NCBI RefSeq assembly: GCF_900446215.1
Contig: NZ_UAQZ01000017.1
Span: forward strand, 186,001-250,000
DNA from: Burkholderia cenocepacia
Lineage (GTDB): Bacteria; Pseudomonadota; Gammaproteobacteria; Burkholderiales; Burkholderiaceae
Length of the DNA stretch: 64,000 nucleotides
Direction: 5' to 3'
Notes under the pieces: model-generated
What the model was told of the DNA's origin: nothing
Databases searched by the model: none
What the model saw: the letters and a program-made list of their open reading frames with translations, nothing else
Made by a program: the position numbers and the translations under genes
Shown here: positions 1-64,000 of the stretch, in pieces
Position numbering within the stretch: the stretch's first letter is position 1
Layout of the letters: each line of letters begins with the position of its first letter

Positions 1-540
1 GCATGCGAAGCCGACCTGCCGCTCGGCCCGCGCCCGGTCGTGCGCGCCCATCGCGACGCGCGCATCCTGATCGTCGGGCAGGCGCCGGGCGCACGCGTCC
101 ATGCGAGCGGGATTCCATGGGACGACGCGAGCGGCAAGCGGCTGCGCGACTGGCTCGGCGTCGACGCCGAGACCTTCTACGACGAGACGCGCTTCGCGAT
201 CGTGCCGATGGGCTTCTGCTACCCGGGCCGCGGCGCGAGCGGCGACAACCCGCCGCGCCCCGAATGCGCGCCCCTGTGGATCGACCGGCTGCTGGCCGAA
301 CTGCCGTCGATCCGGCTCACGCTGCTGATCGGCCAGTACGCGCAGCGGCATTTCCTGCGCGGCGCCCGCAAGGCGACGCTGACCGATACCGTGCAAGCCT
401 GGCGCGACTACGGCCCGGCCGTCCTGCCGCTGCCGCATCCGTCGCCGCGCAACCAGGCCTGGTTCAAGCACCATCCATGGTTCGACGCCGAGGTCGTACC
501 CGAGCTGCGGCGCCGGATCGCGCCGCTCGCGGCAGGCTGA
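1..540 (+). CDS. Uracil-DNA glycosylase family protein, 5' truncated
   Basis: The reading frame is open from the first base, so the true start lies outside the window; an internal GTG at 40 is not needed. The visible 179 residues show two uracil-DNA glycosylase superfamily motifs: an N-terminal loop beginning ILIVGQAPG and continuing through GIPWDDASG, and a C-terminal HPSPRN that corresponds to the HPSPLS-type uracil-binding loop. Enzymes of this fold remove uracil or related bases from DNA in the cytoplasm, starting base-excision repair. The product ends at TGA 538-540, 89 bases before the AraC gene on the same strand. Substrate choice cannot be read from the sequence, and members of this subgroup are often annotated only as family proteins. 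I am confident of the superfamily but not of activity. Confidence 0.85.
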   Translation, partial: ACEADLPLGPRPVVRAHRDARILIVGQAPGARVHASGIPWDDASGKRLRDWLGVDAETFYDETRFAIVPMGFCYPGRGASGDNPPRPECAPLWIDRLLAELPSIRLTLLIGQYAQRHFLRGARKATLTDTVQAWRDYGPAVLPLPHPSPRNQAWFKHHPWFDAEVVPELRRRIAPLAAG

Positions 541-629
541 GCGGGGCCCGCGAGCCGGCGCCCGGCCCCGGCGCGCCCGGTTCGCTGTACCATCGCGGCT
601 CAACCGCGTCACGAACAGCACAATCCTTC

Positions 630-1571
630 ATGCCCTCCACCGCCCCGCCGCGCCTGTACGGGATGCCCGAACGCAGCGACCGGCTCGATTTCTACATCCG
701 CGACCAGGCGTCGCGCCAGGCGATCACCGAGCCGCACCGGCACGCGTATTTCCAGATCCAGTTCAACCTCGGCGGCGACACCGAGCAGCGCATCGGCGGC
801 GTCACGCGGCCGTTTCCGCGCGGCGCGCTCGCGTTCGTGCTGCCGCACCGCGAGCACCTGATTCCGCATCCGGAAGGCGCGCACTTCATCGTGATCAATT
901 TCAGCCAGGCGTTCCTGCGCGCCGATCTCGACGTCGATCCGCTCGATCTCGAGGACGTGCCCGCGCACCGCTTCCCCGAACTGACGCCGTTCCGCTTCCA
1001 GGAGCACCTCGATTTCATCCTGACCGGCGATACGTACGACGAAGCGCGCCGCCTCGCGCTGTGCATGCTCGACGCCGATCGCGTGCGCACCTTCGGCTCG
1101 ACCACGTTGCTGCGCGGCTACCTGCTGCAACTGATCGGGCTCGTCTGCACGCAGTACGCGGGCGCGCTCGACAAGCTCGCGCAGCGCGGCGCCCAGCGCG
1201 CCGGCCGGCGCGACGCGCTGGCCCGCGTGCTGCGCCACGTGCGGGCGAACCTGACGCGTGAGGACCTGACGCTCGCCGCGACCGCCGAAGCCGCGTTCCT
1301 GTCGCCGAACTACCTCGCGCACCTCGTTCGCAAGGAAACCGGCAGCACCTTCACCGATCTCGTCACCGAGCGCCGGATCGCGCTCGCGCAGTCGCTGCTG
1401 GCCCACACCAGCCGGCGCATCGCGGACATCGCGCGCTCGGTCGGCTTCCGCGACGAAGGGTATTTCGCGCGGCGCTTCCGCGCGCGGGTCGGCGTGTCGC
1501 CGAAGGCGTACCGCGACGCGAACGCCGCGCTGCCCGCCGCCGACGACACGCAGGCGGCCGCCGACGCGTAG
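630..1571 (+). CDS. AraC-family transcriptional regulator
   Basis: This 313-residue protein has the usual two-part AraC layout. The N-terminal half is cupin-like, with EPHRHAYFQIQFNLGG near residue 35. The C-terminal hundred residues carry two helix-turn-helix units; the second contains IADIARSVGFRDEGYFARRF, the classic AraC signature, followed by GVSPKAYR. The start is the ATG at 630; the frame stays open upstream only because of GC bias and the upstream part overlaps the glycosylase gene in another frame. The gene is followed after 116 bases by a fumarylpyruvate-hydrolase-like gene on the same strand, so it may control that gene, but the effector is unknown. The DNA-binding assignment is secure; the regulon is inference. 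Confidence 0.88.
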   Translation: MPSTAPPRLYGMPERSDRLDFYIRDQASRQAITEPHRHAYFQIQFNLGGDTEQRIGGVTRPFPRGALAFVLPHREHLIPHPEGAHFIVINFSQAFLRADLDVDPLDLEDVPAHRFPELTPFRFQEHLDFILTGDTYDEARRLALCMLDADRVRTFGSTTLLRGYLLQLIGLVCTQYAGALDKLAQRGAQRAGRRDALARVLRHVRANLTREDLTLAATAEAAFLSPNYLAHLVRKETGSTFTDLVTERRIALAQSLLAHTSRRIADIARSVGFRDEGYFARRFRARVGVSPKAYRDANAALPAADDTQAAADA

Positions 1572-1687
1572 TTTTGTCCCGGTAAAACGCAGTTGCGTCG
1601 CATCCGGGCGCATGCGCGTCGGGTATCGTTGCACGCATGCCGGCCACTGCGCCGGCCATCCGTCTTCCTACCGAACGAGGCCATCCG

Positions 1688-2386
<699 letters not shown>

Positions 2387-2440
2387 CGCCGCACGCACGG
2401 CGGCGCCTGTCCGGGCCGCCGCGCGAGATCCCGGTGCCGG

Positions 2441-2980
2441 TCAGTCGTAGCGGCGCAGAAAGGCGTCGGCGACGGCCGGCGGATTCAGCGCTTTCGCCGA
2501 CGCGTTTTCCAGCGCCTCGGCCGCATCGTCGTCGCTGATCGACACGAACAGCGTGATCGCCGCCCGGTCATCGCCCGTGCCGAACACGCCGTCGCGATCG
2601 AGCAGCCGCAATGCCTCGATCATGTCGGCGTGCAGTTGCCGGGAAAATTCGCTGAAGCGCGACGGGACGAACTGCGGGCTCAGCACTTCGTCGGCCAGCC
2701 GGCCGCAGATCGCGTTGAACGGCGAAGCCTCGGCCGCCGCGTACGCCCACTCGGCCACGCCCCACACGAACCACGGGTCGTCGTCCGCCACCGCCTGCCG
2801 CGCGCGGACCCGGCGCAGCCCTTCGACCGAATTGGCCGCCGGCACCACCGTCATCGCACCGCTGTCGGTGTACAACGCAAACGCGTAGAAATGCTCGTCC
2901 GGGTGCAACGCCCGCAGCGCCCGGAAGGTCGCCCTCGCGGCATCGGCAATATCCCGCTGGAAATCAGAAAAGTCGCTCAT
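2441..2980 (-). CDS. DUF4303 domain protein
   Basis: A soluble acidic 179-residue protein with the hallmarks of the DUF4303 family: an early FYAFALYTDSGAMTVVPAAN strand pattern, a central tryptophan-rich DDPWFVWGVAEWAY, and a C-terminal AITLFVSISDDDAAE. The function of this family is not established. The start at 2980 is supported by a GAGGA ribosome-binding site six bases upstream; an upstream in-frame start at 3100 would add 40 low-complexity residues overlapping the intergenic region. The gene converges with the FAH gene (54 bases between stop codons) and lies downstream of the Bcr/CflA exporter on the same strand, with 126 bases between them, so read-through is possible. Confidence 0.75.
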   Translation of the reverse strand: MSDFSDFQRDIADAARATFRALRALHPDEHFYAFALYTDSGAMTVVPAANSVEGLRRVRARQAVADDDPWFVWGVAEWAYAAAEASPFNAICGRLADEVLSPQFVPSRFSEFSRQLHADMIEALRLLDRDGVFGTGDDRAAITLFVSISDDDAAEALENASAKALNPPAVADAFLRRYD

Positions 2981-3106
2981 CGCATCCTCGTCCAGTCGCC
3001 TTTTGCGCTCGTCGGGACACGCGGCGCGCGGCTCGTGCGTCGTCTCCCGGCATGCGGCGGATTGTCCGTCATTCGGCCGCGCGCCGGTACCGGGGCGCAC
3101 CCGCGC

Positions 3107-4318
3107 TCACCGCCCGGCGTCCTGTCCGTCGAACACCCGCACGCACACGGCGGCCGCCAGCGCGATCGCCGCCGACAGCAGCATCATCGCGAGCGGCAGG
3201 TAGCCCGCGTTGCCGACGGTCAGCAGCGCGCCCGTCAACGACGACAGCGCGGCGCCGCCGCCGATCGTCATCGCGCCGGCCAGCCCCGACGCGCTGCCCG
3301 CCAGTTCCGGGCGCACCGACACCGCGCCCGCATGGGCGCCCGGGTTGCTCAGCCCGTTGCCGATGCCGACCAGCACGCACGGCCCGAACCATGCGAGCGC
3401 GTGCGTCGCGCCGCCGAACATCAGCGCAAGCCCGATCAGCGGCCCCACGCACGCGACGACCCGCCCGCCCAGGATCGTCGTGGCCAGCGCGTAGCGGCGC
3501 GCGCCCCGCGCGGCCAGCAAGCTGCCGCACACGAAACCGGCCGTGATCGTCCCCATGTAGACGCCGATCTCCGCCGGCGCGATGCCGAATCGCGTTTTCG
3601 CGGCAAGCGGCGCGCCGGCCAGGAACGCATAGAACGCGCCCGTCGAAAACGCCATGCACAGCGCATAGGCCCAGAAGCGGCGCGCACGGAGCAGCGCCGG
3701 ATACGCGCGAAGCTGCTGCCCGAAGCTCGACGACCGGCGCGTATGGGTTTCGACGAGATCGCGCGCGCACCAGGCGAACAGCCCGATGCCGACCCCGCCA
3801 AGCAACCAGAAGCTCGCGCGCCAGCCGACCGTCTGGTCGAGTGCGCCGCCGAGCGTCGGGCCAAGCATCGGCGCGAATGCGGCCGCCATCGCCGCATAGC
3901 CGATCCGGCTCGCCGCGCGCGCGCCACCGCCGGTGTCGCGGATCGCCGCCATCGACACCGGATAGACCGGCGTGATCGCCGCCTGCATCAGCCGGCAGCC
4001 GAGAAACACGCGGATATCGGCCGCCATCGCGCAACCGAGCGACCCGAGCGCGAATAGCGCGACGCTCGTCAGCACGATCGGCCGCCGCCCGAACCGGTCG
4101 GACAGCGGCCCCGTCACGAACTCGAGCGATGCGGCCACCGCCGCATACCCGCCGAGCGACAGCGCGACGAGCGCATAGTCGGTGTGCAGGTCGCGCACGA
4201 TCGACGGCAGCGACGGCAGGAACAGGCTCAGCGGCAAGACCGACAACGCGCACAGCAGGATCAGCGTGGCGTGCCGCGGCGACGCCGGGTCGGACGCGGT
4301 CGACAGGTTCGATGACAA
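3107..4318 (-). CDS. Bcr/CflA-type MFS drug exporter
   Basis: The 403-residue product has twelve hydrophobic segments and the major facilitator motif A in the loop after helix 2 (GPLSDRFGRRPI), plus the antiporter-like motif C in helix 5 (APMLGPTLGGALD). Order and length match Bcr/CflA proton-driven drug exporters of the inner membrane. Translation most likely begins at the TTG at 4318, because GGGAGGG lies seven bases upstream and no ATG is better placed. What is unusual is the 5' region: the mRNA would start near 4505, encode a 16-residue leader peptide, and pass a strong intrinsic terminator 45 bases before this start. That arrangement implies that expression depends on how well ribosomes translate the leader, which would suit a pump for translation inhibitors. 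The substrate is unknown. Confidence 0.88.
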   Translation of the reverse strand: MSSNLSTASDPASPRHATLILLCALSVLPLSLFLPSLPSIVRDLHTDYALVALSLGGYAAVAASLEFVTGPLSDRFGRRPIVLTSVALFALGSLGCAMAADIRVFLGCRLMQAAITPVYPVSMAAIRDTGGGARAASRIGYAAMAAAFAPMLGPTLGGALDQTVGWRASFWLLGGVGIGLFAWCARDLVETHTRRSSSFGQQLRAYPALLRARRFWAYALCMAFSTGAFYAFLAGAPLAAKTRFGIAPAEIGVYMGTITAGFVCGSLLAARGARRYALATTILGGRVVACVGPLIGLALMFGGATHALAWFGPCVLVGIGNGLSNPGAHAGAVSVRPELAGSASGLAGAMTIGGGAALSSLTGALLTVGNAGYLPLAMMLLSAAIALAAAVCVRVFDGQDAGR

Positions 4319-4362
4319 GCGGATGCCCTCCCGCGCACGGGCCGCACGGCCGTGCGCAACAC

Positions 4363-4391
4363 AAAAAAAAGCCCCCGAACGAGTCGGGGGC
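4363..4391 (-). terminator. Intrinsic terminator inside the leader of the Bcr/CflA exporter mRNA
   Basis: Read on the minus strand, an 8-bp perfect stem (GCCCCCGA with TCGGGGGC) closes a five-base loop and is followed by eight consecutive T residues. It lies after the leader-peptide stop codon and before the exporter start, so it can only act as an attenuator or as a block to transcripts entering from upstream. It does not terminate any complete gene, because the HtrA gene ends at 4547 with a promoter in between. Confidence 0.85.
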
Positions 4392-4431
4392 GCATGGGTG
4401 CCGGCGCGATCCCGCTACCGGACCCTGCGCC
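4389..4431 (-). promoter_or_regulatory. Candidate antiterminator hairpin overlapping leader codons and terminator
   Basis: On the minus strand the segment 4431-4418 can pair with 4404-4389: six base pairs (GGCGCA with TGCGCC), a one-base bulge, four pairs (GGGT with ACCC), another one-base bulge and four pairs (CCGG with CCGG), with a 13-base loop. The 5' arm lies in the last codons of the leader peptide; the 3' arm shares three bases (4391-4389) with the terminator stem. The overlap is short, so exclusion would be partial, but the hairpin is long and GC-rich. A ribosome at the leader stop codon would cover the 5' arm and free the terminator; a ribosome stalled earlier would leave the hairpin free to form. 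Confidence 0.55.
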
Positions 4432-4465
4432 TGTGGATGACTACGATGAAGCAAGCCGTTTTCAT
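4415..4465 (-). CDS. Putative leader peptide MKTACFIVVIHRRRVR
   Basis: This 16-codon open frame starts at an ATG with AGGAG nine bases upstream and ends at TAG 4417-4415. It lies about 40 bases after a good promoter and immediately before an antiterminator/terminator pair, so position and signals all match an attenuation leader. The peptide is a short hydrophobic run followed by HRRRVR, and two of its four arginine codons are AGG, which is rare in such GC-rich genomes. I do not recognise it as a known named leader peptide. Expression of the peptide is inferred, not shown. Confidence 0.65.
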   Translation of the reverse strand: MKTACFIVVIHRRRVR

Positions 4466-4512
4466 GCTGAATGGCTCCTGGATGCGTGGCGGACCGCCAG
4501 CGATATCGGACG

Positions 4513-4542
4513 ATGTTAGGCGGACGACGGCAGCCGCGTCAA
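4513..4542 (-). promoter_or_regulatory. Sigma-70 type promoter for the leader and Bcr/CflA exporter
   Basis: On the minus strand TTGACG (4542-4537) and TAACAT (4518-4513) are separated by 18 bases. It is one of the better housekeeping-type promoters in the window and sits just after the stop codon of the HtrA gene, giving the exporter its own transcript with a leader of nearly 190 bases. Confidence 0.65.
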
Positions 4543-4546
4543 CGCC

Positions 4547-6127
4547 CTAACGCGCGCGCACCGACACGAACTTCCGCGCGTTGTTGCGCTGGATCAGCAC
4601 GGCGATCACGCTGCCGCCGCTCGCTTCAAGCGTCGGTACGTCGTCCGGCGTCTCGAGCAGCGTGTCGTTGAGCTCCAGCACCACGTCGCCCGGCTGGATA
4701 CCGGCGCGCGCGGCCGGGCCATGCACCGCATCCACCATCATCCCGACCGCGAGCCCGGTCGAACGGCGCTCGTCGTCGCTCAACGCGTGCATCGTCAGGC
4801 CGAGGCGGTCGCCGTGGTCGCCTGCATCGCCCGCCCCCGAACCCGGCCCCGGCCGCGCGGCGGCCTTCGGCGCGGCCATGCCGACCGTGGCGACCGCGCT
4901 ACCCGCGTCGTCGGCGCCGGTGATCGTCAGCATCATCGGCGCACGGTTGCGGATCACGCGCAGCCGCGCCTTGCCGCCCGGTGGCAGCGCGCCGGCCAGA
5001 TCGTTCAGTTCGGCCGAGTGGCCGATCGTCTTGTCGCCCACCTTCACGATCACGTCGCCGGGTTTCAGGCCGGCCGCGGCGGCCGGCGAGCCGGGCGCGA
5101 CCCCGTTGACGAGTGCGCCCGCCGCACGCGGCAGTCCGAACGCCGCGGCCAGGCCGACGCCCACGTCCTGCACGTCGACGCCGAACGCATTGCCCGACGA
5201 CGCCTCCGCCGCGGGCGGCGGAGCCTGCTGCGCCTGCACTTGCGCCTGCTGTTGCGCACGCAACTGGGCGCGCACCTTCGTCGCGAACGCGATCGGGATG
5301 GCGAATGTCGTGCTCGCGTAGCGGTCGGCGCCCGTATAGACCTGCACCGCGATGCCGATCACGTCACCCGCGCGATTGAACACCGGGCCGCCCGAGTTGT
5401 CGGGGTTCGGTGCGATGTCGGTTTCGAAGAACGGAAACGCGCTGCCGTCCGGCAGCCGGCGCGACGTCGCGCTGACGATGCCGGCCGTGACCGTGTTGCC
5501 CGAGCCGTCCGGCGCGCCGATCGTCATCACCGGTTCGCCCGCGCGCACTTTCGACGAATCGCCGACGCGCACGAACGGCAGCTTCGTCGCGTCGACGCGC
5601 AGCACGGCCACGTCGCTTTGCGGATCGACGGCCAGTACCGTCGCCTTGAATTCGCGCCGGTCGGTGAGCCGCACCGTCACGTCGGTCGCCTCGTCGACCA
5701 CATGAGCGGACGTGAGGATCAGGCCATCGGCGCTGACGATGAAACCCGAGCCGCTGCCGGACACCGCACGCGGCGCGGTATCGGGCGCCGGTGCCTGCGG
5801 CCCCGGCGCGGACGGCGGTGCGCCATGGCGGAAGAACGCGGCGAGCGGATCGTCGGGATCGAGCATGGCAAAGGCCGGGCCGCCGGTTTGCGGGTCGGGC
5901 GTGGCGGCCATGATGGTCACGACCGCCGGGCCGTAGCGCTCGACGATCGCCGGGAAGTCGACCGGCATCGCGTAAGGCGCGGCGGGCGGCCGCGCCTTCA
6001 TCGCGGGCGGTGCGGCGGGCGGTGCGACGGTGCCGGCGATGGCGGCGGGCGGCGGCAAGATTCCGGCAAGCACGCCCCCGATCAACGCGGTGCGAAGCAC
6101 GGCGCGAGCAAGCGTCTGGCAGACCAC
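4547..6127 (-). CDS. HtrA/Deg-type periplasmic serine protease with two PDZ domains
   Basis: The product is about 526 residues: a signal peptide (hydrophobic LIGGVLAGILPPP then AIAG), a proline/alanine-rich linker, a trypsin-like domain and two PDZ domains (around 330-410 and 450-520). The catalytic triad is visible as His142 (TSAHVVD), Asp172 (SDVAVLRV) and Ser245 (DNSGGPV). HtrA proteases degrade or refold damaged envelope proteins. The residue two before the nucleophile is Asp instead of the near-universal Gly (NPDNSGG instead of NPGNSGG); that Gly normally helps build the oxyanion hole. I chose the GTG at 6127 because GGGGGAGGTG lies just upstream; an ATG at 6208 would add a poorly organised stretch before the signal peptide. 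The protein is longer and more linker-rich than typical DegP or DegQ. Family is sure, activity is not. Confidence 0.85.
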   Translation of the reverse strand: MVCQTLARAVLRTALIGGVLAGILPPPAAIAGTVAPPAAPPAMKARPPAAPYAMPVDFPAIVERYGPAVVTIMAATPDPQTGGPAFAMLDPDDPLAAFFRHGAPPSAPGPQAPAPDTAPRAVSGSGSGFIVSADGLILTSAHVVDEATDVTVRLTDRREFKATVLAVDPQSDVAVLRVDATKLPFVRVGDSSKVRAGEPVMTIGAPDGSGNTVTAGIVSATSRRLPDGSAFPFFETDIAPNPDNSGGPVFNRAGDVIGIAVQVYTGADRYASTTFAIPIAFATKVRAQLRAQQQAQVQAQQAPPPAAEASSGNAFGVDVQDVGVGLAAAFGLPRAAGALVNGVAPGSPAAAAGLKPGDVIVKVGDKTIGHSAELNDLAGALPPGGKARLRVIRNRAPMMLTITGADDAGSAVATVGMAAPKAAARPGPGSGAGDAGDHGDRLGLTMHALSDDERRSTGLAVGMMVDAVHGPAARAGIQPGDVVLELNDTLLETPDDVPTLEASGGSVIAVLIQRNNARKFVSVRAR

Positions 6128-6446
6128 GGTGCACCTCCCCCGGGCAGTCGCGACGCCACCCTGCGCGAGACGCGCAGGCGCCCGACGAGCACCGGTACAC
6201 GCCTCCATTTATAGCCCACGCGCCGGTTGGAACATACGAATCGAAACCCGTATGCCGGGAGGTGCCCGGGCGGCGGAACCGCGAGGGCGGCCGTTTCGAA
6301 CAAAGTGCGCGGTTCGTCAATCCGAATATCCACCACGCATTGGGGTGCGTGCCACGCTCACCGCCATCGTCGCAGTCTGCGGCCAATCGTCAGCCTGTTG
6401 CGCATCGCGACAGACAGCGTGCGGCACGCAAACCGCAAACGGCCGG

Positions 6447-7352
6447 TCAATGGCACGACAACACCGCCACCCCGCCGACGCCGGACGTGTTCGGCAACGC
6501 AACCGTATAACCGACGGCGACCAACGGCTGCGCGGCGTCATGTCCGACGACGATCGATTGAAGCGTCGCGGGCCCGGTGGTCTTCAACACGCCGTTCAAC
6601 GGCACCTGCGTGTACGTCAGCGCCTGTTGCGCACTCCCCAGCTTGATCGACAGGTCCAGCGTGGTGAGCGTGCGCGTGACCGGATCGAGCGTGGCCGAAC
6701 TCGACACGAGCGCACCGCTCATGTCGCCGTAGGTGCTCGCCACCGTGTCGGCGATCACCTGCGTACACGAAAGCGGGCCACCGGCGGCGGGCAACGACAG
6801 CGGCGTGCCGACCGCGTAGTGAACGCCTTGCGAATCGTTATAGGTGTTGCCGTCGGTGTCCATCGCGCGATTCCACCGGCCGATCGCCACATCGGTGCCG
6901 ACGCCCTGGATCTCGGTCACGGCCCCGTGGTCGAGCCCGAGGCAGTCGGTCGCCGCCGCCGACGACGCAAGCGTCGTGAATGCGCCGCTTCCCTGCTGAA
7001 CCAGGCTCGTCGCGGGCACATTGGCCGCCGTCATGTTGCGGTTCTTCGCCCACTCGCTCGGCAAATTCGGCACCACGAGCACCGCCAGTTGGCCGTTGCT
7101 CGCGGCGACCGGCGATGCCGCACCCGAATAGCTGAAGTTGCCGTTCGGCCGGCAGGCCGTTTGTACGGATGGCTGAGTGGACGCCCCCGGCGACGGCGTG
7201 GCGGGCGACGTGGCCGTCGGCGTCCCTGCCGTATCGTTGTTCGATGCGCTGCTTCCGGTATGGGCGGCGCCACCGTCATCGCCGCCACCACAAGCCGTCA
7301 ACATCAGTACCGTACTTGCCAGACCCACCAGACAGACTTGCTTGCCCCGCAT
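6447..7352 (-). CDS. Putative lipoprotein of unknown function
   Basis: A 301-residue protein beginning with a lipoprotein signal: a short basic start, a hydrophobic stretch and the lipobox LTAC followed by glycines and aspartates. After a Ser/Thr/Pro/Ala-rich linker to about residue 65 comes a domain with a few cysteines (TACRP, TDCLG, LSCTQ, LSCH) that could form disulphides in the periplasm. I do not recognise the domain. AAAGAGGTG stands upstream of the start. The gene lies 48 bases downstream of a CPBP membrane protease on the same strand, so the two are probably co-transcribed. The 319 bases between this gene and the HtrA start (6128-6446) show no further gene and no convincing terminator. 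Confidence 0.75.
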   Translation of the reverse strand: MRGKQVCLVGLASTVLMLTACGGGDDGGAAHTGSSASNNDTAGTPTATSPATPSPGASTQPSVQTACRPNGNFSYSGAASPVAASNGQLAVLVVPNLPSEWAKNRNMTAANVPATSLVQQGSGAFTTLASSAAATDCLGLDHGAVTEIQGVGTDVAIGRWNRAMDTDGNTYNDSQGVHYAVGTPLSLPAAGGPLSCTQVIADTVASTYGDMSGALVSSSATLDPVTRTLTTLDLSIKLGSAQQALTYTQVPLNGVLKTTGPATLQSIVVGHDAAQPLVAVGYTVALPNTSGVGGVAVLSCH

Positions 7353-7400
7353 GCTTCACCTCTTTCTCGTTGTCGAAACCCATCGCCGTGTGCGCCCGGT

Positions 7401-8240
7401 TCACACGGTGCCGTTTGCCGTATTCGCCCGCGCCACGCGCAGCGCATCGACCGACTTGACCAGCCACCCTGCGCCGATGCCGCCCAACGCAAGCGCGCCC
7501 AACCACCAAGAAGTCGGCCAGATCTCGAGCAGGCTCTCCTTCGTGAGGACGAACGGCGACCTCAATGCGACGAGCACCACGGCCGTGTTGTAGCAGGCAT
7601 GAATCAATATCCCCGGCAGCAGTGATCGAGTAGCCGCATACAGTTTCCCGATCAGCAAACCGAGTCCGAATGCGAGCGCGAACTGATACACATTCAAATG
7701 CGCGAGACCGAATACGGCGGCCGAATGGGCAATCGCCGTTCCCTCCGGATACTGTCGCAAAAAGCTGCGCAGCATCACGCCGCGAAACAGCATTTCTTCG
7801 AGTAGCGGCGCAATCACGCACGTCAACACGATCAGGCCGAGCCCGCCATTCACATAAAACTCGCGGGCTTCATCCCGGGTTCCGCTCCACGGGAAAAACT
7901 GCCCGACTCCGACTTCGAGCACGCTCATCGCCACGAGCAATGCCGGTGTGATCAGCAACACGGGCACGAGAAATCGCCCGATCGTCGTTCGCCAGGAATC
8001 GACGCTGTTATGCAGCAAACCACGGTAGGTCAATTTGCTGTGATGAAGCAGCACCGTGAATACGAGCCCGTTCGCGAGCACCCGCCCGATGCTCGCGATC
8101 GCCATCGTCTGAAGCCCGGCGCTGCGGCCGGCCGACCAGATGATCGAGTTCATCAAATACTCGACCATGTTCAGCACGACGACGATAAAAAACGCTTCCA
8201 GCAGATTCGGGAAGCAATAGTGGCTTGAATCGGATTTCAT
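7401..8240 (-). CDS. CPBP family intramembrane metalloprotease
   Basis: A 279-residue membrane protein with about seven hydrophobic segments and the three motifs of the CPBP (Abi, CAAX-protease-like) family: EEMLFRG near residue 147, FGLAHLN near 175, and HACYN near 214. These residues form the intramembrane active site in characterised relatives such as Rce1. Bacterial members act in prenyl-protein-like processing, bacteriocin self-immunity or envelope signalling; nothing here shows which. The gene precedes a lipoprotein gene by 48 bases. Its base composition is somewhat less GC-rich than its neighbours, and it adjoins an AT-richer gap upstream, which may point to transfer. The ribosome-binding site is weak (TAGAG). 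Confidence 0.83.
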   Translation of the reverse strand: MKSDSSHYCFPNLLEAFFIVVVLNMVEYLMNSIIWSAGRSAGLQTMAIASIGRVLANGLVFTVLLHHSKLTYRGLLHNSVDSWRTTIGRFLVPVLLITPALLVAMSVLEVGVGQFFPWSGTRDEAREFYVNGGLGLIVLTCVIAPLLEEMLFRGVMLRSFLRQYPEGTAIAHSAAVFGLAHLNVYQFALAFGLGLLIGKLYAATRSLLPGILIHACYNTAVVLVALRSPFVLTKESLLEIWPTSWWLGALALGGIGAGWLVKSVDALRVARANTANGTV

Positions 8241-8586
8241 CTGGCTCTATACGATTTCGCAGGCGGCACACGCGTGATCGCGCTCGGATGCCTGCAGCCG
8301 ATCTCGTCCGATCGGCGTTTTTATTTATTGGAGCACAGGGCCGACTCGACCTTCGTGCTCCGATATCGATTAACGACGGAAAAGTAACCGTTTTTTACGG
8401 AGAAGGATCGTCGCTCATCGCATGCGTCGCGACAAGCGCCATTGACTATTTTTTACGATCGAAAGAATAGGACTTTCGATTCGGGCCGCGTGGTCGGGAA
8501 ACATCAATATCGAGATAAAGGCCGATCTTTTAGAGGATTCAATGATTTGCGACCGATGCAGCCTTTCGGCGCCTTTAAAGCACCGA
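8241..8586. other. AT-richer intergenic segment with no convincing gene
   Basis: This stretch is clearly lower in GC than the rest of the window, with runs such as TTTTTATTTATTGG near 8317 and TTTTTTACGG near 8391. It separates the CPBP gene from a doubtful short frame at 8587-8868. One plus-strand frame (8225-8470) lacks family features and spans a terminator hairpin. An ATG at 8542 has AGAGG upstream, but its frame runs antisense into the MocR gene. The segment may be a remnant of lost or imported DNA, or may hold a small RNA. Confidence 0.4.
8297..8329 (+). terminator. Orphan intrinsic terminator facing the plus strand
   Basis: GCCGATC (8297-8303) and GATCGGC (8310-8316) pair around a six-base loop and are followed by GTTTTTATTTATT. 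The shape is that of a rho-independent terminator, yet no plus-strand gene ends here. The only transcripts it could end are antisense to the start of the CPBP gene or an unannotated small RNA. Confidence 0.55.
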
Positions 8587-8868
8587 TTACCTGACGCACC
8601 GGTAACGCGCGGCGAATTCTTTATTGATTGTCACCGAGACCATCCCGTACGCGCCGCGCGGCGGCCTGCCGGCCGCCGAGGCTGCGCTGTCCGAGACCCC
8701 GTCCACGATATTGCCGCGCTTGAGCGACCGGTCGGTGCTGACGCACGTGACCGTTCCGCCGGTGGCCTCCATGCCGCCGCGCACTTCGACGTCGGGCTTC
8801 TGGCCGGCCGAATGCGGCTCGTTCCATGCGTGGGGGCGCAATGCGCGATCCGCCACGTGGCCGATCAT
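8587..8868 (-). CDS. Hypothetical small protein, uncertain
   Basis: A possible 93-residue product lying 22 bases after the MocR gene on the same strand. The C-terminal two thirds (from VEVRGGMEATGG to the end RYRCVR) has a plausible amino-acid mix for a real secreted or beta-rich domain and includes two cysteines, but I recognise no family. The start at 8868 is only the first ATG after the MocR stop and has no strong ribosome-binding site. It could be the 3' remnant of a larger gene or no gene at all. Confidence 0.3.
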   Translation of the reverse strand: MIGHVADRALRPHAWNEPHSAGQKPDVEVRGGMEATGGTVTCVSTDRSLKRGNIVDGVSDSAASAAGRPPRGAYGMVSVTINKEFAARYRCVR

Positions 8869-8890
8869 GACGCGATGCCTGTCCGTATCA

Positions 8891-10369
8891 TCACGCGTGA
8901 CCCGCGCCCACCCGCTCCGCGATCGCCGACACCATCCGCAACATCGGCTCGAACGCATCGGCCGACGTATTGCCGAAACCGAGCACGAGCCCGTTGCCGG
9001 CGCGCGCCGCATCGATCGCGAAACCCGACAGCGGAAACGGCCCGATGCCATGCGCGCGCGCCGCTTCGACGATCGCGCGATCGCGATAACGCGCCGGCAG
9101 CCGCAGCGCGAGATGCAGCCCGCACGGGCCGCCCTCGACCTGGTGCGGCACGCTCAGGCTGCTATCGAGCGCGGCGAGCAGCAACCGCCGCCGGTCGCGA
9201 TACAGCCGGCGCATCCGTCCGAGATGCCGGCCGTACTCGCCCGTCTCGATGAAATCGGCCAGCGCGAGCTGCACGTGGCGCGTCCCGCCGCGCAGCATCT
9301 CCGGCAGCGCCGGCCGCACGGCGGCCAGCAACGCGTCGGGCAGCACGAGAAAACCGATCCGCAGCGCCGGAAACATCGTCTTGCTGAACGAGCCGAGATA
9401 GACGACCGGCGAATCCGGCGCGAGCCCGTGCATCGCGCCGATCGGCTCGCCGGTGTGACGGAATTCGCTGTCGTAGTCGTCCTCGATGATCCACGCGCGA
9501 TGGCGGCGTGCCGCATCGATCAGCGCGAGCCGGCGCGAGATCGACAGCACGGCGCCGGTCGGGAACTGGTTCGACGGCGTCGTGTAGACGAGGCGCGGCG
9601 GCCGCTCGCGCCAGTCGTCCGGTTCCGCACGCAGCCCTTCCGCGTCCACCGGCATCGGCACGACGTCGAGGTCGGCCGCCTGCATCGCGGTGCGCGCGCC
9701 GCGATAGCCGGGCTCCTCGACCCACACCGTATCGCCCGGATTGGTCAGCAACTGTGCGCACAGCGCGATCGCGCCTTGAGCGCCTTCGGTGATCACGATC
9801 TGTTCGGGATCGCAGCGCACGCCGCGCGTGACGGCCAGATGGCGCGCGATCGATTCGCGCAGGGCGGATTCGCCGAGCGGGTCCCCATACGCGAGCAGCT
9901 CGCGGCCGGCACGGCGCAGCGCGCGATCGATCGCGTGCCGCCATGCATCCACCGGGAAATGCGACAGCGCGGGCACGCCCGGCCGGAAGCCCTCCGATTC
10001 GCCGGTGCCGACGAGGCTCGGACGAATCCGGCCGAGCCGCTGCGCGACGGCCGGCGGCGCGGTCCGCCTGCGCGGCGGCGCCGGCCGCGACAGCCCGACG
10101 ACCCGCGTGCCGCGACGATCCGACTGCAGGAAGCCTTCGGCGACGAGCTGCTCGTACACGGCGGCCGTCGTATTGCGCGACACGCCGAGCGTTTCGGCCA
10201 GCGCGCGCGTGCCGGGCAACCGCGTGCCGGCCGGCATCGCGCCGCCGAGGATCGCGTCGCGCAAGCGGCGCAGCAACTGGCGCTGCAGAGACGGTGCGCC
10301 GGGCGTACGTGCCAGCGGCGCATCGAGCGGCAGCAACGGCGCGGCGCCGGAAGGAAAGGCAGTCGTCAT
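8891..10369 (-). CDS. MocR-type GntR regulator with aminotransferase domain
   Basis: The 492-residue protein joins an N-terminal winged-helix GntR domain (residues about 25-95, with LPGTRALAETLGVSRNTT) to a class-I aminotransferase-like domain. The pyridoxal-phosphate lysine is visible in GSFSKTMFPALRIGF. This is the MocR/PdxR architecture, in which the enzyme-like half senses PLP or an amino-acid ligand and the N-terminal half binds DNA. It is transcribed divergently from the double-GNAT gene, with 173 bases between the starts, the usual arrangement for MocR regulators and their targets. The shared region has an imperfect inverted repeat (GGCACCAT near 10436, ATGGTACC near 10470) that might be a binding site. 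Ligand unknown. Confidence 0.88.
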   Translation of the reverse strand: MTTAFPSGAAPLLPLDAPLARTPGAPSLQRQLLRRLRDAILGGAMPAGTRLPGTRALAETLGVSRNTTAAVYEQLVAEGFLQSDRRGTRVVGLSRPAPPRRRTAPPAVAQRLGRIRPSLVGTGESEGFRPGVPALSHFPVDAWRHAIDRALRRAGRELLAYGDPLGESALRESIARHLAVTRGVRCDPEQIVITEGAQGAIALCAQLLTNPGDTVWVEEPGYRGARTAMQAADLDVVPMPVDAEGLRAEPDDWRERPPRLVYTTPSNQFPTGAVLSISRRLALIDAARRHRAWIIEDDYDSEFRHTGEPIGAMHGLAPDSPVVYLGSFSKTMFPALRIGFLVLPDALLAAVRPALPEMLRGGTRHVQLALADFIETGEYGRHLGRMRRLYRDRRRLLLAALDSSLSVPHQVEGGPCGLHLALRLPARYRDRAIVEAARAHGIGPFPLSGFAIDAARAGNGLVLGFGNTSADAFEPMLRMVSAIAERVGAGHA

Positions 10370-10542
10370 CGGAATATCGCGGCGTGAAAAGTCGAACCTG
10401 CGGTAATTGGCGAACGGCGGGCGATCGCGGCTCGTGGCACCATAAATTTACCGTTCTCTGGCGCTTCTCATGGTACCTCGCCGGGACTACGATCGTCTGC
10501 ATGCCGGCATGTCGCCGGCCGCCAACCGAAGCGAGATCGACC

Positions 10543-11745
10543 TTGCCCACGCTCACCAACGCTTTCCAGCAGCCCATCGGCCAACCCGTTCCCGACTGGT
10601 CCGCGCGTCCGCGCCCCGAGCGCATCGCGCTCGAAGGCCGTTACTGCCGGCTCGAACCGCTCGACGCCGAGCGCCATGCGGCCGACCTGTACGCGGCCTA
10701 CGCCCAGGCGCCCGACGGCAGCGACTGGACCTATCTCGCGCACGGCCCGTATGCCGACGAGTCGAGCTACCGCGACTACGCGCGCGGCGCGCAGGCGAGC
10801 ACCGATCCGCTGCACTACACGGTGATCGACCGCGCCACGGGTCGCGCGGTTGGCACGCTCGCGCTGATGCGCATCGATCCGGCCAACGGCGTGATCGAGG
10901 TCGGCTCCGTCACGTTCTCGCCGCTGCTCAAGCGCACGCCGGTTTCGACCGAAGCGCAGTTCCTGCTGATGAAGTACGCGTTCGACACGCTCGGCTACCG
11001 GCGCTACGAATGGAAGTGCGACGACCTGAACGCGCCGTCGCGCAAGGCGGCCGCCCGGCTCGGCTTCCGCTACGAAGGCACGTTCCGGCAGGCGATCGTC
11101 TATCGCGGCCGCAATCGCGACACCGCGTGGTTCTCGATCATCGACGGCGAATGGCCGGACGTCCGCGCCGCGTTCGAAGCATGGCTCGCACCGGAGAACT
11201 TCGATGCCGAAGGCAACCAGCGCCAGCCGCTCACCGCGATCCGCCACGCGCAGGCCAGCGCGCGCGACGCAGCCAGCCGCGCGAACGACGCCACGCGCGT
11301 CACGGTGCGCCCGCTCGTCGCCGCCGACGAAGCCGCGTGGCGTCCGCTGTGGCAGGGTTACCAGAAGTTCTATGACACGGCGCTGAGCGACGCGGTGTTC
11401 GCGACGACCTGGGCGCGCCTGATGGATCCGGCCGAGCCGATGTTCGTGCTCGGCGCGTTCGACGCGTCCGGTGCGCTGGTCGGGATCGTGCATTCGATCT
11501 ACCACCGCTCGTGCTGGACCGAAGGGCCGTACTGCTATCTGCAGGACCTGTACACGGCGCCCGACGCGCGCGGGCAAGGTGCCGGCCGCGCGCTGATCGA
11601 GGCCGTGTACGAACGGGCCCGCGAAGCCGGCGCGAGCCGCGTGTACTGGCTCACGCACGAGACCAACACGGCCGCGCGCGCGCTGTACGACAAGCTCGCG
11701 AACAACGCCGGTTTCATCCAGTACCGGCACGACCTGAAGAAGTAA
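10543..11745 (+). CDS. Tandem GNAT acetyltransferase fusion protein
   Basis: About 400 residues holding two GNAT domains in series. The first (roughly 20-210) resembles RimJ/RimL-type or aminoglycoside-like acetyltransferases, with KYAFDTLGYRRYEWKCD and RKAAARLGFRYEGTFR. After a short linker the second (roughly 250-400) has the acetyl-CoA loop as DARGQGAGRALIEAVYE and the tail HETNTAARALYDKL. I chose the TTG at 10543, since the family consensus begins within a few residues of it; the alternative ATG at 10501 has no ribosome-binding site. The divergent MocR gene is the likely regulator. The acceptor substrates are unknown. The fusion of two full GNAT domains is less common than single-domain forms, but each half looks intact. 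Confidence 0.85.
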   Translation: MPTLTNAFQQPIGQPVPDWSARPRPERIALEGRYCRLEPLDAERHAADLYAAYAQAPDGSDWTYLAHGPYADESSYRDYARGAQASTDPLHYTVIDRATGRAVGTLALMRIDPANGVIEVGSVTFSPLLKRTPVSTEAQFLLMKYAFDTLGYRRYEWKCDDLNAPSRKAAARLGFRYEGTFRQAIVYRGRNRDTAWFSIIDGEWPDVRAAFEAWLAPENFDAEGNQRQPLTAIRHAQASARDAASRANDATRVTVRPLVAADEAAWRPLWQGYQKFYDTALSDAVFATTWARLMDPAEPMFVLGAFDASGALVGIVHSIYHRSCWTEGPYCYLQDLYTAPDARGQGAGRALIEAVYERAREAGASRVYWLTHETNTAARALYDKLANNAGFIQYRHDLKK

Positions 11746-11759
11746 CGTCGCCGCTCCGA

Positions 11760-11789
11760 CGGCCGATGTTCAGCCCGGAACATCGGCCG
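11760..11789. terminator. Perfect 12-bp hairpin between convergent genes
   Basis: Twelve bases (11760-11771) pair perfectly with 11778-11789 around a six-base loop, at the junction of the plus-strand GNAT gene and the minus-strand DUF3331 gene. There is no T-run on either side, so it may act as a rho-assisted or bidirectional end, or protect the 3' ends of both transcripts. It overlaps the last codon of the DUF3331 gene. Confidence 0.5.
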
Positions 11790-12252
11790 GATCGCGTGCG
11801 TCGCGGTCCCGCCGCGCGCCATCGCACGCCGCACCGCCCCTACCCGGCACCGACGCCGGGCAGATCATCTCGTCGCCGTTGGCCGGCACCGGTCGCCGCA
11901 CCGGCCGGAACACCGGCTCGCCCGGCTCGATCGGCTGCCCGGAAAGCGCGCAGCGACCGGGCTGCAACGCGACGCGCAGCCGCCAGCGCTGCTCGCCGTA
12001 GTGACACCGGCCGCTCTCGACCCATCGCACCAGCAGTCCGTCGTCGCCCGCCTCCAGCACCGTGACGAACAGTTGCGGGCGCAACGGCGACGCCGCGGCC
12101 GTCCCCTGCTCCGGAATCGGCGCGCGGCCGATCGTCACGAGCGGGTGGGCGATCACGCCGCCGCGCGACGGCATCGCGTCGTCTTCGTCGAACGCGGACG
12201 CGTCGCACGACAGGTCTTCTTCGCAGATCGGGCTTTCCATGGTGTTGAGCAT
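11770..12252 (-). CDS. DUF3331 domain protein
   Basis: A 160-residue soluble protein with features of DUF3331, a family known mainly from Burkholderia and close relatives: VRWVESGRCHYGEQRWRL followed by GRCALSGQPIEPGEPVFRP and a terminal GDEMICP motif. The two cysteines suggest a metal-binding or structural role; function is not established. The start is ATG 12252, with an alternative at 12240. It follows the MFS gene by 41 bases on the same strand and is probably expressed from the MerR-type promoter at 13570-13600. The last twenty residues after the conserved core are variable. Confidence 0.72.
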   Translation of the reverse strand: MLNTMESPICEEDLSCDASAFDEDDAMPSRGGVIAHPLVTIGRAPIPEQGTAAASPLRPQLFVTVLEAGDDGLLVRWVESGRCHYGEQRWRLRVALQPGRCALSGQPIEPGEPVFRPVRRPVPANGDEMICPASVPGRGGAACDGARRDRDARDPADVPG

Positions 12253-12293
12253 GCTTGACGAATTTCCGTGCAGGTTGAACGACGCCGGCGCGT

Positions 12294-13502
12294 TCAGCGC
12301 CGGCCCATCGGTTCGCGCAGCAGGGACAGGCCGATCGCCGCGCCGACGGCGGCGGCCGCGAGCATCAGCCCGATGCCGCCCGACCAGCCGAACGCACCGA
12401 CGATCGCGCCGATCGTCAGCGGCCCGATCACCTGGCCGAGATAGTTGCCCTGCACGACCCAGCCGATGCTGAGCGGCGCCAGCGACGGCGACGGGGCGGA
12501 GCCCGGCGCGCACGCGAGAATGGTCGCGGGCAGCATCCCGGCCATCGCCGAAAACGCGAACCCGAGCGCGACCGCGAGTGGCGCGGGTGTCGCCGCGCCG
12601 AAGAGGCCCGCGCCCGCCGCGCCGATCGCGACCGACGTCGCCGCCATCACGATCCCCGGTCGCGCCCCGCGCGACAGCAGCCAGCCGGCCGTCAGGTTGC
12701 CGATCACGCACGCGGCGACGATCGCCGCGCTGATCAGCCCCGCCGCGCCGACCGCGACGCCGAGGCGCTGCATCAGGAACACCGGCAGGAACGTCATCAC
12801 CGCGAAGAACTGCACGTTGTAGGTCGCGAAGCCCAGTGCGAGGAGCGTGGTGGAGCGCGACGCGAGCACGGCGCGCAGCGCGGGGCCGATGCGCGTCGTC
12901 GCCTGCCGCGACGGCGCGTCGGCCGACGTCGTGACCGGCACCGCGGCCGCCGCGACGAGCGTCAGCGCCGCGGCCGCGAGCCAGCCGTTGCGCCAGCCGC
13001 CGAGCAGCGGCCCGACCAGCATCGACAGCGCCATGCCGGCCGGCATGAAGGTGCTCCACAGGCCGAACGCGAAATTGCGCCGTTCGGGCGGCGTCACGCG
13101 GTTCAGCACGGCCGGCGCGGCGACCACCACGATCACGAACCCGAGGCCTTCCGCGAAGCGCGTGGCCAGCAACAGCGCGAAGCTGCCGGCCCAGGCGCCG
13201 GCCACGCTCGACAGGCCGAGGATGACGAGGCCCGTCACCAGCAGCCGCCGGTCGCCCCAGCGCCGCACCAGCAGGCCGGCGGCGATCCCGCCGAACACGC
13301 CGACGAACGGAAACACCGACATGATCCCGCTCAGCGACGCGAGCGAGCCGCCGAACTCGTGCTGGAGCGACGGCAAGCCGATCGTCGCCTTGCCGACGTG
13401 CAGCGCCGACACGATGCTCGCCAGCACGACGTTCGCGACGGCGGCCCGGTAGCTGCGCGCCGGCAGCGTGGCGGCATCGGCCGCGACAGGCGATTCGGTC
13501 AT
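12294..13502 (-). CDS. MFS transporter, CynX/NimT-like
   Basis: A 402-residue inner-membrane carrier with twelve hydrophobic segments. The loop after helix 2 reads LLVRRWGDRRLL, a degenerate motif A, and helix 5 carries MALSMLVGPLLGG. The pattern, including the long hydrophobic C-terminal half and SGGIGLMLAAA, resembles the CynX/NimT and related groups that move small anions or organic acids; direction and substrate are uncertain. The start at 13502 is firm, since GGAGGTGAAG leads into the ATG. It heads a pair with the DUF3331 gene. Upstream lies a promoter with a 19-base spacer filled by a perfect palindrome, a hallmark of MerR-type activation, yet no MerR gene is adjacent. Confidence 0.85.
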   Translation of the reverse strand: MTESPVAADAATLPARSYRAAVANVVLASIVSALHVGKATIGLPSLQHEFGGSLASLSGIMSVFPFVGVFGGIAAGLLVRRWGDRRLLVTGLVILGLSSVAGAWAGSFALLLATRFAEGLGFVIVVVAAPAVLNRVTPPERRNFAFGLWSTFMPAGMALSMLVGPLLGGWRNGWLAAAALTLVAAAAVPVTTSADAPSRQATTRIGPALRAVLASRSTTLLALGFATYNVQFFAVMTFLPVFLMQRLGVAVGAAGLISAAIVAACVIGNLTAGWLLSRGARPGIVMAATSVAIGAAGAGLFGAATPAPLAVALGFAFSAMAGMLPATILACAPGSAPSPSLAPLSIGWVVQGNYLGQVIGPLTIGAIVGAFGWSGGIGLMLAAAAVGAAIGLSLLREPMGRR

Positions 13503-13569
13503 CTTCACCTCCGTTGAAGCGGCAGCGTGCAACGGGATGTCTCACGCGACCGCAATCGGACTGGCGCAC

Positions 13570-13600
13570 ATGATACAAATTGAAGTTAACTTCAAGTAAA
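13570..13600 (-). promoter_or_regulatory. MerR-type promoter with palindromic operator
   Basis: On the minus strand TTTACT (13600-13595) and TATCAT (13575-13570) are 19 bases apart, two more than normal. A perfect 16-base palindrome, TTGAAGTTAACTTCAA (13580-13595), fills most of the spacer. MerR-family activators work on exactly such overlong promoters by untwisting them, and NmlR/AdhR-type members use GTTAAC-centred dyads. It drives the MFS/DUF3331 pair. The reading of the boxes is direct; the MerR assignment follows from geometry. Confidence 0.68.
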
Positions 13601-13713
13601 GGGGCAGCGCGCGCAACGATCCGTTTCGGCGATGGTGACAATGGCCGGCGCGACACGCGACGGCATCCTGGTCTAAGCTGTCCGCTTCGTCCGACAACGC
13701 CGCGCGTCTCCTT

Positions 13714-14454
13714 ATGTCGACCGCCTCCCCTGCACCGGCCACGCTGTTCCCGCTCGACGAAGCCTGGACGGATTTCCCCCGCCGCAAGGCGGCCGTGCGC
13801 ACCTTCATCGCCGGGTACTGCGCCGCGCGCGACCGGCGCGATGCGCCGCTGCACGACGGCCCGGACGGCCATGTCGTGCAGTTCGACGGCGCGATGGGCC
13901 GGCCTTTCGAGCATTTCATGATCGAGGGCGCGCCCGTGTCCGGCGCCGGCCCGTTTGCGGTCGGCGCGTGGATCACGCGCTACGGCGCGGCACCGCTGCC
14001 GCCCGCGCTGCACGGCCGGACGCGCCGGCTGACCGACGAGCATTTCATGGCCGCCGACATCGACGGGCTGTCCGGCGACGACGCGCTCGCGCTTTCGCTG
14101 GCCTGCGACACGCCTGACGCGATCGACGCGTTCAACGCCAGCGGCGCCTTCCCGCCGTTCCAGCCGAATCCGGCCGCGTTCCTGTTCGCGCACCGGCTCG
14201 ACGGACAAATCGCGGCCACCGCGCGCTACGGCTTCGCGTCGCCGCGCGATATCGTCGTCGACCGCGTCGGGACGGCGGACGCATACCGCCGCCGCGGCCT
14301 GGCGACGCAACTGCTCGCCGCGATCGTCGCGCACGCACGGCACCGGGGCGCGCGCCGCGTGTGGCTCATATCGACCGAGGTCGGCCAGCCGCTGTACCGC
14401 GCCGCCGGATTCACGCCGCTCGCCGCGGTCGCCGTGGACGAAGTCGTCGCCTGA
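13714..14454 (+). CDS. GNAT family N-acetyltransferase
   Basis: A 246-residue protein. The C-terminal half holds the acetyl-CoA fold, with VDRVGTADAYRRRGLATQLL (the Q/RxxGxA-type loop) and LYRAAGFTPLA. The N-terminal half, with a conserved FEHFMIEGAP and GAWITRYG, is the extra domain found in several uncharacterised acetyltransferases of about this size. The substrate cannot be inferred. It is transcribed divergently from the MFS gene across a 211-base region containing the MerR-type promoter, which faces the other way; whether it also affects this gene is unknown. Confidence 0.82.
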   Translation: MSTASPAPATLFPLDEAWTDFPRRKAAVRTFIAGYCAARDRRDAPLHDGPDGHVVQFDGAMGRPFEHFMIEGAPVSGAGPFAVGAWITRYGAAPLPPALHGRTRRLTDEHFMAADIDGLSGDDALALSLACDTPDAIDAFNASGAFPPFQPNPAAFLFAHRLDGQIAATARYGFASPRDIVVDRVGTADAYRRRGLATQLLAAIVAHARHRGARRVWLISTEVGQPLYRAAGFTPLAAVAVDEVVA

Positions 14455-14484
14455 ACGCGGATCGAACGGCGCCGCCCGTCGCCG

Positions 14485-14535
14485 TTCGTCTCGCGATTCG
14501 TCTCATTGCGCTGAGACGAACGTCCCGGCGTCTCA
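14485..14535. promoter_or_regulatory. Repeated GTCTCA motif, candidate activator binding site
   Basis: TTCGTCTCA (14497-14505) and TGAGACGAA (14512-14520) form a perfect 9-base inverted repeat with a six-base spacer. Further copies of the half-site lie at 14485-14492 (TTCGTCTC) and 14528-14535 (GCGTCTCA). The cluster lies upstream of a sigma-54-like promoter, as enhancer sites for Fis-type activators such as AcoR do. The rest of the 315 bases before the dehydrogenase (14455-14769) shows no gene. Confidence 0.5.
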
Positions 14536-14547
14536 CGCGCTTCGCTG

Positions 14548-14563
14548 TGGCGCTATCGCAGCA
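14548..14563 (+). promoter_or_regulatory. Candidate sigma-54 promoter of the butanediol dehydrogenase
   Basis: TGGCGC, five bases, then CAGCA places the invariant GG and GC dinucleotides exactly twelve bases apart, as in -24/-12 promoters (consensus TGGCAC-N5-TTGC). The match is imperfect in the -12 box. It lies 207 bases before the GTG start. Acetoin and butanediol genes are sigma-54 dependent in Ralstonia and relatives, which makes the reading reasonable. Confidence 0.42.
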
Positions 14564-14769
14564 AATTCGACGCTCCGTTCCTTCCAAATCGTTGCCGTTC
14601 GGCGGACAGCGACATGGTGCAGCGCACCCAACGCACATTTTCCGGCCGCCACGCATCGCCCCGCTTCACGCTGGCCCCGTTCCTGCATACCGGTCGAACG
14701 CGCAATCGCGCGCCGGGTACGCCGGCAACATCGCCGCACGCCCGACGACAACCTGACGGAGACAGCAAC

Positions 14770-15867
14770 GTGAGTACACCGGCACCGATCACTCCCCTCA
14801 GCATGAAGGCCGCCGTCTGGCACGGCCGCCACGACATCCGCGTCGAAGAGGTTCCCGTTCCGGAACGCCCGCCGGCAGGCTGGGTCACGATTCGCGTGCA
14901 CTGGTGCGGCATCTGCGGCTCCGACCTGCACGAATACGTCGCCGGGCCGGTGTTCATCCCGGTCGACGCGCCGCATCCGCTGACCGGCCTGAAAGGCCAG
15001 TGCATCCTGGGCCACGAGTTCAGCGGCGAGATCGCCGAGCTCGGCGCGGGCGTGTCGGGCTTCGCGGTCGGCGACCGCGTGACGGCCGACGCATGCCAGC
15101 ATTGCGGCACCTGCTGGTATTGCCGGCACGGGCTGTACAACATCTGCGAGAACCTCGCGTTCACGGGGCTGATGAACAACGGCGCGTTCGCCGAATACGT
15201 GAACGTGCCGGCCGAACTGCTGTATAAGCTGCCCGACCATTTCCCGACCGAGGCCGGCGCGCTGATCGAACCGCTCGCGGTCGGGCTGCATGCGGTGAAG
15301 AAGGCCGGCAACATCGTCGGGCAGACCGTCGTCGTGGTCGGCGCGGGCACGATCGGCCTGTGCACGATCATGTGCGCGAAGGCCGCGGGCGCCGGACGCG
15401 TGATCGCACTGGAAATGTCGGCCGCGCGCAAGCAGAAGGCGCTGGAGGTCGGCGCGAGCGTGGTCGTCGATCCGAAGACGTCCGACGCGATCGCGGAAGT
15501 CCGGGCGCTGACGGGCGGCTACGGCGCGGATGTCTCGTTCGAGTGCATCGGGCACACGGCCACCGCGAAGCTCGCGATCGACGTGATCCGCAAGGCCGGC
15601 AAGTCGGTGATGGTCGGCATCTTCGAGGAACCGGCGCCGTTCAACTTCTTCGACATCGTGTCGACCGAGAAGGAAGTGATCGGCTCGCTCGCGTACAACG
15701 GCGAATTCGCGGACGTGATCCGCTTCATCGCGGACGGCCGCATCGACGTGCAGCCGCTCATCACCGGGCGCATCGCGCTCGGCGACATCGTCGCGCACGG
15801 CTTCGAGGAACTGGTCAACCACAAGGACCGCAACGTGAAGATCATCGTCCGGCCGGCCGTTTCCTGA
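14770..15867 (+). CDS. Zinc-dependent 2,3-butanediol dehydrogenase-like enzyme
   Basis: A 365-residue medium-chain dehydrogenase. Catalytic zinc ligands appear as CGICGSDLHEY and GHEFSGE, the four-cysteine structural zinc lobe as CQHCGTCWYCRHGLYNIC, and the NAD-binding fold as VVVVGAGTIGLCTI. Insertions around HEYVAGPVFIP and the family signature match (R,R)-butanediol dehydrogenases, which interconvert butanediol and acetoin in the cytoplasm. GTG 14770 has GGAGA eight bases upstream; the longer open frame upstream is GC-driven. No other acetoin gene (acoABC) is in the window. The candidate sigma-54 promoter with inverted repeats upstream would fit control by an AcoR-like activator. Other polyols remain possible substrates. 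Confidence 0.86.
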   Translation: MSTPAPITPLSMKAAVWHGRHDIRVEEVPVPERPPAGWVTIRVHWCGICGSDLHEYVAGPVFIPVDAPHPLTGLKGQCILGHEFSGEIAELGAGVSGFAVGDRVTADACQHCGTCWYCRHGLYNICENLAFTGLMNNGAFAEYVNVPAELLYKLPDHFPTEAGALIEPLAVGLHAVKKAGNIVGQTVVVVGAGTIGLCTIMCAKAAGAGRVIALEMSAARKQKALEVGASVVVDPKTSDAIAEVRALTGGYGADVSFECIGHTATAKLAIDVIRKAGKSVMVGIFEEPAPFNFFDIVSTEKEVIGSLAYNGEFADVIRFIADGRIDVQPLITGRIALGDIVAHGFEELVNHKDRNVKIIVRPAVS

Positions 15868-16316
15868 GTGCACACGCGCGGCCGCGGCATCGATTCCCGC
15901 CGCGCCGCGCCGGCCGCCGTACAGGCGTATAGCGGTCCCGCCGTCGAGCGTCGCCCCGGTGCGCGGGCGGCGCGCCTGCGTGCACATCCCTTCCCTCTGT
16001 CGTCACCGTCCAAGGCAGCCGCCATGTCGCGCTCCCTCCGGAAGCGGCGCGCCCGAACATTCGCAATCCCTAACATTTACCGCAACGCGCGATCCGCACC
16101 GGTGCGCGATCAGGGTTTCTCCGCATCAAGCACGATGCGTCCGGCGTCGACAGGATGGTGGCGCAACGCGATCCGGTGCCGCGTGCGATCCGGCTTCCCG
16201 GGCGCGATCGTTGCCGCCCCGTCACGACGGAACACCTGTCGAACCTCACGGCGCCACGGCGCCGACAGGCCGAGAATACGGGCCTCCCAGGGATAGTTCG
16301 CAAAACACGGTGTGCC
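15868..16316. other. Intergenic region without a recognised gene
   Basis: The 449 bases between the dehydrogenase and the histidine kinase hold no open frame with family features. A CTAACATTTACC stretch near 16070 could be a weak -10 region for the kinase, but I see no matching -35. No strong terminator follows the dehydrogenase. Confidence 0.4.
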
Positions 16317-18248
16317 ATGAATCTCTCGTTCAATCGGGAACGCACAAACGACGTTCGCTCGCTGACGATCCAGCAGAAAACCCATCTCGGCTTCGCGCTC
16401 GTCACCACGCTGCTGGCCTTGCTGTGCGGCACGATCATCGCGGGCAGTGTCCGCCAATACCGGCAGGAAAACGCCGACCTGCAAAGCTTCGAATTCGTCC
16501 ACGGCGCGATGATCGCCGCCAACATGATCTCGGCCGAACGCGGCCCGACGAACGACCTGCTCGTGCGCGCGCAGCCCGACGCCGCGACGGAGCGGCGCAA
16601 CCTGCGCGCCGCGCGCGAGCGTTCCGACCGCGCGCTCGCGCATTTTCGGGCCGGCATCGGGCACGCGGCGGCGCTCGACGACCGCGAGCGCGGCAACCTG
16701 CTGCACGCGGTCGATGCGATCCGGATCACGCTCGCCGATGCGCGCGCGGAAGTCGACGCACTCGACGCGCGGCCGCTCGCGTCCCGCACGGTGCGCGACA
16801 TCCAGCATGCGCAGGCGCGCCTGTTCCGGGTCGTCGACACGGTGTCGGTGCTGATCGACGGCGCGATGACCGACACGGCCATGCGCGACCCGCGCACGTC
16901 GGGCGCGATCCTGCTCGCGCGGCTGCTGAGCGACCTGCGGGAATACGCGGGACGCACGGGCTCGCTGCTCGTCGCGCCGATGTTCGCGCGGCAGGTGCTC
17001 GATCGCACGCAGTTCGCGGAGATCATGCTGATGCGCGGACGCATCGAACAATTGCGCGCACTGATCGACGGCGCGCTCGGCGCGCGGCTCGACGATGCGG
17101 ACGTGGCCCGCGAGTACGCGCAGCTCAACGCGGCGTTCGACCGTCATCTGCTGCCGCTCGTCGACGCGATCGTCGCGAACGGCCGGACAGGCGCCTACGC
17201 GATGAGCGCCGGCGATTTTTCGAGGACGATCGTCCCGTATTTCGGGCCGTGCGAACGGCTGCGCGACCGCGTGATCGACGCGGCGCGGCGCCGCGCCGTC
17301 TCGGACCGGAACACCGCGCGGATCAAGGTGGCGGTATCGGCATGCGCGACCGCGCTCAGCGTCGCGATCCTGCTGTCGCTCGCGCGCGGCACGCAGCGGC
17401 TGCTGTCGACGCCGCTCGATGCGCTCGGCCGCCGGATCGTCGCACTCAGCGACGGCGATACGACGCCCGTCGCGATGCCGAGCGGCGTCGGGCCCGAGCT
17501 CGCCCGCATCGACCAGGCACTGGAGACCTTGCGCCATGCGCATGTGCGCCGCGACATGCTCGAACGCCAGCGCAACGACATGCTGACGCTGTTCTCGCAC
17601 GACATGCGCGCGCCGCTGACGTCGCTGATCATCCTGATCGACGCGCAGGAACACCGCGCGAACGACGCACCGACAAAGCGGCAATTCGAGAGAATCGGCA
17701 GGCTCGCCCGCCATACGCTGGCGATGGCCGACGGTTTCGCGCAGTTGTCGCGCGCGGAAGCCAGCGAATACGAGCGCGTGCCGGTCAACCTCGCCGACCT
17801 GATGAACGAGGCGCGCGACGCCGTATGGCCGCTCGCGCATCGCAAACGCATCTCGATCGACGACGTGCCGCGCCGCGACGACACGATCGTGCACGGCGAC
17901 CCTGCGTTGCTGTCGCGCGCGCTGATCAACCTGCTGGATAACGCAATCAAGTACAGCCCGTCGCTGACGAGCATCGAATGCCGGGTGGAACCGGGCGCCG
18001 ACGGCCGGGCCGTGCACTGCACGATCCGGGACCGCGGCTGCGGGATCAGCCCCACGGACCAGACGCGGCTGTTCGAACGCTACCGGCGCTTTCGCACGGC
18101 CGGGCAACCAGACACGGGCGGCGTGGGGCTCGGAATGGCGTTCGTCAAGGCCGTCGTCGAACGGCACGCGGGCGACATTCACGTGCAGAGCGCCGTGCTG
18201 CAGGGCACCACGATCACGATCGCGCTGCCGGCGGCGGCGAACCCGTGA
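16317..18248 (+). CDS. Sensor histidine kinase with NIT-like periplasmic domain
   Basis: About 643 residues: a first transmembrane helix near 25-45, a long periplasmic region, a second helix near 340-360, a HAMP-like linker, a HisKA domain with the phospho-acceptor in LFSHDMRAPLTSL, and an HATPase domain with LINLLDNAIKYSP, DRGCGIS and GVGLGMAFVK. The periplasmic part contains SAERGPTNDLLV and, about 150 residues later, a second similar helix (GRTGSLLVAPMF). That pattern recalls the NIT domain that senses nitrate and nitrite, but the resemblance is loose. No response regulator is adjacent, so it is an orphan kinase. The start at ATG 16317 lacks a good ribosome-binding site; upstream in-frame starts exist. 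Confidence 0.85.
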   Translation: MNLSFNRERTNDVRSLTIQQKTHLGFALVTTLLALLCGTIIAGSVRQYRQENADLQSFEFVHGAMIAANMISAERGPTNDLLVRAQPDAATERRNLRAARERSDRALAHFRAGIGHAAALDDRERGNLLHAVDAIRITLADARAEVDALDARPLASRTVRDIQHAQARLFRVVDTVSVLIDGAMTDTAMRDPRTSGAILLARLLSDLREYAGRTGSLLVAPMFARQVLDRTQFAEIMLMRGRIEQLRALIDGALGARLDDADVAREYAQLNAAFDRHLLPLVDAIVANGRTGAYAMSAGDFSRTIVPYFGPCERLRDRVIDAARRRAVSDRNTARIKVAVSACATALSVAILLSLARGTQRLLSTPLDALGRRIVALSDGDTTPVAMPSGVGPELARIDQALETLRHAHVRRDMLERQRNDMLTLFSHDMRAPLTSLIILIDAQEHRANDAPTKRQFERIGRLARHTLAMADGFAQLSRAEASEYERVPVNLADLMNEARDAVWPLAHRKRISIDDVPRRDDTIVHGDPALLSRALINLLDNAIKYSPSLTSIECRVEPGADGRAVHCTIRDRGCGISPTDQTRLFERYRRFRTAGQPDTGGVGLGMAFVKAVVERHAGDIHVQSAVLQGTTITIALPAAANP

Positions 18249-18357
18249 CGTCGCAACCCCGCGCGATTCTTCGATATACTGAACCGAACCCTTTTCGGGG
18301 CAACCGGGGGCAACCCGCCTTCCGCGCGTCCGCCCCGCCTGCGTGGAAGCGCGCACC

Positions 18358-19014
18358 GTGAAACCGCGAACCGGACTGATTCTCGAACTCTTCGTCAACC
18401 TCGTGCTGCCCTGGGTGGCCTATCGGGTCGCGCATCCGTATTTCGGCGAAACCGGCGCGCTGTACGCGTCGGCGGTTCCGCCGATCATCTGGTCGATCGT
18501 CGAATTCATCCGCTCGCGCCGCGTCGACGCGGTGGCGGCCATCGTGCTGCTCGGCATCACGCTGTCGATCGTCGGGATGGCGTTCGGCGGCAGCCCGCGC
18601 ACGCTGCTGATGCGCGAATCGATCGGGTCGGGCACGATCGGCATCGTGTTCCTGCTGTCGTTGTTCCGCGAACGCCCACTGATCTACTATCTGGCCCGCG
18701 CGACCGTGGCCCGCGAGATGGACGGCGGCGCCGCGCACTTCGAAGCCGTCTGGGACGCGCAGCCGGGCCTGCGGCAGATGCTGCGGCTGATGACGTTCGT
18801 GTGGGGCGCCATCATGACGGTCGAGATGCTGCTGCGCTGGTGGATGGTCGTCAGCTGGCCGGTCGAACGCGTGCTGGTCGTGTCGCCGGTCATGGGCTAC
18901 ACGGTGTTTGCCTGCCTGCTGCTGTGGACGTTCTGGTACCGGCGGCGGATGCGCGTGCGCAACAGCGTCGACATCCCGGGCCGCGGCGGCGTCACCGAAA
19001 CCGCCGGCCGCTGA
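18358..19014 (+). CDS. VC0807-family membrane protein
   Basis: A 218-residue inner-membrane protein with about six hydrophobic segments. It opens KPRTGLILELFVNLVLPW and contains a conserved LFRERPLIYYLAR loop, the layout of the VC0807 family. The function of that family is unknown; relatives occur beside kinases and transporters without a fixed partner. GTG 18358 is preferred over GTG 18343 because the family begins there. It follows the histidine kinase by 109 bases and may be read from the same transcript. Confidence 0.75.
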   Translation: MKPRTGLILELFVNLVLPWVAYRVAHPYFGETGALYASAVPPIIWSIVEFIRSRRVDAVAAIVLLGITLSIVGMAFGGSPRTLLMRESIGSGTIGIVFLLSLFRERPLIYYLARATVAREMDGGAAHFEAVWDAQPGLRQMLRLMTFVWGAIMTVEMLLRWWMVVSWPVERVLVVSPVMGYTVFACLLLWTFWYRRRMRVRNSVDIPGRGGVTETAGR

Positions 19015-19059
19015 CACGCGGCGCGCCGGCTGCCCGGCAGCGTGTCACGGCACCTGCTG

Positions 19060-19065
19060 TATGAT
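19060..19065 (+). promoter_or_regulatory. Possible -10 element of the second CPBP protease gene
   Basis: TATGAT is preceded by CTGCTG and lies 34 bases before the ATG at 19100. It resembles an extended -10 box. No clear -35 element accompanies it, so the call is tentative. Confidence 0.35.
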
Positions 19066-19099
19066 GCGCGGCGTCTCGTCCGCCCATCCGTTTTCCGTC

Positions 19100-19966
19100 A
19101 TGTCCCTTTCGCTCCTTCCGTGTGCCACGATCTGGCTCGCCCTGTTCGCGGCCGCCGCATTCGCGTGGCATCGCCCACTGCACGGCCTGAGCATCGGCGT
19201 CGCCGCGCTCGGCTACGCGGGCGCGCTGGCATTCGGCCAGCTCGCGCCGATCACGCTGGCGCCATTCGCGCTGCTGATCGCGGCCGGCTGGGGCGTGCTG
19301 CCCGCGCGGCCGCTCGCGGTGCGCATCGCCGCGCATCTCGTCTTCGCCGCGCTCGCGATCGCGCTGAGCCTGCACCTGATTCCCGGCTTCCACAATCCGC
19401 GCGTGATCGCGCCGACCCGCTTCACGCCGGACGCCGTGCCGTTCACGATGTACCTGAATTTCGACAAGCCGCTCGTCGGCCTGTGGCTGTTGTGGGCGCT
19501 GCCGTGGGTCGCGCCCGACGTCGCGCTGTCGCGCGCGCTGCGCACCGGCGCGGTGGCGGCCGTCGCAACGGCCGCCGCGTGCCTGGCCGGCGCGCTCGCG
19601 TTCGGGATGGTCGGCTGGGCCCCCAAATGGCCGCCGTCCGGCTGGCTGTGGCTCGCGAACAACCTGCTGCTGGTGACGCTCGCCGAGGAAGCGCTGTTCC
19701 GCGGCTACGTCCAAGGCGGGCTGACCCGCGTGTTGCGCGCGTATTCCTCGGGCCCGTGGGTCGCGCTCGCGGCCGGCGCGGTGCTGTTCGGCGCCGCGCA
19801 CGCCGCGGGCGGCTGGCAATGGATCGTGCTCGGCACGGTGGCCGGCGTCGGCTACGGGCTCGCGTGGCGGCGCGGCGGCCTGCTCGCCGCGGCGCTCGCG
19901 CATGCGGGGCTGAACGTCGTCCACTTCGGCCTGTTCACCTACCCGATGCTCGCCGCCGCGCGCTGA
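19100..19966 (+). CDS. CPBP family intramembrane metalloprotease
   Basis: A 288-residue, strongly hydrophobic protein with the CPBP motifs EEALFRG (near residue 200), FGAAHAAGG (near 235) and HAGLN (near 270). It is unrelated in detail to the CPBP protein at 7401-8240, sharing only the motifs. Eight or so membrane spans are visible. ATG 19100 is chosen over the pair at 19061/19064, because those overlap a likely -10 element and give a poor N-terminus. It stands alone after the VC0807 gene and converges with the aldo/keto reductase gene, 31 bases apart. Its substrate is unknown. Confidence 0.83.
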   Translation: MSLSLLPCATIWLALFAAAAFAWHRPLHGLSIGVAALGYAGALAFGQLAPITLAPFALLIAAGWGVLPARPLAVRIAAHLVFAALAIALSLHLIPGFHNPRVIAPTRFTPDAVPFTMYLNFDKPLVGLWLLWALPWVAPDVALSRALRTGAVAAVATAAACLAGALAFGMVGWAPKWPPSGWLWLANNLLLVTLAEEALFRGYVQGGLTRVLRAYSSGPWVALAAGAVLFGAAHAAGGWQWIVLGTVAGVGYGLAWRRGGLLAAALAHAGLNVVHFGLFTYPMLAAAR

Positions 19967-19997
19967 ACGCGGTGCGCGGCGGCGCCCGCGTTGCCGC

Positions 19998-20978
19998 TCA
20001 GTTGAACCCGGCCACCGCGTGCGGCACGTACGGGCGTTCGAGCGTCGCGATTTCGTCGTCGGTCAGCTTCAGCGCGAGCGCCCCGAGCGCATCGTCCAGT
20101 TGCTGCGGCTTCGAAATGCCGACGATCGGCGCGGTCACGCCGCGCTTTTGCGCGACCCACGCCAGCGCGACCTGCGCCCGCGGCACGTTGCGCGCGGCGG
20201 CGATTGCCGCGACGGCCTCGACGACCGCCTTGTCGGCATCGATCGTCGCGTTGTACAGCTGCTGGCCGACCTCGTCCTTCTGCTGCCGTTCCGACGATTC
20301 GTCCCAGTTGCGCGTCAGGCGCCCGCGCGCGAGCGGGCTCCACGGAATCACCGCGATGCCTTCGTCCTCGCACAGCGGCAGCATTTCGCGCTCTTCCTCG
20401 CGATACAGCAGGTTCAGGTGGTTCTGCATGCTGACGAAGCGGGTCCAGCCGTGCTGCTTCGACGTGTGCAGCGCCTTCGCGAACTGCCATGCGAACATCG
20501 ACGAGGCGCCGATATAGCGCGCCTTGCCGGCCTTCACGACGTCGTGCAGCGCCTCGAGCGTCTCCTCGATCGGCGTGCCGTAGTCCCATCGGTGAATCTG
20601 GTAGAGATCGACGTAGTCGGTGCCGAGCCGCTTCAGGCTCTGGTCGATGTCGGTCATGATCGCCTTGCGCGACAGCCCGGCGCCGTTCGGCCCCGGCCGC
20701 ATCCGGTAGAACACCTTGGTCGCGATCACGACGTCGTCGCGCTTCGCGAAATCGCGCAGCGCGCGGCCGACGATCTCCTCCGACGTGCCGTCCGAATACA
20801 TGTTCGCGGTGTCGAAGAAGTTGATGCCGGCCTCGATCGCCCGCTGGATGATCGGCCGGCTTTCCGCTTCCGGCAGCGTCCACGGGTGCGTGCCGCGCAA
20901 CGGCTCGCCGAACGTCATGCAGCCCAGCACCAGCTTCGACACGTCCAGCCCGGTCGACCCGAATTTCACGTATTCCAT
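19998..20978 (-). CDS. Aldo/keto reductase
   Basis: A 326-residue NADPH-dependent oxidoreductase of the AKR family. The catalytic tetrad is visible: Asp and Tyr in FFDTANMYSDG, Lys in VIATKVFY, and His in LYQIHRWDYGTP. The cofactor-binding C-terminus has TAPIVGISKPQQLDDALGAL. It is closest in pattern to AKR13-type or YakC/Tas-like bacterial enzymes that reduce aldehydes. The start at 20978 is set by GCGAGG six bases upstream; the alternative at 20993 adds five residues. It has no obvious metabolic partner here. Confidence 0.88.
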   Translation of the reverse strand: MEYVKFGSTGLDVSKLVLGCMTFGEPLRGTHPWTLPEAESRPIIQRAIEAGINFFDTANMYSDGTSEEIVGRALRDFAKRDDVVIATKVFYRMRPGPNGAGLSRKAIMTDIDQSLKRLGTDYVDLYQIHRWDYGTPIEETLEALHDVVKAGKARYIGASSMFAWQFAKALHTSKQHGWTRFVSMQNHLNLLYREEEREMLPLCEDEGIAVIPWSPLARGRLTRNWDESSERQQKDEVGQQLYNATIDADKAVVEAVAAIAAARNVPRAQVALAWVAQKRGVTAPIVGISKPQQLDDALGALALKLTDDEIATLERPYVPHAVAGFN

Positions 20979-21136
20979 TGCACGCCTCGCCACTCAAGTT
21001 GGGGTTGCGGCCGGATGCGCGCCGCGCATCCGCCAGACGTCGCATGGTATCCCGCATGCGGCGAACGCGTATGACCGCGCGCCGCGTGCAGGCTGCGTGA
21101 AAGGTCGAACCTTGACGGCCGGACCGGGCGGCCCGG

Positions 21137-21820
21137 TTACTTGACCTGGTCGGCGATCGGCTGCAGGAACGCGGAGAAGCCGGTCAGCATGATCTGCACG
21201 CCGATGCACAGCAGCAGGAACGCCGACACGCGCTTCGCGACCTTGGTCCCTTCGCTGCCGAGATAGCGCGCGAGCAGCGCGGAGCGGCTGTAGACCTGCC
21301 AGATCACGAGCGCGACGAGCACGGACACCGCGATCGACACGATGCTCGACAGCATGAATTCCGACAGCTTGTGCGTGCGGTTCGCGTTCAGTGCGATCGC
21401 GGTCGCGATCGAGCCGGGACCGACCGTCAGCGGCACCGTCAACGGGAAGAACGCGCGCGTCATGATCGCGTTCGCGTCGATCGGCTTGACCGGCGTGTCG
21501 CCGCCGCCCGGCCCGTCGGGCTCGTTCAGCATCTGCCAGCCGGCCACCGCGACCGCGAAGCCGCCGCCGATCCGCAGCGCTTCCATCGAGATCCCGAAGA
21601 AATGCAGCACCGGCGTGCCGGCGAAGAACGCGACCATCAGGACGACGAACGCGTTGAACGCGACCTTCCTCGCGAGCAGATCCCGTTCGTACGCGGTGAG
21701 CGCCTCGGTCCGTTCGAGAAACAGGAACGCGATGCCGATCGGATTGATGATGCCGATCAGGCCGGTAAAGCCGAACAGGATCTCGGAGACAAGGCGGTTG
21801 ACGATCATCGTGCGAAGCAT
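21137..21820 (-). CDS. MarC family integral membrane protein
   Basis: A 227-residue protein with six hydrophobic segments and the MarC pattern: GLIGIINPIGIAFLFLERT in the first helix and AFFPLTVPLTVGPGSIATAI in the middle. MarC proteins are inner-membrane proteins of unknown transport function; an earlier link to multiple antibiotic resistance was withdrawn for E. coli MarC. Either ATG 21820 or ATG 21808 could start it; neither has a clear ribosome-binding site. It follows the paa crotonase gene by 125 bases on the same strand and could be a distal member of that transcript. Confidence 0.82.
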   Translation of the reverse strand: MLRTMIVNRLVSEILFGFTGLIGIINPIGIAFLFLERTEALTAYERDLLARKVAFNAFVVLMVAFFAGTPVLHFFGISMEALRIGGGFAVAVAGWQMLNEPDGPGGGDTPVKPIDANAIMTRAFFPLTVPLTVGPGSIATAIALNANRTHKLSEFMLSSIVSIAVSVLVALVIWQVYSRSALLARYLGSEGTKVAKRVSAFLLLCIGVQIMLTGFSAFLQPIADQVK

Positions 21821-21945
21821 CGGTCGGGGCTGGGCCGGCAGCGCGCCGGGGGTCACGCATTGTAGTGCAAGCGCTCGCGCCCGAGACGCAAAATACGGCC
21901 GGCCCGGTTGCGCCGACGGTCGCGGTCGAGTTTCGTCGTGCAGCC

Positions 21946-22746
21946 TTATTCGGCGCCCGCCTCCCACGCCGGCGGCCGCTTCGCGAAGAAGGCCGCGAAG
22001 CCTTCCTTCGCTTCCGGCGTCGCCCGCACCCGCGAGATCGTCTGCGCGGTGAACGCCGCGCGTTCGTCCGACGGCGGGTATTCGCCGATCGCATCGAAAA
22101 AGCGCTTGATCTCCATCAGCGCGTGCGGGCCGTTGCGGCCCAGTTCCGCGAGCGTCCGTTCGAGCGTGTCGTCGAGCGCATCGAGCGGCACGGCCTGGTG
22201 GATCAGCCCGATCGCGACGGCTTCGGCGGCCGCGAGCTGCGTCGCGGTCAGCGCGAGCCGGCGCGCCTGGCGCTGGCCGACCGCCTCGACCAGATACGGG
22301 CCGATCACGGCCGGCAGGATCCCGAAACGCGCCTCGCTGACCGAAAAGCGCGCGTGATCGCTGGCTATCACGATGTCGCAGGCCGCGCACAACCCGACCC
22401 CACCGCCGAACGCGTGGCCCTGCACGCGCGCGACCGTCGGTTTCGGGCACTGCCGGATCGCGCGCATCATCGCGGCGAACTGCTCGGCGTCGCGCAGGTT
22501 CGCGGCCGCGTCGTTCGCGCTCGCACGCTGCATCCACTGCAGGTCGGCGCCCGCGCAAAATGCGCGACCGTCCGAACGCAGCACGATCGCACGCACGTCG
22601 TCGCGCCGGCCGAGCGTCGTGAACGCGTCGGTCAGCTCCGCGATCATCGTCTCGTCGAACGCGTTCAGCACGTCGCCGCGCTGCAGCGCGACGGTCGCGA
22701 TGCCGCGCGCATCGACCGTGACGGCCAGGGTCTTCAATTCACCCAT
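21946..22746 (-). CDS. Enoyl-CoA hydratase/isomerase (crotonase), LiuC-like
   Basis: A 266-residue crotonase-fold enzyme with the CoA-binding FCAGADLQWMQR and the oxyanion-hole GHAFGGGVGLCAACD. The pair ADLxWM and CPKPTVARVQG resembles 3-methylglutaconyl-CoA hydratases (LiuC) more than the classical PaaF or PaaG, yet it lies directly after paaK, so it may serve as the hydratase of phenylacetate beta-oxidation. ATG 22746 with GAGGAAACC upstream is my choice. An alternative ATG at 22785 shares its A with the paaK TGA and would couple translation, adding 13 residues. Confidence 0.83.
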   Translation of the reverse strand: MGELKTLAVTVDARGIATVALQRGDVLNAFDETMIAELTDAFTTLGRRDDVRAIVLRSDGRAFCAGADLQWMQRASANDAAANLRDAEQFAAMMRAIRQCPKPTVARVQGHAFGGGVGLCAACDIVIASDHARFSVSEARFGILPAVIGPYLVEAVGQRQARRLALTATQLAAAEAVAIGLIHQAVPLDALDDTLERTLAELGRNGPHALMEIKRFFDAIGEYPPSDERAAFTAQTISRVRATPEAKEGFAAFFAKRPPAWEAGAE

Positions 22747-22784
22747 CGAACAGGTTTCCTCGGGTAGAACGGCACACCTCGACA

Positions 22785-24107
22785 TCAGGCGGCCTGACGG
22801 CGATCGATCACGCGGCGCGCCTTGCCGGTCGCGGTCGCCGGAATGCCGCCGGCTGCCAGCACCGTCACGCCGGACGACACGCCGACCATCGTCTTGATCC
22901 GGTGCTGCAACTCGCGCGCGAGCGCCGCGCGCTCGCCGTCGGTGACGGACGCCGCCGCCTCGGAGCGCAACTCGACCGCGAGGTCGAGCCGGTCCATGTG
23001 ACCGTCGCGCGACAGCGTGATCTGGAACTGGCCCGACAACAGCGGCAGCGCGACGACGATCTCCTCGATCTGGCTCGGAAACACGTTCACGCCGCGCACG
23101 ATCAGCATGTCGTCGGAGCGGCCCGTGATCTTCGCGAGCCGGCGCATCGCGCGCGCGGTCGGCGGCAGCAGCGCGGTGAGGTCGCGCGTGCGGTAGCGGA
23201 TCACCGGCATCGCCTCCTTCGTCAGCGACGTGAACACGAGCTCGCCCTGGCTGCCGTCGGGCAGCACCTCGCCGGTGACGGGATCGATGATCTCCGGGTA
23301 GAAATGGTCTTCCCAGATCACCGGGCCGTCCTTCGTCTCGACGCATTCGCACGCGACGCCCGGGCCCATCACTTCCGACAGCCCGTAGATGTCGAGCGCG
23401 TCGATGCCCACGCGCGTCTCCACTTCATTGCGCAGCGCCTGCGTCCACGGCTCGGCGCCGAAGATGCCGATCTTCAGCGACGATTCGGCCGGGTCCATCC
23501 CCTGCCGCACCATCTCGTCGATCAGGTTCAGCATGTACGACGGCGTGACGAGGATGATCTTCGGCTCGAAGTCGCGAATCAGTTGCACCTGCTTCTCGGT
23601 CTGGCCACCCGACATCGGCACGACCATGCAGCCGAGCCGCTCCGCGCCGTAGTGAATCCCGAGGCCGCCGGTGAAGAGGCCGTAGCCGAACGCGTTGTGC
23701 AGCGTATCGCCCGGGCGGCCGCCGGCCGCGCGGATCGAGCGCGCGGTCACGTTCGCCCACGTGTCGATGTCGCGCGCGGTGTAGCCGACCACGGTCGGCT
23801 TGCCGGTCGTGCCGCTCGACGCATGCACGCGTACGACCTGCTCGCGCGGCACCGCGAAGAGGCCGAACGGATAGTTGTCGCGCAGGTCGTTCTTGGTCGA
23901 GAACGGGAACTTCGCGAGATCGGCGAGCGATTTCAGGTCGTCCGGATGCACGCCGGCCGCGTCGAACGTGCGGCGATAGTGCGGGACGTTGTCGTACGCG
24001 TGGCGCAGCGACCACTTGAGGCGTTCGAGCTGCAGCGCCTGCAGTTCGTCGCGGCTGGCGGTCTCGATCGGCTCGAGGGCGGCGGCGGGATGCGTCGGGT
24101 GAGTCAT
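22785..24107 (-). CDS. paaK: Phenylacetate-CoA ligase
   Basis: The 440-residue enzyme activates phenylacetate to phenylacetyl-CoA with ATP, the entry step of the aerobic hybrid pathway. The adenylate-forming P-loop is HASSGTTGKPTVVGYT near residue 92; further motifs are DIYGLSEVMGPGV, YRTRDLT, and the C-terminal catalytic lysine in ATATGKARRV. Length is normal for PaaK. The start has GGAGGAGCACCCCG just upstream. It sits between paaH and a crotonase gene, separated by 60 bases from paaH, and is presumably transcribed from the palindromic promoter at 25760-25780. Burkholderia often carries two paaK copies; I cannot tell which this is. Confidence 0.93.
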   Translation of the reverse strand: MTHPTHPAAALEPIETASRDELQALQLERLKWSLRHAYDNVPHYRRTFDAAGVHPDDLKSLADLAKFPFSTKNDLRDNYPFGLFAVPREQVVRVHASSGTTGKPTVVGYTARDIDTWANVTARSIRAAGGRPGDTLHNAFGYGLFTGGLGIHYGAERLGCMVVPMSGGQTEKQVQLIRDFEPKIILVTPSYMLNLIDEMVRQGMDPAESSLKIGIFGAEPWTQALRNEVETRVGIDALDIYGLSEVMGPGVACECVETKDGPVIWEDHFYPEIIDPVTGEVLPDGSQGELVFTSLTKEAMPVIRYRTRDLTALLPPTARAMRRLAKITGRSDDMLIVRGVNVFPSQIEEIVVALPLLSGQFQITLSRDGHMDRLDLAVELRSEAAASVTDGERAALARELQHRIKTMVGVSSGVTVLAAGGIPATATGKARRVIDRRQAA

Positions 24108-24167
24108 CGGGGTGCTCCTCCAATGGCGTGATGTCGTTATCGTGTTCGAAGTAACCGGGGCGGGCGG

Positions 24168-25724
24168 CTACGACCGGAACGTGCGGCCGGCCGCATGCAG
24201 CGCGGCGAGGCGCGGCGACACGCGATAGCGGTCCTCGCCATAGCTCGCCGCGAGGTTCGACAGCACGCGGTGCACGCGGCCGAGGCCGATCGCGTCGGCC
24301 CACGCGAGCGGGCCGCACGGATAGTTCACGCCCTTCTCCATCGCGAGATCGAGGTCGGCCGGCGAGCACACGCCCTGGTTCACCGTGTCGGCCGCTTCGT
24401 TCGCGAGCATCGCGACGGTGCGCATCGCGACCATCCCCGGCACGTCCGCGACGCCGACGACACGAAAGCCCGCCTGCTGGAACAGGCCGACCGCATCCGC
24501 ATAGGCCGCGTCGCCGCACTGGAGCGCGCGGGTCAGCGCGACGAGCCCCGCCTGCGCGTAATCGCGCGCGAGATCGACGAGCACGAGATCCGCCACGCCC
24601 GTTTGTGCGGCGCGCGCGGTGGCCGTGCGGCCGTCGGTCAGCGCGATCGACGCGCGGCCGGCCGTGGCCAGCAGATCGTCCGGCTGCGCACCGGCCTGAC
24701 GGGCGCCTGCGATACGGTCGACGAAGCGCGCATGCAGCGCGGCGGCCGGGCCGTCCTGCGCAAACAGCACGACGTCCGCCGGCGCGGCGCGCGGCGGTTC
24801 GAGATCGGGGGCAGGCGGCGTCGCGCCGTCCGCATACGAATAGAAGCCGCGTCCGGACTTGCGTCCGAGGAAGCCCGCGTTGACGAGTTCCTGCTGGATC
24901 AGCGACGGCGTGTAGCGCGGGTCGTTGAAGTACGCGCGGAACACCGACTCGGTCACCGCGAAGTTCACGTCGTGGCCGATCAGGTCCATCAACTCGAACG
25001 GCCCCATCCGGAACCCGCCGGCTTCGCGCATCACCGCATCGATCGACGCCGGTGCGCCGCCCTGCTCGTTCAGCACGCGCAACGCCTCCGCGTAATACGG
25101 CCGTGCGACGCGGTTCACGATGAAGCCCGGCGTCGATTTCGCCATCACCGGTTGCTTGCCCCACGTGGCGGCGGTCGCATACAGCATCTGCGCAACCTCG
25201 GGCGCGGTCGCGAGCCCGCTGACCACTTCGACGAGCGCCATCAGCGGCGCGGGATTGAAGAAATGCAGGCCGGCGACGCGCTGCGGCACGCGCAGCCCGG
25301 CCGCGATCGACGTGATCGAGATCGACGACGTGTTGGTCGCGAGCACGCACGCGTCGTCGACATGACGTTCGAGCGTCGCGAAAATCTCGCGCTTCACGTC
25401 GAGCCGTTCCGCCGCCGCCTCGACGATCAGCGCCGCCCCCGCGAAATCGGCCAGCGCGCGCACCGCGCGGACCCGGTTGCCGGCCGCGTCGGCCTGCGCC
25501 GGTTCGAGCCGGCCCTTCTCGGCCAGCCGGGCGAACTGGGCGCGGATGCCGGCCAGCGCCTTGTCGCAGGCCGCTTCGTTCAGGTCGTAGAGCAGCACCG
25601 CATGGCCGGCCGCCGCCGCGACCTGCGCAATGCCCGCGCCCATCGCGCCGGCGCCGATCACGCCGACGACGGCCGACGGCACGAGTGCGCCCGAGTTCAC
25701 CGAATGTGCAGAGGAAACAGCCAT
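24168..25724 (-). CDS. paaH: 3-hydroxyacyl-CoA dehydrogenase of phenylacetate degradation
   Basis: A 518-residue double-module enzyme. The NAD fold begins VGVIGAGAMGAGIAQVAAAAG, followed by the conserved TNTSSISI and GLHFFNPAPLM; the C-terminal domains contain GFIVNRVARPYY and GRKSGRGFYSYA. The length, about 200 residues more than fatty-acid types, matches PaaH (older name PaaC), which oxidises 3-hydroxyadipyl-CoA to 3-oxoadipyl-CoA. It heads an operon with paaK and a crotonase. A perfect palindrome and a TATAAT box lie just upstream, suggesting repression by a PaaR-type TetR regulator until phenylacetyl-CoA accumulates. That is established for paa genes in B. cenocepacia and inferred here. 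Confidence 0.92.
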   Translation of the reverse strand: MAVSSAHSVNSGALVPSAVVGVIGAGAMGAGIAQVAAAAGHAVLLYDLNEAACDKALAGIRAQFARLAEKGRLEPAQADAAGNRVRAVRALADFAGAALIVEAAAERLDVKREIFATLERHVDDACVLATNTSSISITSIAAGLRVPQRVAGLHFFNPAPLMALVEVVSGLATAPEVAQMLYATAATWGKQPVMAKSTPGFIVNRVARPYYAEALRVLNEQGGAPASIDAVMREAGGFRMGPFELMDLIGHDVNFAVTESVFRAYFNDPRYTPSLIQQELVNAGFLGRKSGRGFYSYADGATPPAPDLEPPRAAPADVVLFAQDGPAAALHARFVDRIAGARQAGAQPDDLLATAGRASIALTDGRTATARAAQTGVADLVLVDLARDYAQAGLVALTRALQCGDAAYADAVGLFQQAGFRVVGVADVPGMVAMRTVAMLANEAADTVNQGVCSPADLDLAMEKGVNYPCGPLAWADAIGLGRVHRVLSNLAASYGEDRYRVSPRLAALHAAGRTFRS

Positions 25725-25759
25725 CGCTTGCGATCCGTCATGAAGTGGAAGTGCGAGCG

Positions 25760-25780
25760 ATTATAAACCGACCGGTCGGT
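25760..25780 (-). promoter_or_regulatory. Promoter and PaaR-type palindrome upstream of paaH
   Basis: ACCGACCGGTCGGT (25767-25780) is a perfect 14-base palindrome. Directly downstream on the minus strand is a perfect TATAAT (25765-25760), so a repressor bound here would block polymerase. The -35 region is poor. The sequence matches the type of site used by TetR-family PaaR in phenylacetate gene control. The start codon of paaH lies 36 bases further on. Confidence 0.72.
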
Positions 25781-26272
25781 AGATTTATGTCAGGGCGAGC
25801 CCGAATTTGTCGGGCAAGACATCGTTACGGAAACTGCAACGACAAAAAAATCGAAACATCGGGCAACTTTTTATCAACCGAAAGGTCAACGTAAGCGTTC
25901 GAATGTGAGATAGTGACCCCCGAACGCCTGATAAAATTCGACAAATAGCCGGATTTCAGGGGGAAAGCGTGTCGCGCCGTCACCGCCGTCCATCGTCGCC
26001 CGCCCTGTCGGGGTCGGATCGAGCCGCCGGCCACGCGTCGTCACGTGCGCTCGTCTCGCCATCCGCGGGCAACCGCATCGAACCGTTTCATCCCGCGACG
26101 GGCCTCGGCCCGCCCGCGCCCCTCGCCGCCTCACGGCAGCGAACCCAGGGCAGCGCCGTTGCGCGCCGCCACCTTTTCGGTTTCATCGTCCTCGTTCGGC
26201 GGATAGTACGGCCGGGCTTCGTCAACCCGTGACGGCGCGTCGCGCGCCGCCACTCGCATAAGGAAACCCTCC
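25781..26272. other. Intergenic region between paaH and the antiporter
   Basis: About 490 bases without a recognised gene. The first 150 are AT-richer than average. A plus-strand frame from GTG 25969 to 26232 would code 87 residues and has AGGGGGAAAGC just before it, but the predicted protein is arginine/proline-rich and resembles no family. I treat it as doubtful; it might be a leader for the antiporter gene. Confidence 0.35.
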
Positions 26273-27361
26273 ATGCCGCTGTCGTCCAACCAGCTCCCGC
26301 GCTGGACCCTCTGGGCCCCGCTTGCCGCCTGGCTGGTACTCGCGCTGTCGCGCGCGGTGCCGGCCGAAGGCCTCGTCATCGCGGTGTTCGCCGCCGCGCT
26401 CGCCGGCGCCGTGTTCGCCGCCGTCCACCACGCGGAAGTCGTCGCGCACCGCGTCGGCGAACCGTTCGGCACGCTCGTGCTCGCGGTCGCCGTGACCGTC
26501 ATCGAGGTCGCGCTGATCGTGTCGGTGATGCTCGGCGCGGGCCCGGAGAAATCGGGCCTCGCCCGCGACACCGTGTTCGCCGCCGTGATGATCATCTGTA
26601 ACGGCATCGTCGGCATCTGCCTGCTGGTCGGCGCATGGAAGCACGGCGAACAGGACTTCCAGGGGCGCGGCGCGAGCAAGGCGCTCGCGGTGCTCGCGTC
26701 GCTGTCGGTGCTGTCGCTCGTGATGCCGAACTACCTGAGCGCCGCCCCGGGCCCGTTCTTCTCGAAATCGCAGCTCGCGTTCGCCGGCGTCGCGTCGCTC
26801 GTGCTGTACGGCGCGTTCGTGTTCGTGCAAACCGTGCGCCACCGCGACTACTTCCTCGCCGCGCACGACACCGCGGACGAAGCGGTGCACGCGGCGGCGC
26901 CGAGCAACCGCACCGCGATCACCAGCATGGTGCTGCTGTTCGCGAGCCTCGTCGCGGTCGTGCTGCTCGCGAAGCTGCTGTCGCCGGCCGTCGAGCATGC
27001 GGTGCTGAAGCTCGGCGCGCCCGAAGCCGCGGTCGGTATCGTGATCGCCGCGCTCGTGCTGCTGCCGGAAGGGCTCGCGGCCGTCACCGCCGCACGGGCG
27101 AACCGCCTGCAGACCAGCATGAACCTCGCGCTCGGTTCGGCGCTCGCGAGCATCGGGCTCACGATCCCGACCGTCGCGGCCGTGTTCATCTGGGTCGGCC
27201 AGCCGCTCACGCTCGGGATCGGCGCGATGGAAACGGTCCTGCTCGCGCTCACGCTGCTGGTCAGTACGCTCACGCTGAGCCAGGGGCGCACGACGGTGCT
27301 GCACGGCGTCGTGCACGTCGCGCTGTTCGCCGCGTACCTGTTCCTGTCGATCACCCACTGA
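26273..27361 (+). CDS. chaA: ChaA-like sodium-potassium/calcium-proton antiporter
   Basis: A 362-residue inner-membrane protein with ten or eleven spans and the two repeated cation-exchanger motifs: GEPFGTLVLAVAVTVIEVAL in the first half and LLPEGLAAVTAARANRLQTS, followed by SALASIGLTIP, in the second. The acidic residues in these repeats bind the cation. ChaA exports Ca2+, Na+ or K+ in exchange for protons at alkaline pH. Its start has AAGGAAACCCTCC ahead of the ATG. A strong hairpin follows the stop codon. Ion preference cannot be read from the sequence. Confidence 0.88.
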   Translation: MPLSSNQLPRWTLWAPLAAWLVLALSRAVPAEGLVIAVFAAALAGAVFAAVHHAEVVAHRVGEPFGTLVLAVAVTVIEVALIVSVMLGAGPEKSGLARDTVFAAVMIICNGIVGICLLVGAWKHGEQDFQGRGASKALAVLASLSVLSLVMPNYLSAAPGPFFSKSQLAFAGVASLVLYGAFVFVQTVRHRDYFLAAHDTADEAVHAAAPSNRTAITSMVLLFASLVAVVLLAKLLSPAVEHAVLKLGAPEAAVGIVIAALVLLPEGLAAVTAARANRLQTSMNLALGSALASIGLTIPTVAAVFIWVGQPLTLGIGAMETVLLALTLLVSTLTLSQGRTTVLHGVVHVALFAAYLFLSITH

Positions 27362-27369
27362 CGCTCCAA

Positions 27370-27410
27370 TGCAAGCGGCCCGGCGGATTCGCTCCGGCGG
27401 GCCGCTTGCA
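27370..27410. terminator. Hairpin terminator between convergent genes
   Basis: TGCAAGCGGCCC and GGGCCGCTTGCA form a 12-bp perfect stem enclosing a 17-base segment that can partly pair further. It follows the antiporter stop by eight bases and faces the lactonase gene end at 27476. The following bases are pyrimidine-rich (CTTCTTC) but not a T-run. Likely used in both directions. Confidence 0.65.
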
Positions 27411-27475
27411 CTTCTTCAAGTCCCTTCCCTGTCCTTCGCTTCACGCCGCCGTGACCCAACGGGGGCGGCAGCGCG

Positions 27476-28333
27476 TCACGCGACGGTTTCGCGCTGCGTG
27501 TCCGTCTCGAATCCATAGAGCGCAGCCGCGTTGTCGACCAGGATCGCGCGGGCAATCGCGTCGTCCGCCGCGCAATCGTGCAGCCAGCCGAGCAGGCGTG
27601 CATCGTCCGGCAGCGGCGATGCGTTCGGATGCGGCCAGTTGCTGCCCCACACGCAGCGTGTCGAATGGCCGCGCGCGAGCACGGCGGCGAGACGCGCGAC
27701 GTCGTCGTAGCCCGGTGCGCCGGATTGCGACGTCTCGTACGGCGCGGACAACTTCACCCATGCGTGGCCGCGATCAAGCAGGCGTCGCAGTGCGACAAAG
27801 GACGGTGCATCCGGGGCGACGGGCGTCAGGAATTTGCCCGTGTGATCGATCACCACGCGCGCCGGCAGCCGCGCCAGCGTCGGTTCGATATCGGCCAGTG
27901 TGCGACCGTCGAACTGCAGGTCGATATGCCAGCCGAGCGGCGCGATCCGCGCGGCCATCCGTTCCAGATCGCTCCATTGCGCGGTGCCGCCCGCCAGCAT
28001 CATGAAGCGCACGCCGCGCATGCCGGCGGCATGCAGGCGCTCCAGCTCCGCATCCGGCACGTCGACCGGCAACGTCGCGACGCCGCGCGCCTGCGGACCG
28101 AACGCGGCCAGTGCAGCGAGCGTGCATCGGTTGTCGGCGCCATAGCCGGTCGGCTGTACGATCACCACGCGCGTGAGGCCGAGCGTGCGCTGCACGCGCC
28201 GATACGCGTCCGCCGGCGCATGGGGCGGCCGAAACGTCGCCGTCGGCGCGAGCGGGTACGCATCGTCGTAGATATGGATATGGCAATCGCACGCGTCCGG
28301 GAACCGCGTGCCGCCCACGCCGTCGCGGATCAT
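27476..28333 (-). CDS. Amidohydrolase-type lactonase/isomerase (COG3618)
   Basis: A 285-residue TIM-barrel protein of the amidohydrolase superfamily. HIHIYDD near residue 18, VVIDHTGKFLTP in the middle and VWGSNWPHPN near the end mark the COG3618 group. The sequence around HAWVKLSAPYETSQSG and the Asn in the last motif, where metal-dependent lactonases have Asp, resemble D-galactarolactone isomerase; LigI-type 2-pyrone-4,6-dicarboxylate lactonase is the alternative. Its start overlaps the stop of the dehydrogenase gene by ATGA. It is the last gene of the TRAP operon, so it probably opens or rearranges a lactone derived from the imported acid. The open frame continues far upstream in another gene's antisense, which I ignore. 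Confidence 0.8.
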   Translation of the reverse strand: MIRDGVGGTRFPDACDCHIHIYDDAYPLAPTATFRPPHAPADAYRRVQRTLGLTRVVIVQPTGYGADNRCTLAALAAFGPQARGVATLPVDVPDAELERLHAAGMRGVRFMMLAGGTAQWSDLERMAARIAPLGWHIDLQFDGRTLADIEPTLARLPARVVIDHTGKFLTPVAPDAPSFVALRRLLDRGHAWVKLSAPYETSQSGAPGYDDVARLAAVLARGHSTRCVWGSNWPHPNASPLPDDARLLGWLHDCAADDAIARAILVDNAAALYGFETDTQRETVA

Positions 28334-29352
28334 CGCCCGCCCGGCGCGACGGATGCGTGCGACGCGCGCCAGCGCGCGAGCCGCGTCGCCTGCGCGGCGT
28401 TGACCGCGCCGGTCGGCACGCGCCCGTCGAGCAGCGCGGCGAGCTGGTCGACCGTCTCCAGCGCCTGATGCTCGATCGCCGGCAGCGTCAGCCCGCCGAT
28501 GTGCGGGGTCGCGATGACGCGCGGATGCGCGGCGAGCGCGGGCGTCGGCATCTGGTCCGCAGCACGGCCGACGTCGAGCGCGCAACCGGCCAGCCGCCCG
28601 CTGGCGAGCGCGTCGGCCAGCGCCTGCTCGTCGACGAGTTCGCCGCGCGACGCATTGATGAAGCACGCGCCCGGCTTCATCGCCGCGAATGCCGCCGCAT
28701 CGATCAGGTTCGCGGTGGCCGGCGTGGCCGGCGCAAGGCAGACGACGTAATCCGAATCGCGCAGCACCGTGGCGGCGTCGACCTGTTCGGGCGGCGGTGC
28801 GTCGACCCGCACGTACGGATCGCTGACGAGCACGCGCATGCCGAGCGCCGTCGCGACGGGGGCGAGATGGCGCGCGATCTGCCCATAGCCGATCAGGCCG
28901 AGCGTGCTGCCGCGCAGTTCGCGCCCCATCCGTGGCACCGGCGGCGCGCCACGATGGTACGCGTCCGCGTAGCCGCCGATCCCGCGCGCGAGGTCGATCA
29001 TCGCGCCGACGACCCACTCGGCGACGGCCGGCCCGAAGCCGGGGCTCGCCTGCGTGACCAGCACGCCGAACGCGCTCGCCGCGGCGACGTCGACCGTCCG
29101 GATGTCGACCGCGCAACGCAGGAACGCGGCAAGTACCGGCAACCCCGCGAACAGCGCGCGAGGCGCCGGGGTCTGCCGGTACGCGATGATCGCGTCGCAT
29201 CCCTGCGCGGCGGCAATCAGTTCGTCCGTGTCGAGTTCGCGATCGTGCGGGTTGCAGGTGACGTCCGCGATCGCGCGCAGCGCGCGCAACGCCCTGGCGC
29301 CGAAGTAGTGGTCGATCATCCCGGTCGGATGCGTGACGTAGACGCGCGTCAT
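28330..29352 (-). CDS. D-isomer specific 2-hydroxyacid dehydrogenase, unusual active site
   Basis: A 340-residue NAD(P)-dependent dehydrogenase. The Rossmann motif is GLIGYGQIARHL, the substrate-binding Arg is in NASRGELVDE, and the catalytic His in ATPHIGGLT. The usual Glu of the Arg-Glu-His triad, found in DVFxxEP, is missing: the segment reads ALDVGRAADQMPTPAL, with only a displaced Asp. A subgroup with this DVGRAxDQMP pattern exists and its biochemistry is, to my knowledge, unclear. Both ends use ATGA overlaps with the LacI gene and the lactonase gene, so translation is coupled. GGAGGT lies five bases before the start. The natural substrate is probably a sugar acid or oxo-acid delivered by the TRAP system. 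Confidence 0.82.
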   Translation of the reverse strand: MTRVYVTHPTGMIDHYFGARALRALRAIADVTCNPHDRELDTDELIAAAQGCDAIIAYRQTPAPRALFAGLPVLAAFLRCAVDIRTVDVAAASAFGVLVTQASPGFGPAVAEWVVGAMIDLARGIGGYADAYHRGAPPVPRMGRELRGSTLGLIGYGQIARHLAPVATALGMRVLVSDPYVRVDAPPPEQVDAATVLRDSDYVVCLAPATPATANLIDAAAFAAMKPGACFINASRGELVDEQALADALASGRLAGCALDVGRAADQMPTPALAAHPRVIATPHIGGLTLPAIEHQALETVDQLAALLDGRVPTGAVNAAQATRLARWRASHASVAPGGR

Positions 29353-30419
29353 GCGTGACCTCCGTTCGTGCCGGCCGCCTGCGCCGGCGGCGGCGCGACC
29401 GAGGCGCGCTCCACGAGCGTCACGTCCGCGAACACGCATGGCCCGGCGGACGGTGCGTCGCCCTCCTGCCGCATCACGCGCCGCACCATCTCGCCGGCCA
29501 TTTCGGTGACCGGCAGTTGCACCGTGGTCAGCGCCGGCCACGAGATCGCCGACAGGAAATGACCGTCCATCCCGATGACGGAGACATCGTCCGGCACCCG
29601 CAAGCCGCCGTCGCGCAGCCCGGCCATCAGGCCGAGCGCGAACAGGTCGTTGACCGCGACGATGCCGGTCGGCCGCGCGGGATCGGCCGCGAGCTCGACG
29701 CCGAGCGCACGCCCGACGTCGACGATCACCGAGTCGCCGTATTCGTTCGCGGGACCGCCGTCGAGCACGCGCGCCTGGGTGGCGCCGCCCGCCTCGCTTG
29801 CCACGGCGAGAAAGCCGCGGATCTTGTCGCTGCGGCTCACCGTGATGCCGGCCACCGTCGCAAACGCGAGCCGCGTATGGCCGGCGTCGACGAGCCGGCG
29901 TGTCGCGAGCCGCGCGGCCGCCTCGTTGTCGGCCGTCACGTGATCGACCTTCGATTGCTCGCCGGGTGTCGCGCGCCGGTCGTAGCTGACGACCGTCATC
30001 CCGCGTTCGGCCGCGCGCTCGAGGTGGCTTTCGTCGGCGAGCGACGAGATCACGATCACGCGCCGCACGCCGTGCGCGTACAGATCGTCGAAGAACGACG
30101 CCTCCTTGCGCGCATCGCGGTAGGTGTTGCCGATCAGCACGCGATGGCCATACCGTTCCTGCGCGCAGGCCTCGATCTCGCGCGCGATGTAGCCGTACAT
30201 CGGGTTCGCCATCGACGGCACCAGCAGCCCGACGAGCGGCGTCTGCCCCGTCTTGAGCTGGCGCGCGAGCGTGCTCGGCCGGTACTGCAGCGCGTCCATC
30301 GCCGCCTTCACGCGTTCGAGCGTCTCCGGCTTCATCTGGTCGGTGCGTCCGTTGAGCACGTTCGAAACCGTGCTGACCGAAACGGCCGCATGACGGGCCA
30401 CGTCCTGAATCGTACTCAT
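29349..30419 (-). CDS. LacI family transcriptional regulator
   Basis: A 356-residue LacI/GalR repressor: the N-terminal helix-turn-helix STIQDVARHAAVSVSTVSN with hinge YRPSTLARQLKTGQ, followed by a periplasmic-binding-protein-like sensor domain (VGLLVPSMANPMYG, VAVNDLFALGLM, SVIGMDGHF). It is encoded inside the operon it likely controls, between the TRAP permease and the dehydrogenase, and its start lies 20 bases after the permease stop. ATG 30431 is an alternative start adding four residues. The palindrome at 33398-33424 upstream of dctP is a good operator candidate. The inducer is presumably the imported acid or a product of it. Confidence 0.88.
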   Translation of the reverse strand: MSTIQDVARHAAVSVSTVSNVLNGRTDQMKPETLERVKAAMDALQYRPSTLARQLKTGQTPLVGLLVPSMANPMYGYIAREIEACAQERYGHRVLIGNTYRDARKEASFFDDLYAHGVRRVIVISSLADESHLERAAERGMTVVSYDRRATPGEQSKVDHVTADNEAAARLATRRLVDAGHTRLAFATVAGITVSRSDKIRGFLAVASEAGGATQARVLDGGPANEYGDSVIVDVGRALGVELAADPARPTGIVAVNDLFALGLMAGLRDGGLRVPDDVSVIGMDGHFLSAISWPALTTVQLPVTEMAGEMVRRVMRQEGDAPSAGPCVFADVTLVERASVAPPPAQAAGTNGGHA

Positions 30420-30439
30420 GTCGTCTTGCATAGAACGGG

Positions 30440-32326
30440 CTACAGGCCGAAATGGGCCGGCAGCCACAACGAAAACGCCGGTGCGAAGATCAGCGCCACG
30501 AGGGCGGCGAACAGCACCAGCAGATATTTCACCATCGGCCGGGCCACGCGCCCGACCTCGGTGCCCGTGATCGCGCAGGTCGTGAACAGCCCGAGGCCGA
30601 CCGGCGGCGCGAACAGCCCGAACCCCATCGCCACCACCACGACCGTGCCGAAATGCAGCGGATGGATGCCGAGCTGCAGCGCGATCGGCGCGAGCAGCGG
30701 CCCGAAGATGATCAGCGCGGGCGCGCCTTCGAGCACGGCGCCGAACACGATCATCAGCAGCGCCGCCAGCAGCAGGAACATCGTTGCGCCGTATTGATGG
30801 GCAAACGCCGTCATTGTGCCCGAGACGAGGGCCGGAATCTGCTCGATCGACAGCGCGAACGACACGCTCGACGCCGCCGCGACGATGAACAGGATACCGC
30901 TCGCCATCGACGCGGCGCGCACGAACACGCGGCCGACCGAGCGCCACGTCAATTCGCGGAACGCGAGCCAGCCCACGACGAGCGCGTAGACCACCGCGAA
31001 CGCGGACACTTCGGTCGACGTCGCGATCCCCGACGTCACGCCCTTGCCGATCATTGCGACCATGACCAGCGCGACGAGCGCGCCGCCCGCGAGCGGCAGC
31101 CACGCGCGACGCTCGCCGAACACCTCGGCCACGTCGATCCTGCGCCCGGTGGTCACCGTCACGACCGCGAGCGACGCGGCCAGCACGGCCGCCGGCACGA
31201 TCCCCGCGACGAACAGCCCGGCGATCGAGATGTTCGCGACGAAGCCCATGATGATCATGTTCACGCACGGCGGAATCGTTTCGGCCATCACCGCGCTGCA
31301 CGCGAGCAGCGCGGCGGTTTCGTTGGGGTCCTGCCGCGCGCGGCGCACCGCCGGCATCACGACGCCGCCCACCGCCGCGATATCGGCCAGTTTCGAGCCC
31401 GACACGCCGGAAAAGCACGCCGTCGCGAAGATCACGATCAGGCCGAGCCCGCCCCGCACGCGCCCGAAGATCCGCAGCAGCAACTCGACGAGCCGCGCGG
31501 ACATCCCGTTGGTCTCCATCAGCAGCCCGGCCAGCACGAAGAACGGCACCGCGAGCAGCACGAAGTGATCGGCGCCGGCCATCACCTGTTGCGAGTAGAC
31601 CAGCAGCGGCAGCGTCGGATCCGCGAGGAAATACAGCAGCGCCGAGAACGCCAGCACGAACCCGATCGGCACGCCGAGCACCAGCCCGCCGACGAAGCCC
31701 GCGACCAGCAGCGTGCCCGGCGCGACCGCATGCGCGGGCCACAGCGCGTTCCAGCCGTACACGGCGCCCGCGAGCGCCGCGCAGCACGCGAACGTGCCGA
31801 TCACCCGGCGGCGCGGCGCGTTCAGCGCATTCGCAAGCGCGAATACCGTCATGAACAGCGCGCCGAACATCATCGGATACCCGTTGATCCAGCCCGGCAA
31901 GCCGCCCGTCGTCAACTGGTCGTACGAATCCGTGAGCAACTGGCACGACGACACCAGCAGGTTCAGCGCGACGGCCGCCACGATCCAGTGGCCGACCTGG
32001 ATCAGCGCGCCCTGCCAGCGTGCCGGCAGGCGGCCGCGAAACACGTCGATGCCGACATGCTGGCTGCGCCCGAGCACCGTCGCCGCGCCGAAGAACACGA
32101 GCACGATCATCAGCGCGCTGGCCACTTCCTCGGCCCAGTCGACCGGGTCGTGCAGGAAATAGCGGAACACGACCGACACGAACACGACGAGCACGTCGAC
32201 GCCGAGCACCGCGGCCGACAGGTACTCGAGCCAGCGCAGCAGCGCATCCAGCACGCGGGCGGCGCGATGCGCCGGTTGGCCTGCAGCGGGAGCCGGCGCG
32301 GCGCCCGACACGGAGTGCATGTCCAT
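30440..32326 (-). CDS. TRAP transporter fused small and large permease (DctQM)
   Basis: The 628-residue membrane protein joins a DctQ-like four-helix domain (first 170 residues, with DPVDWAEEVASALMIVLVFF) to a twelve-helix DctM domain (LVLGVPIGFVLAFSALLYF, ATACFSGVSGSKLADIAAVG, GAVLEGAPALIIFGPLL). TRAP systems use an ion gradient to import acids caught by the periplasmic DctP protein. Fusion of Q and M is a known variant. It begins three bases after the dctP stop codon, so the two are translated together. Substrate unknown; the linked lactonase and dehydrogenase suggest a sugar acid. Confidence 0.9.
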   Translation of the reverse strand: MDMHSVSGAAPAPAAGQPAHRAARVLDALLRWLEYLSAAVLGVDVLVVFVSVVFRYFLHDPVDWAEEVASALMIVLVFFGAATVLGRSQHVGIDVFRGRLPARWQGALIQVGHWIVAAVALNLLVSSCQLLTDSYDQLTTGGLPGWINGYPMMFGALFMTVFALANALNAPRRRVIGTFACCAALAGAVYGWNALWPAHAVAPGTLLVAGFVGGLVLGVPIGFVLAFSALLYFLADPTLPLLVYSQQVMAGADHFVLLAVPFFVLAGLLMETNGMSARLVELLLRIFGRVRGGLGLIVIFATACFSGVSGSKLADIAAVGGVVMPAVRRARQDPNETAALLACSAVMAETIPPCVNMIIMGFVANISIAGLFVAGIVPAAVLAASLAVVTVTTGRRIDVAEVFGERRAWLPLAGGALVALVMVAMIGKGVTSGIATSTEVSAFAVVYALVVGWLAFRELTWRSVGRVFVRAASMASGILFIVAAASSVSFALSIEQIPALVSGTMTAFAHQYGATMFLLLAALLMIVFGAVLEGAPALIIFGPLLAPIALQLGIHPLHFGTVVVVAMGFGLFAPPVGLGLFTTCAITGTEVGRVARPMVKYLLVLFAALVALIFAPAFSLWLPAHFGL

Positions 32327-32329
32327 CGC

Positions 32330-33361
32330 TCAACCCCGCGCGGCGGCGATCGCCGGAAACAGCGGCGCGGTGGCCGGATATTGCTTCCCGAACGCCACAT
32401 ACAGGCGGTCGTGCATCGTCTGCCGCAACGCCGCGCGCTCGGCGTCGGCCAGCGGGTAAAACGCCATGCCGCGCTGCTTCAGCGCCTGCTCCGCCTGCGC
32501 GGCCTTCTGCGCGGCAATCGCGCGCTGCTGCGCGGTCGCGTCGGCCACCGCGCGATCGAAGGCCGGCCGCAGATTGGCCGGAATCCGGTCGAGCGCACGC
32601 CGCCCCATCACGACGGTCATCGCCGCGAACACGTGGCGCGATTGCCAGCACGACTTCACGATCTCGTCGAAGCGGCTCGCGAGCACCGTGGCGGGATCGT
32701 GCTCGAGACCGTCGACGACGCCCGTCTGCACGGCCATGTACAGCTCGCCGAACGGAATCGGCGTCGGCACCGCGCCCATCGCCTTGAAGGTATCCATGAA
32801 CGCGGGCGTCGGCAGCACGCGCAGCTTCGTCCCCTTCAGCCCGGGCAACGCCGTCACCGGCTGCTTCGTGAATACGCAGCGCCCGCCGAAATGCGAACCC
32901 CAGGTCAGCACCGAGCATCCGGCGCGCTTTTGCAGCAGCGCGTTCAGGCTCGTACCGACCTGACCGTCGAGCGCCTTCGCGACGTGCGCGTAGCTGTCGA
33001 ACAGGTAGCCGAGATCGAGCATCCCGAGCTCCGGCGCGATCGTGGCCCAGATCGACGAGCCCGAGATCATCATGTCGATCGCGCCGATCTTGACCTGCTG
33101 CACGACATCGTTTTCCTTGCCGAGCTGGCTGTTCGGAAAGTAGTCGACCCGGATCGCATCGCCCACGCTCGCCTTCAGGTTCGCGGCGAGACGCTCGTAC
33201 CACACGTAATGCGCGGCGTTCTGGTCGGCCGGCATCGACGACGAGCAGCGCAGCGTGACGACCGGCTGCTGCGCGCGCACGCCTTCCGGCAAGCCGCCCG
33301 CGGCCGCCAGCGTGGCGGCGGACACCGTCTGCAGAAAGCGCCGCCGGGTGTAGGTATTCAT
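32330..33361 (-). CDS. TRAP transporter solute-binding protein (DctP)
   Basis: A 343-residue periplasmic binding protein. The N-terminus (TRRRFLQTVSAATLAAAGG) looks like a twin-arginine signal, so the protein may fold before export. Core motifs include LGKENDVVQQVKIGAIDMMI, KLRVLPTPAFMDTFKAMGA with the conserved substrate-binding Arg, and MAVQTGVVDGLEHDP. It is the first gene of the TRAP/LacI/dehydrogenase/lactonase operon. AAGGAGACGGCTC precedes the ATG. The palindromic element lies 37 bases upstream of the start. Ligand not determinable. Confidence 0.88.
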   Translation of the reverse strand: MNTYTRRRFLQTVSAATLAAAGGLPEGVRAQQPVVTLRCSSSMPADQNAAHYVWYERLAANLKASVGDAIRVDYFPNSQLGKENDVVQQVKIGAIDMMISGSSIWATIAPELGMLDLGYLFDSYAHVAKALDGQVGTSLNALLQKRAGCSVLTWGSHFGGRCVFTKQPVTALPGLKGTKLRVLPTPAFMDTFKAMGAVPTPIPFGELYMAVQTGVVDGLEHDPATVLASRFDEIVKSCWQSRHVFAAMTVVMGRRALDRIPANLRPAFDRAVADATAQQRAIAAQKAAQAEQALKQRGMAFYPLADAERAALRQTMHDRLYVAFGKQYPATAPLFPAIAAARG

Positions 33362-33397
33362 GAGCCGTCTCCTTTGCGAGTGCGTCTCGCGACGCGA

Positions 33398-33424
33398 CTG
33401 TATCGATTTAGTGTATCGATACAG
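33398..33424. promoter_or_regulatory. Operator-like palindrome upstream of the TRAP operon
   Basis: CTGTATCGAT (33398-33407) is repeated inverted as ATCGATACAG (33415-33424), seven bases apart; the right half also forms a 12-base perfect palindrome TGTATCGATACA (33412-33423). It is AT-rich against a GC-rich background and stands just before dctP. It is the natural candidate for the LacI regulator encoded in the operon. No clear promoter boxes could be fixed around it. Confidence 0.65.
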
Positions 33425-33640
33425 TAATACGACAACCGATGAGAGAAAAATGGGGGTTTCCCCTGTTCAGGACAAAAATCCGGATCGTGTGGCGCGTATT
33501 TCGGGCGGAATTCGTATGAAAAATCGCCGTTTTTCACGCGTGGGAGGGACGCCGCAAACAATTCGCGCCCGCGTCGTCGATCATCGGACGACCGACTTTC
33601 GGTGGTACGCGGCAGGCCGCTCAGGCGAGCAGGCGCACCG

Positions 33641-34549
33641 CTAAACGCCCGGATCGTCCGCGCTGTCCGTCAGAAACCGCTCGACCATCGCGTTGAACAC
33701 CGGCAGCGCCGGATTGTCGTTGTCCGCGCGCCATGCGAGATACAGCTCGGCCGCCACGTTGACGCCGGCCAGCGGCCGGAACACCACGCCGTCCACATGA
33801 AGCTCGCGCGCCGACGCCGGCACCAGCGCCGCACCGAGCCCCGCGCGCACGAGGCCGAGGATCGTATGCGTCTGGCCGACGTAGTGCAGGTAGTTCGGCA
33901 GCCGCCCGGCGCCCGCGAACATCCCCGAGATCATGTCGTGGAAATACTTGCCCTCGTTCGGCGAATACGCGATGAACGGCTGCCGGTCGAGCTCGTCGGG
34001 GCCGATCTGCTCGTAGGTCGCGAGCGGCGCGCCCTCCGCGACCGCGACGAGCATCGGTTCGCGCTGCACGAGCCGGTATTCGAGCGGCTGGCGCGCCGCG
34101 CGCTGGCGCACGAAACCCGCGTCGAGCATCCGCGACGCGAGCGCGTCGATCTGCACGGTCGACACCATCTCGCGCAATTCGACGTCGACGTCCGGCAACG
34201 CATGCGCCGCATGCGCGAGCAGCACCGGAATCATCCGGTACGCACTGACGGCCGTGAAGCCGAGCGTGATGCGCCCGGCCCCGCCGTGCGCGACGCGCTG
34301 CGCGGCCTGCTCGGCGCGCGCGGAAAACTCGAGGATGTGCCGCGCGTCCCGCAGGAAGCGCTCGCCGGCCGCGGTCAGGCTGACCTGCCGGCTGCTGCGC
34401 TCGAGCAATGCGATGCCGAGCGCGTGCTCGAGCAACTGGATCTGCCGGCTGAGCGGCGGCTGGGTCATGAAGAGTCGCCGGGCCGCGCGGCCGAAATGCA
34501 GCTCTTCGGCGACCGCGACGAAACAGCGAAGCTGATGCAGTTCAATCAT
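33641..34549 (-). CDS. LysR-family transcriptional regulator
   Basis: A 302-residue LysR protein. The N-terminal winged helix reads LRCFVAVAEELHFGRAARRL followed by TQPPLSRQIQLLE, typical of the CatR/BenM-like branch; the C-terminal part is a two-lobed ligand domain (ITLGFTAVSAYRMIPVLL, FIAYSPNEGKYFHD). It is divergent from a 2-hydroxyacid dehydrogenase gene, with 113 bases between starts, and so probably controls it and the following MFS gene in response to their substrate. The inverted repeat at 34548-34562 covers its own start codon, compatible with autoregulation. Confidence 0.88.
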   Translation of the reverse strand: MIELHQLRCFVAVAEELHFGRAARRLFMTQPPLSRQIQLLEHALGIALLERSSRQVSLTAAGERFLRDARHILEFSARAEQAAQRVAHGGAGRITLGFTAVSAYRMIPVLLAHAAHALPDVDVELREMVSTVQIDALASRMLDAGFVRQRAARQPLEYRLVQREPMLVAVAEGAPLATYEQIGPDELDRQPFIAYSPNEGKYFHDMISGMFAGAGRLPNYLHYVGQTHTILGLVRAGLGAALVPASARELHVDGVVFRPLAGVNVAAELYLAWRADNDNPALPVFNAMVERFLTDSADDPGV

Positions 34550-34562
34550 TCAAATCTTGAAT
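34548..34562. promoter_or_regulatory. LysR-type box in the lysR/dehydrogenase divergent region
   Basis: ATTCAA and TTGAAT lie three bases apart, giving a T-N11-A LysR box. It overlaps the start codon of the lysR gene and lies about 100 bases before the dehydrogenase start, a usual distance for the recognition site of a LysR activator. Confidence 0.55.
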
Positions 34563-34662
34563 CAATCAATAGTCTTTTGATGTTAGACCGATATCGATAC
34601 GATTTCTATACTCGGTTCCACCTGATGCACGGCCCGCGCCGCGCACGACGACCGAGACCTTC

Positions 34663-35601
34663 ATGACCATCGACATCCTGCTGACCCAGCCGCTTCCCGA
34701 CACCATCGACGCCGAACTGTCCGCCCGTTATACCGTGCACCGGCTGTATGCGGCCGAGCAACCGGAGGCGCTGCTCGATCGCGTGGCGCCGCGCATTCGC
34801 GGCGTCGTGACGGGTGGCGCGAACGGCCTGTCCGCCGCGCTGATGGACCGGCTCGCCGCGCTCGAGATCATCGCGATCAACGGCATCGGCACCGACGCGG
34901 TCGATCTCGACCGCGCCCGGGCGCGCGGCATCCACGTGACGACGACCCCCGACGTACTGACCGATGACGTCGCCGACATGGCGCTGGGCCTGATCCTGAT
35001 GACCCTGCGCGACCTCGGCGCCGGCGAGCGGATCGTGCGCGCCGGCCGCTGGGGCAAAACGGCGCAGCCGCTCGCGACGCAGGTCACCGGCAAGCGGCTC
35101 GGCATCGTCGGGCTCGGCCGTGTCGGACGCGCGATCGCGCGGCGCGCGCAGGCGTTCCGGATGCCCGTCAGTTACTTCGGCCCGCGCGAGCATCGCGACA
35201 GCGGCTATCGCTTCGTGCCCGACCTCGCCACGCTCGCACGCGACAGCGACGTGCTCGTGATCGCGGCCTCGGCCGATCACGGCAACGTGCTGGTGACGGC
35301 CGATGTGCTCGCCGCGCTCGGCCCCCAAGGATTCCTGATCAATGTCGCGCGCGGCAAGCTGGTCGACGAAGCCGCGCTCGTGCGCGCGCTGGCCGACGGC
35401 ACGATCGCCGGCGCCGGTCTCGACGTGTTCGCGAACGAACCGCACGTGCCGGCCGCGCTGCTCGAACTCGATCGCGTCGTCGTGCAGCCGCACCGCGCGA
35501 GCGCCACGCACGAAACGCGCGAGGCAATGGGCCGCATCGTGCTCGCGAACCTCGCCGCATGCTTCGCGGGCCAGCGCCCGCCGACCAGCGTCACCCGCTG
35601 A
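34663..35601 (+). CDS. 2-hydroxyacid dehydrogenase, hydroxypyruvate reductase-like
   Basis: A 312-residue NAD(P)H-dependent dehydrogenase with an intact catalytic triad: Arg in NVARGKLVDE, Glu in GLDVFANEPHVP and His in VVVQPHRASAT. The cofactor fold is LGIVGLGRVGRAIARRAQAF. Size and the short N-terminal domain resemble hydroxypyruvate/glyoxylate reductases of the GhrB/HPPR type. It is followed after 64 bases by an MFS carrier on the same strand, forming a two-gene unit probably switched by the divergent LysR protein. Compare the dehydrogenase at 28330-29352, which lacks the Glu; the two are not close duplicates. Confidence 0.87.
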   Translation: MTIDILLTQPLPDTIDAELSARYTVHRLYAAEQPEALLDRVAPRIRGVVTGGANGLSAALMDRLAALEIIAINGIGTDAVDLDRARARGIHVTTTPDVLTDDVADMALGLILMTLRDLGAGERIVRAGRWGKTAQPLATQVTGKRLGIVGLGRVGRAIARRAQAFRMPVSYFGPREHRDSGYRFVPDLATLARDSDVLVIAASADHGNVLVTADVLAALGPQGFLINVARGKLVDEAALVRALADGTIAGAGLDVFANEPHVPAALLELDRVVVQPHRASATHETREAMGRIVLANLAACFAGQRPPTSVTR

Positions 35602-35665
35602 GCGCCACACCGCCCGCCCGTTACAACACCGGATGCCTCCGCACGACGGAGGCCAGGAGACACGC

Positions 35666-37030
35666 ATGTCCCATCGATCCAGCGGCGCTGCCGTCGCCGC
35701 CTCGCCCGCCGCCTCGCGCACGATCGGCCGCGTCCGTTACGCGGTCCTCGCGCTGATTTTCGCGGTCACCGTCGTCAACTATGCGGACCGCGCGACGATG
35801 TCGATCGCCGGCACCGGCGTCGCGCACGATCTCGGGCTCACGCCGGTCCAGCTCGGCGTCGTCTTTTCCGCGTTCGCGTGGGCCTATGCGATCGGCCAGA
35901 TTCCGGGCGGCTGGCTGCTCGACCGCTTCGGCGCACGGCGCGTGTATGGCCTGAGCCTGTTGCTGTGGTCGGTGTTCACGATGCTGCAGGGCACGGTCGG
36001 CGCGTTCGCCGTGCAGGGCGCGGCCGCGACACTCGCGCTGTTCGTGATGCGCTTCATGCTCGGCCTCGTCGAATCGCCGGCGTTTCCGGCCAATTCGCGG
36101 ATCGTCGCCTGCTGGTTCCCGACGGCCGAACGCGGCACCGCGTCGGCGCTGTTCAATTCCGCGCAGTACATGGCCGTCGTGCTGTTCACGCCGGCGATGG
36201 CGTGGCTCACGCATGCGCTCGGCTGGGAGCACGTCTTCCTGTGGATGGGGCTGCTCGGCATCGCGCTCGCCGCGCTGTGGTTCGCGTGGTATCGCGAGCC
36301 GCACGGCCATCCGCGCGTGACCGACGCGGAGCGTGACTACCTGCGTGCTCACGGCGCGCTCGTCGATCTGGAAGCGAACCGCGTGCGCGAGCGGCCGCGC
36401 GTGTCGTGGCACGACGTGTCGCAACTGTTCCGCCACCGGAACCTGTGGGCGATCTACATCGGCCAGTACTGCATCACGGCGCTCACCTACTTCTTCATCA
36501 CGTGGTTCCCGATCTACCTGATCAAGGGGCGCGGGATGACGATCATGGAAGCCGGCTGGGTCGCCGCGCTGCCGGCGATCTGCGGCTTCACGGGCGGCGT
36601 GCTCGGCGGCGTGCTGTCGGACTGGCTGATCCGGCGCGGCATGCATCCGTCGAGGGCGCGCAAGACGCCGTTCGTCGCGGGGATGGCAATGGCGACGCTG
36701 CTCGTGCTCGCGAACGGCGCATCGTCGAACGCGGTCGTGATCGCGCTGATGACGATCGCGTTCTTCGGCAAGGGGCTCGCGGCGGTCGGCTGGGCCGTGC
36801 TCGCCGACACGGCGCCGGAAGGCATGGTCGGGCTGAGCGGCGGCGTGTTCAACGGCCTCGGCAACATCGCCGGGATCGTCACGCCGCTCGTGATCGGCTA
36901 CTTCGTCGCCAGCACCGGCTCGTTCGCCGGCGCGTTGTGGTTCGTCGCCGCGCACGGACTGATCGGCATTGCGGCGTACGTATGGCTCGCGGGCCGCTTC
37001 GAGCGCATCCGCATCGCGCCGGCCGCATGA
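35666..37030 (+). CDS. MFS transporter of the anion/sugar-acid symporter type
   Basis: A 454-residue, twelve-span carrier. NYADRATMSIAG in helix 1 and GQIPGGWLLDRFGARRVYG after helix 2 are hallmarks of the anion:cation symporter group that includes glucarate, galactonate and hexuronate carriers; RFMLGLVESPAFPANSRIV and LTYFFITWFPIYL add support. AGGAGACACGC precedes the ATG. Gene order suggests it imports the hydroxy acid that the upstream dehydrogenase uses. Exact substrate unknown. Confidence 0.87.
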   Translation: MSHRSSGAAVAASPAASRTIGRVRYAVLALIFAVTVVNYADRATMSIAGTGVAHDLGLTPVQLGVVFSAFAWAYAIGQIPGGWLLDRFGARRVYGLSLLLWSVFTMLQGTVGAFAVQGAAATLALFVMRFMLGLVESPAFPANSRIVACWFPTAERGTASALFNSAQYMAVVLFTPAMAWLTHALGWEHVFLWMGLLGIALAALWFAWYREPHGHPRVTDAERDYLRAHGALVDLEANRVRERPRVSWHDVSQLFRHRNLWAIYIGQYCITALTYFFITWFPIYLIKGRGMTIMEAGWVAALPAICGFTGGVLGGVLSDWLIRRGMHPSRARKTPFVAGMAMATLLVLANGASSNAVVIALMTIAFFGKGLAAVGWAVLADTAPEGMVGLSGGVFNGLGNIAGIVTPLVIGYFVASTGSFAGALWFVAAHGLIGIAAYVWLAGRFERIRIAPAA

Positions 37031-37055
37031 GCGCCGCGGCCGCACGCCGGCGCCG

Positions 37056-38024
37056 TCACGCGCGCTGGCGGCTGCTCGGCACGTGCTCCGTCGTCAGCCG
37101 GTCGAGTTCGCGCAGATCGTTCTCCAGCGCGGGCGTGAGCGTCGTGCGCAGGTGGTCGAGGAAGGTGCGGATCTTCGCATCGAGATAGCGGCGCGTCGCG
37201 TAGACCGCATAGACGCTCACCGTCTGCAGCCGGTACTCGGGCAGCACGCGGATCAGGCGCCCTTCGCGGATATCGTCGAGCACCGTATACAGCGCCACGC
37301 ACGCGATCCCGCGCCCGGCGCGCACCGCGACGCACAGCGCGTCCGGCACGTTGACCTGGAACGGCGCCGGCTGCAGCTCGTAGACGGTTTCCTCGCCGTC
37401 GCTGCGCTCCAGGCGCCATTCGCCGGCCGGCGACGCGGGCGTGTCGAGGCGCAGGCACACGTGGTTCGGCAGTTCGTCGGGCGTCTGCGGCGTGCCGTGC
37501 CGCGCCAGGTATTCGCGCGACGCGACGAGTACGCTGCAGCTCGTGCCGCAGGTCTGCGCGACATAGCCCGAATCGGGCAGCTGCGACGCGGTCACGATCG
37601 ACACGTCATACCCCTCTTTGACCAGGTTCGGCATCCGCTGCGCCAGCGTCAGCTCGACCGATACGTCGGGGTTGTCCTCCTGGTAGCGAACGATCGACGA
37701 CACGACATGACTCTGCCCGAGCCCCGTCATCGCGTGAATGCGCATCTTGCCGCTCGGCCGCAGCAGCGCGTTACGCGCCTCCGCGTTCGCGTAGTCGATT
37801 TCCGCGAGGATCGATTTCGCGCGCTCGAAATAGCGCTCGCCGCTTTCGGTCAGGCCGAGGTGGCGGGTCGTGCGATGCAGCAGGCGCGTCTGTACGTGGG
37901 CTTCGAGGTTCGAGACCGCGCGCGACACCTGCGCGGTGGTCGCGTCGATTTCCTTCGCGACCGCAGTAAAACTGCCGGCTTCGACGACGCGCACGAACAG
38001 GCGCATGTTTTCGAGCATGTCCAT
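37056..38024 (-). CDS. LysR-family transcriptional regulator
   Basis: A 322-residue LysR protein of the group with the MDMLENMRLFVRVVEAGSF start and TTAQVSRAVSNLEAHVQTRL recognition helix. The ligand domain contains MRIHAMTGLGQSHVV and QLPDSGYVAQTCGTS. This branch includes many uncharacterised Burkholderia regulators. It converges with the MFS gene (25 bases apart) and is divergent from the HPP-CBS gene, with 362 bases between; that gene may or may not be its target. Confidence 0.87.
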   Translation of the reverse strand: MDMLENMRLFVRVVEAGSFTAVAKEIDATTAQVSRAVSNLEAHVQTRLLHRTTRHLGLTESGERYFERAKSILAEIDYANAEARNALLRPSGKMRIHAMTGLGQSHVVSSIVRYQEDNPDVSVELTLAQRMPNLVKEGYDVSIVTASQLPDSGYVAQTCGTSCSVLVASREYLARHGTPQTPDELPNHVCLRLDTPASPAGEWRLERSDGEETVYELQPAPFQVNVPDALCVAVRAGRGIACVALYTVLDDIREGRLIRVLPEYRLQTVSVYAVYATRRYLDAKIRTFLDHLRTTLTPALENDLRELDRLTTEHVPSSRQRA

Positions 38025-38304
38025 TGAATTGGCTTGGGGAGAGTCAGTGGGGAGGCGTCGGCGGCGCTCGCGTCAGAGGGGCAACGGAACACGGCCGCGA
38101 ACCACGTCGAATCGATCACCGTGCCGGGGAGAAGGCGGGAGAGCGGGCATCGCGTACGGGGTTCTGGCATGACGGGGGAATTCAGTGCGCCGAATTGTAC
38201 GCCGCTGCAGACGAATTTGGGCGATTGTGCGCACGCAAGTTCTCATCCGGTGAAAGCATTTTGCAAGACTTGCGCGTCGCACGCGTGCAACGACGCGATG
38301 CCTC

Positions 38305-38334
38305 GCGACAATTTGTATCACAACACGATATAAT
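38305..38334 (+). promoter_or_regulatory. Promoter of the HPP-CBS gene
   Basis: GCGACA (38305-38310) and a perfect TATAAT (38329-38334) are 18 bases apart; transcription would begin about 45 bases before the ATG at 38387. The rest of the 38025-38386 gap holds no gene that I can support. Confidence 0.5.
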
Positions 38335-38386
38335 TCCGGGCTTGGCCGCCGCGCCCTAGCGTTGTCATTTTTACCGCTTACCGTCC

Positions 38387-39562
38387 ATGTCGTCAGGCTC
38401 CTCCCCGTCGCGCCGCACGTTGCGGCAGTGGCTGCACAGCTTCATTCCCCATCCGATGACACTCGGCTGGCGCGAGCGCCTGCGCTCGTGCACCGGCGCG
38501 CTCGTCGGCATCGCGACGGTCGGCGTCACGATGCGGCTGCTGCCCGGCGTGCCGGGCCTCGTGCCGCTGCTCGTCGCGCCGATGGGCGCGTCGGCCGTGC
38601 TGCTGTTCGCGGTGCCGGCGAGCCCGCTCGCGCAACCCTGGTCGATCATCGGCGGCAATCTCGTCGCGGCGACGGTCGGCGTCGCGTGCGCGCAATGGAT
38701 CGCCGACCCGATCACGGCCGCCGCGGTCGCGATCGCCTGCGCGATCGGCGGCATGTTCGCGCTGCGCTGCGTGCATCCGCCGTCGGGCGCCGTCGCGCTC
38801 ACGGCCGTGGTCGGCGGCCCGGCGATTCATGCGCTCGGCTTCGGCTTCGTCCTGCAGCCGATCGCGCTGCAATCGGCGATCCTGCTGTCGGCCGCGCTCG
38901 TCTATCACGCGCTGACCGGGCACCGCTACCCGCACGGCGGCGTGCGCCCCGAAGCGAAACCGCAGACCGGCGGCGCCGCCCCGGCGCGCGGCGGCTTCAC
39001 GCGCGGCGACCTCGACGCGGTGCTGAAGCGCCGCAGCGAATGGCTCGACGTCGATCCGGACGATCTCGAAACACTGCTGCGCGAAACCGAAATGCAGGCT
39101 TATACGCGCACGTTCGGCCAGTTGAAGTGCGCCGACCTGATGACGAAGCATGCGATCGAGGTCGCGCCGTCGACGTCGGTCGCGGCCGCGCTCACGCTGC
39201 TCGATCGCCACCGCGTGAAGGCGCTACCGGTGGTCGACGGCGAAGGCCGCCTGACCGGCATCGTCACGCGCGCCGACCTCACGCGTCAGTTGCGCCGTCC
39301 GGCCCCGCTGTGGCAGCGGTTGTCCGCGCGGTTGCCGCAATCGTTCGGCGGCCAGCCCGCGAGCGTCGCATCCGTGATGACGCGCGACGTCGCATCGGTG
39401 CCGGAAACCATGCCGATTACGGCGCTCGTGCCGCTGTTCACGCATTCGGGCCACCACCATATTCCGGTCGTCGATGCGTCGCGCCGGCTCGTCGGCATCA
39501 TTACGCAGACGGATCTCGTCACGGGCCTGTATCAGCAGACCCAAATGCTCGAGGCCGCGTAG
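38387..39562 (+). CDS. HPP family membrane protein with two CBS domains
   Basis: A 391-residue protein. The N-terminal 190 residues form the HPP domain, four to five membrane spans with VAPMGASAVLLFAVPASPLAQP and the name-giving RCVHPPSGAVAL. Two CBS domains follow (about 235-290 and 325-380; CADLMTKHAIEVAPSTS and VASVMTRDVASVPETMP), which usually bind adenine nucleotides. HPP proteins are implicated in nitrite or anion transport in plastids and cyanobacteria; bacterial roles are little known. It is separated by 123 bases from a MarR gene on the same strand. Confidence 0.85.
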   Translation: MSSGSSPSRRTLRQWLHSFIPHPMTLGWRERLRSCTGALVGIATVGVTMRLLPGVPGLVPLLVAPMGASAVLLFAVPASPLAQPWSIIGGNLVAATVGVACAQWIADPITAAAVAIACAIGGMFALRCVHPPSGAVALTAVVGGPAIHALGFGFVLQPIALQSAILLSAALVYHALTGHRYPHGGVRPEAKPQTGGAAPARGGFTRGDLDAVLKRRSEWLDVDPDDLETLLRETEMQAYTRTFGQLKCADLMTKHAIEVAPSTSVAAALTLLDRHRVKALPVVDGEGRLTGIVTRADLTRQLRRPAPLWQRLSARLPQSFGGQPASVASVMTRDVASVPETMPITALVPLFTHSGHHHIPVVDASRRLVGIITQTDLVTGLYQQTQMLEAA

Positions 39563-39629
39563 CGCGCACCCCGCCACGTCACCGCCTGCGACACGCGGAA
39601 TGCGACCATTCCGCCTGATTTCGGCCGTT

Positions 39630-39648
39630 TATATCATATTGTGATATA
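39630..39648. promoter_or_regulatory. Palindromic operator upstream of marR/ClC
   Basis: TATATCA and TGATATA flank a five-base centre, a perfect AT-rich inverted repeat 37 bases before the marR ATG. MarR proteins usually repress their own operons through such sites. Confidence 0.65.
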
Positions 39649-39685
39649 TTTACCGCCACCGTAACCGACTGCCCGACCGACCTCG

Positions 39686-40099
39686 ATGAACGATACCCGA
39701 CGCGCGCTGACGAAAGGCGATTTCCAGCAACTGTCCGAGTTCCGCTACCAGATGCGCCGCTTCGAGCGCTTCTCCGAACGCGCCGCGCAAAGCGAAGGCG
39801 TGACGCCGCTGCAATACCTGCTGCTGCTGCACATCAAGGGCTATCCGCATCGCGAATGGGCGACCATCGGCGAACTCGCGGAACGCCTGCAGGCGCAGCA
39901 CCACGGCGTCGTGGCGCTGGTGACGCGCTGCGAAGCGCTCGGGCTCGTGAAGCGCAAGCCGAGCGAAGCCGACCGCCGCCAGGTCGAAGTCCACCTCGAG
40001 CACGCCGGCGAAACGCTGCTCGCCCGCCTCGCGGCCATGCATCGCGCCGAACTGAAGTCGCTCAAGGACACGTTCCAGGTTCCCCAGATCGATTACTGA
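39686..40099 (+). CDS. MarR-family transcriptional regulator
   Basis: A 137-residue winged-helix protein with the MarR pattern: TPLQYLLLLHIKGYP, TIGELAERLQAQHHGVVALV and the wing VKRKPSEADRRQVEVHL. It lies 14 bases before the ClC gene on the same strand and behind a perfect AT-rich palindrome, so it most likely represses itself and the channel gene until a ligand binds. The inducer is unknown; phenolic acids and oxidants are common for the family. Confidence 0.87.
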   Translation: MNDTRRALTKGDFQQLSEFRYQMRRFERFSERAAQSEGVTPLQYLLLLHIKGYPHREWATIGELAERLQAQHHGVVALVTRCEALGLVKRKPSEADRRQVEVHLEHAGETLLARLAAMHRAELKSLKDTFQVPQIDY

Positions 40100-40113
40100 C
40101 CCTTGCCACTCCG

Positions 40114-41901
40114 ATGAACGCCCCACATAAACGCGATTTCTCGACCAACGAACGCCTGCCCAGGATCGCGCTGCTTGCCGCCGTGATCGGCCTGCTCAGC
40201 ACGCTTGCCGCGTTCGTGCTGCTGAGCCTGATCCACCTGTTCACGAACCTGTTCTTCTTCCAGCAGTTCTCGTTCGCCGATCATTCGCCCGCGAACAACA
40301 CGCTCGGCGCCTGGGTGATCGCCGTCCCGGTGATCGGCGGGCTGATCGTCGGCCTGATGGCGCGTTTCGGTTCGGAGAAGATTCGCGGCCACGGCATTCC
40401 GGAAGCGATCGAGGCGATCCTGTTCGGCAAGAGCCGCATGTCGCCGAAGGTCGCGATCCTCAAGCCGCTGTCGTCCGGCGTCGTGATCGGCAGCGGCGGC
40501 CCGTTCGGCGCCGAAGGCCCGATCATCATGACGGGCGGCGCGCTCGGCTCGCTGATCGCGCAGTGCGTGCACGTGACCGCCGCCGAGCGCAAGACGCTGC
40601 TCGTCGCCGGTGCAGCCGCCGGCATGACCGCCGTGTTCGGCACGCCGGTCGCCGCCGTGCTGCTCGCGGTCGAGCTGCTGCTGTTCGAATGGCGCCCGCG
40701 CAGTTTCCTGCCGGTCGCGCTGGCGTGCGCGGTGGCCGGCTTCGCACGCGCGGTGTTCTTCGGCGTCGATCCGCTGTTTCCGCTGACGACCGCCGCGCCC
40801 ACGCCCGTCGCGCTGCTGTCGTGCATCGTCGCGGGTCTGCTGTCGGGTGCGCTCGCATGCGGCCTGTCGGCGGCGCTCTACCGCGTCGAAGACACCTTCG
40901 CGAAGCTGCCCGTGCACTGGATGTGGTGGCCCGCGCTCGGCGCGATCGTGATCGGCGTCGGCGGCTGGCTCGAGCCGCGCGCGCTCGGCGTCGGCTACGA
41001 CGTGATCGGCGACCTGCTGCACCAGCACATCGTGCTGAAGATCGCGCTCGCGCTGCTGATCGTGAAGGCCGTGATGTGGGTGATCGCGCTCGGCTCCGGC
41101 ACGTCGGGCGGGGTGCTCGCCCCGCTGCTGATGCTCGGCGCCGGCCTCGGCACTGTGCTGTCGCCGGTCTTGCCGGGCGGCGATCCGGCGCTGTGGCCGC
41201 TCGTGTGCATGGCCGCGACGCTCGGCGCGACGCTCGGCGCCCCGCTCACCGCGATCGTGTTCGCCTTCGGCCTCACGCACGACACCAATGCGCTGCTGCC
41301 GCTGCTCGCGGCGACGCTCGTCGCGCACGGCTTCGCGACCATCGTGATGAAGCGCTCGATCATGACGGAAAAGATCGCACGCCGCGGCTACCACATCTAT
41401 CGCGAATACGGCGTCGATCCGCTGGAGCGGCACGACATCGGCGAAGTGATGACGTCGGCCGATCTGCTCGTCGCGATCGACGGCACCGCGACGCTCGATA
41501 CCGTCGAGACGCAATACTTCGGCGCGAAGCAGACACACCGCGCGTACCCGGTCGTGCAGAACGGCCGCCTGCTCGGCCTCGTCGATCGCGCGACGCTCGA
41601 CGCGCAACGTGCGCAGGCTGGCGCCGACACGCCGATCTCGGCCGCGTTCGCCGATCGTGCACCGGCCGTCGCGCTGGCGCACGAAACCTGCCGCGTCGTC
41701 GCGTCGCGCCTGGCGATGCTCGGCCTCGAACGCCTGCCGGTGGTCGCCGACGAGCAATCGCTGCGCATCACGGGGATCGTGTCCCGCAGCGACCTGATCA
41801 AGCCGGCGCTCCAGCACTTCGACGACGAACACAAGCGCGAGCGCTTCCGTCCGGTCGTCCCGGTCAACCTGCGCGGCATCGGCTCGCGCAAGGCCGGCTG
41901 A
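40114..41901 (+). CDS. ClC-type chloride channel/antiporter with CBS domains
   Basis: A 595-residue protein. The ClC core (first 430 residues) shows the anion-selectivity motifs GSGGPFGAEGPI, whose Glu corresponds to the gating glutamate, and GSGTSGGVLAPLLMLG. A C-terminal pair of CBS domains (about 440-580) makes it longer than E. coli ClcA and closer to CBS-bearing bacterial homologues. ClC proteins exchange chloride for protons, or expel fluoride in some branches. The fluoride branch normally has an altered selectivity motif, not seen here. It is coupled to the marR gene upstream. Confidence 0.88.
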   Translation: MNAPHKRDFSTNERLPRIALLAAVIGLLSTLAAFVLLSLIHLFTNLFFFQQFSFADHSPANNTLGAWVIAVPVIGGLIVGLMARFGSEKIRGHGIPEAIEAILFGKSRMSPKVAILKPLSSGVVIGSGGPFGAEGPIIMTGGALGSLIAQCVHVTAAERKTLLVAGAAAGMTAVFGTPVAAVLLAVELLLFEWRPRSFLPVALACAVAGFARAVFFGVDPLFPLTTAAPTPVALLSCIVAGLLSGALACGLSAALYRVEDTFAKLPVHWMWWPALGAIVIGVGGWLEPRALGVGYDVIGDLLHQHIVLKIALALLIVKAVMWVIALGSGTSGGVLAPLLMLGAGLGTVLSPVLPGGDPALWPLVCMAATLGATLGAPLTAIVFAFGLTHDTNALLPLLAATLVAHGFATIVMKRSIMTEKIARRGYHIYREYGVDPLERHDIGEVMTSADLLVAIDGTATLDTVETQYFGAKQTHRAYPVVQNGRLLGLVDRATLDAQRAQAGADTPISAAFADRAPAVALAHETCRVVASRLAMLGLERLPVVADEQSLRITGIVSRSDLIKPALQHFDDEHKRERFRPVVPVNLRGIGSRKAG

Positions 41902-42158
41902 CGTCGTTCGCGTGCGCGGCGCTCTGCCGCGCGCCGCTTCCCTGCCTCACGCCGCGCCACGATACGGTGCGCCCGTCGCGCGCCGCATCGCCTTCCCGTT
42001 GCTTTCCGCCGTTTAAAGTTGGTTAACAATTCAACAGACGAAAGTTTGTCATCATGGTGCTCATGCGACGGGGCCATCCAATAGCCATTCCACTTCGCCA
42101 TTCGATAAAGAGTCGCGGCGCGGCATGCACGTACATGCCGCCTGCCGCGACCGTCACC

Positions 42159-42245
42159 TCACCACACCACGACCGGGCAGCGCACCGACCGCGCCACGCA
42201 TGACGTCGAGCCGTACACGACGCATGCCGCGCCGCAGCAACATGC
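42159..42245 (-). pseudogene. Possible remnant of a universal stress protein C-terminus
   Basis: On the minus strand, one frame ending at TGA 42161-42159 reads VVYGSTSCVARSVRCPVVVW. The pattern G-S-T/S-x-x-V-A-R-x-x-x-C-P-V-V-V is the typical end of UspA-family proteins, where the glycine/serine loop binds ATP. No start, nucleotide-binding N-terminus or open frame of adequate length is present, so only a decayed 3' end remains. The rest of the 485-base gap (41902-42386) shows no gene. Confidence 0.4.
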
Positions 42246-42386
42246 GCAGCATCCGAGCCGTCATTTGGCAAGCGCGTTAACAACTTGTTTCGGAATGACC
42301 GGAACCGTGCCCGCCCGATGCGATCTCACTTGCACGCAGCACTGCTGCGCATCCCACTCAATCAATCACGACTCGAGGGAGATAAC

Positions 42387-42719
42387 GTGAACGTGAAATA
42401 CTTACCGCTCATCGCATTGACCGTGGCAATTTCTGCTCATGCCGCTGAACCTGCCGTGCAAAACGTGGGACAAAGCCAGAAAGACGCTCCCGACGTTTCG
42501 GCGTGCATCGCCAAGACCTGGGCCGACAAGTCGCAACAACAGGTGATCTCGCAGAACGTGCTGGCCAACGGCCTCGCGACCGATGTGTACGCACCGGGCC
42601 AGCAGCCGCCGAACGGCGCCGCCGCGATGGTGCGTCCGTCGTGGAAGCCGGGTGCGAAGACGTGGGTCGGCGTGCGCGGCGATGCAGCGTCCGCCGGCGA
42701 CATCAACGCCTGCCTGTAA
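42387..42719 (+). CDS. Small secreted protein of unknown function
   Basis: A 110-residue product with a cleavable signal (VKYLPLIALTVAISAHAAE) and a short domain that has conserved-looking WADKSQQQVISQ and WVGVRGDAAS segments and two cysteines, one in VSACIAKTW and one near the end. GAGGGAGATAAC precedes the GTG start, a strong ribosome-binding site. I do not recognise a family. A perfect terminator follows the gene, so it is probably a single-gene transcript. Confidence 0.7.
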   Translation: MNVKYLPLIALTVAISAHAAEPAVQNVGQSQKDAPDVSACIAKTWADKSQQQVISQNVLANGLATDVYAPGQQPPNGAAAMVRPSWKPGAKTWVGVRGDAASAGDINACL

Positions 42720-42768
42720 CGAACGAGAACAGGCGCACCGGATGGCCTTGCGCCATCCGCTTGCGACG

Positions 42769-42796
42769 AGCCCCGCTTCGGCGGGGCTTTTTCTTT
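42769..42796 (+). terminator. Intrinsic terminator of the small secreted protein gene
   Basis: AGCCCCGC and GCGGGGCT pair around a TTCG tetraloop, followed by TTTTTCTTT. It lies 49 bases after the stop codon and separates this gene from the convergent ppnP. Confidence 0.85.
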
Positions 42797-42813
42797 GCGG
42801 CGCGGAAAGCGTC

Positions 42814-43134
42814 TTACAGGTAGCTGCAGACGTAATCGAGCGTCTCGAGCACTTCGATGTCGAAGCGGCTCTTGCCCGGCACCGAGAACGATTCGCCGGC
42901 GCCGTAGGTCTGCCATTCGCTGCTGCCGTCGAGCTTCACGCGGCACTTGCCGGCCTGCACTTCCATCAATTCGGGCGCATCCGTGCCGAAGTTGAGCGCG
43001 CACGGCAGGATCACGCCGAGCGTCTTGCGCGTGCCGTCCGGGAAGAGCACGGTATGCGACACGCACTTGCCGTCGAAATAGACGTTCGCGCGCTTGACGA
43101 CCGATACGTTGTCGAATTGGGTTGCACTGGTCAT
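42814..43134 (-). CDS. ppnP: Pyrimidine/purine nucleoside phosphorylase
   Basis: The 106-residue cupin-fold protein matches PpnP (formerly YaiE, DUF1255): [20 protein letters not shown] at the start, [20 protein letters not shown] in the middle and [17 protein letters not shown] near the end. Known members cleave a wide range of nucleosides with phosphate, yielding the base and ribose-1-phosphate for salvage. Length is normal. AGAGGC lies just before the ATG. No partner gene is apparent. Confidence 0.9.
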
Positions 43135-43306
43135 GTGATGCCTCTGATTGCTGGATGCCGGATGGCGATGGAGTTGGAGGCCGGCCGGAGCGGCGGGCCG
43201 GCCGCTATGATACCGGCTCGCGCAACGTGTATCGGAATGGCGCGCTACCGGTGCGTGCCGGGCCCACGATCGTCAGGATCACTACGTGATTCTGTGGGGC
43301 GCCGGT

Positions 43307-44209
43307 TCACCGCAACCCCTTGCGCCGCGCGGAATCGCGCAGGCAATCGAGCAGCATCGCCGCGGCCGGCGTCAGCGGGCTGTCGCGGCGCGTGACGACC
43401 TGAACCGATACGCCCGGCAGGCGCTCGCGAATCGGCAGCACCGCGAGCTGCTCGCGCGCCCACTCGCCTTGCAGCAGTTGCTCGGGCATCGATGCGATCA
43501 GGTCGCAGCCGGTCATCAGGCTGTGCGCAAGACCGAAGCTCGGGCATTCGACGACGCGCGCCGGCACCGGCAGCCCGTACGCGACGAACGAATTGAACAA
43601 CACCTGCGTGGAGCTTTCCGGCGACGGATTCATCAGCCAGTCGGCCTCGACGAGATCGGCGAGCGACGTGGCCGACGCGAGCGGATGCCCTTTGCGCGCG
43701 ACGATCAGCGAGCGGCTCGCGTAGAGCTCCGCATGATCGAACTCGGCGGCGAGCAGTTCAGGCACGACGACGGCCACCGCGAAATCGAGCGAGCCGTCGT
43801 GCAGGCGCGGCAGCGCGACCCCCGGGAACCCTTCGACCAGATTGACGCGCGCCACCGGAAAGCGGCGCCGGAACGCACGGAATGCGTCGGGCAGGATCGT
43901 CACCGCCGCCGCGGGCGTGATCGCCGCCGCGACGGAACCCGTCATCGCGCCCTGCGCCTGCTCGATGTCGTCGCGGGCGCGCTGCATTTCGGCGACGATG
44001 AGCCGCGCGCGCACCTGCAGTTGCTGGCCGAACGCGGTGAGCTGCACGCCGCGCGCGGTGCGCACGACGAGCGACACGCCGAGCGCGATCTCCAGCTCCT
44101 TCACCGCCTTCGTCAACGCGGCCGGCGACACGTTCAGGCGCCGCGCGGCCGCGCGAATGCTGCCCTCCTCCGCGGCGGTGACGAACGCTTTCAGCTGATG
44201 GTATTTCAT
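43307..44209 (-). CDS. LysR-family transcriptional regulator
   Basis: A 300-residue LysR protein: MKYHQLKAFVTAAEEGSIRA followed by NVSPAALTKAVKELE as the recognition region, and a ligand domain with ITPAAAVTILPDAFRAFRRR. ATG 44209 is chosen from family alignment; the open frame continues 24 residues further without support. It is divergent from an M20 amidohydrolase and MHS transporter unit, with 182 bases between, and is the likely activator of that unit. Confidence 0.87.
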   Translation of the reverse strand: MKYHQLKAFVTAAEEGSIRAAARRLNVSPAALTKAVKELEIALGVSLVVRTARGVQLTAFGQQLQVRARLIVAEMQRARDDIEQAQGAMTGSVAAAITPAAAVTILPDAFRAFRRRFPVARVNLVEGFPGVALPRLHDGSLDFAVAVVVPELLAAEFDHAELYASRSLIVARKGHPLASATSLADLVEADWLMNPSPESSTQVLFNSFVAYGLPVPARVVECPSFGLAHSLMTGCDLIASMPEQLLQGEWAREQLAVLPIRERLPGVSVQVVTRRDSPLTPAAAMLLDCLRDSARRKGLR

Positions 44210-44391
44210 GGGGCAATGCGTGATCCGTGGAAACCCTGTGCGGCGCGCGGCGCCATCGCTCAGGGTATTCCCGAGCGGCAACCGACGGTGTGCACCAAAG
44301 CAATTTAGCAGCTTCTGGTACGCAAAAGAAATTTATATGCTTGGTCGTCGCATGCGCATCAGACGCCCCACCCGGCCCCACAGGAGACACC

Positions 44392-45576
44392 ATGCTGCAA
44401 GCCGTGAACCCCGTCATCCCCGGCATCGCCGCGATCGCCCCCGAGCTCGTCGAAGTCCGCCGCCGCATCCACGCCCATCCCGAACTCGCATTCGAAGAGA
44501 CGCTCACCAGCGATCTCGTCGCCGAACTGCTCACCGGCTGGGGCTACGACGTGCATCGCGGCATCGGCAAGACGGGCGTGGTCGGCGTGCTACGCGCAGG
44601 ACAAGGCACGCGTACCGTCGGCCTGCGCGCCGACATGGACGCGCTGCCGCTCGCGGAAACCACGGGCCTGCCGTACGCAAGCCGCCACGCGAACAAGATG
44701 CACGCATGCGGCCACGACGGCCACACCGCGATGCTGCTGTGCGCGGCACGCCACCTCGCGGCGACGCGCCATTTTTCCGGCACGCTGAACCTGATCTTCC
44801 AGCCGGCCGAGGAAAATTTCGGCGGCGCGAAGGCGATGATGGACGACGGCCTGTTCGACCGTTTCCCGTGCGACGCGATCTTCGCGATCCACAACATGCC
44901 GGGCCGCGCGGCCGGCGACATGGCGTTTCGCACCGGCGCCGCGATGGCGTCGGCCGACCGCGTGACGATCACGCTGCGCGGCGTCGGCGGCCACGGCGCG
45001 ATGCCGCATTTCGCGCGCGATCCGATGTCGGCCGCGGGCAGCATCATGGTCGCGCTGCAGACGATCGTCGCACGCGAAGTCGACGCGCAGCATGCGGCCG
45101 TAATCACGGTCGGCAGCGTGCAGGCCGGCGAAACGTTCAACATCATTCCGGAAACCGTCGTGATGAAACTGTCGGTGCGTGCGCTGAATGCCGACGTGCG
45201 CGCGCTGCTCGCGCGCCGTATCGAAGCGCTCGCGAAGGGGCAGGCGGAGAGCTTCGGCGTCACCGCGGAAGTCGACTACGACTATGGCTACCCCGTGCTC
45301 GTCAATCACGCGGAACCGACCGCGTTCGCGGCCGACGTCGCACGCCAGATGCTCGGCGCCGACCGCGTCGAAACCGAAGCCGCGCCGCTGATGGGCAGCG
45401 AGGATTTCGCGTTCATGCTCGAAGCGCGCCCCGGCTGCTACGCGTTCATCGGCAACGGGATCGGCAGCAAGGGCGGCTGCATGGTGCACAACCCCGGCTA
45501 CGACTTCAACGACGACATCCTCGCGATCGGCGCGAGCTACTGGGTTCGCGTCGCCGAAGCCTGGCTCGCGGCCTGA
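44392..45576 (+). CDS. M20-family amidohydrolase (hippurate hydrolase-like)
   Basis: A 394-residue metallo-amidohydrolase of the M20D group. Metal ligands are in MHACGHDGH, the catalytic Glu pair in FQPAEENFGG, and the dimerisation domain includes GVGGHGAMPHFARDP. Such enzymes remove acyl groups from amino acids, for example hippurate to benzoate and glycine, or N-acetyl amino acids. AGGAGACACC precedes the ATG. It is followed after 43 bases by an MHS-type importer and controlled, I infer, by the divergent LysR gene. Confidence 0.88.
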   Translation: MLQAVNPVIPGIAAIAPELVEVRRRIHAHPELAFEETLTSDLVAELLTGWGYDVHRGIGKTGVVGVLRAGQGTRTVGLRADMDALPLAETTGLPYASRHANKMHACGHDGHTAMLLCAARHLAATRHFSGTLNLIFQPAEENFGGAKAMMDDGLFDRFPCDAIFAIHNMPGRAAGDMAFRTGAAMASADRVTITLRGVGGHGAMPHFARDPMSAAGSIMVALQTIVAREVDAQHAAVITVGSVQAGETFNIIPETVVMKLSVRALNADVRALLARRIEALAKGQAESFGVTAEVDYDYGYPVLVNHAEPTAFAADVARQMLGADRVETEAAPLMGSEDFAFMLEARPGCYAFIGNGIGSKGGCMVHNPGYDFNDDILAIGASYWVRVAEAWLAA

Positions 45577-45619
45577 CGGCCCTTCACCACGCAGTTTCGC
45601 GCTCAACCGGGGGAACCCC

Positions 45620-46939
45620 ATGGAAACGTCCGCCCTTCCGTTCGCCGGCACGCCGGTCGATGCCCGCGCCGCCGCGAAGAAACGCCGGCTGATCGCGGCC
45701 GCCGCCGTCGGCAACGCGCTCGAGTTCTATGACTTCACGGTCTACAGCTTCTTCGCGATCCTGATCGGCAAGCTGTTCTTTCCCGTGCATTCGTCGTTCG
45801 GGCAGTTGATGCTCGCGGTCGCGAGCTTTGGTGTCGGCTTCGTCACGCGTCCGCTCGGCGGGCTCGTGATAGGCATGTATGCGGACCGCGCCGGCCGCAA
45901 GAAGGCGATGATCCTCACGCTGCTGCTGATGGCGCTCGGCACCGCGACGATCGCGATCGCGCCGACCTTCGCGCAGATCGGCATCGCCGCGCCGCTGCTG
46001 CTCGTGCTCGCGCGACTGCTCCAGGGGTTCGCGTCGGGCGGCGAAGTCGGCGCATCGACGACGCTGCTGCTCGAACAGGCGCCGCAGCATCGTCGCGGCT
46101 TCTACGCATCGTTCCAGTTCTCGAGCCAGGGGCTCGCCGCATTGGCGGGCGCACTCACCGGCGTTGCGTTGACGTCGACGCTGACGGCCGCGCAGCTCGA
46201 AAGCTGGGGCTGGCGCGTGCCGTTCATCATCGGCACGCTGTTCGTGCCGATCGGCTACTGGCTGCGCCACACCGTCGAGGAAGTGCCCGCTGCCGCGCCG
46301 GCCGCCGCGCACGACGAGCCGGTCGCCTCGCTGCCGCTCGCCGACGTGCTGCGCCACCATGGCAAGGCCGTGTTCGCGGGTCTCGGCGTGACGATCGGCG
46401 GCACGTCGATCCACTACATCATCGTGTTCTACATGGCGATCTACGGCGTGCAGGTGCTGCACCTGCCGACCTGGCTGTCGATGACGGCCGGCTGCGTCGC
46501 CGGTGCGATCCTGATGCTCGTGACGCCGATCGGCGGCCATCTGTCCGACGTATATGGCCGTAACCGGATCGTCTGGTGGACGCGCATCGTGCTGATGGCC
46601 GCAATCTATCCGGCGTTCATCGCGCTGAACCGCTGGCCGGGCGCCGCGTCGCTGCTGTCGATCATCGCCGCGCTGTCGATCGTGCATGCGATCAACATCG
46701 GTGCGACGGGCGCGATGCTCGGCGAGTTGTTTCCGCGGGCGGTGCGTGCGACGGGCGGTGCGCTGGTGTATAGCGTCGGCGTCGCGATCTTCGGCGGATT
46801 CGCGCAGTTCTTCGTCACGTGGCTGATCTCGGCGACCGGGAATCCGAATGCGCCTGCGTGGTATGCGATCGGGTGTGGCGCGATGACGTTGCTTGCGATC
46901 CGTTGCATGGACGAGAAGGCCGGGAAGGCGCTGGATTGA
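45620..46939 (+). CDS. MHS-family MFS transporter
   Basis: A 439-residue carrier of the metabolite:proton symporter family. The N-terminal NALEFYDFTVYSFFAILIGK, then RPLGGLVIGMYADRAGRKKA (motif A) and RLLQGFASGGEVGASTTLLL are diagnostic. MHS carriers import organic acids such as citrate, shikimate or ketoglutarate. Being directly after the amidohydrolase gene, it probably imports the acyl amino acid or organic acid that the enzyme handles. Confidence 0.88.
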   Translation: METSALPFAGTPVDARAAAKKRRLIAAAAVGNALEFYDFTVYSFFAILIGKLFFPVHSSFGQLMLAVASFGVGFVTRPLGGLVIGMYADRAGRKKAMILTLLLMALGTATIAIAPTFAQIGIAAPLLLVLARLLQGFASGGEVGASTTLLLEQAPQHRRGFYASFQFSSQGLAALAGALTGVALTSTLTAAQLESWGWRVPFIIGTLFVPIGYWLRHTVEEVPAAAPAAAHDEPVASLPLADVLRHHGKAVFAGLGVTIGGTSIHYIIVFYMAIYGVQVLHLPTWLSMTAGCVAGAILMLVTPIGGHLSDVYGRNRIVWWTRIVLMAAIYPAFIALNRWPGAASLLSIIAALSIVHAINIGATGAMLGELFPRAVRATGGALVYSVGVAIFGGFAQFFVTWLISATGNPNAPAWYAIGCGAMTLLAIRCMDEKAGKALD

Positions 46940-47177
46940 ACGGCGGACGATGCGCGGCACGCGAAGCGTCATTGACGTCGCGCGCGCGCATCGGGCATCA
47001 TCGGCCCACGCACCACGCCACGATCACCCTTTCGACGACCACGCGCACGACCGCCTTCGGCGGGCCCGTGCGGCGAGTGCGCGCAAGATCGTAGCGGCTC
47101 AATTCCCACAGGCCCCGCCGGTTCCGGACGGGGTCTCGTCGTTTCTCCGTCCGCATCGGCCACTCAGGAGAAACGCA

Positions 47178-47720
47178 ATGTCCGAAGCCGCTTCCCCGAA
47201 ACGCGCGCTGCTCGTCATCGACATGCAGGTCGGGCTGTTTCATGGTCCCGATCGTCCGCATGACGGCGAACGCGTGCTGGCCAATATCAACCGGCTGATT
47301 CACCGTGCGCATGACAGCGGTACACCCGTGTTCGCCGTGCGTCACACCGGCCCGGCCGGCTCTCCGATCGCGCCCGACGCGCCGCTCGCCGCGTTGCTGC
47401 CGGCACTCGCGATCGATACCGCACGCGACATCGTGTTCGACAAGACCCGGCCGAGTTGCTTCGTGGGTACGCGGCTCGCGGAGTGGCTGCATGCGGCGGG
47501 GATCGGCGAGATCGTGATCGCGGGGATGAAGACGCAATACTGCGTCGATACGACGTGCCGTGCGGCCGCGGATCTCGGGTTTCGCGCGGTGCTCGTGACC
47601 GATGCGCACACCTGCACGGATACGCCCGCGCTGCCGGCCGAGCGGATCGTCGCGCATCATAATGCGACGCTTGGCGGGCCGTTTGCGGTGCTGACGACGA
47701 CCGAGGCATGCGTGTTCTGA
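47178..47720 (+). CDS. Isochorismatase-like cysteine hydrolase
   Basis: A 180-residue enzyme with the triad of the isochorismatase-like fold: Asp in LLVIDMQVGLF, Lys in VFDKTRPSCF and Cys in MKTQYCVDTT. Members hydrolyse nicotinamide, isochorismate, carbamoylsarcosine or related amides; the substrate here is not evident. CAGGAGAAACGCA leads to the ATG. The 238 bases upstream contain only GC-rich sequence. It may stand alone or follow the MHS gene in the same direction. Confidence 0.85.
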   Translation: MSEAASPKRALLVIDMQVGLFHGPDRPHDGERVLANINRLIHRAHDSGTPVFAVRHTGPAGSPIAPDAPLAALLPALAIDTARDIVFDKTRPSCFVGTRLAEWLHAAGIGEIVIAGMKTQYCVDTTCRAAADLGFRAVLVTDAHTCTDTPALPAERIVAHHNATLGGPFAVLTTTEACVF

Positions 47721-47932
47721 CGCAGGGCGCCGGTCGGACTGCGGTAAGCGAGTGCGCGCGTTGCAATAGCGTCAGCAGGGACCGTCAATTCGCTGGAATC
47801 GGCTTGCCGATCGTTCGATGCGCCATGCCGACTTTCGAGAACAGGACTGACCTCGAAGCAGCAGAAGAGCACGTGCAAGACCCTGTCGCGTCCGCTCATG
47901 GGCAGCGACGATACGGCATGCACAGTAAAAGC

Positions 47933-47968
47933 AAAAAGGCACGGAGCTTTCGCCACCCGTGCCTTTTT
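47933..47968. terminator. Bidirectional intrinsic terminator
   Basis: AAAAAGGCACGG and CCGTGCCTTTTT form a perfect 12-bp stem with a 12-base loop. A-run and T-run on either side allow it to end transcripts from both strands: the isochorismatase-side transcript and the minus-strand porin gene, whose stop codon is at 47991. Confidence 0.85.
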
Positions 47969-47990
47969 CAGCTACACAGACCGCCCGCAC

Positions 47991-49094
47991 TCAAAACGTA
48001 TGCATCATCCCCACATACGCACCCGTCTGCGACTCGCCCGTCATCGGGCTCGTCCCCGACGTCGCGTCACGCGGCGTCGCGAGCAGCGAGAAGTTCGAAT
48101 TTCCGCCGTTGCGCGCATACGCGACCGTGCCGTACAGGAACGTGCGCTTCGACAGGTTGTACGTGGTGCCGAGCACATACATGATCGCGTGCCCTGACGG
48201 ATCGTGCGACGCATCGCCGCCGCCGTCGCCCACCTTCACGTAGTAGCCACCACCCGTCACGGCCCACTGCGGCGTAGCCGAATAGGTCGCGCCAAGCCAG
48301 TAGTGATCGGCCCGGTCGGCGACACCGGCCGGGCTGTCCGGCGCCTGGTAGTGCGTATACGCACCCTGGATCTTGAACTTCGACACCTTCACGTTCGCCC
48401 CGACGAAGTACTCGCGCGACGCCGTGAAAATGTTGCTGAACTTGCCGTTGTTGTCGCGCAGTTCGTCGTAGATGCCGCGCACGTCGAGCACCGGCGAGTG
48501 GTACGAGATCATGATCCCGTCCGAGCGGCCGAAATCGTCGGCCGCGCCGTAGTTGAAGCCGCGCGACTGGTTGCCGAACGCGTATTGCGCCTGCACGTCG
48601 AAGCCGCCGATCACCGGGCTGTGATATTCGATGTTGTTGCTGCTCTGCTGCCAGTTGCGGCCACGCACGAGCGAGGCCGACGAAAACGCCTGCTGGACGA
48701 ACGGGTCGAATTCCCACACGCCGTCGCTGTCGATGAACAGGTTGCGGCCGGCCTGCAGCTGGCCCCACGTGTTGCTCTTCAACCCGACGTACGCGCGCCG
48801 TGACCACATCCGCCCGCCGCCCGTCTGACCGTTCATGACCTGGAACGCGGTTTCCAGGTTGAACACCGTCGACAGCCCGCCGCCGAGATCCTCGACGCCC
48901 TTCAGCCCGAACATGCTGGTGCCCCAGTCGCCGCTTTCCGCGCTCCAGCGCGACTTGCTGCCGTTCGGTGTCGCGATGTGGTTCAGGTATTCGATACCGC
49001 CGTCGATCCGGCCGTACAGCGTGACGCTCGTCTGTGCAAACGCGGCCGCCGGCGTGGCGGCCGCAATCAGCCATGCGAAGTATTTGAGTCGCAA
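47991..49094 (-). CDS. Outer-membrane porin, Gram-negative type
   Basis: A 367-residue trimeric-porin-type protein. After the signal peptide (YFAWLIAAATPAAAFA) it starts SVTLYGRIDGGIEYL, the standard opening of Burkholderia and Neisseria porins, contains GLKGVEDLGGGLSTVFNLE and RRAYVGLKSNTWGQLQAGR, and ends with an aromatic residue, MMHTF, as needed for insertion by the Bam machine. I chose TTG 49094 because GAGGGGGC stands seven bases upstream and the residues before it are poor. It lies 63 bases after the DoxX gene, downstream of the glucose dehydrogenase operon, and may help substrate reach the periplasm. Confidence 0.88.
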   Translation of the reverse strand: MRLKYFAWLIAAATPAAAFAQTSVTLYGRIDGGIEYLNHIATPNGSKSRWSAESGDWGTSMFGLKGVEDLGGGLSTVFNLETAFQVMNGQTGGGRMWSRRAYVGLKSNTWGQLQAGRNLFIDSDGVWEFDPFVQQAFSSASLVRGRNWQQSSNNIEYHSPVIGGFDVQAQYAFGNQSRGFNYGAADDFGRSDGIMISYHSPVLDVRGIYDELRDNNGKFSNIFTASREYFVGANVKVSKFKIQGAYTHYQAPDSPAGVADRADHYWLGATYSATPQWAVTGGGYYVKVGDGGGDASHDPSGHAIMYVLGTTYNLSKRTFLYGTVAYARNGGNSNFSLLATPRDATSGTSPMTGESQTGAYVGMMHTF

Positions 49095-49157
49095 AATGAT
49101 GCCCCCTCGAAGTCTCGACCGTCCGACGCGCACCCCATGCACGCGCCTCGGGTCTGC

Positions 49158-49577
49158 TTATCCGCGATCGATCGAAAAACGTCCGGGGCCCGCCGCGCAG
49201 AGCGCGAGCAAGCCGCCCGAGATCGCGATGTTCTTGTAGAAATGAATCATGTTGTTGATCTGCTCGCCGCCCGTCATCGTCCAGTAGTGGTGGCCGATGA
49301 TGCCGGTACCGATCGTGTACAGCGCAAGCAACAGCGCGAGCGGCCGCGTCTGGAAACCGACGAGGATCGCAATCCCGACGATGAGCTCCATCACGACGGA
49401 GATCGCCGCCGAGATGATCGGCGCCGGCGCGCCCTCGCTGCCCATGAACGCGATCGTACCGGAGAAGTCGATAATCTTCTTCCAGCCGAACATCACGAAC
49501 AGGATCACGAGCAGGATTCGGGACAGCAGCAGCAGCACATCGCGCTGGGACGCGAGAAACGGTTGGTTCGGTGTCAT
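49158..49577 (-). CDS. DoxX family membrane protein
   Basis: A 139-residue protein with four hydrophobic segments and DoxX features: LLLLLSRILLVILFVMFGWK, VVMELIVGIAILVGFQTRPL and HYWTMTGGEQINNMIHFYKN. DoxX-like proteins are membrane components sometimes linked to quinone-reducing oxidases. Its place directly after the FAD-glucose dehydrogenase operon is suggestive of electron transfer to the respiratory chain, but this is inference. The start at 49577 is preferred to an upstream extension of 33 residues. Confidence 0.82.
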   Translation of the reverse strand: MTPNQPFLASQRDVLLLLSRILLVILFVMFGWKKIIDFSGTIAFMGSEGAPAPIISAAISVVMELIVGIAILVGFQTRPLALLLALYTIGTGIIGHHYWTMTGGEQINNMIHFYKNIAISGGLLALCAAGPGRFSIDRG

Positions 49578-49752
49578 GGTCTCGATCAACGAAAACGATG
49601 CGCGGCGTGCGCGCACCGGATTGCCTGTGAACCAGGACGGGCGACCGCCTGCGCCGCCCGTCCCGCTCTGCAACAACCGGCATCGGGGCCCGCCCGATGT
49701 GCTGTGCTCCTCCTCTTTTCTATTGTTGCCCTGCCTCGCCGCGTGCCGCGTT

Positions 49753-51030
49753 TCAGCGCAGCTTCGCGACGTCCTGCTCGGTCACCTTCGCGGCCGGATT
49801 GCCGAACTGCCCCGTCAGGTAGTTCGTCAGCGCGGCGATCTGCGCATCCGACAGCTCGTGGCGGAACGCGGGCATCCCGACGTCCTCGCTGCCGGCCTTG
49901 CGCTGCACGCCGTTCAGGATCACCTGCACGAGGTTGGTCGGATTCGACGCGCCGACCGTCGAGTTGTGGAACAACGGCGGGTAGTAACCGTCCGGCGTGC
50001 CCTTGCCCTGCATCTGGTGGCAGGTCGCGCAGTTGCCGAGATACAGCCGTGCCGGATCGATGCCCGACGACGCGAGCGCGACGCCGCGCAGCTTCAGGCC
50101 ATCCTCGGCCGGCTTGCCCCACGACGAGCGCGACTGCTTCGCGTCGCCGCTGGCGACGGCCGGCACCGTACGGATGTACGTCGAGATCGCGCCGATGTCG
50201 GCTTCGGTCATCTTCGAGAAGCTGTGCTCGATCGCCTCGGCCATCGGGCCGGCCGCCTGCGCGAGGCCCGGCACGCTGCCGGTGCGCAGGTACTGGACGA
50301 GCTGCTGCTGCGTCCAGCCGCCGATCCCCGCGTTCGGGTCGGACGTGATGTTGTAGCCGTCCCAGCCCGCGAGCACCGAGCCCGACAGGAAGCTGCCGCC
50401 CGTTTCGTCGAGCGACTTCTCCTGCATCGCGATGCCGCGCGGCGTGTGGCACGTGCTGCAGTGCGCGAGGCCCTGCACGAGATAGGCGCCGCGGTTCCAC
50501 TCGGCGCTCTGCTCGGGCTTCGGCTGGTACACGCCGTCCTTCAGGAACAGCCAGTTCCAGATCTTCAGCGGCCAGCGCATGCTCAGCAGCGCGGGGATCT
50601 CGTTCTTCGGCGGCGCCTGCTTGACCGGTTCGACGCCGTGCATGAAGTACGCGTACAGCGCCTGCACGTCGTCGTCGTTGATCTTCGCGTACGACACGTA
50701 CGGCATCGCCGGGTACAGGTTGTCGCCGTTCTTCGATACGCCGTGCCGCACCGCGCGCTCGAAGTCCTCGAACGTCCAGTTGCCGATGCCGGTATCGGGA
50801 TCCGGTGTGATGTTGCTCGTATAGATCTTGCCGAGCATCGGCACCGGCATGCCGAGGCCGCCCGCGAACGGCTTGCCGCCCTTCGCGGTGTGGCATGCCA
50901 TGCAGTCGCCCGCGACGGCGAGGTATTCGCCGCGCTTGACCTGCGCCGGATCGGCCGAATCGGCCGCGCGTGCGAGGCCGGGCAGCGCGAGGCAGCCGGC
51001 GAGGAGGAAGGTGAGAGTAGATTTCCGCAC
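49753..51030 (-). CDS. FAD-glucose dehydrogenase cytochrome c (beta) subunit
   Basis: A 425-residue periplasmic cytochrome with a signal peptide (TFLLAGCLALPGLARA) and three heme c sites, CMACH, CSTCH and CATCH, each in its own domain with downstream Met ligands. The length equals the beta subunit of the B. cepacia FAD-glucose dehydrogenase. It carries electrons from the FAD subunit to the quinone pool or to external acceptors. The GTG start lies two bases after the alpha-subunit stop, with AGGAAG in the end of that gene, so translation is coupled. Confidence 0.93.
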   Translation of the reverse strand: MRKSTLTFLLAGCLALPGLARAADSADPAQVKRGEYLAVAGDCMACHTAKGGKPFAGGLGMPVPMLGKIYTSNITPDPDTGIGNWTFEDFERAVRHGVSKNGDNLYPAMPYVSYAKINDDDVQALYAYFMHGVEPVKQAPPKNEIPALLSMRWPLKIWNWLFLKDGVYQPKPEQSAEWNRGAYLVQGLAHCSTCHTPRGIAMQEKSLDETGGSFLSGSVLAGWDGYNITSDPNAGIGGWTQQQLVQYLRTGSVPGLAQAAGPMAEAIEHSFSKMTEADIGAISTYIRTVPAVASGDAKQSRSSWGKPAEDGLKLRGVALASSGIDPARLYLGNCATCHQMQGKGTPDGYYPPLFHNSTVGASNPTNLVQVILNGVQRKAGSEDVGMPAFRHELSDAQIAALTNYLTGQFGNPAAKVTEQDVAKLR

Positions 51031-51032
51031 GG

Positions 51033-52652
51033 TCAGACTTCCTTCTTCAGCGTGTCCGACATCCGCAGCGCGAGCGCCGCGATCGTCAGCGTCACGTTCA
51101 CCGTACCGACGGTCGGCATCGTCGAGCTGCTCGAGATGAACAGGTTCGGATGGTCGAACGTGCGGCAGTCCTTGTCGACGACCGAGTCGCGTGCATCCGC
51201 GCCCATGATCGTCGCGCCCGTGATGTGGTTGTTCGGCGCGAACTCGTCGTTGAAGACGACGTCGGTGCCGCCCAGCACCTTCGCGGCCGTCGCGTAGACC
51301 TCGCGCGTGTGCACGGCGCCGCGCTTCACGTAATCGTCGATCGCATACGTGATCTCGGGGCGCGGGATGCCGATCGCGTCGGTGGCCGTCTTGCTCGGCA
51401 CGATGCGGTTCTCGGGCTGCGGCAGAATCTCGTGGAAGCAGTCGAACTGCACGTAGCGCGCGGAACGGTCGCGGATCTGCGCGTCGAGCTCCTCGTGCTT
51501 CATCAGTTTGCCGGCCTTGAAGATCTTCTGCGTCTCCTGGTTGATGCGGGACATGTTCGACAGATGGATCTTCTTCGCGGCTTCGGTCGCGCGGAACGGG
51601 CCGTCGCGGAAACCGATCAGCGACGTCATCTCCTGCGGGCCGCGGCCCGGCCACAGCTTCTCGTTCGCGTAGAACGACACGCCGGTGCCCGGGTGGTCCA
51701 TCAGGTTGCGGCCGACCATGTCGGAACTGTTCGCGACGCCGTTCGGAAAATCGCGGTTCGCGGACATCAGCAGGATCTTCGGCGTCTCGATGCCGTTCGC
51801 GGCGAGCACGAAGTACTTGCCTTCGACGCGATGGTCGGCGCCCGTCTTGTCCTTGTAGATCGCGGCGACGATGCGCTTGTCCGGGCCCGTCTCGAGCTTG
51901 TAGACGACCGCGCTGTCGATCAGCTTCGCGCCGGCCTGCTCGGCCTTCTCGACGTGGACGATGCCGTTGTACATCGCACCGATCGGGCAGATCGGCATGC
52001 AATTGTTGTTCCCGCAACAGGTGGGCCGGCCGTCGTACGGACGGCTGTTGCGGGCGACCGGCTCGGTCACCACGTGGAACTTCGGGTCATAGCCGTTGAG
52101 CGCGCTCTTGATGGTCTGCTCGTTGAACGACAACGGCAGCGGCGGCATCGGGTACGCCTGCTTGCGCGGCGAGTACAGGTCTTCCTCGGGGCCCGGGCCC
52201 CACACGCCGAGTTCCTCCTCGGCGCGCTGATACCAGTGCTCGAGGTCGTCGTACTGGATCGGCCAGTCGCGGGCGACGCCGTACACCGTCTTCATCTTGA
52301 AGTCGTTCGGGATGAAGCGCCACGCGGAGGCGGCCCAGTGCCACGTCGTGCCGCCCACCGCGCGGATGTACTGCGAGTTGAACTTGTGCTCGCCCTTCAG
52401 GATCAGGTAGTCGTTCGGCGGGCCGTATTCCGGATGCGGGGCCCACGGGCTCGACGGGTACGGCGCCATGAAATCGGTCTTGTCGGGCTGGTTGCGAAAG
52501 CGCTCGACGATTTCCCAGCGCGGCATGCGCGGGCCGGCTTCCAGCAGGATCACGGACTTGCCCGCCATCGCGAGCTGGTGCGCAACGATCGCGCCGGCGA
52601 CACCCGATCCGACGACGACGACGTCGGCTTTTTGCGTATCGGTATCGGCCAT
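51033..52652 (-). CDS. FAD-dependent glucose dehydrogenase catalytic (alpha) subunit
   Basis: A 539-residue GMC oxidoreductase. The FAD motif is VVVVGSGVAGAIVAHQLAMA, followed by GGTTWHWAASAWRFIPND. A cysteine cluster, CCGNNNCMPIC (about residues 212-222), holds the iron-sulphur cluster known in the B. cepacia enzyme. The active-site His/Asn pair falls in NNHITGATIMG and TVNVTLTIAAL. It oxidises glucose at C1 to gluconolactone in the periplasm. It has no signal peptide; export depends on the Tat signal of the small subunit. Its ATG shares an A with the gamma-gene stop codon. Confidence 0.95.
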   Translation of the reverse strand: MADTDTQKADVVVVGSGVAGAIVAHQLAMAGKSVILLEAGPRMPRWEIVERFRNQPDKTDFMAPYPSSPWAPHPEYGPPNDYLILKGEHKFNSQYIRAVGGTTWHWAASAWRFIPNDFKMKTVYGVARDWPIQYDDLEHWYQRAEEELGVWGPGPEEDLYSPRKQAYPMPPLPLSFNEQTIKSALNGYDPKFHVVTEPVARNSRPYDGRPTCCGNNNCMPICPIGAMYNGIVHVEKAEQAGAKLIDSAVVYKLETGPDKRIVAAIYKDKTGADHRVEGKYFVLAANGIETPKILLMSANRDFPNGVANSSDMVGRNLMDHPGTGVSFYANEKLWPGRGPQEMTSLIGFRDGPFRATEAAKKIHLSNMSRINQETQKIFKAGKLMKHEELDAQIRDRSARYVQFDCFHEILPQPENRIVPSKTATDAIGIPRPEITYAIDDYVKRGAVHTREVYATAAKVLGGTDVVFNDEFAPNNHITGATIMGADARDSVVDKDCRTFDHPNLFISSSSTMPTVGTVNVTLTIAALALRMSDTLKKEV

Positions 52653-53158
52653 CAGGCTTGCCTCTCGATCGGTTTTTCGGCCCAGAAGCCGGGTTTGTTG
52701 GGGCAATACGAAGGGATCACGAGCGTATCGGACACCACGCTGAACATTAATGCTTCCTCGTAGGTAATCACGACGTTGTCGACGATGCCGAGATACCACG
52801 CGCCGAGAATCGTCAATGCGAGCGATTCCTGGTCGGGATTCAGCGAACCGGATGCGAGCGCACCGGCGAGTTGCGGCAGGCTGTCGGCCGTCTTGAACGA
52901 GCCCTTCTGCAAGGCCTGCAGATAGCGCTGGCCGGTGACGCGGCTCAGCCCTTTCTTGCCGGTCAATGCTTCGGAGAGCGTCATGAACGTATCGAGCGGC
53001 GCGGTGCCGGGATCGTCGGCCAGGGCCCGCAACGCCAGCGAGCCGGTGAGGCCCGCCGCCGTCAGCGCCAGTGCGCCCTGCAGCCATTGACGCCGCGTGA
53101 TGCCGGTTGCGGCTGCGTCGTCGTCACGACGCGATTGGGGGGTGTTGTCGTTGTGCAT
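52652..53158 (-). CDS. FAD-glucose dehydrogenase small (gamma) subunit, Tat carrier
   Basis: A 168-residue protein with a twin-arginine signal (GITRRQWLQGALALTAAGL) and a soluble domain of the gluconate 2-dehydrogenase subunit 3 type, including YLGIVDNVVITYEEALMFS and the C-terminal PGFWAEKP. In B. cepacia the gamma subunit acts as chaperone and carries the signal-less catalytic subunit across the membrane. Start 53158 has GAAGGAAAC just before the ATG. It opens the operon. Confidence 0.93.
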   Translation of the reverse strand: MHNDNTPQSRRDDDAAATGITRRQWLQGALALTAAGLTGSLALRALADDPGTAPLDTFMTLSEALTGKKGLSRVTGQRYLQALQKGSFKTADSLPQLAGALASGSLNPDQESLALTILGAWYLGIVDNVVITYEEALMFSVVSDTLVIPSYCPNKPGFWAEKPIERQA

Positions 53159-53468
53159 GTTTCCTTCTCTCGAACACCGGATTCGGGAAAACCACGCTTG
53201 ATATTTCTCAAACATTGGCGCGGACCTGCAATGTACGCGCACAAATCGGATCGAACAATCTTTTTATAGTCCATTAAATGTTCCGCAATCCGGGACAATC
53301 GATATTTCGCTGCATTTTTGTGTCGTCGACGCGACAAATCCGCCGCAGGCACACGCGTGTCGCGTGCCGACCACACACCACACCTGCACGCCACACTGCG
53401 CACGCATGACGGTCGGTTAGAATTCCGTGCAATCAAACAGAAAGCTTCCCTCCGAGGGCAATCGAGCG
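53159..53468. other. Divergent intergenic region between glucose dehydrogenase and macroglobulin genes
   Basis: The 310 bases include a TATAAA on the minus strand (53268-53263) that could be the -10 of the dehydrogenase operon, 105 bases before its start. No clear -35 or operator is visible, and nothing codes here. Confidence 0.4.
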
Positions 53469-56400
53469 ATGAAGCAGCGCGACAAGTACAACAAAGAAAC
53501 GAACCAAACCAACCACACGACCCGGCTGCTCTGGCGCATCGGCGCCGTCGCGGCGCTCGGCGGCGCCGCGGCCCTGTCGCTGCACGCCGGCGCGGCGCGC
53601 ACGGTGAGCGTGTCGCCGCAAGGCACCGTCACCGAAGTCCGGCAGAGCGTCGTCAAGTTCGACGAACCGATGGTCGCCTTCGGCTCGGCCTCCGCGCCGA
53701 ATCCGGCGCGCGTGACCTGTAACGATTCGACGGCCGCGCGCGGCCAGGGCCACTGGCTCGACGACAAGACCTGGGTTTACGATTTCGAAAGCGACCTGCC
53801 GCCGGGCGTCCGCTGCGCGGTCGCGCTCAACGACACGCTGCGCTCGGTCGCCGGCAATGCGGCGAGCGGCCCGCGTCGCTTCACGTTCCAGACGGGCGGC
53901 CCGTTCCCGGTGTCGGTGCGCCCCGGCTCCCGCGAGATCGAGGAGCGTCAGGTCTTCGTGATGAAGCTGAACGGCCCGGCCGAGCCGCGTTCGGCGCTCG
54001 CGAACATCTGGTGCGAAGCGGCCGGCATCGGCAACCGCATTCCGGTCACGGCGGCCGACGACGATACGCGCAATGCGCTGCTCGATCATTTCGGGCTGAA
54101 GAAGGAGGCGGCGCGCGTGCTGACGCTGTCGTGCTCGCAGGCGCTGCCGGCGAGCGCGAAGATGCAGCTCGTGTACGGCAAGGGCGTCGCCAGCCCGAGC
54201 GGCATCGCGAACGAAACCGAACGGCGCTTCGATTTCACCGTGCGCGCACCGTTCGCCGCGAGCTTCTCGTGCGAACGCGAGAACGCGAAGGCGCCCTGCA
54301 CGCCGCTGCGCCCGCTCACGCTGTCGTTCAACGCACCGGTCGCGCGCAAGCAGGCCGAAGCGATCAAGCTGCGCGGCCCCGACGGTTCGCTGTCGCCGAC
54401 CTTCGCGGCCGACGATCACAGCGAGGAAGTGACGACCGTCACGTTCAACCCGCCGCTGCCCGCGCAGGCCGCCCTGACCGTCGAGCTGCCGTCGGGCCTG
54501 CACGACGTGACCGACCGGCCGCTGTCCAACGCCGACCTGTTCCCGCTCGCGACGCGCACCGCGCCGATGCCGCCGCTCGCGAAATTCTCGTCGGGCACCT
54601 TCGGGATCGTCGAGCGCTTCGCCGAACCCGGTACGCCGGCGCTGGTGCCCGTCACGCTGCGCAACGTCGAGGCCGACCTGCATATCGCAGGCCTCAATGC
54701 GGGCGGCGCGCAATTCGCGAACCTGAAGGTCGAGAACGACACCGCGATCCGTCAATGGATGCGCACCGTCGATCGCTTCGACAACTGGTCGATGACGGCC
54801 GGCTCGATCGACGACCAGATTCCCGGCCTGCTGCAACGCAAGGGCCAGCACCCCGTGTACGTGCCGCTCGAAGCCGGCGAAAAACAGCCGGCGCCGAAGA
54901 ACCGCCGCATCGACGTGCGCTCGCTGTCGCTGCTGACGGGCGAGCCCGGCGCGCAGGTGCTGACGCTGCCGAAGGCCGACCCGAAGACGCTGCGCCCGTT
55001 CGAAGTGGTCGGCGTGCCGATCGACAAGCCCGGCTTCTACGTGCTCGAACTCGCGTCGCCCGCGCTCGGCCGCTCGCTGCTCGCGAAGCCGTCGAGCATG
55101 TACGTGCGCACCACCGTGCTCGTCACGAACCTCGGCGTGCACCTGAAGCAGGGCCGCGAGAACAATCTCGTGTGGGTCACGACGCTCGACAAGGGCAAGC
55201 CGGTGCCGAACGCGCAGATCCGCGTGTCGGACTGCAACGGCGACGAAATCGCGGCCGGCAAGACCGACGCGCAAGGCCTGCTGAAGATCGACGGGCCGTT
55301 CGAGCCGAAGCGCGCGTGCAGCTCGTCGGAGCAGCGCTTCGACGACTACTTCGTGTCGGCGCGCGTCGACGACCCGAAGACGGGCCCCGACATGGCGTTC
55401 GTCAGCTCGGGCTGGAACCGCGGGATCGAATCGTGGCGCTTCAACGTGCCGACCGACACCGACAGCGCGCCGACCGTGCGCGCGCATACGGTGTTCGACC
55501 GCACGTTGCTGCGCGCCGGCGAAACCGTGTCGATGAAGCATTTCATCCGCACCGAGACGCTGCAGAGTCTCGCGTTCCCGTCGCAATACCCGACGCGCGT
55601 CGCGATCCGCCATCTCGGCACGGGCCAGACCTACAAGCTGCCGCTCACGTGGGCGGCCGACCACAGCGCGGACTCGCAGTTCACGCTGCCGGCCGCCGCG
55701 AAGCTCGGCGAATACAGCGTCGAACTCGAAGGCGGCCCGGAAGATGCGCCGAGCGCCACCTACTACAGCGGCAGCTTCCGGGTCGAGGCGTTCCGCCTGC
55801 CGGTGCTGAAAGGCTCGATCGGCGCGCGCGACGCGCAGAAGAGCCCGCTCGTCGCCGCGAAGGAAGCGCCGCTCGCGGTGCAGATCGACTACGTGTCGGG
55901 CGGCGGCGCATCGAACCTGCCGGTACAGGTGTCGGCGCTGATGAAGTGGGCGTCGCCGCCGTTCGCCGATCGCTTCGAGGATTTCAGCTTCACGCCGTAT
56001 CGCCCCGACACGAGCGACGGCAACGCCGACGACGATGCGCAGGACGGCGACAACGCGTCGTCGTCGAACCACGACCCCGACGCGACGAAGCTGATCGCCG
56101 ACAAGCTGCCGCTGACGCTTGACCGCAACGGCGCGGGCACCGTCACGCTCAAGGGCCTGCCGGACGTCGACGCACCGAAGCGCATCGCGCTGGAGGCGAC
56201 GTTCGCGGACCCGAACGGCGAAGTGCAGACGATCCGCGGCGACACGATCCTGTGGCCGGCCGCGGTGGTGGCCGGCATCAAGGCCGGCCGCTGGGTGTCG
56301 GTCGGCCAGCGCGTGCCGGTGCAGGCCCTGGCGGTCGACCTGCAGGGCAAGCCGCGCGCGTCGGTGCCGATCGAGATCAAGGGCGTCGCGCGCATCACGA

Positions 56401-59400
56401 CGTCGTCGCGCAAGCGGATGGTCGGCGGCTTCTATGCGTACGACAACAAGAGCGATACGCGCGACCTCGGCGTGCTGTGCTCGGGCAAGACCGACGACAA
56501 GGGCCGCATGGCCTGCGACGCGACGCTCGAACAGGCCGGCAACGTGCAGCTGATCGCGGTCGCGAAGGACGGCGACGGCCGCACGTCGAATGCATCGACG
56601 TCGGTGTGGGTCACGCGCGAGGACGAACTCTGGTTCGGCGGCGACAACACCGACCGGATCGACGTGATCCCCGAGAAAACGTCGTACGAACCGGGCGAAA
56701 CGGCCCGCTTCCAGGTGCGCATGCCGTTCCGCTACGCGACCGCGCTCGTCGCGGTCGAGCGCGGCGGCGTGATGGAAACGCACATCGTCGAGCTGAACGG
56801 CAAGAACCCGACCGTGGACCTGAAGGTCGGCGACTCGTGGGGGCCGAACGTCTACGTGTCGGTGCTCGCGCTGCGCGGCCGGATTCGCGAGGTGCCGTGG
56901 TACTCGTTCTTCACGTGGGGCTGGAAGGCGCCGGTCGAATGGGCGCGCGCGTTCTGGCGCGAAGGCCGCCACTATGAAGCGCCGACCGCGTTCGTCGACC
57001 TGTCGAAGCCCGCGTTCCGCTACGGGCTCGGCGAGATCAAGGTCGGCACGGGCGTTCACCGCCTCGGCGTGACCGTGACGACCGACGCGACGCGCTACAC
57101 GGTGCGCGGCAAGGCGCAGGCGCACGTGAAGGTCACGCTGCCGAACGGCCAGCCGGCACCGGCCGGCACGCAGATTGCCATTGCGGCCGTCGACGAGGCG
57201 TTGCTCGAACTGATGCCGAACAACAGCTGGGATCTGCTCGACGCGATGCTGCGCCGGCGCGCGTACGGTGTCGAGACGGCCACCGCGCAGATGGAAATCG
57301 TCGGCCGCCGCCACTTCGGCCGCAAGGCCGTGCCGGCCGGCGGCGGGGGCGGCAGCGCGCCGACCCGCGAGCTGTTCGACACGCTGCTGCTGTGGAACCC
57401 GCGCGTGACGCTCGACGCCAACGGCAGCGCGACCGTCGAGGTGCCGCTGAACGACGCGCTCACGCGCTTCCGGATCGTCGCGATCGCGGCGGTCGGCCCC
57501 GACCGTTTCGGCACGGGCAGCACGTCGATCCGCAGCACGCAGGATCTGCAGCTGATCTCCGGCCTGCCGCCGCTCGTGCGCGAAGGCGACGCGTTCCGTG
57601 CGCAGGTCACGCTGCGCAACACGACCGACCGCGCGATGCAGGTCGTCGTGACGCCGCACGTGACGGGCCTCGACGTCGCACCGCAAACCGTGTCGCTGGC
57701 GGCGAATGCGGCCACCGAAGTCGCGTGGACGATCACCGTGCCCGAACAGGCGCTCGATGCGGCCGGTGCGCTGAACTGGCGCATCGAGGCGGCCGAGCAA
57801 GGCGGCAAGCGCGCGTCCGACGCGCTGGCAGTCGCGCAGAAGGTCGTGCCCGCGCTGCCGGTCACGGTGCAGCAGGCGACGCTCGCGCAGGTCGACGGCA
57901 CGCTGACGGTGCCCGTGGCGGCCCCGGCCGGCGCGGTGAGCAATGCCCAGGGCGTACCGCGCGGCGGCATCGCCGTGTCGCTGCAGTCGAAGCTCGCCGA
58001 CGGCCTGCCCGGCGTGCGCCGCTGGTTCGAGCGCTATCCGTACCGCTGCCTCGAACAGCAGACGTCGCGTGCGATCGGGCTGCGCGACCCCGCGCAATGG
58101 CAGGCGCTGATCGCACGCATGCCCGTCTATCTCGACAGCGACGGGCTGGCGAGCTATTTCCCGCCGTCGTCCGACGATTCGCACCATGGCAGCCCGACGC
58201 TGTCGTCGTACCTGCTCGTGGTGTCCGACGAAGCCAGCCGTCTCGATCCGCGCTTCGCGCTGCCGGAAGACCTGCGCACGCAGCTCGAAGCCGGGCTCGC
58301 GCGCTTCGTCGACGGTCGCCTCGAGCGCAACGCGTGGGCGCCGCGCCAGGATCGCGACCTGCGCAAGCTCGCCGCGATCGAGGCGCTGTCGCGCTATGGC
58401 GCCGCGCAGGGCCGCATGCTCGGCTCGATCGAGATCGCGCCGAACCAGTGGCCGACGTCGGCGGTGATCGACTATCACGCGATCCTGACGCGCGTGAAGG
58501 ACATCCCGCAACGCGACGAGAAACGCGCGCAGGTCGACCAGATCCTGCGGGCGCGCCTGACGTACCAGGGCACGCAGCTCGTGTTCTCGACCGCGCGCGA
58601 CGACGACCTGTGGTGGCTGATGACCAGCAACGAGACCAATGCCGCCCGTCTCGCGCTGGAATTCGCGGGCGACCCGGCATGGAAGGATGAAATGCCGCGC
58701 GTGACCGCCGGCCTGCTCGCGCTGCAACGCCAGGGCGCCTGGCAGACGACCACGTCGAACGCGCTCGGCCTGCTCGCGGTCGAGCGCTTCTCGCGCACCT
58801 ACGAGAGCACGCCGGTTGCCGGCACGACGAAGATCGCGCTCGGCGGCAACGAACGCGCGATCTCGTGGTCGCAGGCAGGCTCGGCCGCGCCCGCCGATAC
58901 GCCCGCGTCGGCGGCGCCGTCGGCGTCCGCTACGCCCGCGACCCGCGCGGCCGCCGCGCGCAGCGTGCTGATGCCGTGGCCGCGTGCGTCACAGGGGCCG
59001 GCGACGCTGTCGGTCACGCAGGACGGCACCGGTCGCCCGTGGGCGACCGTCGAAAGCCTCGCCGCCGTGCCGCTGCGCGCGCCGTTCGCGGCCGGCTACC
59101 GGATCACGAAGACCGTCACACCCGTATCGCCGGCCGTCAAGGGCGTGCTGACGCGCGGCGACGTCGTGCGCGTGCATCTCGACATCGATGCGCAGAGCGA
59201 CATGACGTGGGTCGTCGTCAACGATCCGATTCCGTCCGGCGCGACGATCCTCGGCTCGGGCCTCGGCCGCGATTCCGAAGCCGCGACGCAGGGCGAGAAA
59301 ACGCCGGACGGTGCATGGCCGGCGTTCATCGAGCGCGACTTCGACGGCTATCGTGCGTACTACGACTATTTGCCGAAGGGCAAATTCTCGGTCGAGTACA

Positions 59401-59531
59401 CGGTGCGGCTGAACAACGTCGGCACGTTCGGCCTGCCGCCGACGCGCGTCGAGGCGCTGTATGCACCGTCCGTGTACGGCCTGTGGCCGAACCCGCCGCT
59501 GACCGTGAAGCCGGCCGACGCGGGCAAGTAA
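53469..59531 (+). CDS. Bacterial alpha-2-macroglobulin family protein
   Basis: A giant 2020-residue envelope protein. A basic start and a hydrophobic segment (residues 25-45) serve as signal or anchor. Then follow many beta-sandwich MG domains and a C-terminal helical thioester domain with the reactive motif CLEQ (Cys1527, in RYPYRCLEQQTSRAIG). The intact thioester implies that it can covalently trap attacking proteases, as E. coli YfhM does in the periplasm. The next gene is pbpC, a partner seen in many proteobacteria. ATG 53469 is chosen over GTG 53427. A short poly-Ala/Ser/Pro linker near residue 1815 may be a later insertion. Confidence 0.92.
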   Translation: MKQRDKYNKETNQTNHTTRLLWRIGAVAALGGAAALSLHAGAARTVSVSPQGTVTEVRQSVVKFDEPMVAFGSASAPNPARVTCNDSTAARGQGHWLDDKTWVYDFESDLPPGVRCAVALNDTLRSVAGNAASGPRRFTFQTGGPFPVSVRPGSREIEERQVFVMKLNGPAEPRSALANIWCEAAGIGNRIPVTAADDDTRNALLDHFGLKKEAARVLTLSCSQALPASAKMQLVYGKGVASPSGIANETERRFDFTVRAPFAASFSCERENAKAPCTPLRPLTLSFNAPVARKQAEAIKLRGPDGSLSPTFAADDHSEEVTTVTFNPPLPAQAALTVELPSGLHDVTDRPLSNADLFPLATRTAPMPPLAKFSSGTFGIVERFAEPGTPALVPVTLRNVEADLHIAGLNAGGAQFANLKVENDTAIRQWMRTVDRFDNWSMTAGSIDDQIPGLLQRKGQHPVYVPLEAGEKQPAPKNRRIDVRSLSLLTGEPGAQVLTLPKADPKTLRPFEVVGVPIDKPGFYVLELASPALGRSLLAKPSSMYVRTTVLVTNLGVHLKQGRENNLVWVTTLDKGKPVPNAQIRVSDCNGDEIAAGKTDAQGLLKIDGPFEPKRACSSSEQRFDDYFVSARVDDPKTGPDMAFVSSGWNRGIESWRFNVPTDTDSAPTVRAHTVFDRTLLRAGETVSMKHFIRTETLQSLAFPSQYPTRVAIRHLGTGQTYKLPLTWAADHSADSQFTLPAAAKLGEYSVELEGGPEDAPSATYYSGSFRVEAFRLPVLKGSIGARDAQKSPLVAAKEAPLAVQIDYVSGGGASNLPVQVSALMKWASPPFADRFEDFSFTPYRPDTSDGNADDDAQDGDNASSSNHDPDATKLIADKLPLTLDRNGAGTVTLKGLPDVDAPKRIALEATFADPNGEVQTIRGDTILWPAAVVAGIKAGRWVSVGQRVPVQALAVDLQGKPRASVPIEIKGVARITTSSRKRMVGGFYAYDNKSDTRDLGVLCSGKTDDKGRMACDATLEQAGNVQLIAVAKDGDGRTSNASTSVWVTREDELWFGGDNTDRIDVIPEKTSYEPGETARFQVRMPFRYATALVAVERGGVMETHIVELNGKNPTVDLKVGDSWGPNVYVSVLALRGRIREVPWYSFFTWGWKAPVEWARAFWREGRHYEAPTAFVDLSKPAFRYGLGEIKVGTGVHRLGVTVTTDATRYTVRGKAQAHVKVTLPNGQPAPAGTQIAIAAVDEALLELMPNNSWDLLDAMLRRRAYGVETATAQMEIVGRRHFGRKAVPAGGGGGSAPTRELFDTLLLWNPRVTLDANGSATVEVPLNDALTRFRIVAIAAVGPDRFGTGSTSIRSTQDLQLISGLPPLVREGDAFRAQVTLRNTTDRAMQVVVTPHVTGLDVAPQTVSLAANAATEVAWTITVPEQALDAAGALNWRIEAAEQGGKRASDALAVAQKVVPALPVTVQQATLAQVDGTLTVPVAAPAGAVSNAQGVPRGGIAVSLQSKLADGLPGVRRWFERYPYRCLEQQTSRAIGLRDPAQWQALIARMPVYLDSDGLASYFPPSSDDSHHGSPTLSSYLLVVSDEASRLDPRFALPEDLRTQLEAGLARFVDGRLERNAWAPRQDRDLRKLAAIEALSRYGAAQGRMLGSIEIAPNQWPTSAVIDYHAILTRVKDIPQRDEKRAQVDQILRARLTYQGTQLVFSTARDDDLWWLMTSNETNAARLALEFAGDPAWKDEMPRVTAGLLALQRQGAWQTTTSNALGLLAVERFSRTYESTPVAGTTKIALGGNERAISWSQAGSAAPADTPASAAPSASATPATRAAAARSVLMPWPRASQGPATLSVTQDGTGRPWATVESLAAVPLRAPFAAGYRITKTVTPVSPAVKGVLTRGDVVRVHLDIDAQSDMTWVVVNDPIPSGATILGSGLGRDSEAATQGEKTPDGAWPAFIERDFDGYRAYYDYLPKGKFSVEYTVRLNNVGTFGLPPTRVEALYAPSVYGLWPNPPLTVKPADAGK

Positions 59532-59541
59532 CGAGCAAGTG

Positions 59542-61785
59542 ATGATCGATCTGGCTTTGCCGCGGCCGGCGCGTTTCGCCGGCCGCGTATTCGTCGCCGT
59601 CGTACTGGCCGCGCCGCTCGTCGCGCATGCGCTGCCCGGCTACGACGACGTGCGCCGCAACTGGCGCAGTTCCGACTGGGTGCTGCTCGCGCGCGACGGC
59701 ACGCCGCTGCAGCGCACGCGCATCGACCTCACCGAACGGCGCGGCGACTGGGTGTCGCTCGCCGACGTATCGCCCGCGTTCCGCGAGGCGATCGTCGTGT
59801 CCGAGGACAAGCGCTTCTACGAACACAGCGGCGTCGACTGGCGCGGCATCGCCGGCGCCGCGTGGGGCAACCTGTGGAACGAGCGCACGCGCGGCGCGTC
59901 GACCGTCACGATGCAGCTCGCGGGCCTGCTCAGCGATTCGCCGCGCCGCTCGGGTCAGCGCTCGCTGCCGCAGAAAGCCACGCAGGCCGTGAACGCGCTG
60001 TGGCTCGAACGCAGCTGGCGCAAGGACCAGATCCTCGAGGCCTACCTGAACCTGGTGCCGTTCCGCGGCGAGACGATCGGGCTCGGCGCGCTGTCGCAGG
60101 TGCTGTTCGGCAAGGCGCCGTCGGGCCTCGACGCGCGCGAGGCCGCGATCGCGGCCGCCCTCGTGCGGGCGCCGAACGCGGCACCCGCGAAGATCGCCGA
60201 GCGCGCGTGCCGGATCCTGCGCGACATGCATGCCGAGCAGGCATGCGCGTCGCTCGACGGCTACGTGCAGCTCGTCGTCGCACGCCCAGCCAATACCGTC
60301 CGCGACGACGGCGCCGCCCTCGCCCCGCACTTCGCGCGGCGCATCGCGGCCGAGGTCAAGCCGGCGGCCGGCGCGCAGATCCGCACGACGCTCGATGCGC
60401 CGCTGCAGCGCTTCGCGCGCGACACGCTGACGCGCGCGCTGACCGAGCTCGACGCGCCCGCGCACCGGCGCAACGTACAGGACGGCGCGGTGGTCGTGAT
60501 CGACAACGCGACCGGCGAGATCCGCGCGTGGGTCGGTTCGTCGGGGGCGCTGTCGAGCGCGCGCGACGTCGATGCCGTGCTCGCGCCGCGTCAGGCCGGC
60601 TCGACGCTCAAGCCGTTCCTCTATGCACAGGCGCTCGACGAGAAGCGGCTGACGGCCGCGTCGCTGCTCGACGATGCGCCGATCAACCTCGCCGCCGGCG
60701 GCGGCCTGTACATTCCGCAGAACTACGACAAGGATTTCAAGGGCTGGGTGAGCGTGCGCAGCGCGCTCGGTGGTTCGCTGAACGTGCCGGCCGTGCGCGC
60801 GCTCGTGCTCGTCACGCCGCACCGCTTCGCGCGCACGCTGACCGCACTCGGCCTGCCGCTCGCGCAGGAAGGCGATTACTACGGCTTCAGCCTCGCGCTC
60901 GGCAGTGCCGACGTCACGCTGCTGTCGCTGACCAATGCATACCGCGCGCTCGCGAACGGCGGCGTCGCGCGCAAGGTCGTCGACCTGCCGGCCGGGGCGC
61001 CGACGGCGGCAGCCGGCGCAGCGGCGCCCGCGCGGCCGGACGCCGGCACGCGCGTGTTCAGCGAGGCGGCCAGTTTCGTCGTCACCGACATCCTGTCCGA
61101 CAACAATGCGCGCGTGCGCACGTTCGGCTTCGACAACCCGCTCGCGACGCGCTTCTTTTCCGCGGTCAAGACCGGCACGAGCAAGGACATGCGCGACAAC
61201 TGGACCGTCGGTTTCACGTCGCGCTATACGGTCGGCGTATGGGTCGGCAATGCGGACGGCTCGCCGATGTGGGACGTGTCGGGCGTCACGGGCGCGTCGC
61301 CCGTGTGGTCGGCCGTCGTCGGCTATCTGCACCGCGACCTGCCGAGCCGTGCGCCGCGTGCGCCGGCCGGCGTCGAGACGCGCCGCATCGCGTTCGAGCG
61401 CGACATCGAGCCGGCCCGCAACGAGTGGTTCATCGCGGGCACGGCGGTCGACACGATCCGGCTCGCGGCGCCCGTCACGCCGGGCAAGGACGGCGCGCGC
61501 GCGCCGTTGACGATCGGCGCGCCGACCGACGGCACGATCTTCGCGATCGACCCGGACATTCCGCCGAAGAACCAGCGGATCTGGTTCGAGCGCTCGTCCG
61601 GGCGCGCGGCGAAGTTCGCGTGGCGGCTCGACGACAAGGTGATCGGGCATGCCGATCGCGTCGCGTGGCTGCCATGGCCGGGCCGGCACCGGCTCGAACT
61701 CGTCGATGCGCGCGGCAACGTCGCCGATGCGATCGGCTTCGAGGTGCGCGGCGCGTTCGCGAAGCCGGCCGCGCGCAAGCCCTGA
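59542..61785 (+). CDS. pbpC: Penicillin-binding protein 1C
   Basis: A 747-residue bifunctional peptidoglycan synthase. After one N-terminal hydrophobic segment comes the glycosyltransferase domain (catalytic Glu88 in SEDKRFYEHSGVDWRG), then the transpeptidase domain with Ser354 in GSTLKPF, the SLN motif in GGSLNVPAV and KTGTS at about 543, and the C-terminal domain typical of PbpC. It builds or repairs the cell wall. It starts ten bases after the macroglobulin gene stop, so the two are co-translated. The pairing is taken as a defence and repair module. Confidence 0.93.
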   Translation: MIDLALPRPARFAGRVFVAVVLAAPLVAHALPGYDDVRRNWRSSDWVLLARDGTPLQRTRIDLTERRGDWVSLADVSPAFREAIVVSEDKRFYEHSGVDWRGIAGAAWGNLWNERTRGASTVTMQLAGLLSDSPRRSGQRSLPQKATQAVNALWLERSWRKDQILEAYLNLVPFRGETIGLGALSQVLFGKAPSGLDAREAAIAAALVRAPNAAPAKIAERACRILRDMHAEQACASLDGYVQLVVARPANTVRDDGAALAPHFARRIAAEVKPAAGAQIRTTLDAPLQRFARDTLTRALTELDAPAHRRNVQDGAVVVIDNATGEIRAWVGSSGALSSARDVDAVLAPRQAGSTLKPFLYAQALDEKRLTAASLLDDAPINLAAGGGLYIPQNYDKDFKGWVSVRSALGGSLNVPAVRALVLVTPHRFARTLTALGLPLAQEGDYYGFSLALGSADVTLLSLTNAYRALANGGVARKVVDLPAGAPTAAAGAAAPARPDAGTRVFSEAASFVVTDILSDNNARVRTFGFDNPLATRFFSAVKTGTSKDMRDNWTVGFTSRYTVGVWVGNADGSPMWDVSGVTGASPVWSAVVGYLHRDLPSRAPRAPAGVETRRIAFERDIEPARNEWFIAGTAVDTIRLAAPVTPGKDGARAPLTIGAPTDGTIFAIDPDIPPKNQRIWFERSSGRAAKFAWRLDDKVIGHADRVAWLPWPGRHRLELVDARGNVADAIGFEVRGAFAKPAARKP

Positions 61786-61988
61786 GGCGGCGAGCCGGCC
61801 GTACTGGCCGGCCGTATTCGCCTTCGGCGGCCGGCCGGAGAAGTCGAGTGCAGTCGCCCGATTATTCGACCGGACCGGCCAAGCCGCAAATCATTGTGGA
61901 CGGGATGAATTAGTTCGACAATATCGCGCATGCGGTGCATTCGGGCACCGACGACGAACCGACGCAGGCCGATCCCGGACCGACAACG

Positions 61989-62276
61989 ATGACACCCGAA
62001 ACCGAGGGCAAACTGCTCCGGCATGGCGTACAGATCATCCCGCTCTGCTTGGGCCTGTATGCCGCCGACAGCCTGTGGGACGCGTATCGCAACGGCGGCA
62101 TCCTGGAATGCCACCAGGCTCGCATGCATCCGATAAGCTGCTGGTGGATCACGCCGGACATGGGCGAACACTTCCAGCGATTGCTCGCCAGCCACTGGCA
62201 CGTGCTCGGGCTCAGCGTTCTGCTGAGCCTGTTGCTCGCTTACGTCTTGGCGCCGGCCCGCCACCCGCGCCAATGA
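61989..62276 (+). CDS. Small membrane protein of unknown function
   Basis: A 95-residue frame with two hydrophobic segments (GVQIIPLCLGLYAADSLW, and VLGLSVLLSLLLAYVLAP) around a short hydrophilic loop containing ECHQARMHPISCWW with two cysteines. I recognise no family. ATG 61989 lacks a good ribosome-binding site; a GTG at 61935 would add 18 residues. It follows pbpC by about 200 bases that hold nothing else. Confidence 0.5.
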   Translation: MTPETEGKLLRHGVQIIPLCLGLYAADSLWDAYRNGGILECHQARMHPISCWWITPDMGEHFQRLLASHWHVLGLSVLLSLLLAYVLAPARHPRQ

Positions 62277-62419
62277 CGCCCCGGCCCGGCCATACCGCGC
62301 GCAAGCCGCCAGCGGCAGACCGAACGGGCCAGCAGCACCGCGGTTCAGCACCTAGAATGACAGCAGCGCCGCATTCCCGACGCGCACCGGTTGCCTCATT
62401 CTCTCGATGGCCTGCGACC

Positions 62420-63118
62420 ATGAACATCCGCCACGAACGCTTCACCCGCCCCGCGCTGGGCGTCTTGTGCGTTGCAGCGCTCGCCGCCCTCCAGGCCTGC
62501 AACGGCGATGCCTGCTTCGGTGTCGACGTATGCTTCAACGACAACACGCAGACCGTCGCGCTATCAGGCACGGCCGCGACGGGCGACGCGCTCGCGAGCG
62601 CGCAGGTCACGGTCAATTGCGCGGTCGGCTCGGCAACGACGCTGACGGACGGCGGCGGCAACTACCGTGTGACGCTCGACGCCGCGCTGCCATGCGTCAT
62701 CACCGTGGCGTCGGGCGGCGCGAGCCTGCATTCGCTCGCCTATGCGGGCGGCACCTTCAACACGACGCCCGAGACCGAGCTGATGCTGGTCTATCTCGCG
62801 GCGCAACTCGGGACGAACACGGCCGGGCTGATCGGCAATTTCCAGGGCAGCCTGCGCTACCAGCGGGCCATGAACAGCCCGGACACCGTGCAGGCCGCGC
62901 AATCGGCCGTCGTGACGAACCTGCAGCAGCGCTATGCGGTCTCGCTCGCCGCGCCGGCGTTCCTGACCACCTCGTTCGTGGTCGGGCAACCGGGCGTCGA
63001 CGGCGATCTCGTTGCGCTGGCGAAGGCTGGCGCGATCGATCCGAACGGACTGCCGGATCCGGTTGCCGTGTCGCTGTTGCAGCAGGCCGGGGCCGCGCAT
63101 CCGCTGCAAGGAATGTGA
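62420..63118 (+). CDS. Putative lipoprotein with carboxypeptidase-regulatory-like domain
   Basis: A 232-residue protein with the lipobox LQAC after a hydrophobic start, then a cluster of cysteines (NGDACFGVDVCF) and a beta-sandwich segment (VALSGTAATGDALASAQVTV, then GGGNYRVTLDAALPCVI) typical of regulatory-like domains that bring modules to the cell surface. The C-terminal half is helical and unrecognised. The start has little ribosome-binding site support. Gap 63119-63376 has no gene. Confidence 0.68.
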   Translation: MNIRHERFTRPALGVLCVAALAALQACNGDACFGVDVCFNDNTQTVALSGTAATGDALASAQVTVNCAVGSATTLTDGGGNYRVTLDAALPCVITVASGGASLHSLAYAGGTFNTTPETELMLVYLAAQLGTNTAGLIGNFQGSLRYQRAMNSPDTVQAAQSAVVTNLQQRYAVSLAAPAFLTTSFVVGQPGVDGDLVALAKAGAIDPNGLPDPVAVSLLQQAGAAHPLQGM

Positions 63119-63376
63119 CCGGGACGGGAATCGACCGTCAGGTGCCGGCTTCGCGCGCGTCGTCGGCCAGCAATGCCCAAACGCTCGTGGTCGCGCCATT
63201 CGCCGCCGATGCGCAGACAGCGCGGCGAACATCCCGCTTGCCTGAACCCGAGCCGTCGAACCAGCGCGATCGACGCACGCTTGCCGGATGGTTCGCGGCG
63301 ATCACGTCAGCGGCGTCGGACCGGGCGACGCGATTCAGCAGGATCCGGCTCGTGGGCCGCGGTCACCACCCGGCGC

Positions 63377-64000
63377 TTACGCCGCCTCCCCGCTCCCGCA
63401 CACCACCGGCGCCGCCTGCTGCTGCGACAGATACCGCAGCAGCTTCGTCACCATCCACACGACGATGAACGACAACGCGACGAAAAACACCGCCAGCGGC
63501 GTCAGCACGTGAATCGACACGAAACCGGCCAGCCCCATCATCGCGGACGACACGAGCAGCAGCGCACAGCCGAGAATCGCGCTCGTCAGGCCGGCGATAT
63601 GCGGAAACAGCGAATTGCCCTTGGCCATCAGCGTCGGATACATCGCACCGGCGCAGAAACCCATCACGAGCACCGGCGTCGCGAGCGTCCACACGCGCAG
63701 GCCGACGGTCAGCGCCAGCACCAGCATCGCGACCGACGCGCCCGCCATCACGCGCGCGCCGATCCGCAGCCGTTGCTCGGCGCTCGGCAGCCCGCGCCCG
63801 TGAATCCGGTTCGACAAACCGCCGAGGAAATACATGAGGCCGATGCCGAGCGCGAGATAACCGAAGAAGGTCGGCGGCTTGTGCAGCGTGGTCTGGACCA
63901 TGAACGGCCCGACGATGTTGAACACCAGCAGGATGCTGTAGCACAGCCCCTGGGCGAGGAAGCAGCTCTGGAACACCGGGCTGGCCAGCACCTTGCCCGC
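63377..64000 (-). CDS. MFS transporter, Bcr/CflA-like, truncated at the window edge
   Basis: The visible 3' 207 codons encode the C-terminal six membrane spans of a drug-exporter-like MFS protein: LVFNIVGPFMVQTTLHKPPT, GIGLMYFLGGLSNRIHGRGL, and GAMYPTLMAKGNSLFPHIAG. The frame stays open to the last base of the window, so the start lies outside. Motif A cannot be seen. The pattern resembles the Bcr/CflA and Emr-type groups. The gene converges on the lipoprotein gene. Confidence 0.8.
   Translation of the reverse strand, partial: AGKVLASPVFQSCFLAQGLCYSILLVFNIVGPFMVQTTLHKPPTFFGYLALGIGLMYFLGGLSNRIHGRGLPSAEQRLRIGARVMAGASVAMLVLALTVGLRVWTLATPVLVMGFCAGAMYPTLMAKGNSLFPHIAGLTSAILGCALLLVSSAMMGLAGFVSIHVLTPLAVFFVALSFIVVWMVTKLLRYLSQQQAAPVVCGSGEAA

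What the first reader, a model, noticed from the sequence alone, without database searches (positions are those of the whole stretch)
4363..4542. Leader-peptide attenuator in front of a Bcr/CflA drug exporter
Within 180 bases the minus strand shows a promoter, a 16-codon leader ORF with its own ribosome-binding site, a long hairpin that begins in the leader's last codons, and a textbook terminator that shares bases with that hairpin, all before the exporter's TTG start. This is the layout of translation-coupled attenuation: fast translation to the stop codon exposes the terminator, while stalling early in the leader lets the antiterminator form. Such a switch would let the pump respond to translation-inhibiting drugs. 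The short (3-base) overlap of hairpins and rare AGG codons in HRRRVR are notable details. I know of no published description of this leader.
Basis: partly seen in the sequence, partly recalled or inferred. Interest (0 to 1): 0.85.

Follow-up and report, generated by a model that had tools for sequence, protein, structure and literature searches.

The report
Valine-starvation switch before MFS transporter
A short valine-rich leader peptide and two RNA hairpins in front of a supposed drug-pump gene in Burkholderia belong to the same family of RNA switches that controls valine and isoleucine synthesis in other bacteria, so the transporter is probably controlled by branched-chain amino acid shortage rather than by drugs.

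Summary
In detail: promoter, 16-codon ORF, long hairpin (P1), terminator and TTG-started MFS gene lie where stated. The leader occurs in 34 of 61 Burkholderia genomes and follows the MFS gene, not the upstream protease.

Drug sensing is not supported. A covariance model built only from leaders before acetolactate synthase (branched-chain amino acid synthesis) in alphaproteobacteria finds this leader as its sole match in the 8-Mb genome (E 4e-7). In 398 Pseudomonadota genomes, 46 of 47 matches of a related model precede acetolactate synthase (41) or this MFS (5). Val occupies positions -9 and -8 from the stop in 31 and 32 of 33 leaders; the rare codon GTA is 61 of 93 leader Val codons against 5 of 176 in six window genes.

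Best explanation: an ilv-type attenuator sensing Val/Ile-tRNA that controls an MFS transporter, shared with Rhizobiales, Devosia and others and probably acquired together with the gene. Ten searches found no description of this target. Starvation response, switch details and substrate are inferred. Two Burkholderia leaders have lost the Val run.

The parts
4513..4542 (-). sigma-70-like promoter, TTGACG-18-TAACAT
   Evidence: aligned in the Burkholderia loci; promoter stretch also matched upstream of the leader in L031, L033, L034, which lack the protease
4475..4479 (-). ribosome-binding site of the leader (AGGAG)
4415..4465 (-). leader ORF MKTACFIVVIHRRRVR, control codons I7 V8 V9 I10
4389..4431 (-). 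hairpin P1, putative antiterminator, contains the last codons and the stop of the leader
   Evidence: outer stem shared with alphaproteobacterial leaders
4363..4391 (-). intrinsic terminator and U-tract, shares GCC with P1
4333..4357 (-). further hairpin GCGCACG...CGTGCGC just before the SD of the MFS gene; role unknown
   Evidence: read
3107..4318 (-). MFS transporter gene (TTG start), regulated gene; nearest NCBIfam model TIGR00710 Bcr/CflA at 189.1 bits, below its cut-off of 200.9

Best explanation
An ilv-type, ribosome-mediated transcription attenuator that senses branched-chain aminoacyl-tRNA (mainly Val-tRNA, read at GTA, and Ile) and controls an MFS transporter. With enough charged tRNA the ribosome runs to the stop codon, covers the 5' arm of P1, and the terminator forms. 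When Val or Ile is short the ribosome waits at about codons 7-8, P1 closes and takes the three base pairs at the foot of the terminator, and RNA polymerase reads on into the MFS gene. The same RNA family controls acetolactate synthase in alphaproteobacteria, and also the same MFS clade there; Burkholderia probably received leader and gene together. The transporter is therefore predicted to move a branched-chain amino acid, a related keto acid, or a compound that disturbs that pathway. Shown: anatomy, conservation, homology to ilvI leaders, association with the MFS clade. Inferred: response to Val/Ile starvation, the P1-versus-terminator switch, direction of transfer, substrate.
For: Leader follows the MFS: 29 of 37 MFS-bearing Burkholderia genomes have it adjacent, three of them without the protease. 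Model R3 from 20 ilvI leaders finds all 33 leaders and nothing else at E<=1 in 60 sources, 27 of them leaderless, and only the window leader in G000 at E<=0.01 (4e-7). R2 from alphaproteobacterial leaders finds the window leader at 1.5e-10 and, in 398 genomes, 47 places: 41 before acetolactate synthase, 5 before this MFS, 1 before neither. R1 from Burkholderia leaders finds ilvI leaders (L097 6.7e-10, L088 2e-5). All 19 RF02502 matches over the Rfam cut-off precede acetolactate synthase (15) or this MFS (4). Val run and GTA bias. Ten of 80 named MFS relatives have such a leader, all among the 26 closest, and leader-bearing MFS cluster on a tree. The computed switch point falls at codons 7-8 and at the equivalent place in the overlap-type ilvI leaders examined.
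Against: No expression data. G058 and G059 leaders (MKTNPNRIARPVARRRKVR, VETNLNRIARPVARRRKVR) have lost the Val run, and L116 has a broken one. Six MFS-bearing Burkholderia genomes lack an adjacent leader. The equilibrium effect on the terminator is partial (outermost pair 0.36-0.54 against 0.99), weak in L005 and absent in L031; none of the 12 non-overlapping (Rhizobiales-type) leaders examined shows it and two (L108, L141) lean the other way. R1 missed 14 of the 30 leader-bearing loci it was given. RF02502 itself scores the window leader below its cut-off (24.1 of 50) and in G000 preferred another place (C16:10542, 30.3 bits), which looks like a plain terminator. Covariation is weak. An exporter induced by starvation is odd, and the nearest solved structures are multidrug/H+ antiporters (MdfA, EmrD).
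Confidence: 0.8

Rival explanations
1. Drug-responsive attenuator: a translation-inhibiting drug stalls the ribosome in the leader and lets P1 form, turning on a drug pump.
For: The gene is related to multidrug exporters; the leader ends in RRRVR, which resembles the R-X-R macrolide-arrest motif (recalled, from no call).
Against: Homology to ilvI leaders; the conserved codons upstream are Val/Ile with a strong GTA bias; a ribosome at RRR or RVR would cover P1 and favour the terminator; related leaders keep R-M-G-R or R-V-G-K rather than R-X-R.
Confidence: 0.08
2. The terminated leader RNA or its peptide acts in trans as a small RNA or small protein (as reported for the trp attenuator of S. meliloti), in addition to or instead of acting in cis.
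For: Own promoter and terminator, conserved peptide; trp-attenuator precedent in S. meliloti (passages of PMC10117765; PMC7298713 seen as listing and abstract start).
Against: Tight linkage to the MFS and decay of the terminator in G046, which has lost the MFS. But G034 keeps leader and T-run with about 9 kb between leader and MFS, and G017 keeps the leader before a broken MFS.
Confidence: 0.07
3. Arginine-sensing attenuator, through the RRRVR cluster and AGG codons.
For: Three to four Arg codons, AGG 5 of 178 Arg codons in six window genes.
Against: They lie in the P1 5' arm and past the computed switch point; relatives before the same gene have one to three Arg there.
Confidence: 0.03
4. Nothing regulatory: a terminator of the protease gene and a chance ORF.
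For: Promoter and terminator scans alone are near chance.
Against: Leader present without the protease in G018, G024, G052 and absent with the protease alone in G039, G040; in-frame ORF in 33 genomes; recognised by independent models.
Confidence: 0.02

Closest known systems
ilvBN/ilvIH attenuators of alphaproteobacteria (Caulobacter ilvBN: passages of PMC4117421, citing Tarleton 1994; S. meliloti ilvIH cis element: passages of PMC2573895, citing Vitreschak 2004); Rfam RF02502 Atu_C8 appears to be this element
   Same: Short ORF with tandem Val/Ile/Leu codons, stop codon inside an outer stem GCGCAUGGG...CCCAUGCGC, terminator; found reciprocally by models.
   Different: Here the gene is an MFS transporter, the host is a betaproteobacterium, the peptide ends in RRRVR, and the match to RF02502 is below its cut-off.
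T-box-controlled amino acid transporters of Firmicutes (passages of PMC2494555)
   Same: tRNA charging controls a transporter, and the sensed amino acid was used there to predict its substrate.
   Different: A T-box binds tRNA directly (recalled); here a translating ribosome would be the sensor.
Drug-inducible leader peptides before resistance genes, such as cmlA, cat and erm (recalled, from no call)
   Same: Leader ORF and hairpins before an exporter of related family.
   Different: Signal would be a ribosome-bound drug; no support for that here.

Membership tests
ilv-type branched-chain amino acid attenuator | short ORF with a run of Val/Ile/Leu codons before the hairpin | tested here: met
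   in 31 of 33 Burkholderia leaders at least 3 of positions -11 to -7 are V, I or L; G058 and G059 have 1
ilv-type branched-chain amino acid attenuator | intrinsic terminator between leader and gene | tested here: met
ilv-type branched-chain amino acid attenuator | mutually exclusive antiterminator and terminator | tested here: inconclusive
   3-nt overlap here, 0-2 in some relatives; partial effect in folding
ilv-type branched-chain amino acid attenuator | sequence and structure homology to ilvI leaders | tested here: met
   R3 built on ilvI leaders alone (8 found by RF02502, 12 by R2): E 4e-7, sole match in G000; reciprocal R1
ilv-type branched-chain amino acid attenuator | lies before a branched-chain amino acid biosynthesis gene | tested here: not met
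   lies before an MFS gene; so it is a variant with another target
ilv-type branched-chain amino acid attenuator | read-through on Val/Ile starvation | not testable with these tools
   needs expression data
Rfam RF02502 Atu_C8 | score at or above the gathering cut-off of 50 bits | tested here: not met
   24.1 bits; not reported at E 0.1 in the Burkholderia loci
drug-inducible leader attenuator | conserved drug-arrest motif placed so that stalling gives antitermination | tested here: not met
   RRR/RVR lies past the switch point and is not kept in relatives; the motif itself is recalled
Bcr/CflA efflux MFS (TIGR00710) | score at or above 200.9 bits | tested here: not met
   window MFS 189.1; relatives L111 212.8 and L116 232.8 reach it, L121 199.8, L110 178.5 and L131 176.3 do not (L116, L121, L131 given as partial proteins)

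The most novel reading that the evidence does not exclude
A clade of supposed multidrug pumps, spread over alphaproteobacteria and passed on to Burkholderia, belongs to the branched-chain amino acid starvation regulon. Its leader uses tRNA charging as the alarm, so that the pump is switched on by natural inhibitors of valine/isoleucine synthesis or of Val/Ile tRNA charging, and exports them or the toxic intermediates that pile up.
Probability: 0.2. Interest if true: 0.8.

Novelty: new variant of a known kind. Interest (0 to 1): 0.6.

Why it matters
It gives a physiological handle on a transporter clade otherwise named only as drug exporters: control by branched-chain aminoacyl-tRNA predicts what it is for. 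It shows one attenuator family serving two unrelated gene types in two proteobacterial classes, with an apparent transfer of leader plus gene. It also suggests that an Rfam family typed as a small RNA is the ilvI attenuator. Each point can be tested with a reporter fusion.

Tried and rejected
Drug or macrolide arrest at RRR/RVR was considered and set aside. Pairing of the leader Shine-Dalgarno with the terminator tail, part of the predicted folds, was rejected because the bases vary (GGAGTC, GGAGCA, GGAGGC). Other sub-threshold Rfam hits (anti-hemB, asR3 and others) look like generic terminators. Three weak R1 matches outside the genus (L066-L068) were judged chance on inspection. Compensatory changes: P1 hardly varies inside Burkholderia and shows none among 20 ilvI leaders. 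An alternative antiterminator for the non-overlapping Rhizobiales-type leaders was looked for by eye and not found. An Rfam scan of eight Burkholderia loci, seven with a leader, gave no RF02502 match at E 0.1. A published list of short 5'UTR transcripts of B. cenocepacia (Table S3 of PMC5688073, mentioned in the passages) could hold this leader; supplements could not be opened, so this is unchecked.

Full report
Observation. Upstream on the same strand is an HtrA/Do-type protease (4547-6208); downstream are an MFS transporter (3107-4318) and a DUF4303 gene (2441-3100). Single-sequence statistics are weak.

Conservation in the genus. A blastn search of 61 Burkholderia genomes, own genome included, gave 37 with a match. 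Three of these (G023, G039, G040) match at the protease end only, leaving 34 with the leader. Thirty-three keep an in-frame ORF of 16, 17, 19 or 24 codons with a T-run after the terminator; in G046 the T-run is broken and the MFS is gone. The MFS is found in 37 of 61 genomes at E 1e-80. Of these, 29 have the leader adjacent, G011 has about 1.4 kb between, and G008 has a contig end between. Six lack an adjacent leader: G034 (about 9 kb between), G002 and G016 (other upstream DNA), G053 (promoter kept, leader lost), G023 (MFS truncated) and G051 (about 59% identical). G017 has a leader before an internally deleted MFS. In G018, G024 and G052 leader and MFS occur without the protease; G039 and G040 have the protease without leader or MFS. 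The leader follows the transporter.

What family. The best Rfam match was RF02502 Atu_C8 at 24.1 bits, below its cut-off of 50. In G000 as a whole, RF02502 preferred another place (C16:10542, 30.3 bits), which reads like a plain terminator. In 299 Pseudomonadota genomes RF02502 exceeds its cut-off in 15, at 19 places. Members encode short ORFs such as MKTALILVGRRVGKAV*. Fifteen of the 19 places precede acetolactate synthase and four (G427, G570, G589, G595) precede MFS proteins 44-54% identical to the window's.

Models. R1 (32 Burkholderia leaders) was run on 55 alphaproteobacterial loci, 30 of which carry a leader. It found seven at E 0.004 or better (L116 1.5e-13, L097 ilvI 6.7e-10, L120 4e-6, L088 ilvI 2e-5, L122 2.6e-4, L132 0.0024, L086 ilvI 0.004) and nine more between 0.046 and 0.37, all at leader positions; 14 were missed. 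R2 (23 alphaproteobacterial ilvI and MFS leaders) found the window leader at 1.5e-10, its only match in the window, and all 22 other Burkholderia leader loci given; none of four loci without leader; two stray hits at E 0.16 and 0.21. R3 (20 ilvI leaders only, 8 of them found by RF02502 and 12 by R2) found all 33 leaders in 60 sources and nothing else at E 1, and the window leader as the sole match in G000 at E 0.01 or better, E 4e-7. R2 in 398 Pseudomonadota genomes gave 47 matches in 43 genomes: 41 before acetolactate synthase, 5 before the MFS (G000, G427, G570, G589, G595) and 1, the weakest (G616), before neither. R1 in 299 genomes of the family found strong matches in Burkholderia only, plus three chance-like weak hits; both large searches score only a few candidates per genome and lose weak matches.

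Named relatives. A profile search of genome contigs kept the 80 best MFS loci of 481. A script found VIL-rich ORFs before terminators in L117 and L118 (Devosia), L120 (Kiloniellaceae), L121 (Minwuia), L122 (Pelagibius), L127 (Rhizobium lusitanum), L131 (Mesorhizobium WSM4311, evidently the same genome as G589), L132 and L141; for L116 it listed the ORF from a longer start, and the likely leader was read by eye. R3 confirms all ten. That is 10 of 80, all among the 26 closest; L149-L195 were examined by the script only, except L149 and L150, which R1 also covered. On a quick tree of 57 MFS (50 of the 80 loci plus 7 others), the 17 leader-bearing rows lie in a group of 19 rows (support 87), with three changes of state against 14.8 in shuffles, 0 of 500 as low. 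Burkholderia sits inside alphaproteobacterial rows (branches of 14 and 16 rows, supports 98 and 97). This points to transfer of leader plus gene into Burkholderia; the root is a midpoint, so direction is inferred.

Control codons. In 33 Burkholderia leaders Val is at -9 in 31, at -8 in 32 and at -7 in 21; Ile is at -10 in 23. GTA is 61 of 93 Val codons before the last five codons, against 5 of 176 in six window genes; the leaders are related, so the computed p-value overstates. G058 and G059 have lost the run. The Arg codons lie in the P1 5' arm.

Switch. Folding only the RNA downstream of an assumed ribosome edge, the outermost pair of the window terminator is at 0.68-0.71 with the P-site at codons 1-3, 0.36-0.54 at codons 4-7, and 0.90-0.99 from codon 8 on. 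In one search, 15 of the 33 Burkholderia leaders, 12 alphaproteobacterial MFS leaders and 14 ilvI leaders were examined. Most Burkholderia leaders and the ten overlap-type ilvI leaders behave alike; L005 is weak and L031 shows nothing. None of the 12 non-overlapping leaders (8 MFS, 4 ilvI) shows the switch, and L108 and L141 lean the other way. So the mechanism is plausible for the overlap type and unproven for the rest. The outer P1 stem over 34 alpha and beta sequences is paired in 91.5% of cells against 22-64% when slid, with two-sided changes at four pairs, one sequence each; within 20 ilvI leaders there is none. Covariation support is weak.

Transporter. The window MFS scores 189.1 against the TIGR00710 (Bcr/CflA efflux) cut-off of 200.9. 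Its nearest solved structures are MdfA and EmrD, multidrug transporters, and the G-P-x-x-G-G stretch that I recall as an exporter motif is invariant in seven aligned members. This speaks for export; starvation control speaks for uptake or relief of pathway poisoning. The substrate is open.

Literature. Ten searches of the held library gave no description of this attenuator before an MFS transporter. I saw passages of PMC4117421, PMC2573895, PMC10117765, PMC4603805, PMC5688073, PMC3738593 and PMC2494555, and only listing and abstract start of PMC7298713. Vitreschak 2004 and Tarleton 1994 were seen only as citations; the subscription literature is largely not held.

Verdict. The anatomy is real and conserved, and the attenuator class is right. 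The signal is most likely Val/Ile-tRNA, not a drug. The starvation response and the substrate remain to be shown.

Noticed in passing
RF02502 matches, L076-L090, L106-L111: Rfam types Atu_C8 as a small RNA gene, but all 19 matches over the cut-off lie before acetolactate synthase or the MFS: it looks like the ilvI attenuator.
   Followed up: yes
window 4357-4333 (-): Conserved hairpin GCGCACG...CGTGCGC just before the SD of the MFS gene, with a G-C to A-U change in L069.
   Followed up: no
L073 (G034), L040 (G011), L071 (G053): About 9 kb and 1.4 kb separate leader and MFS in two genomes; in a third the promoter stays while the leader is gone.
   Followed up: partly
L029, L030 (G058, G059): Leaders that kept P1, terminator and frame but lost the Val run.
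   Followed up: no
L106 (G363): A second acetolactate-synthase-like gene with its own leader; it scores lower than its relatives against the family models.
   Followed up: no
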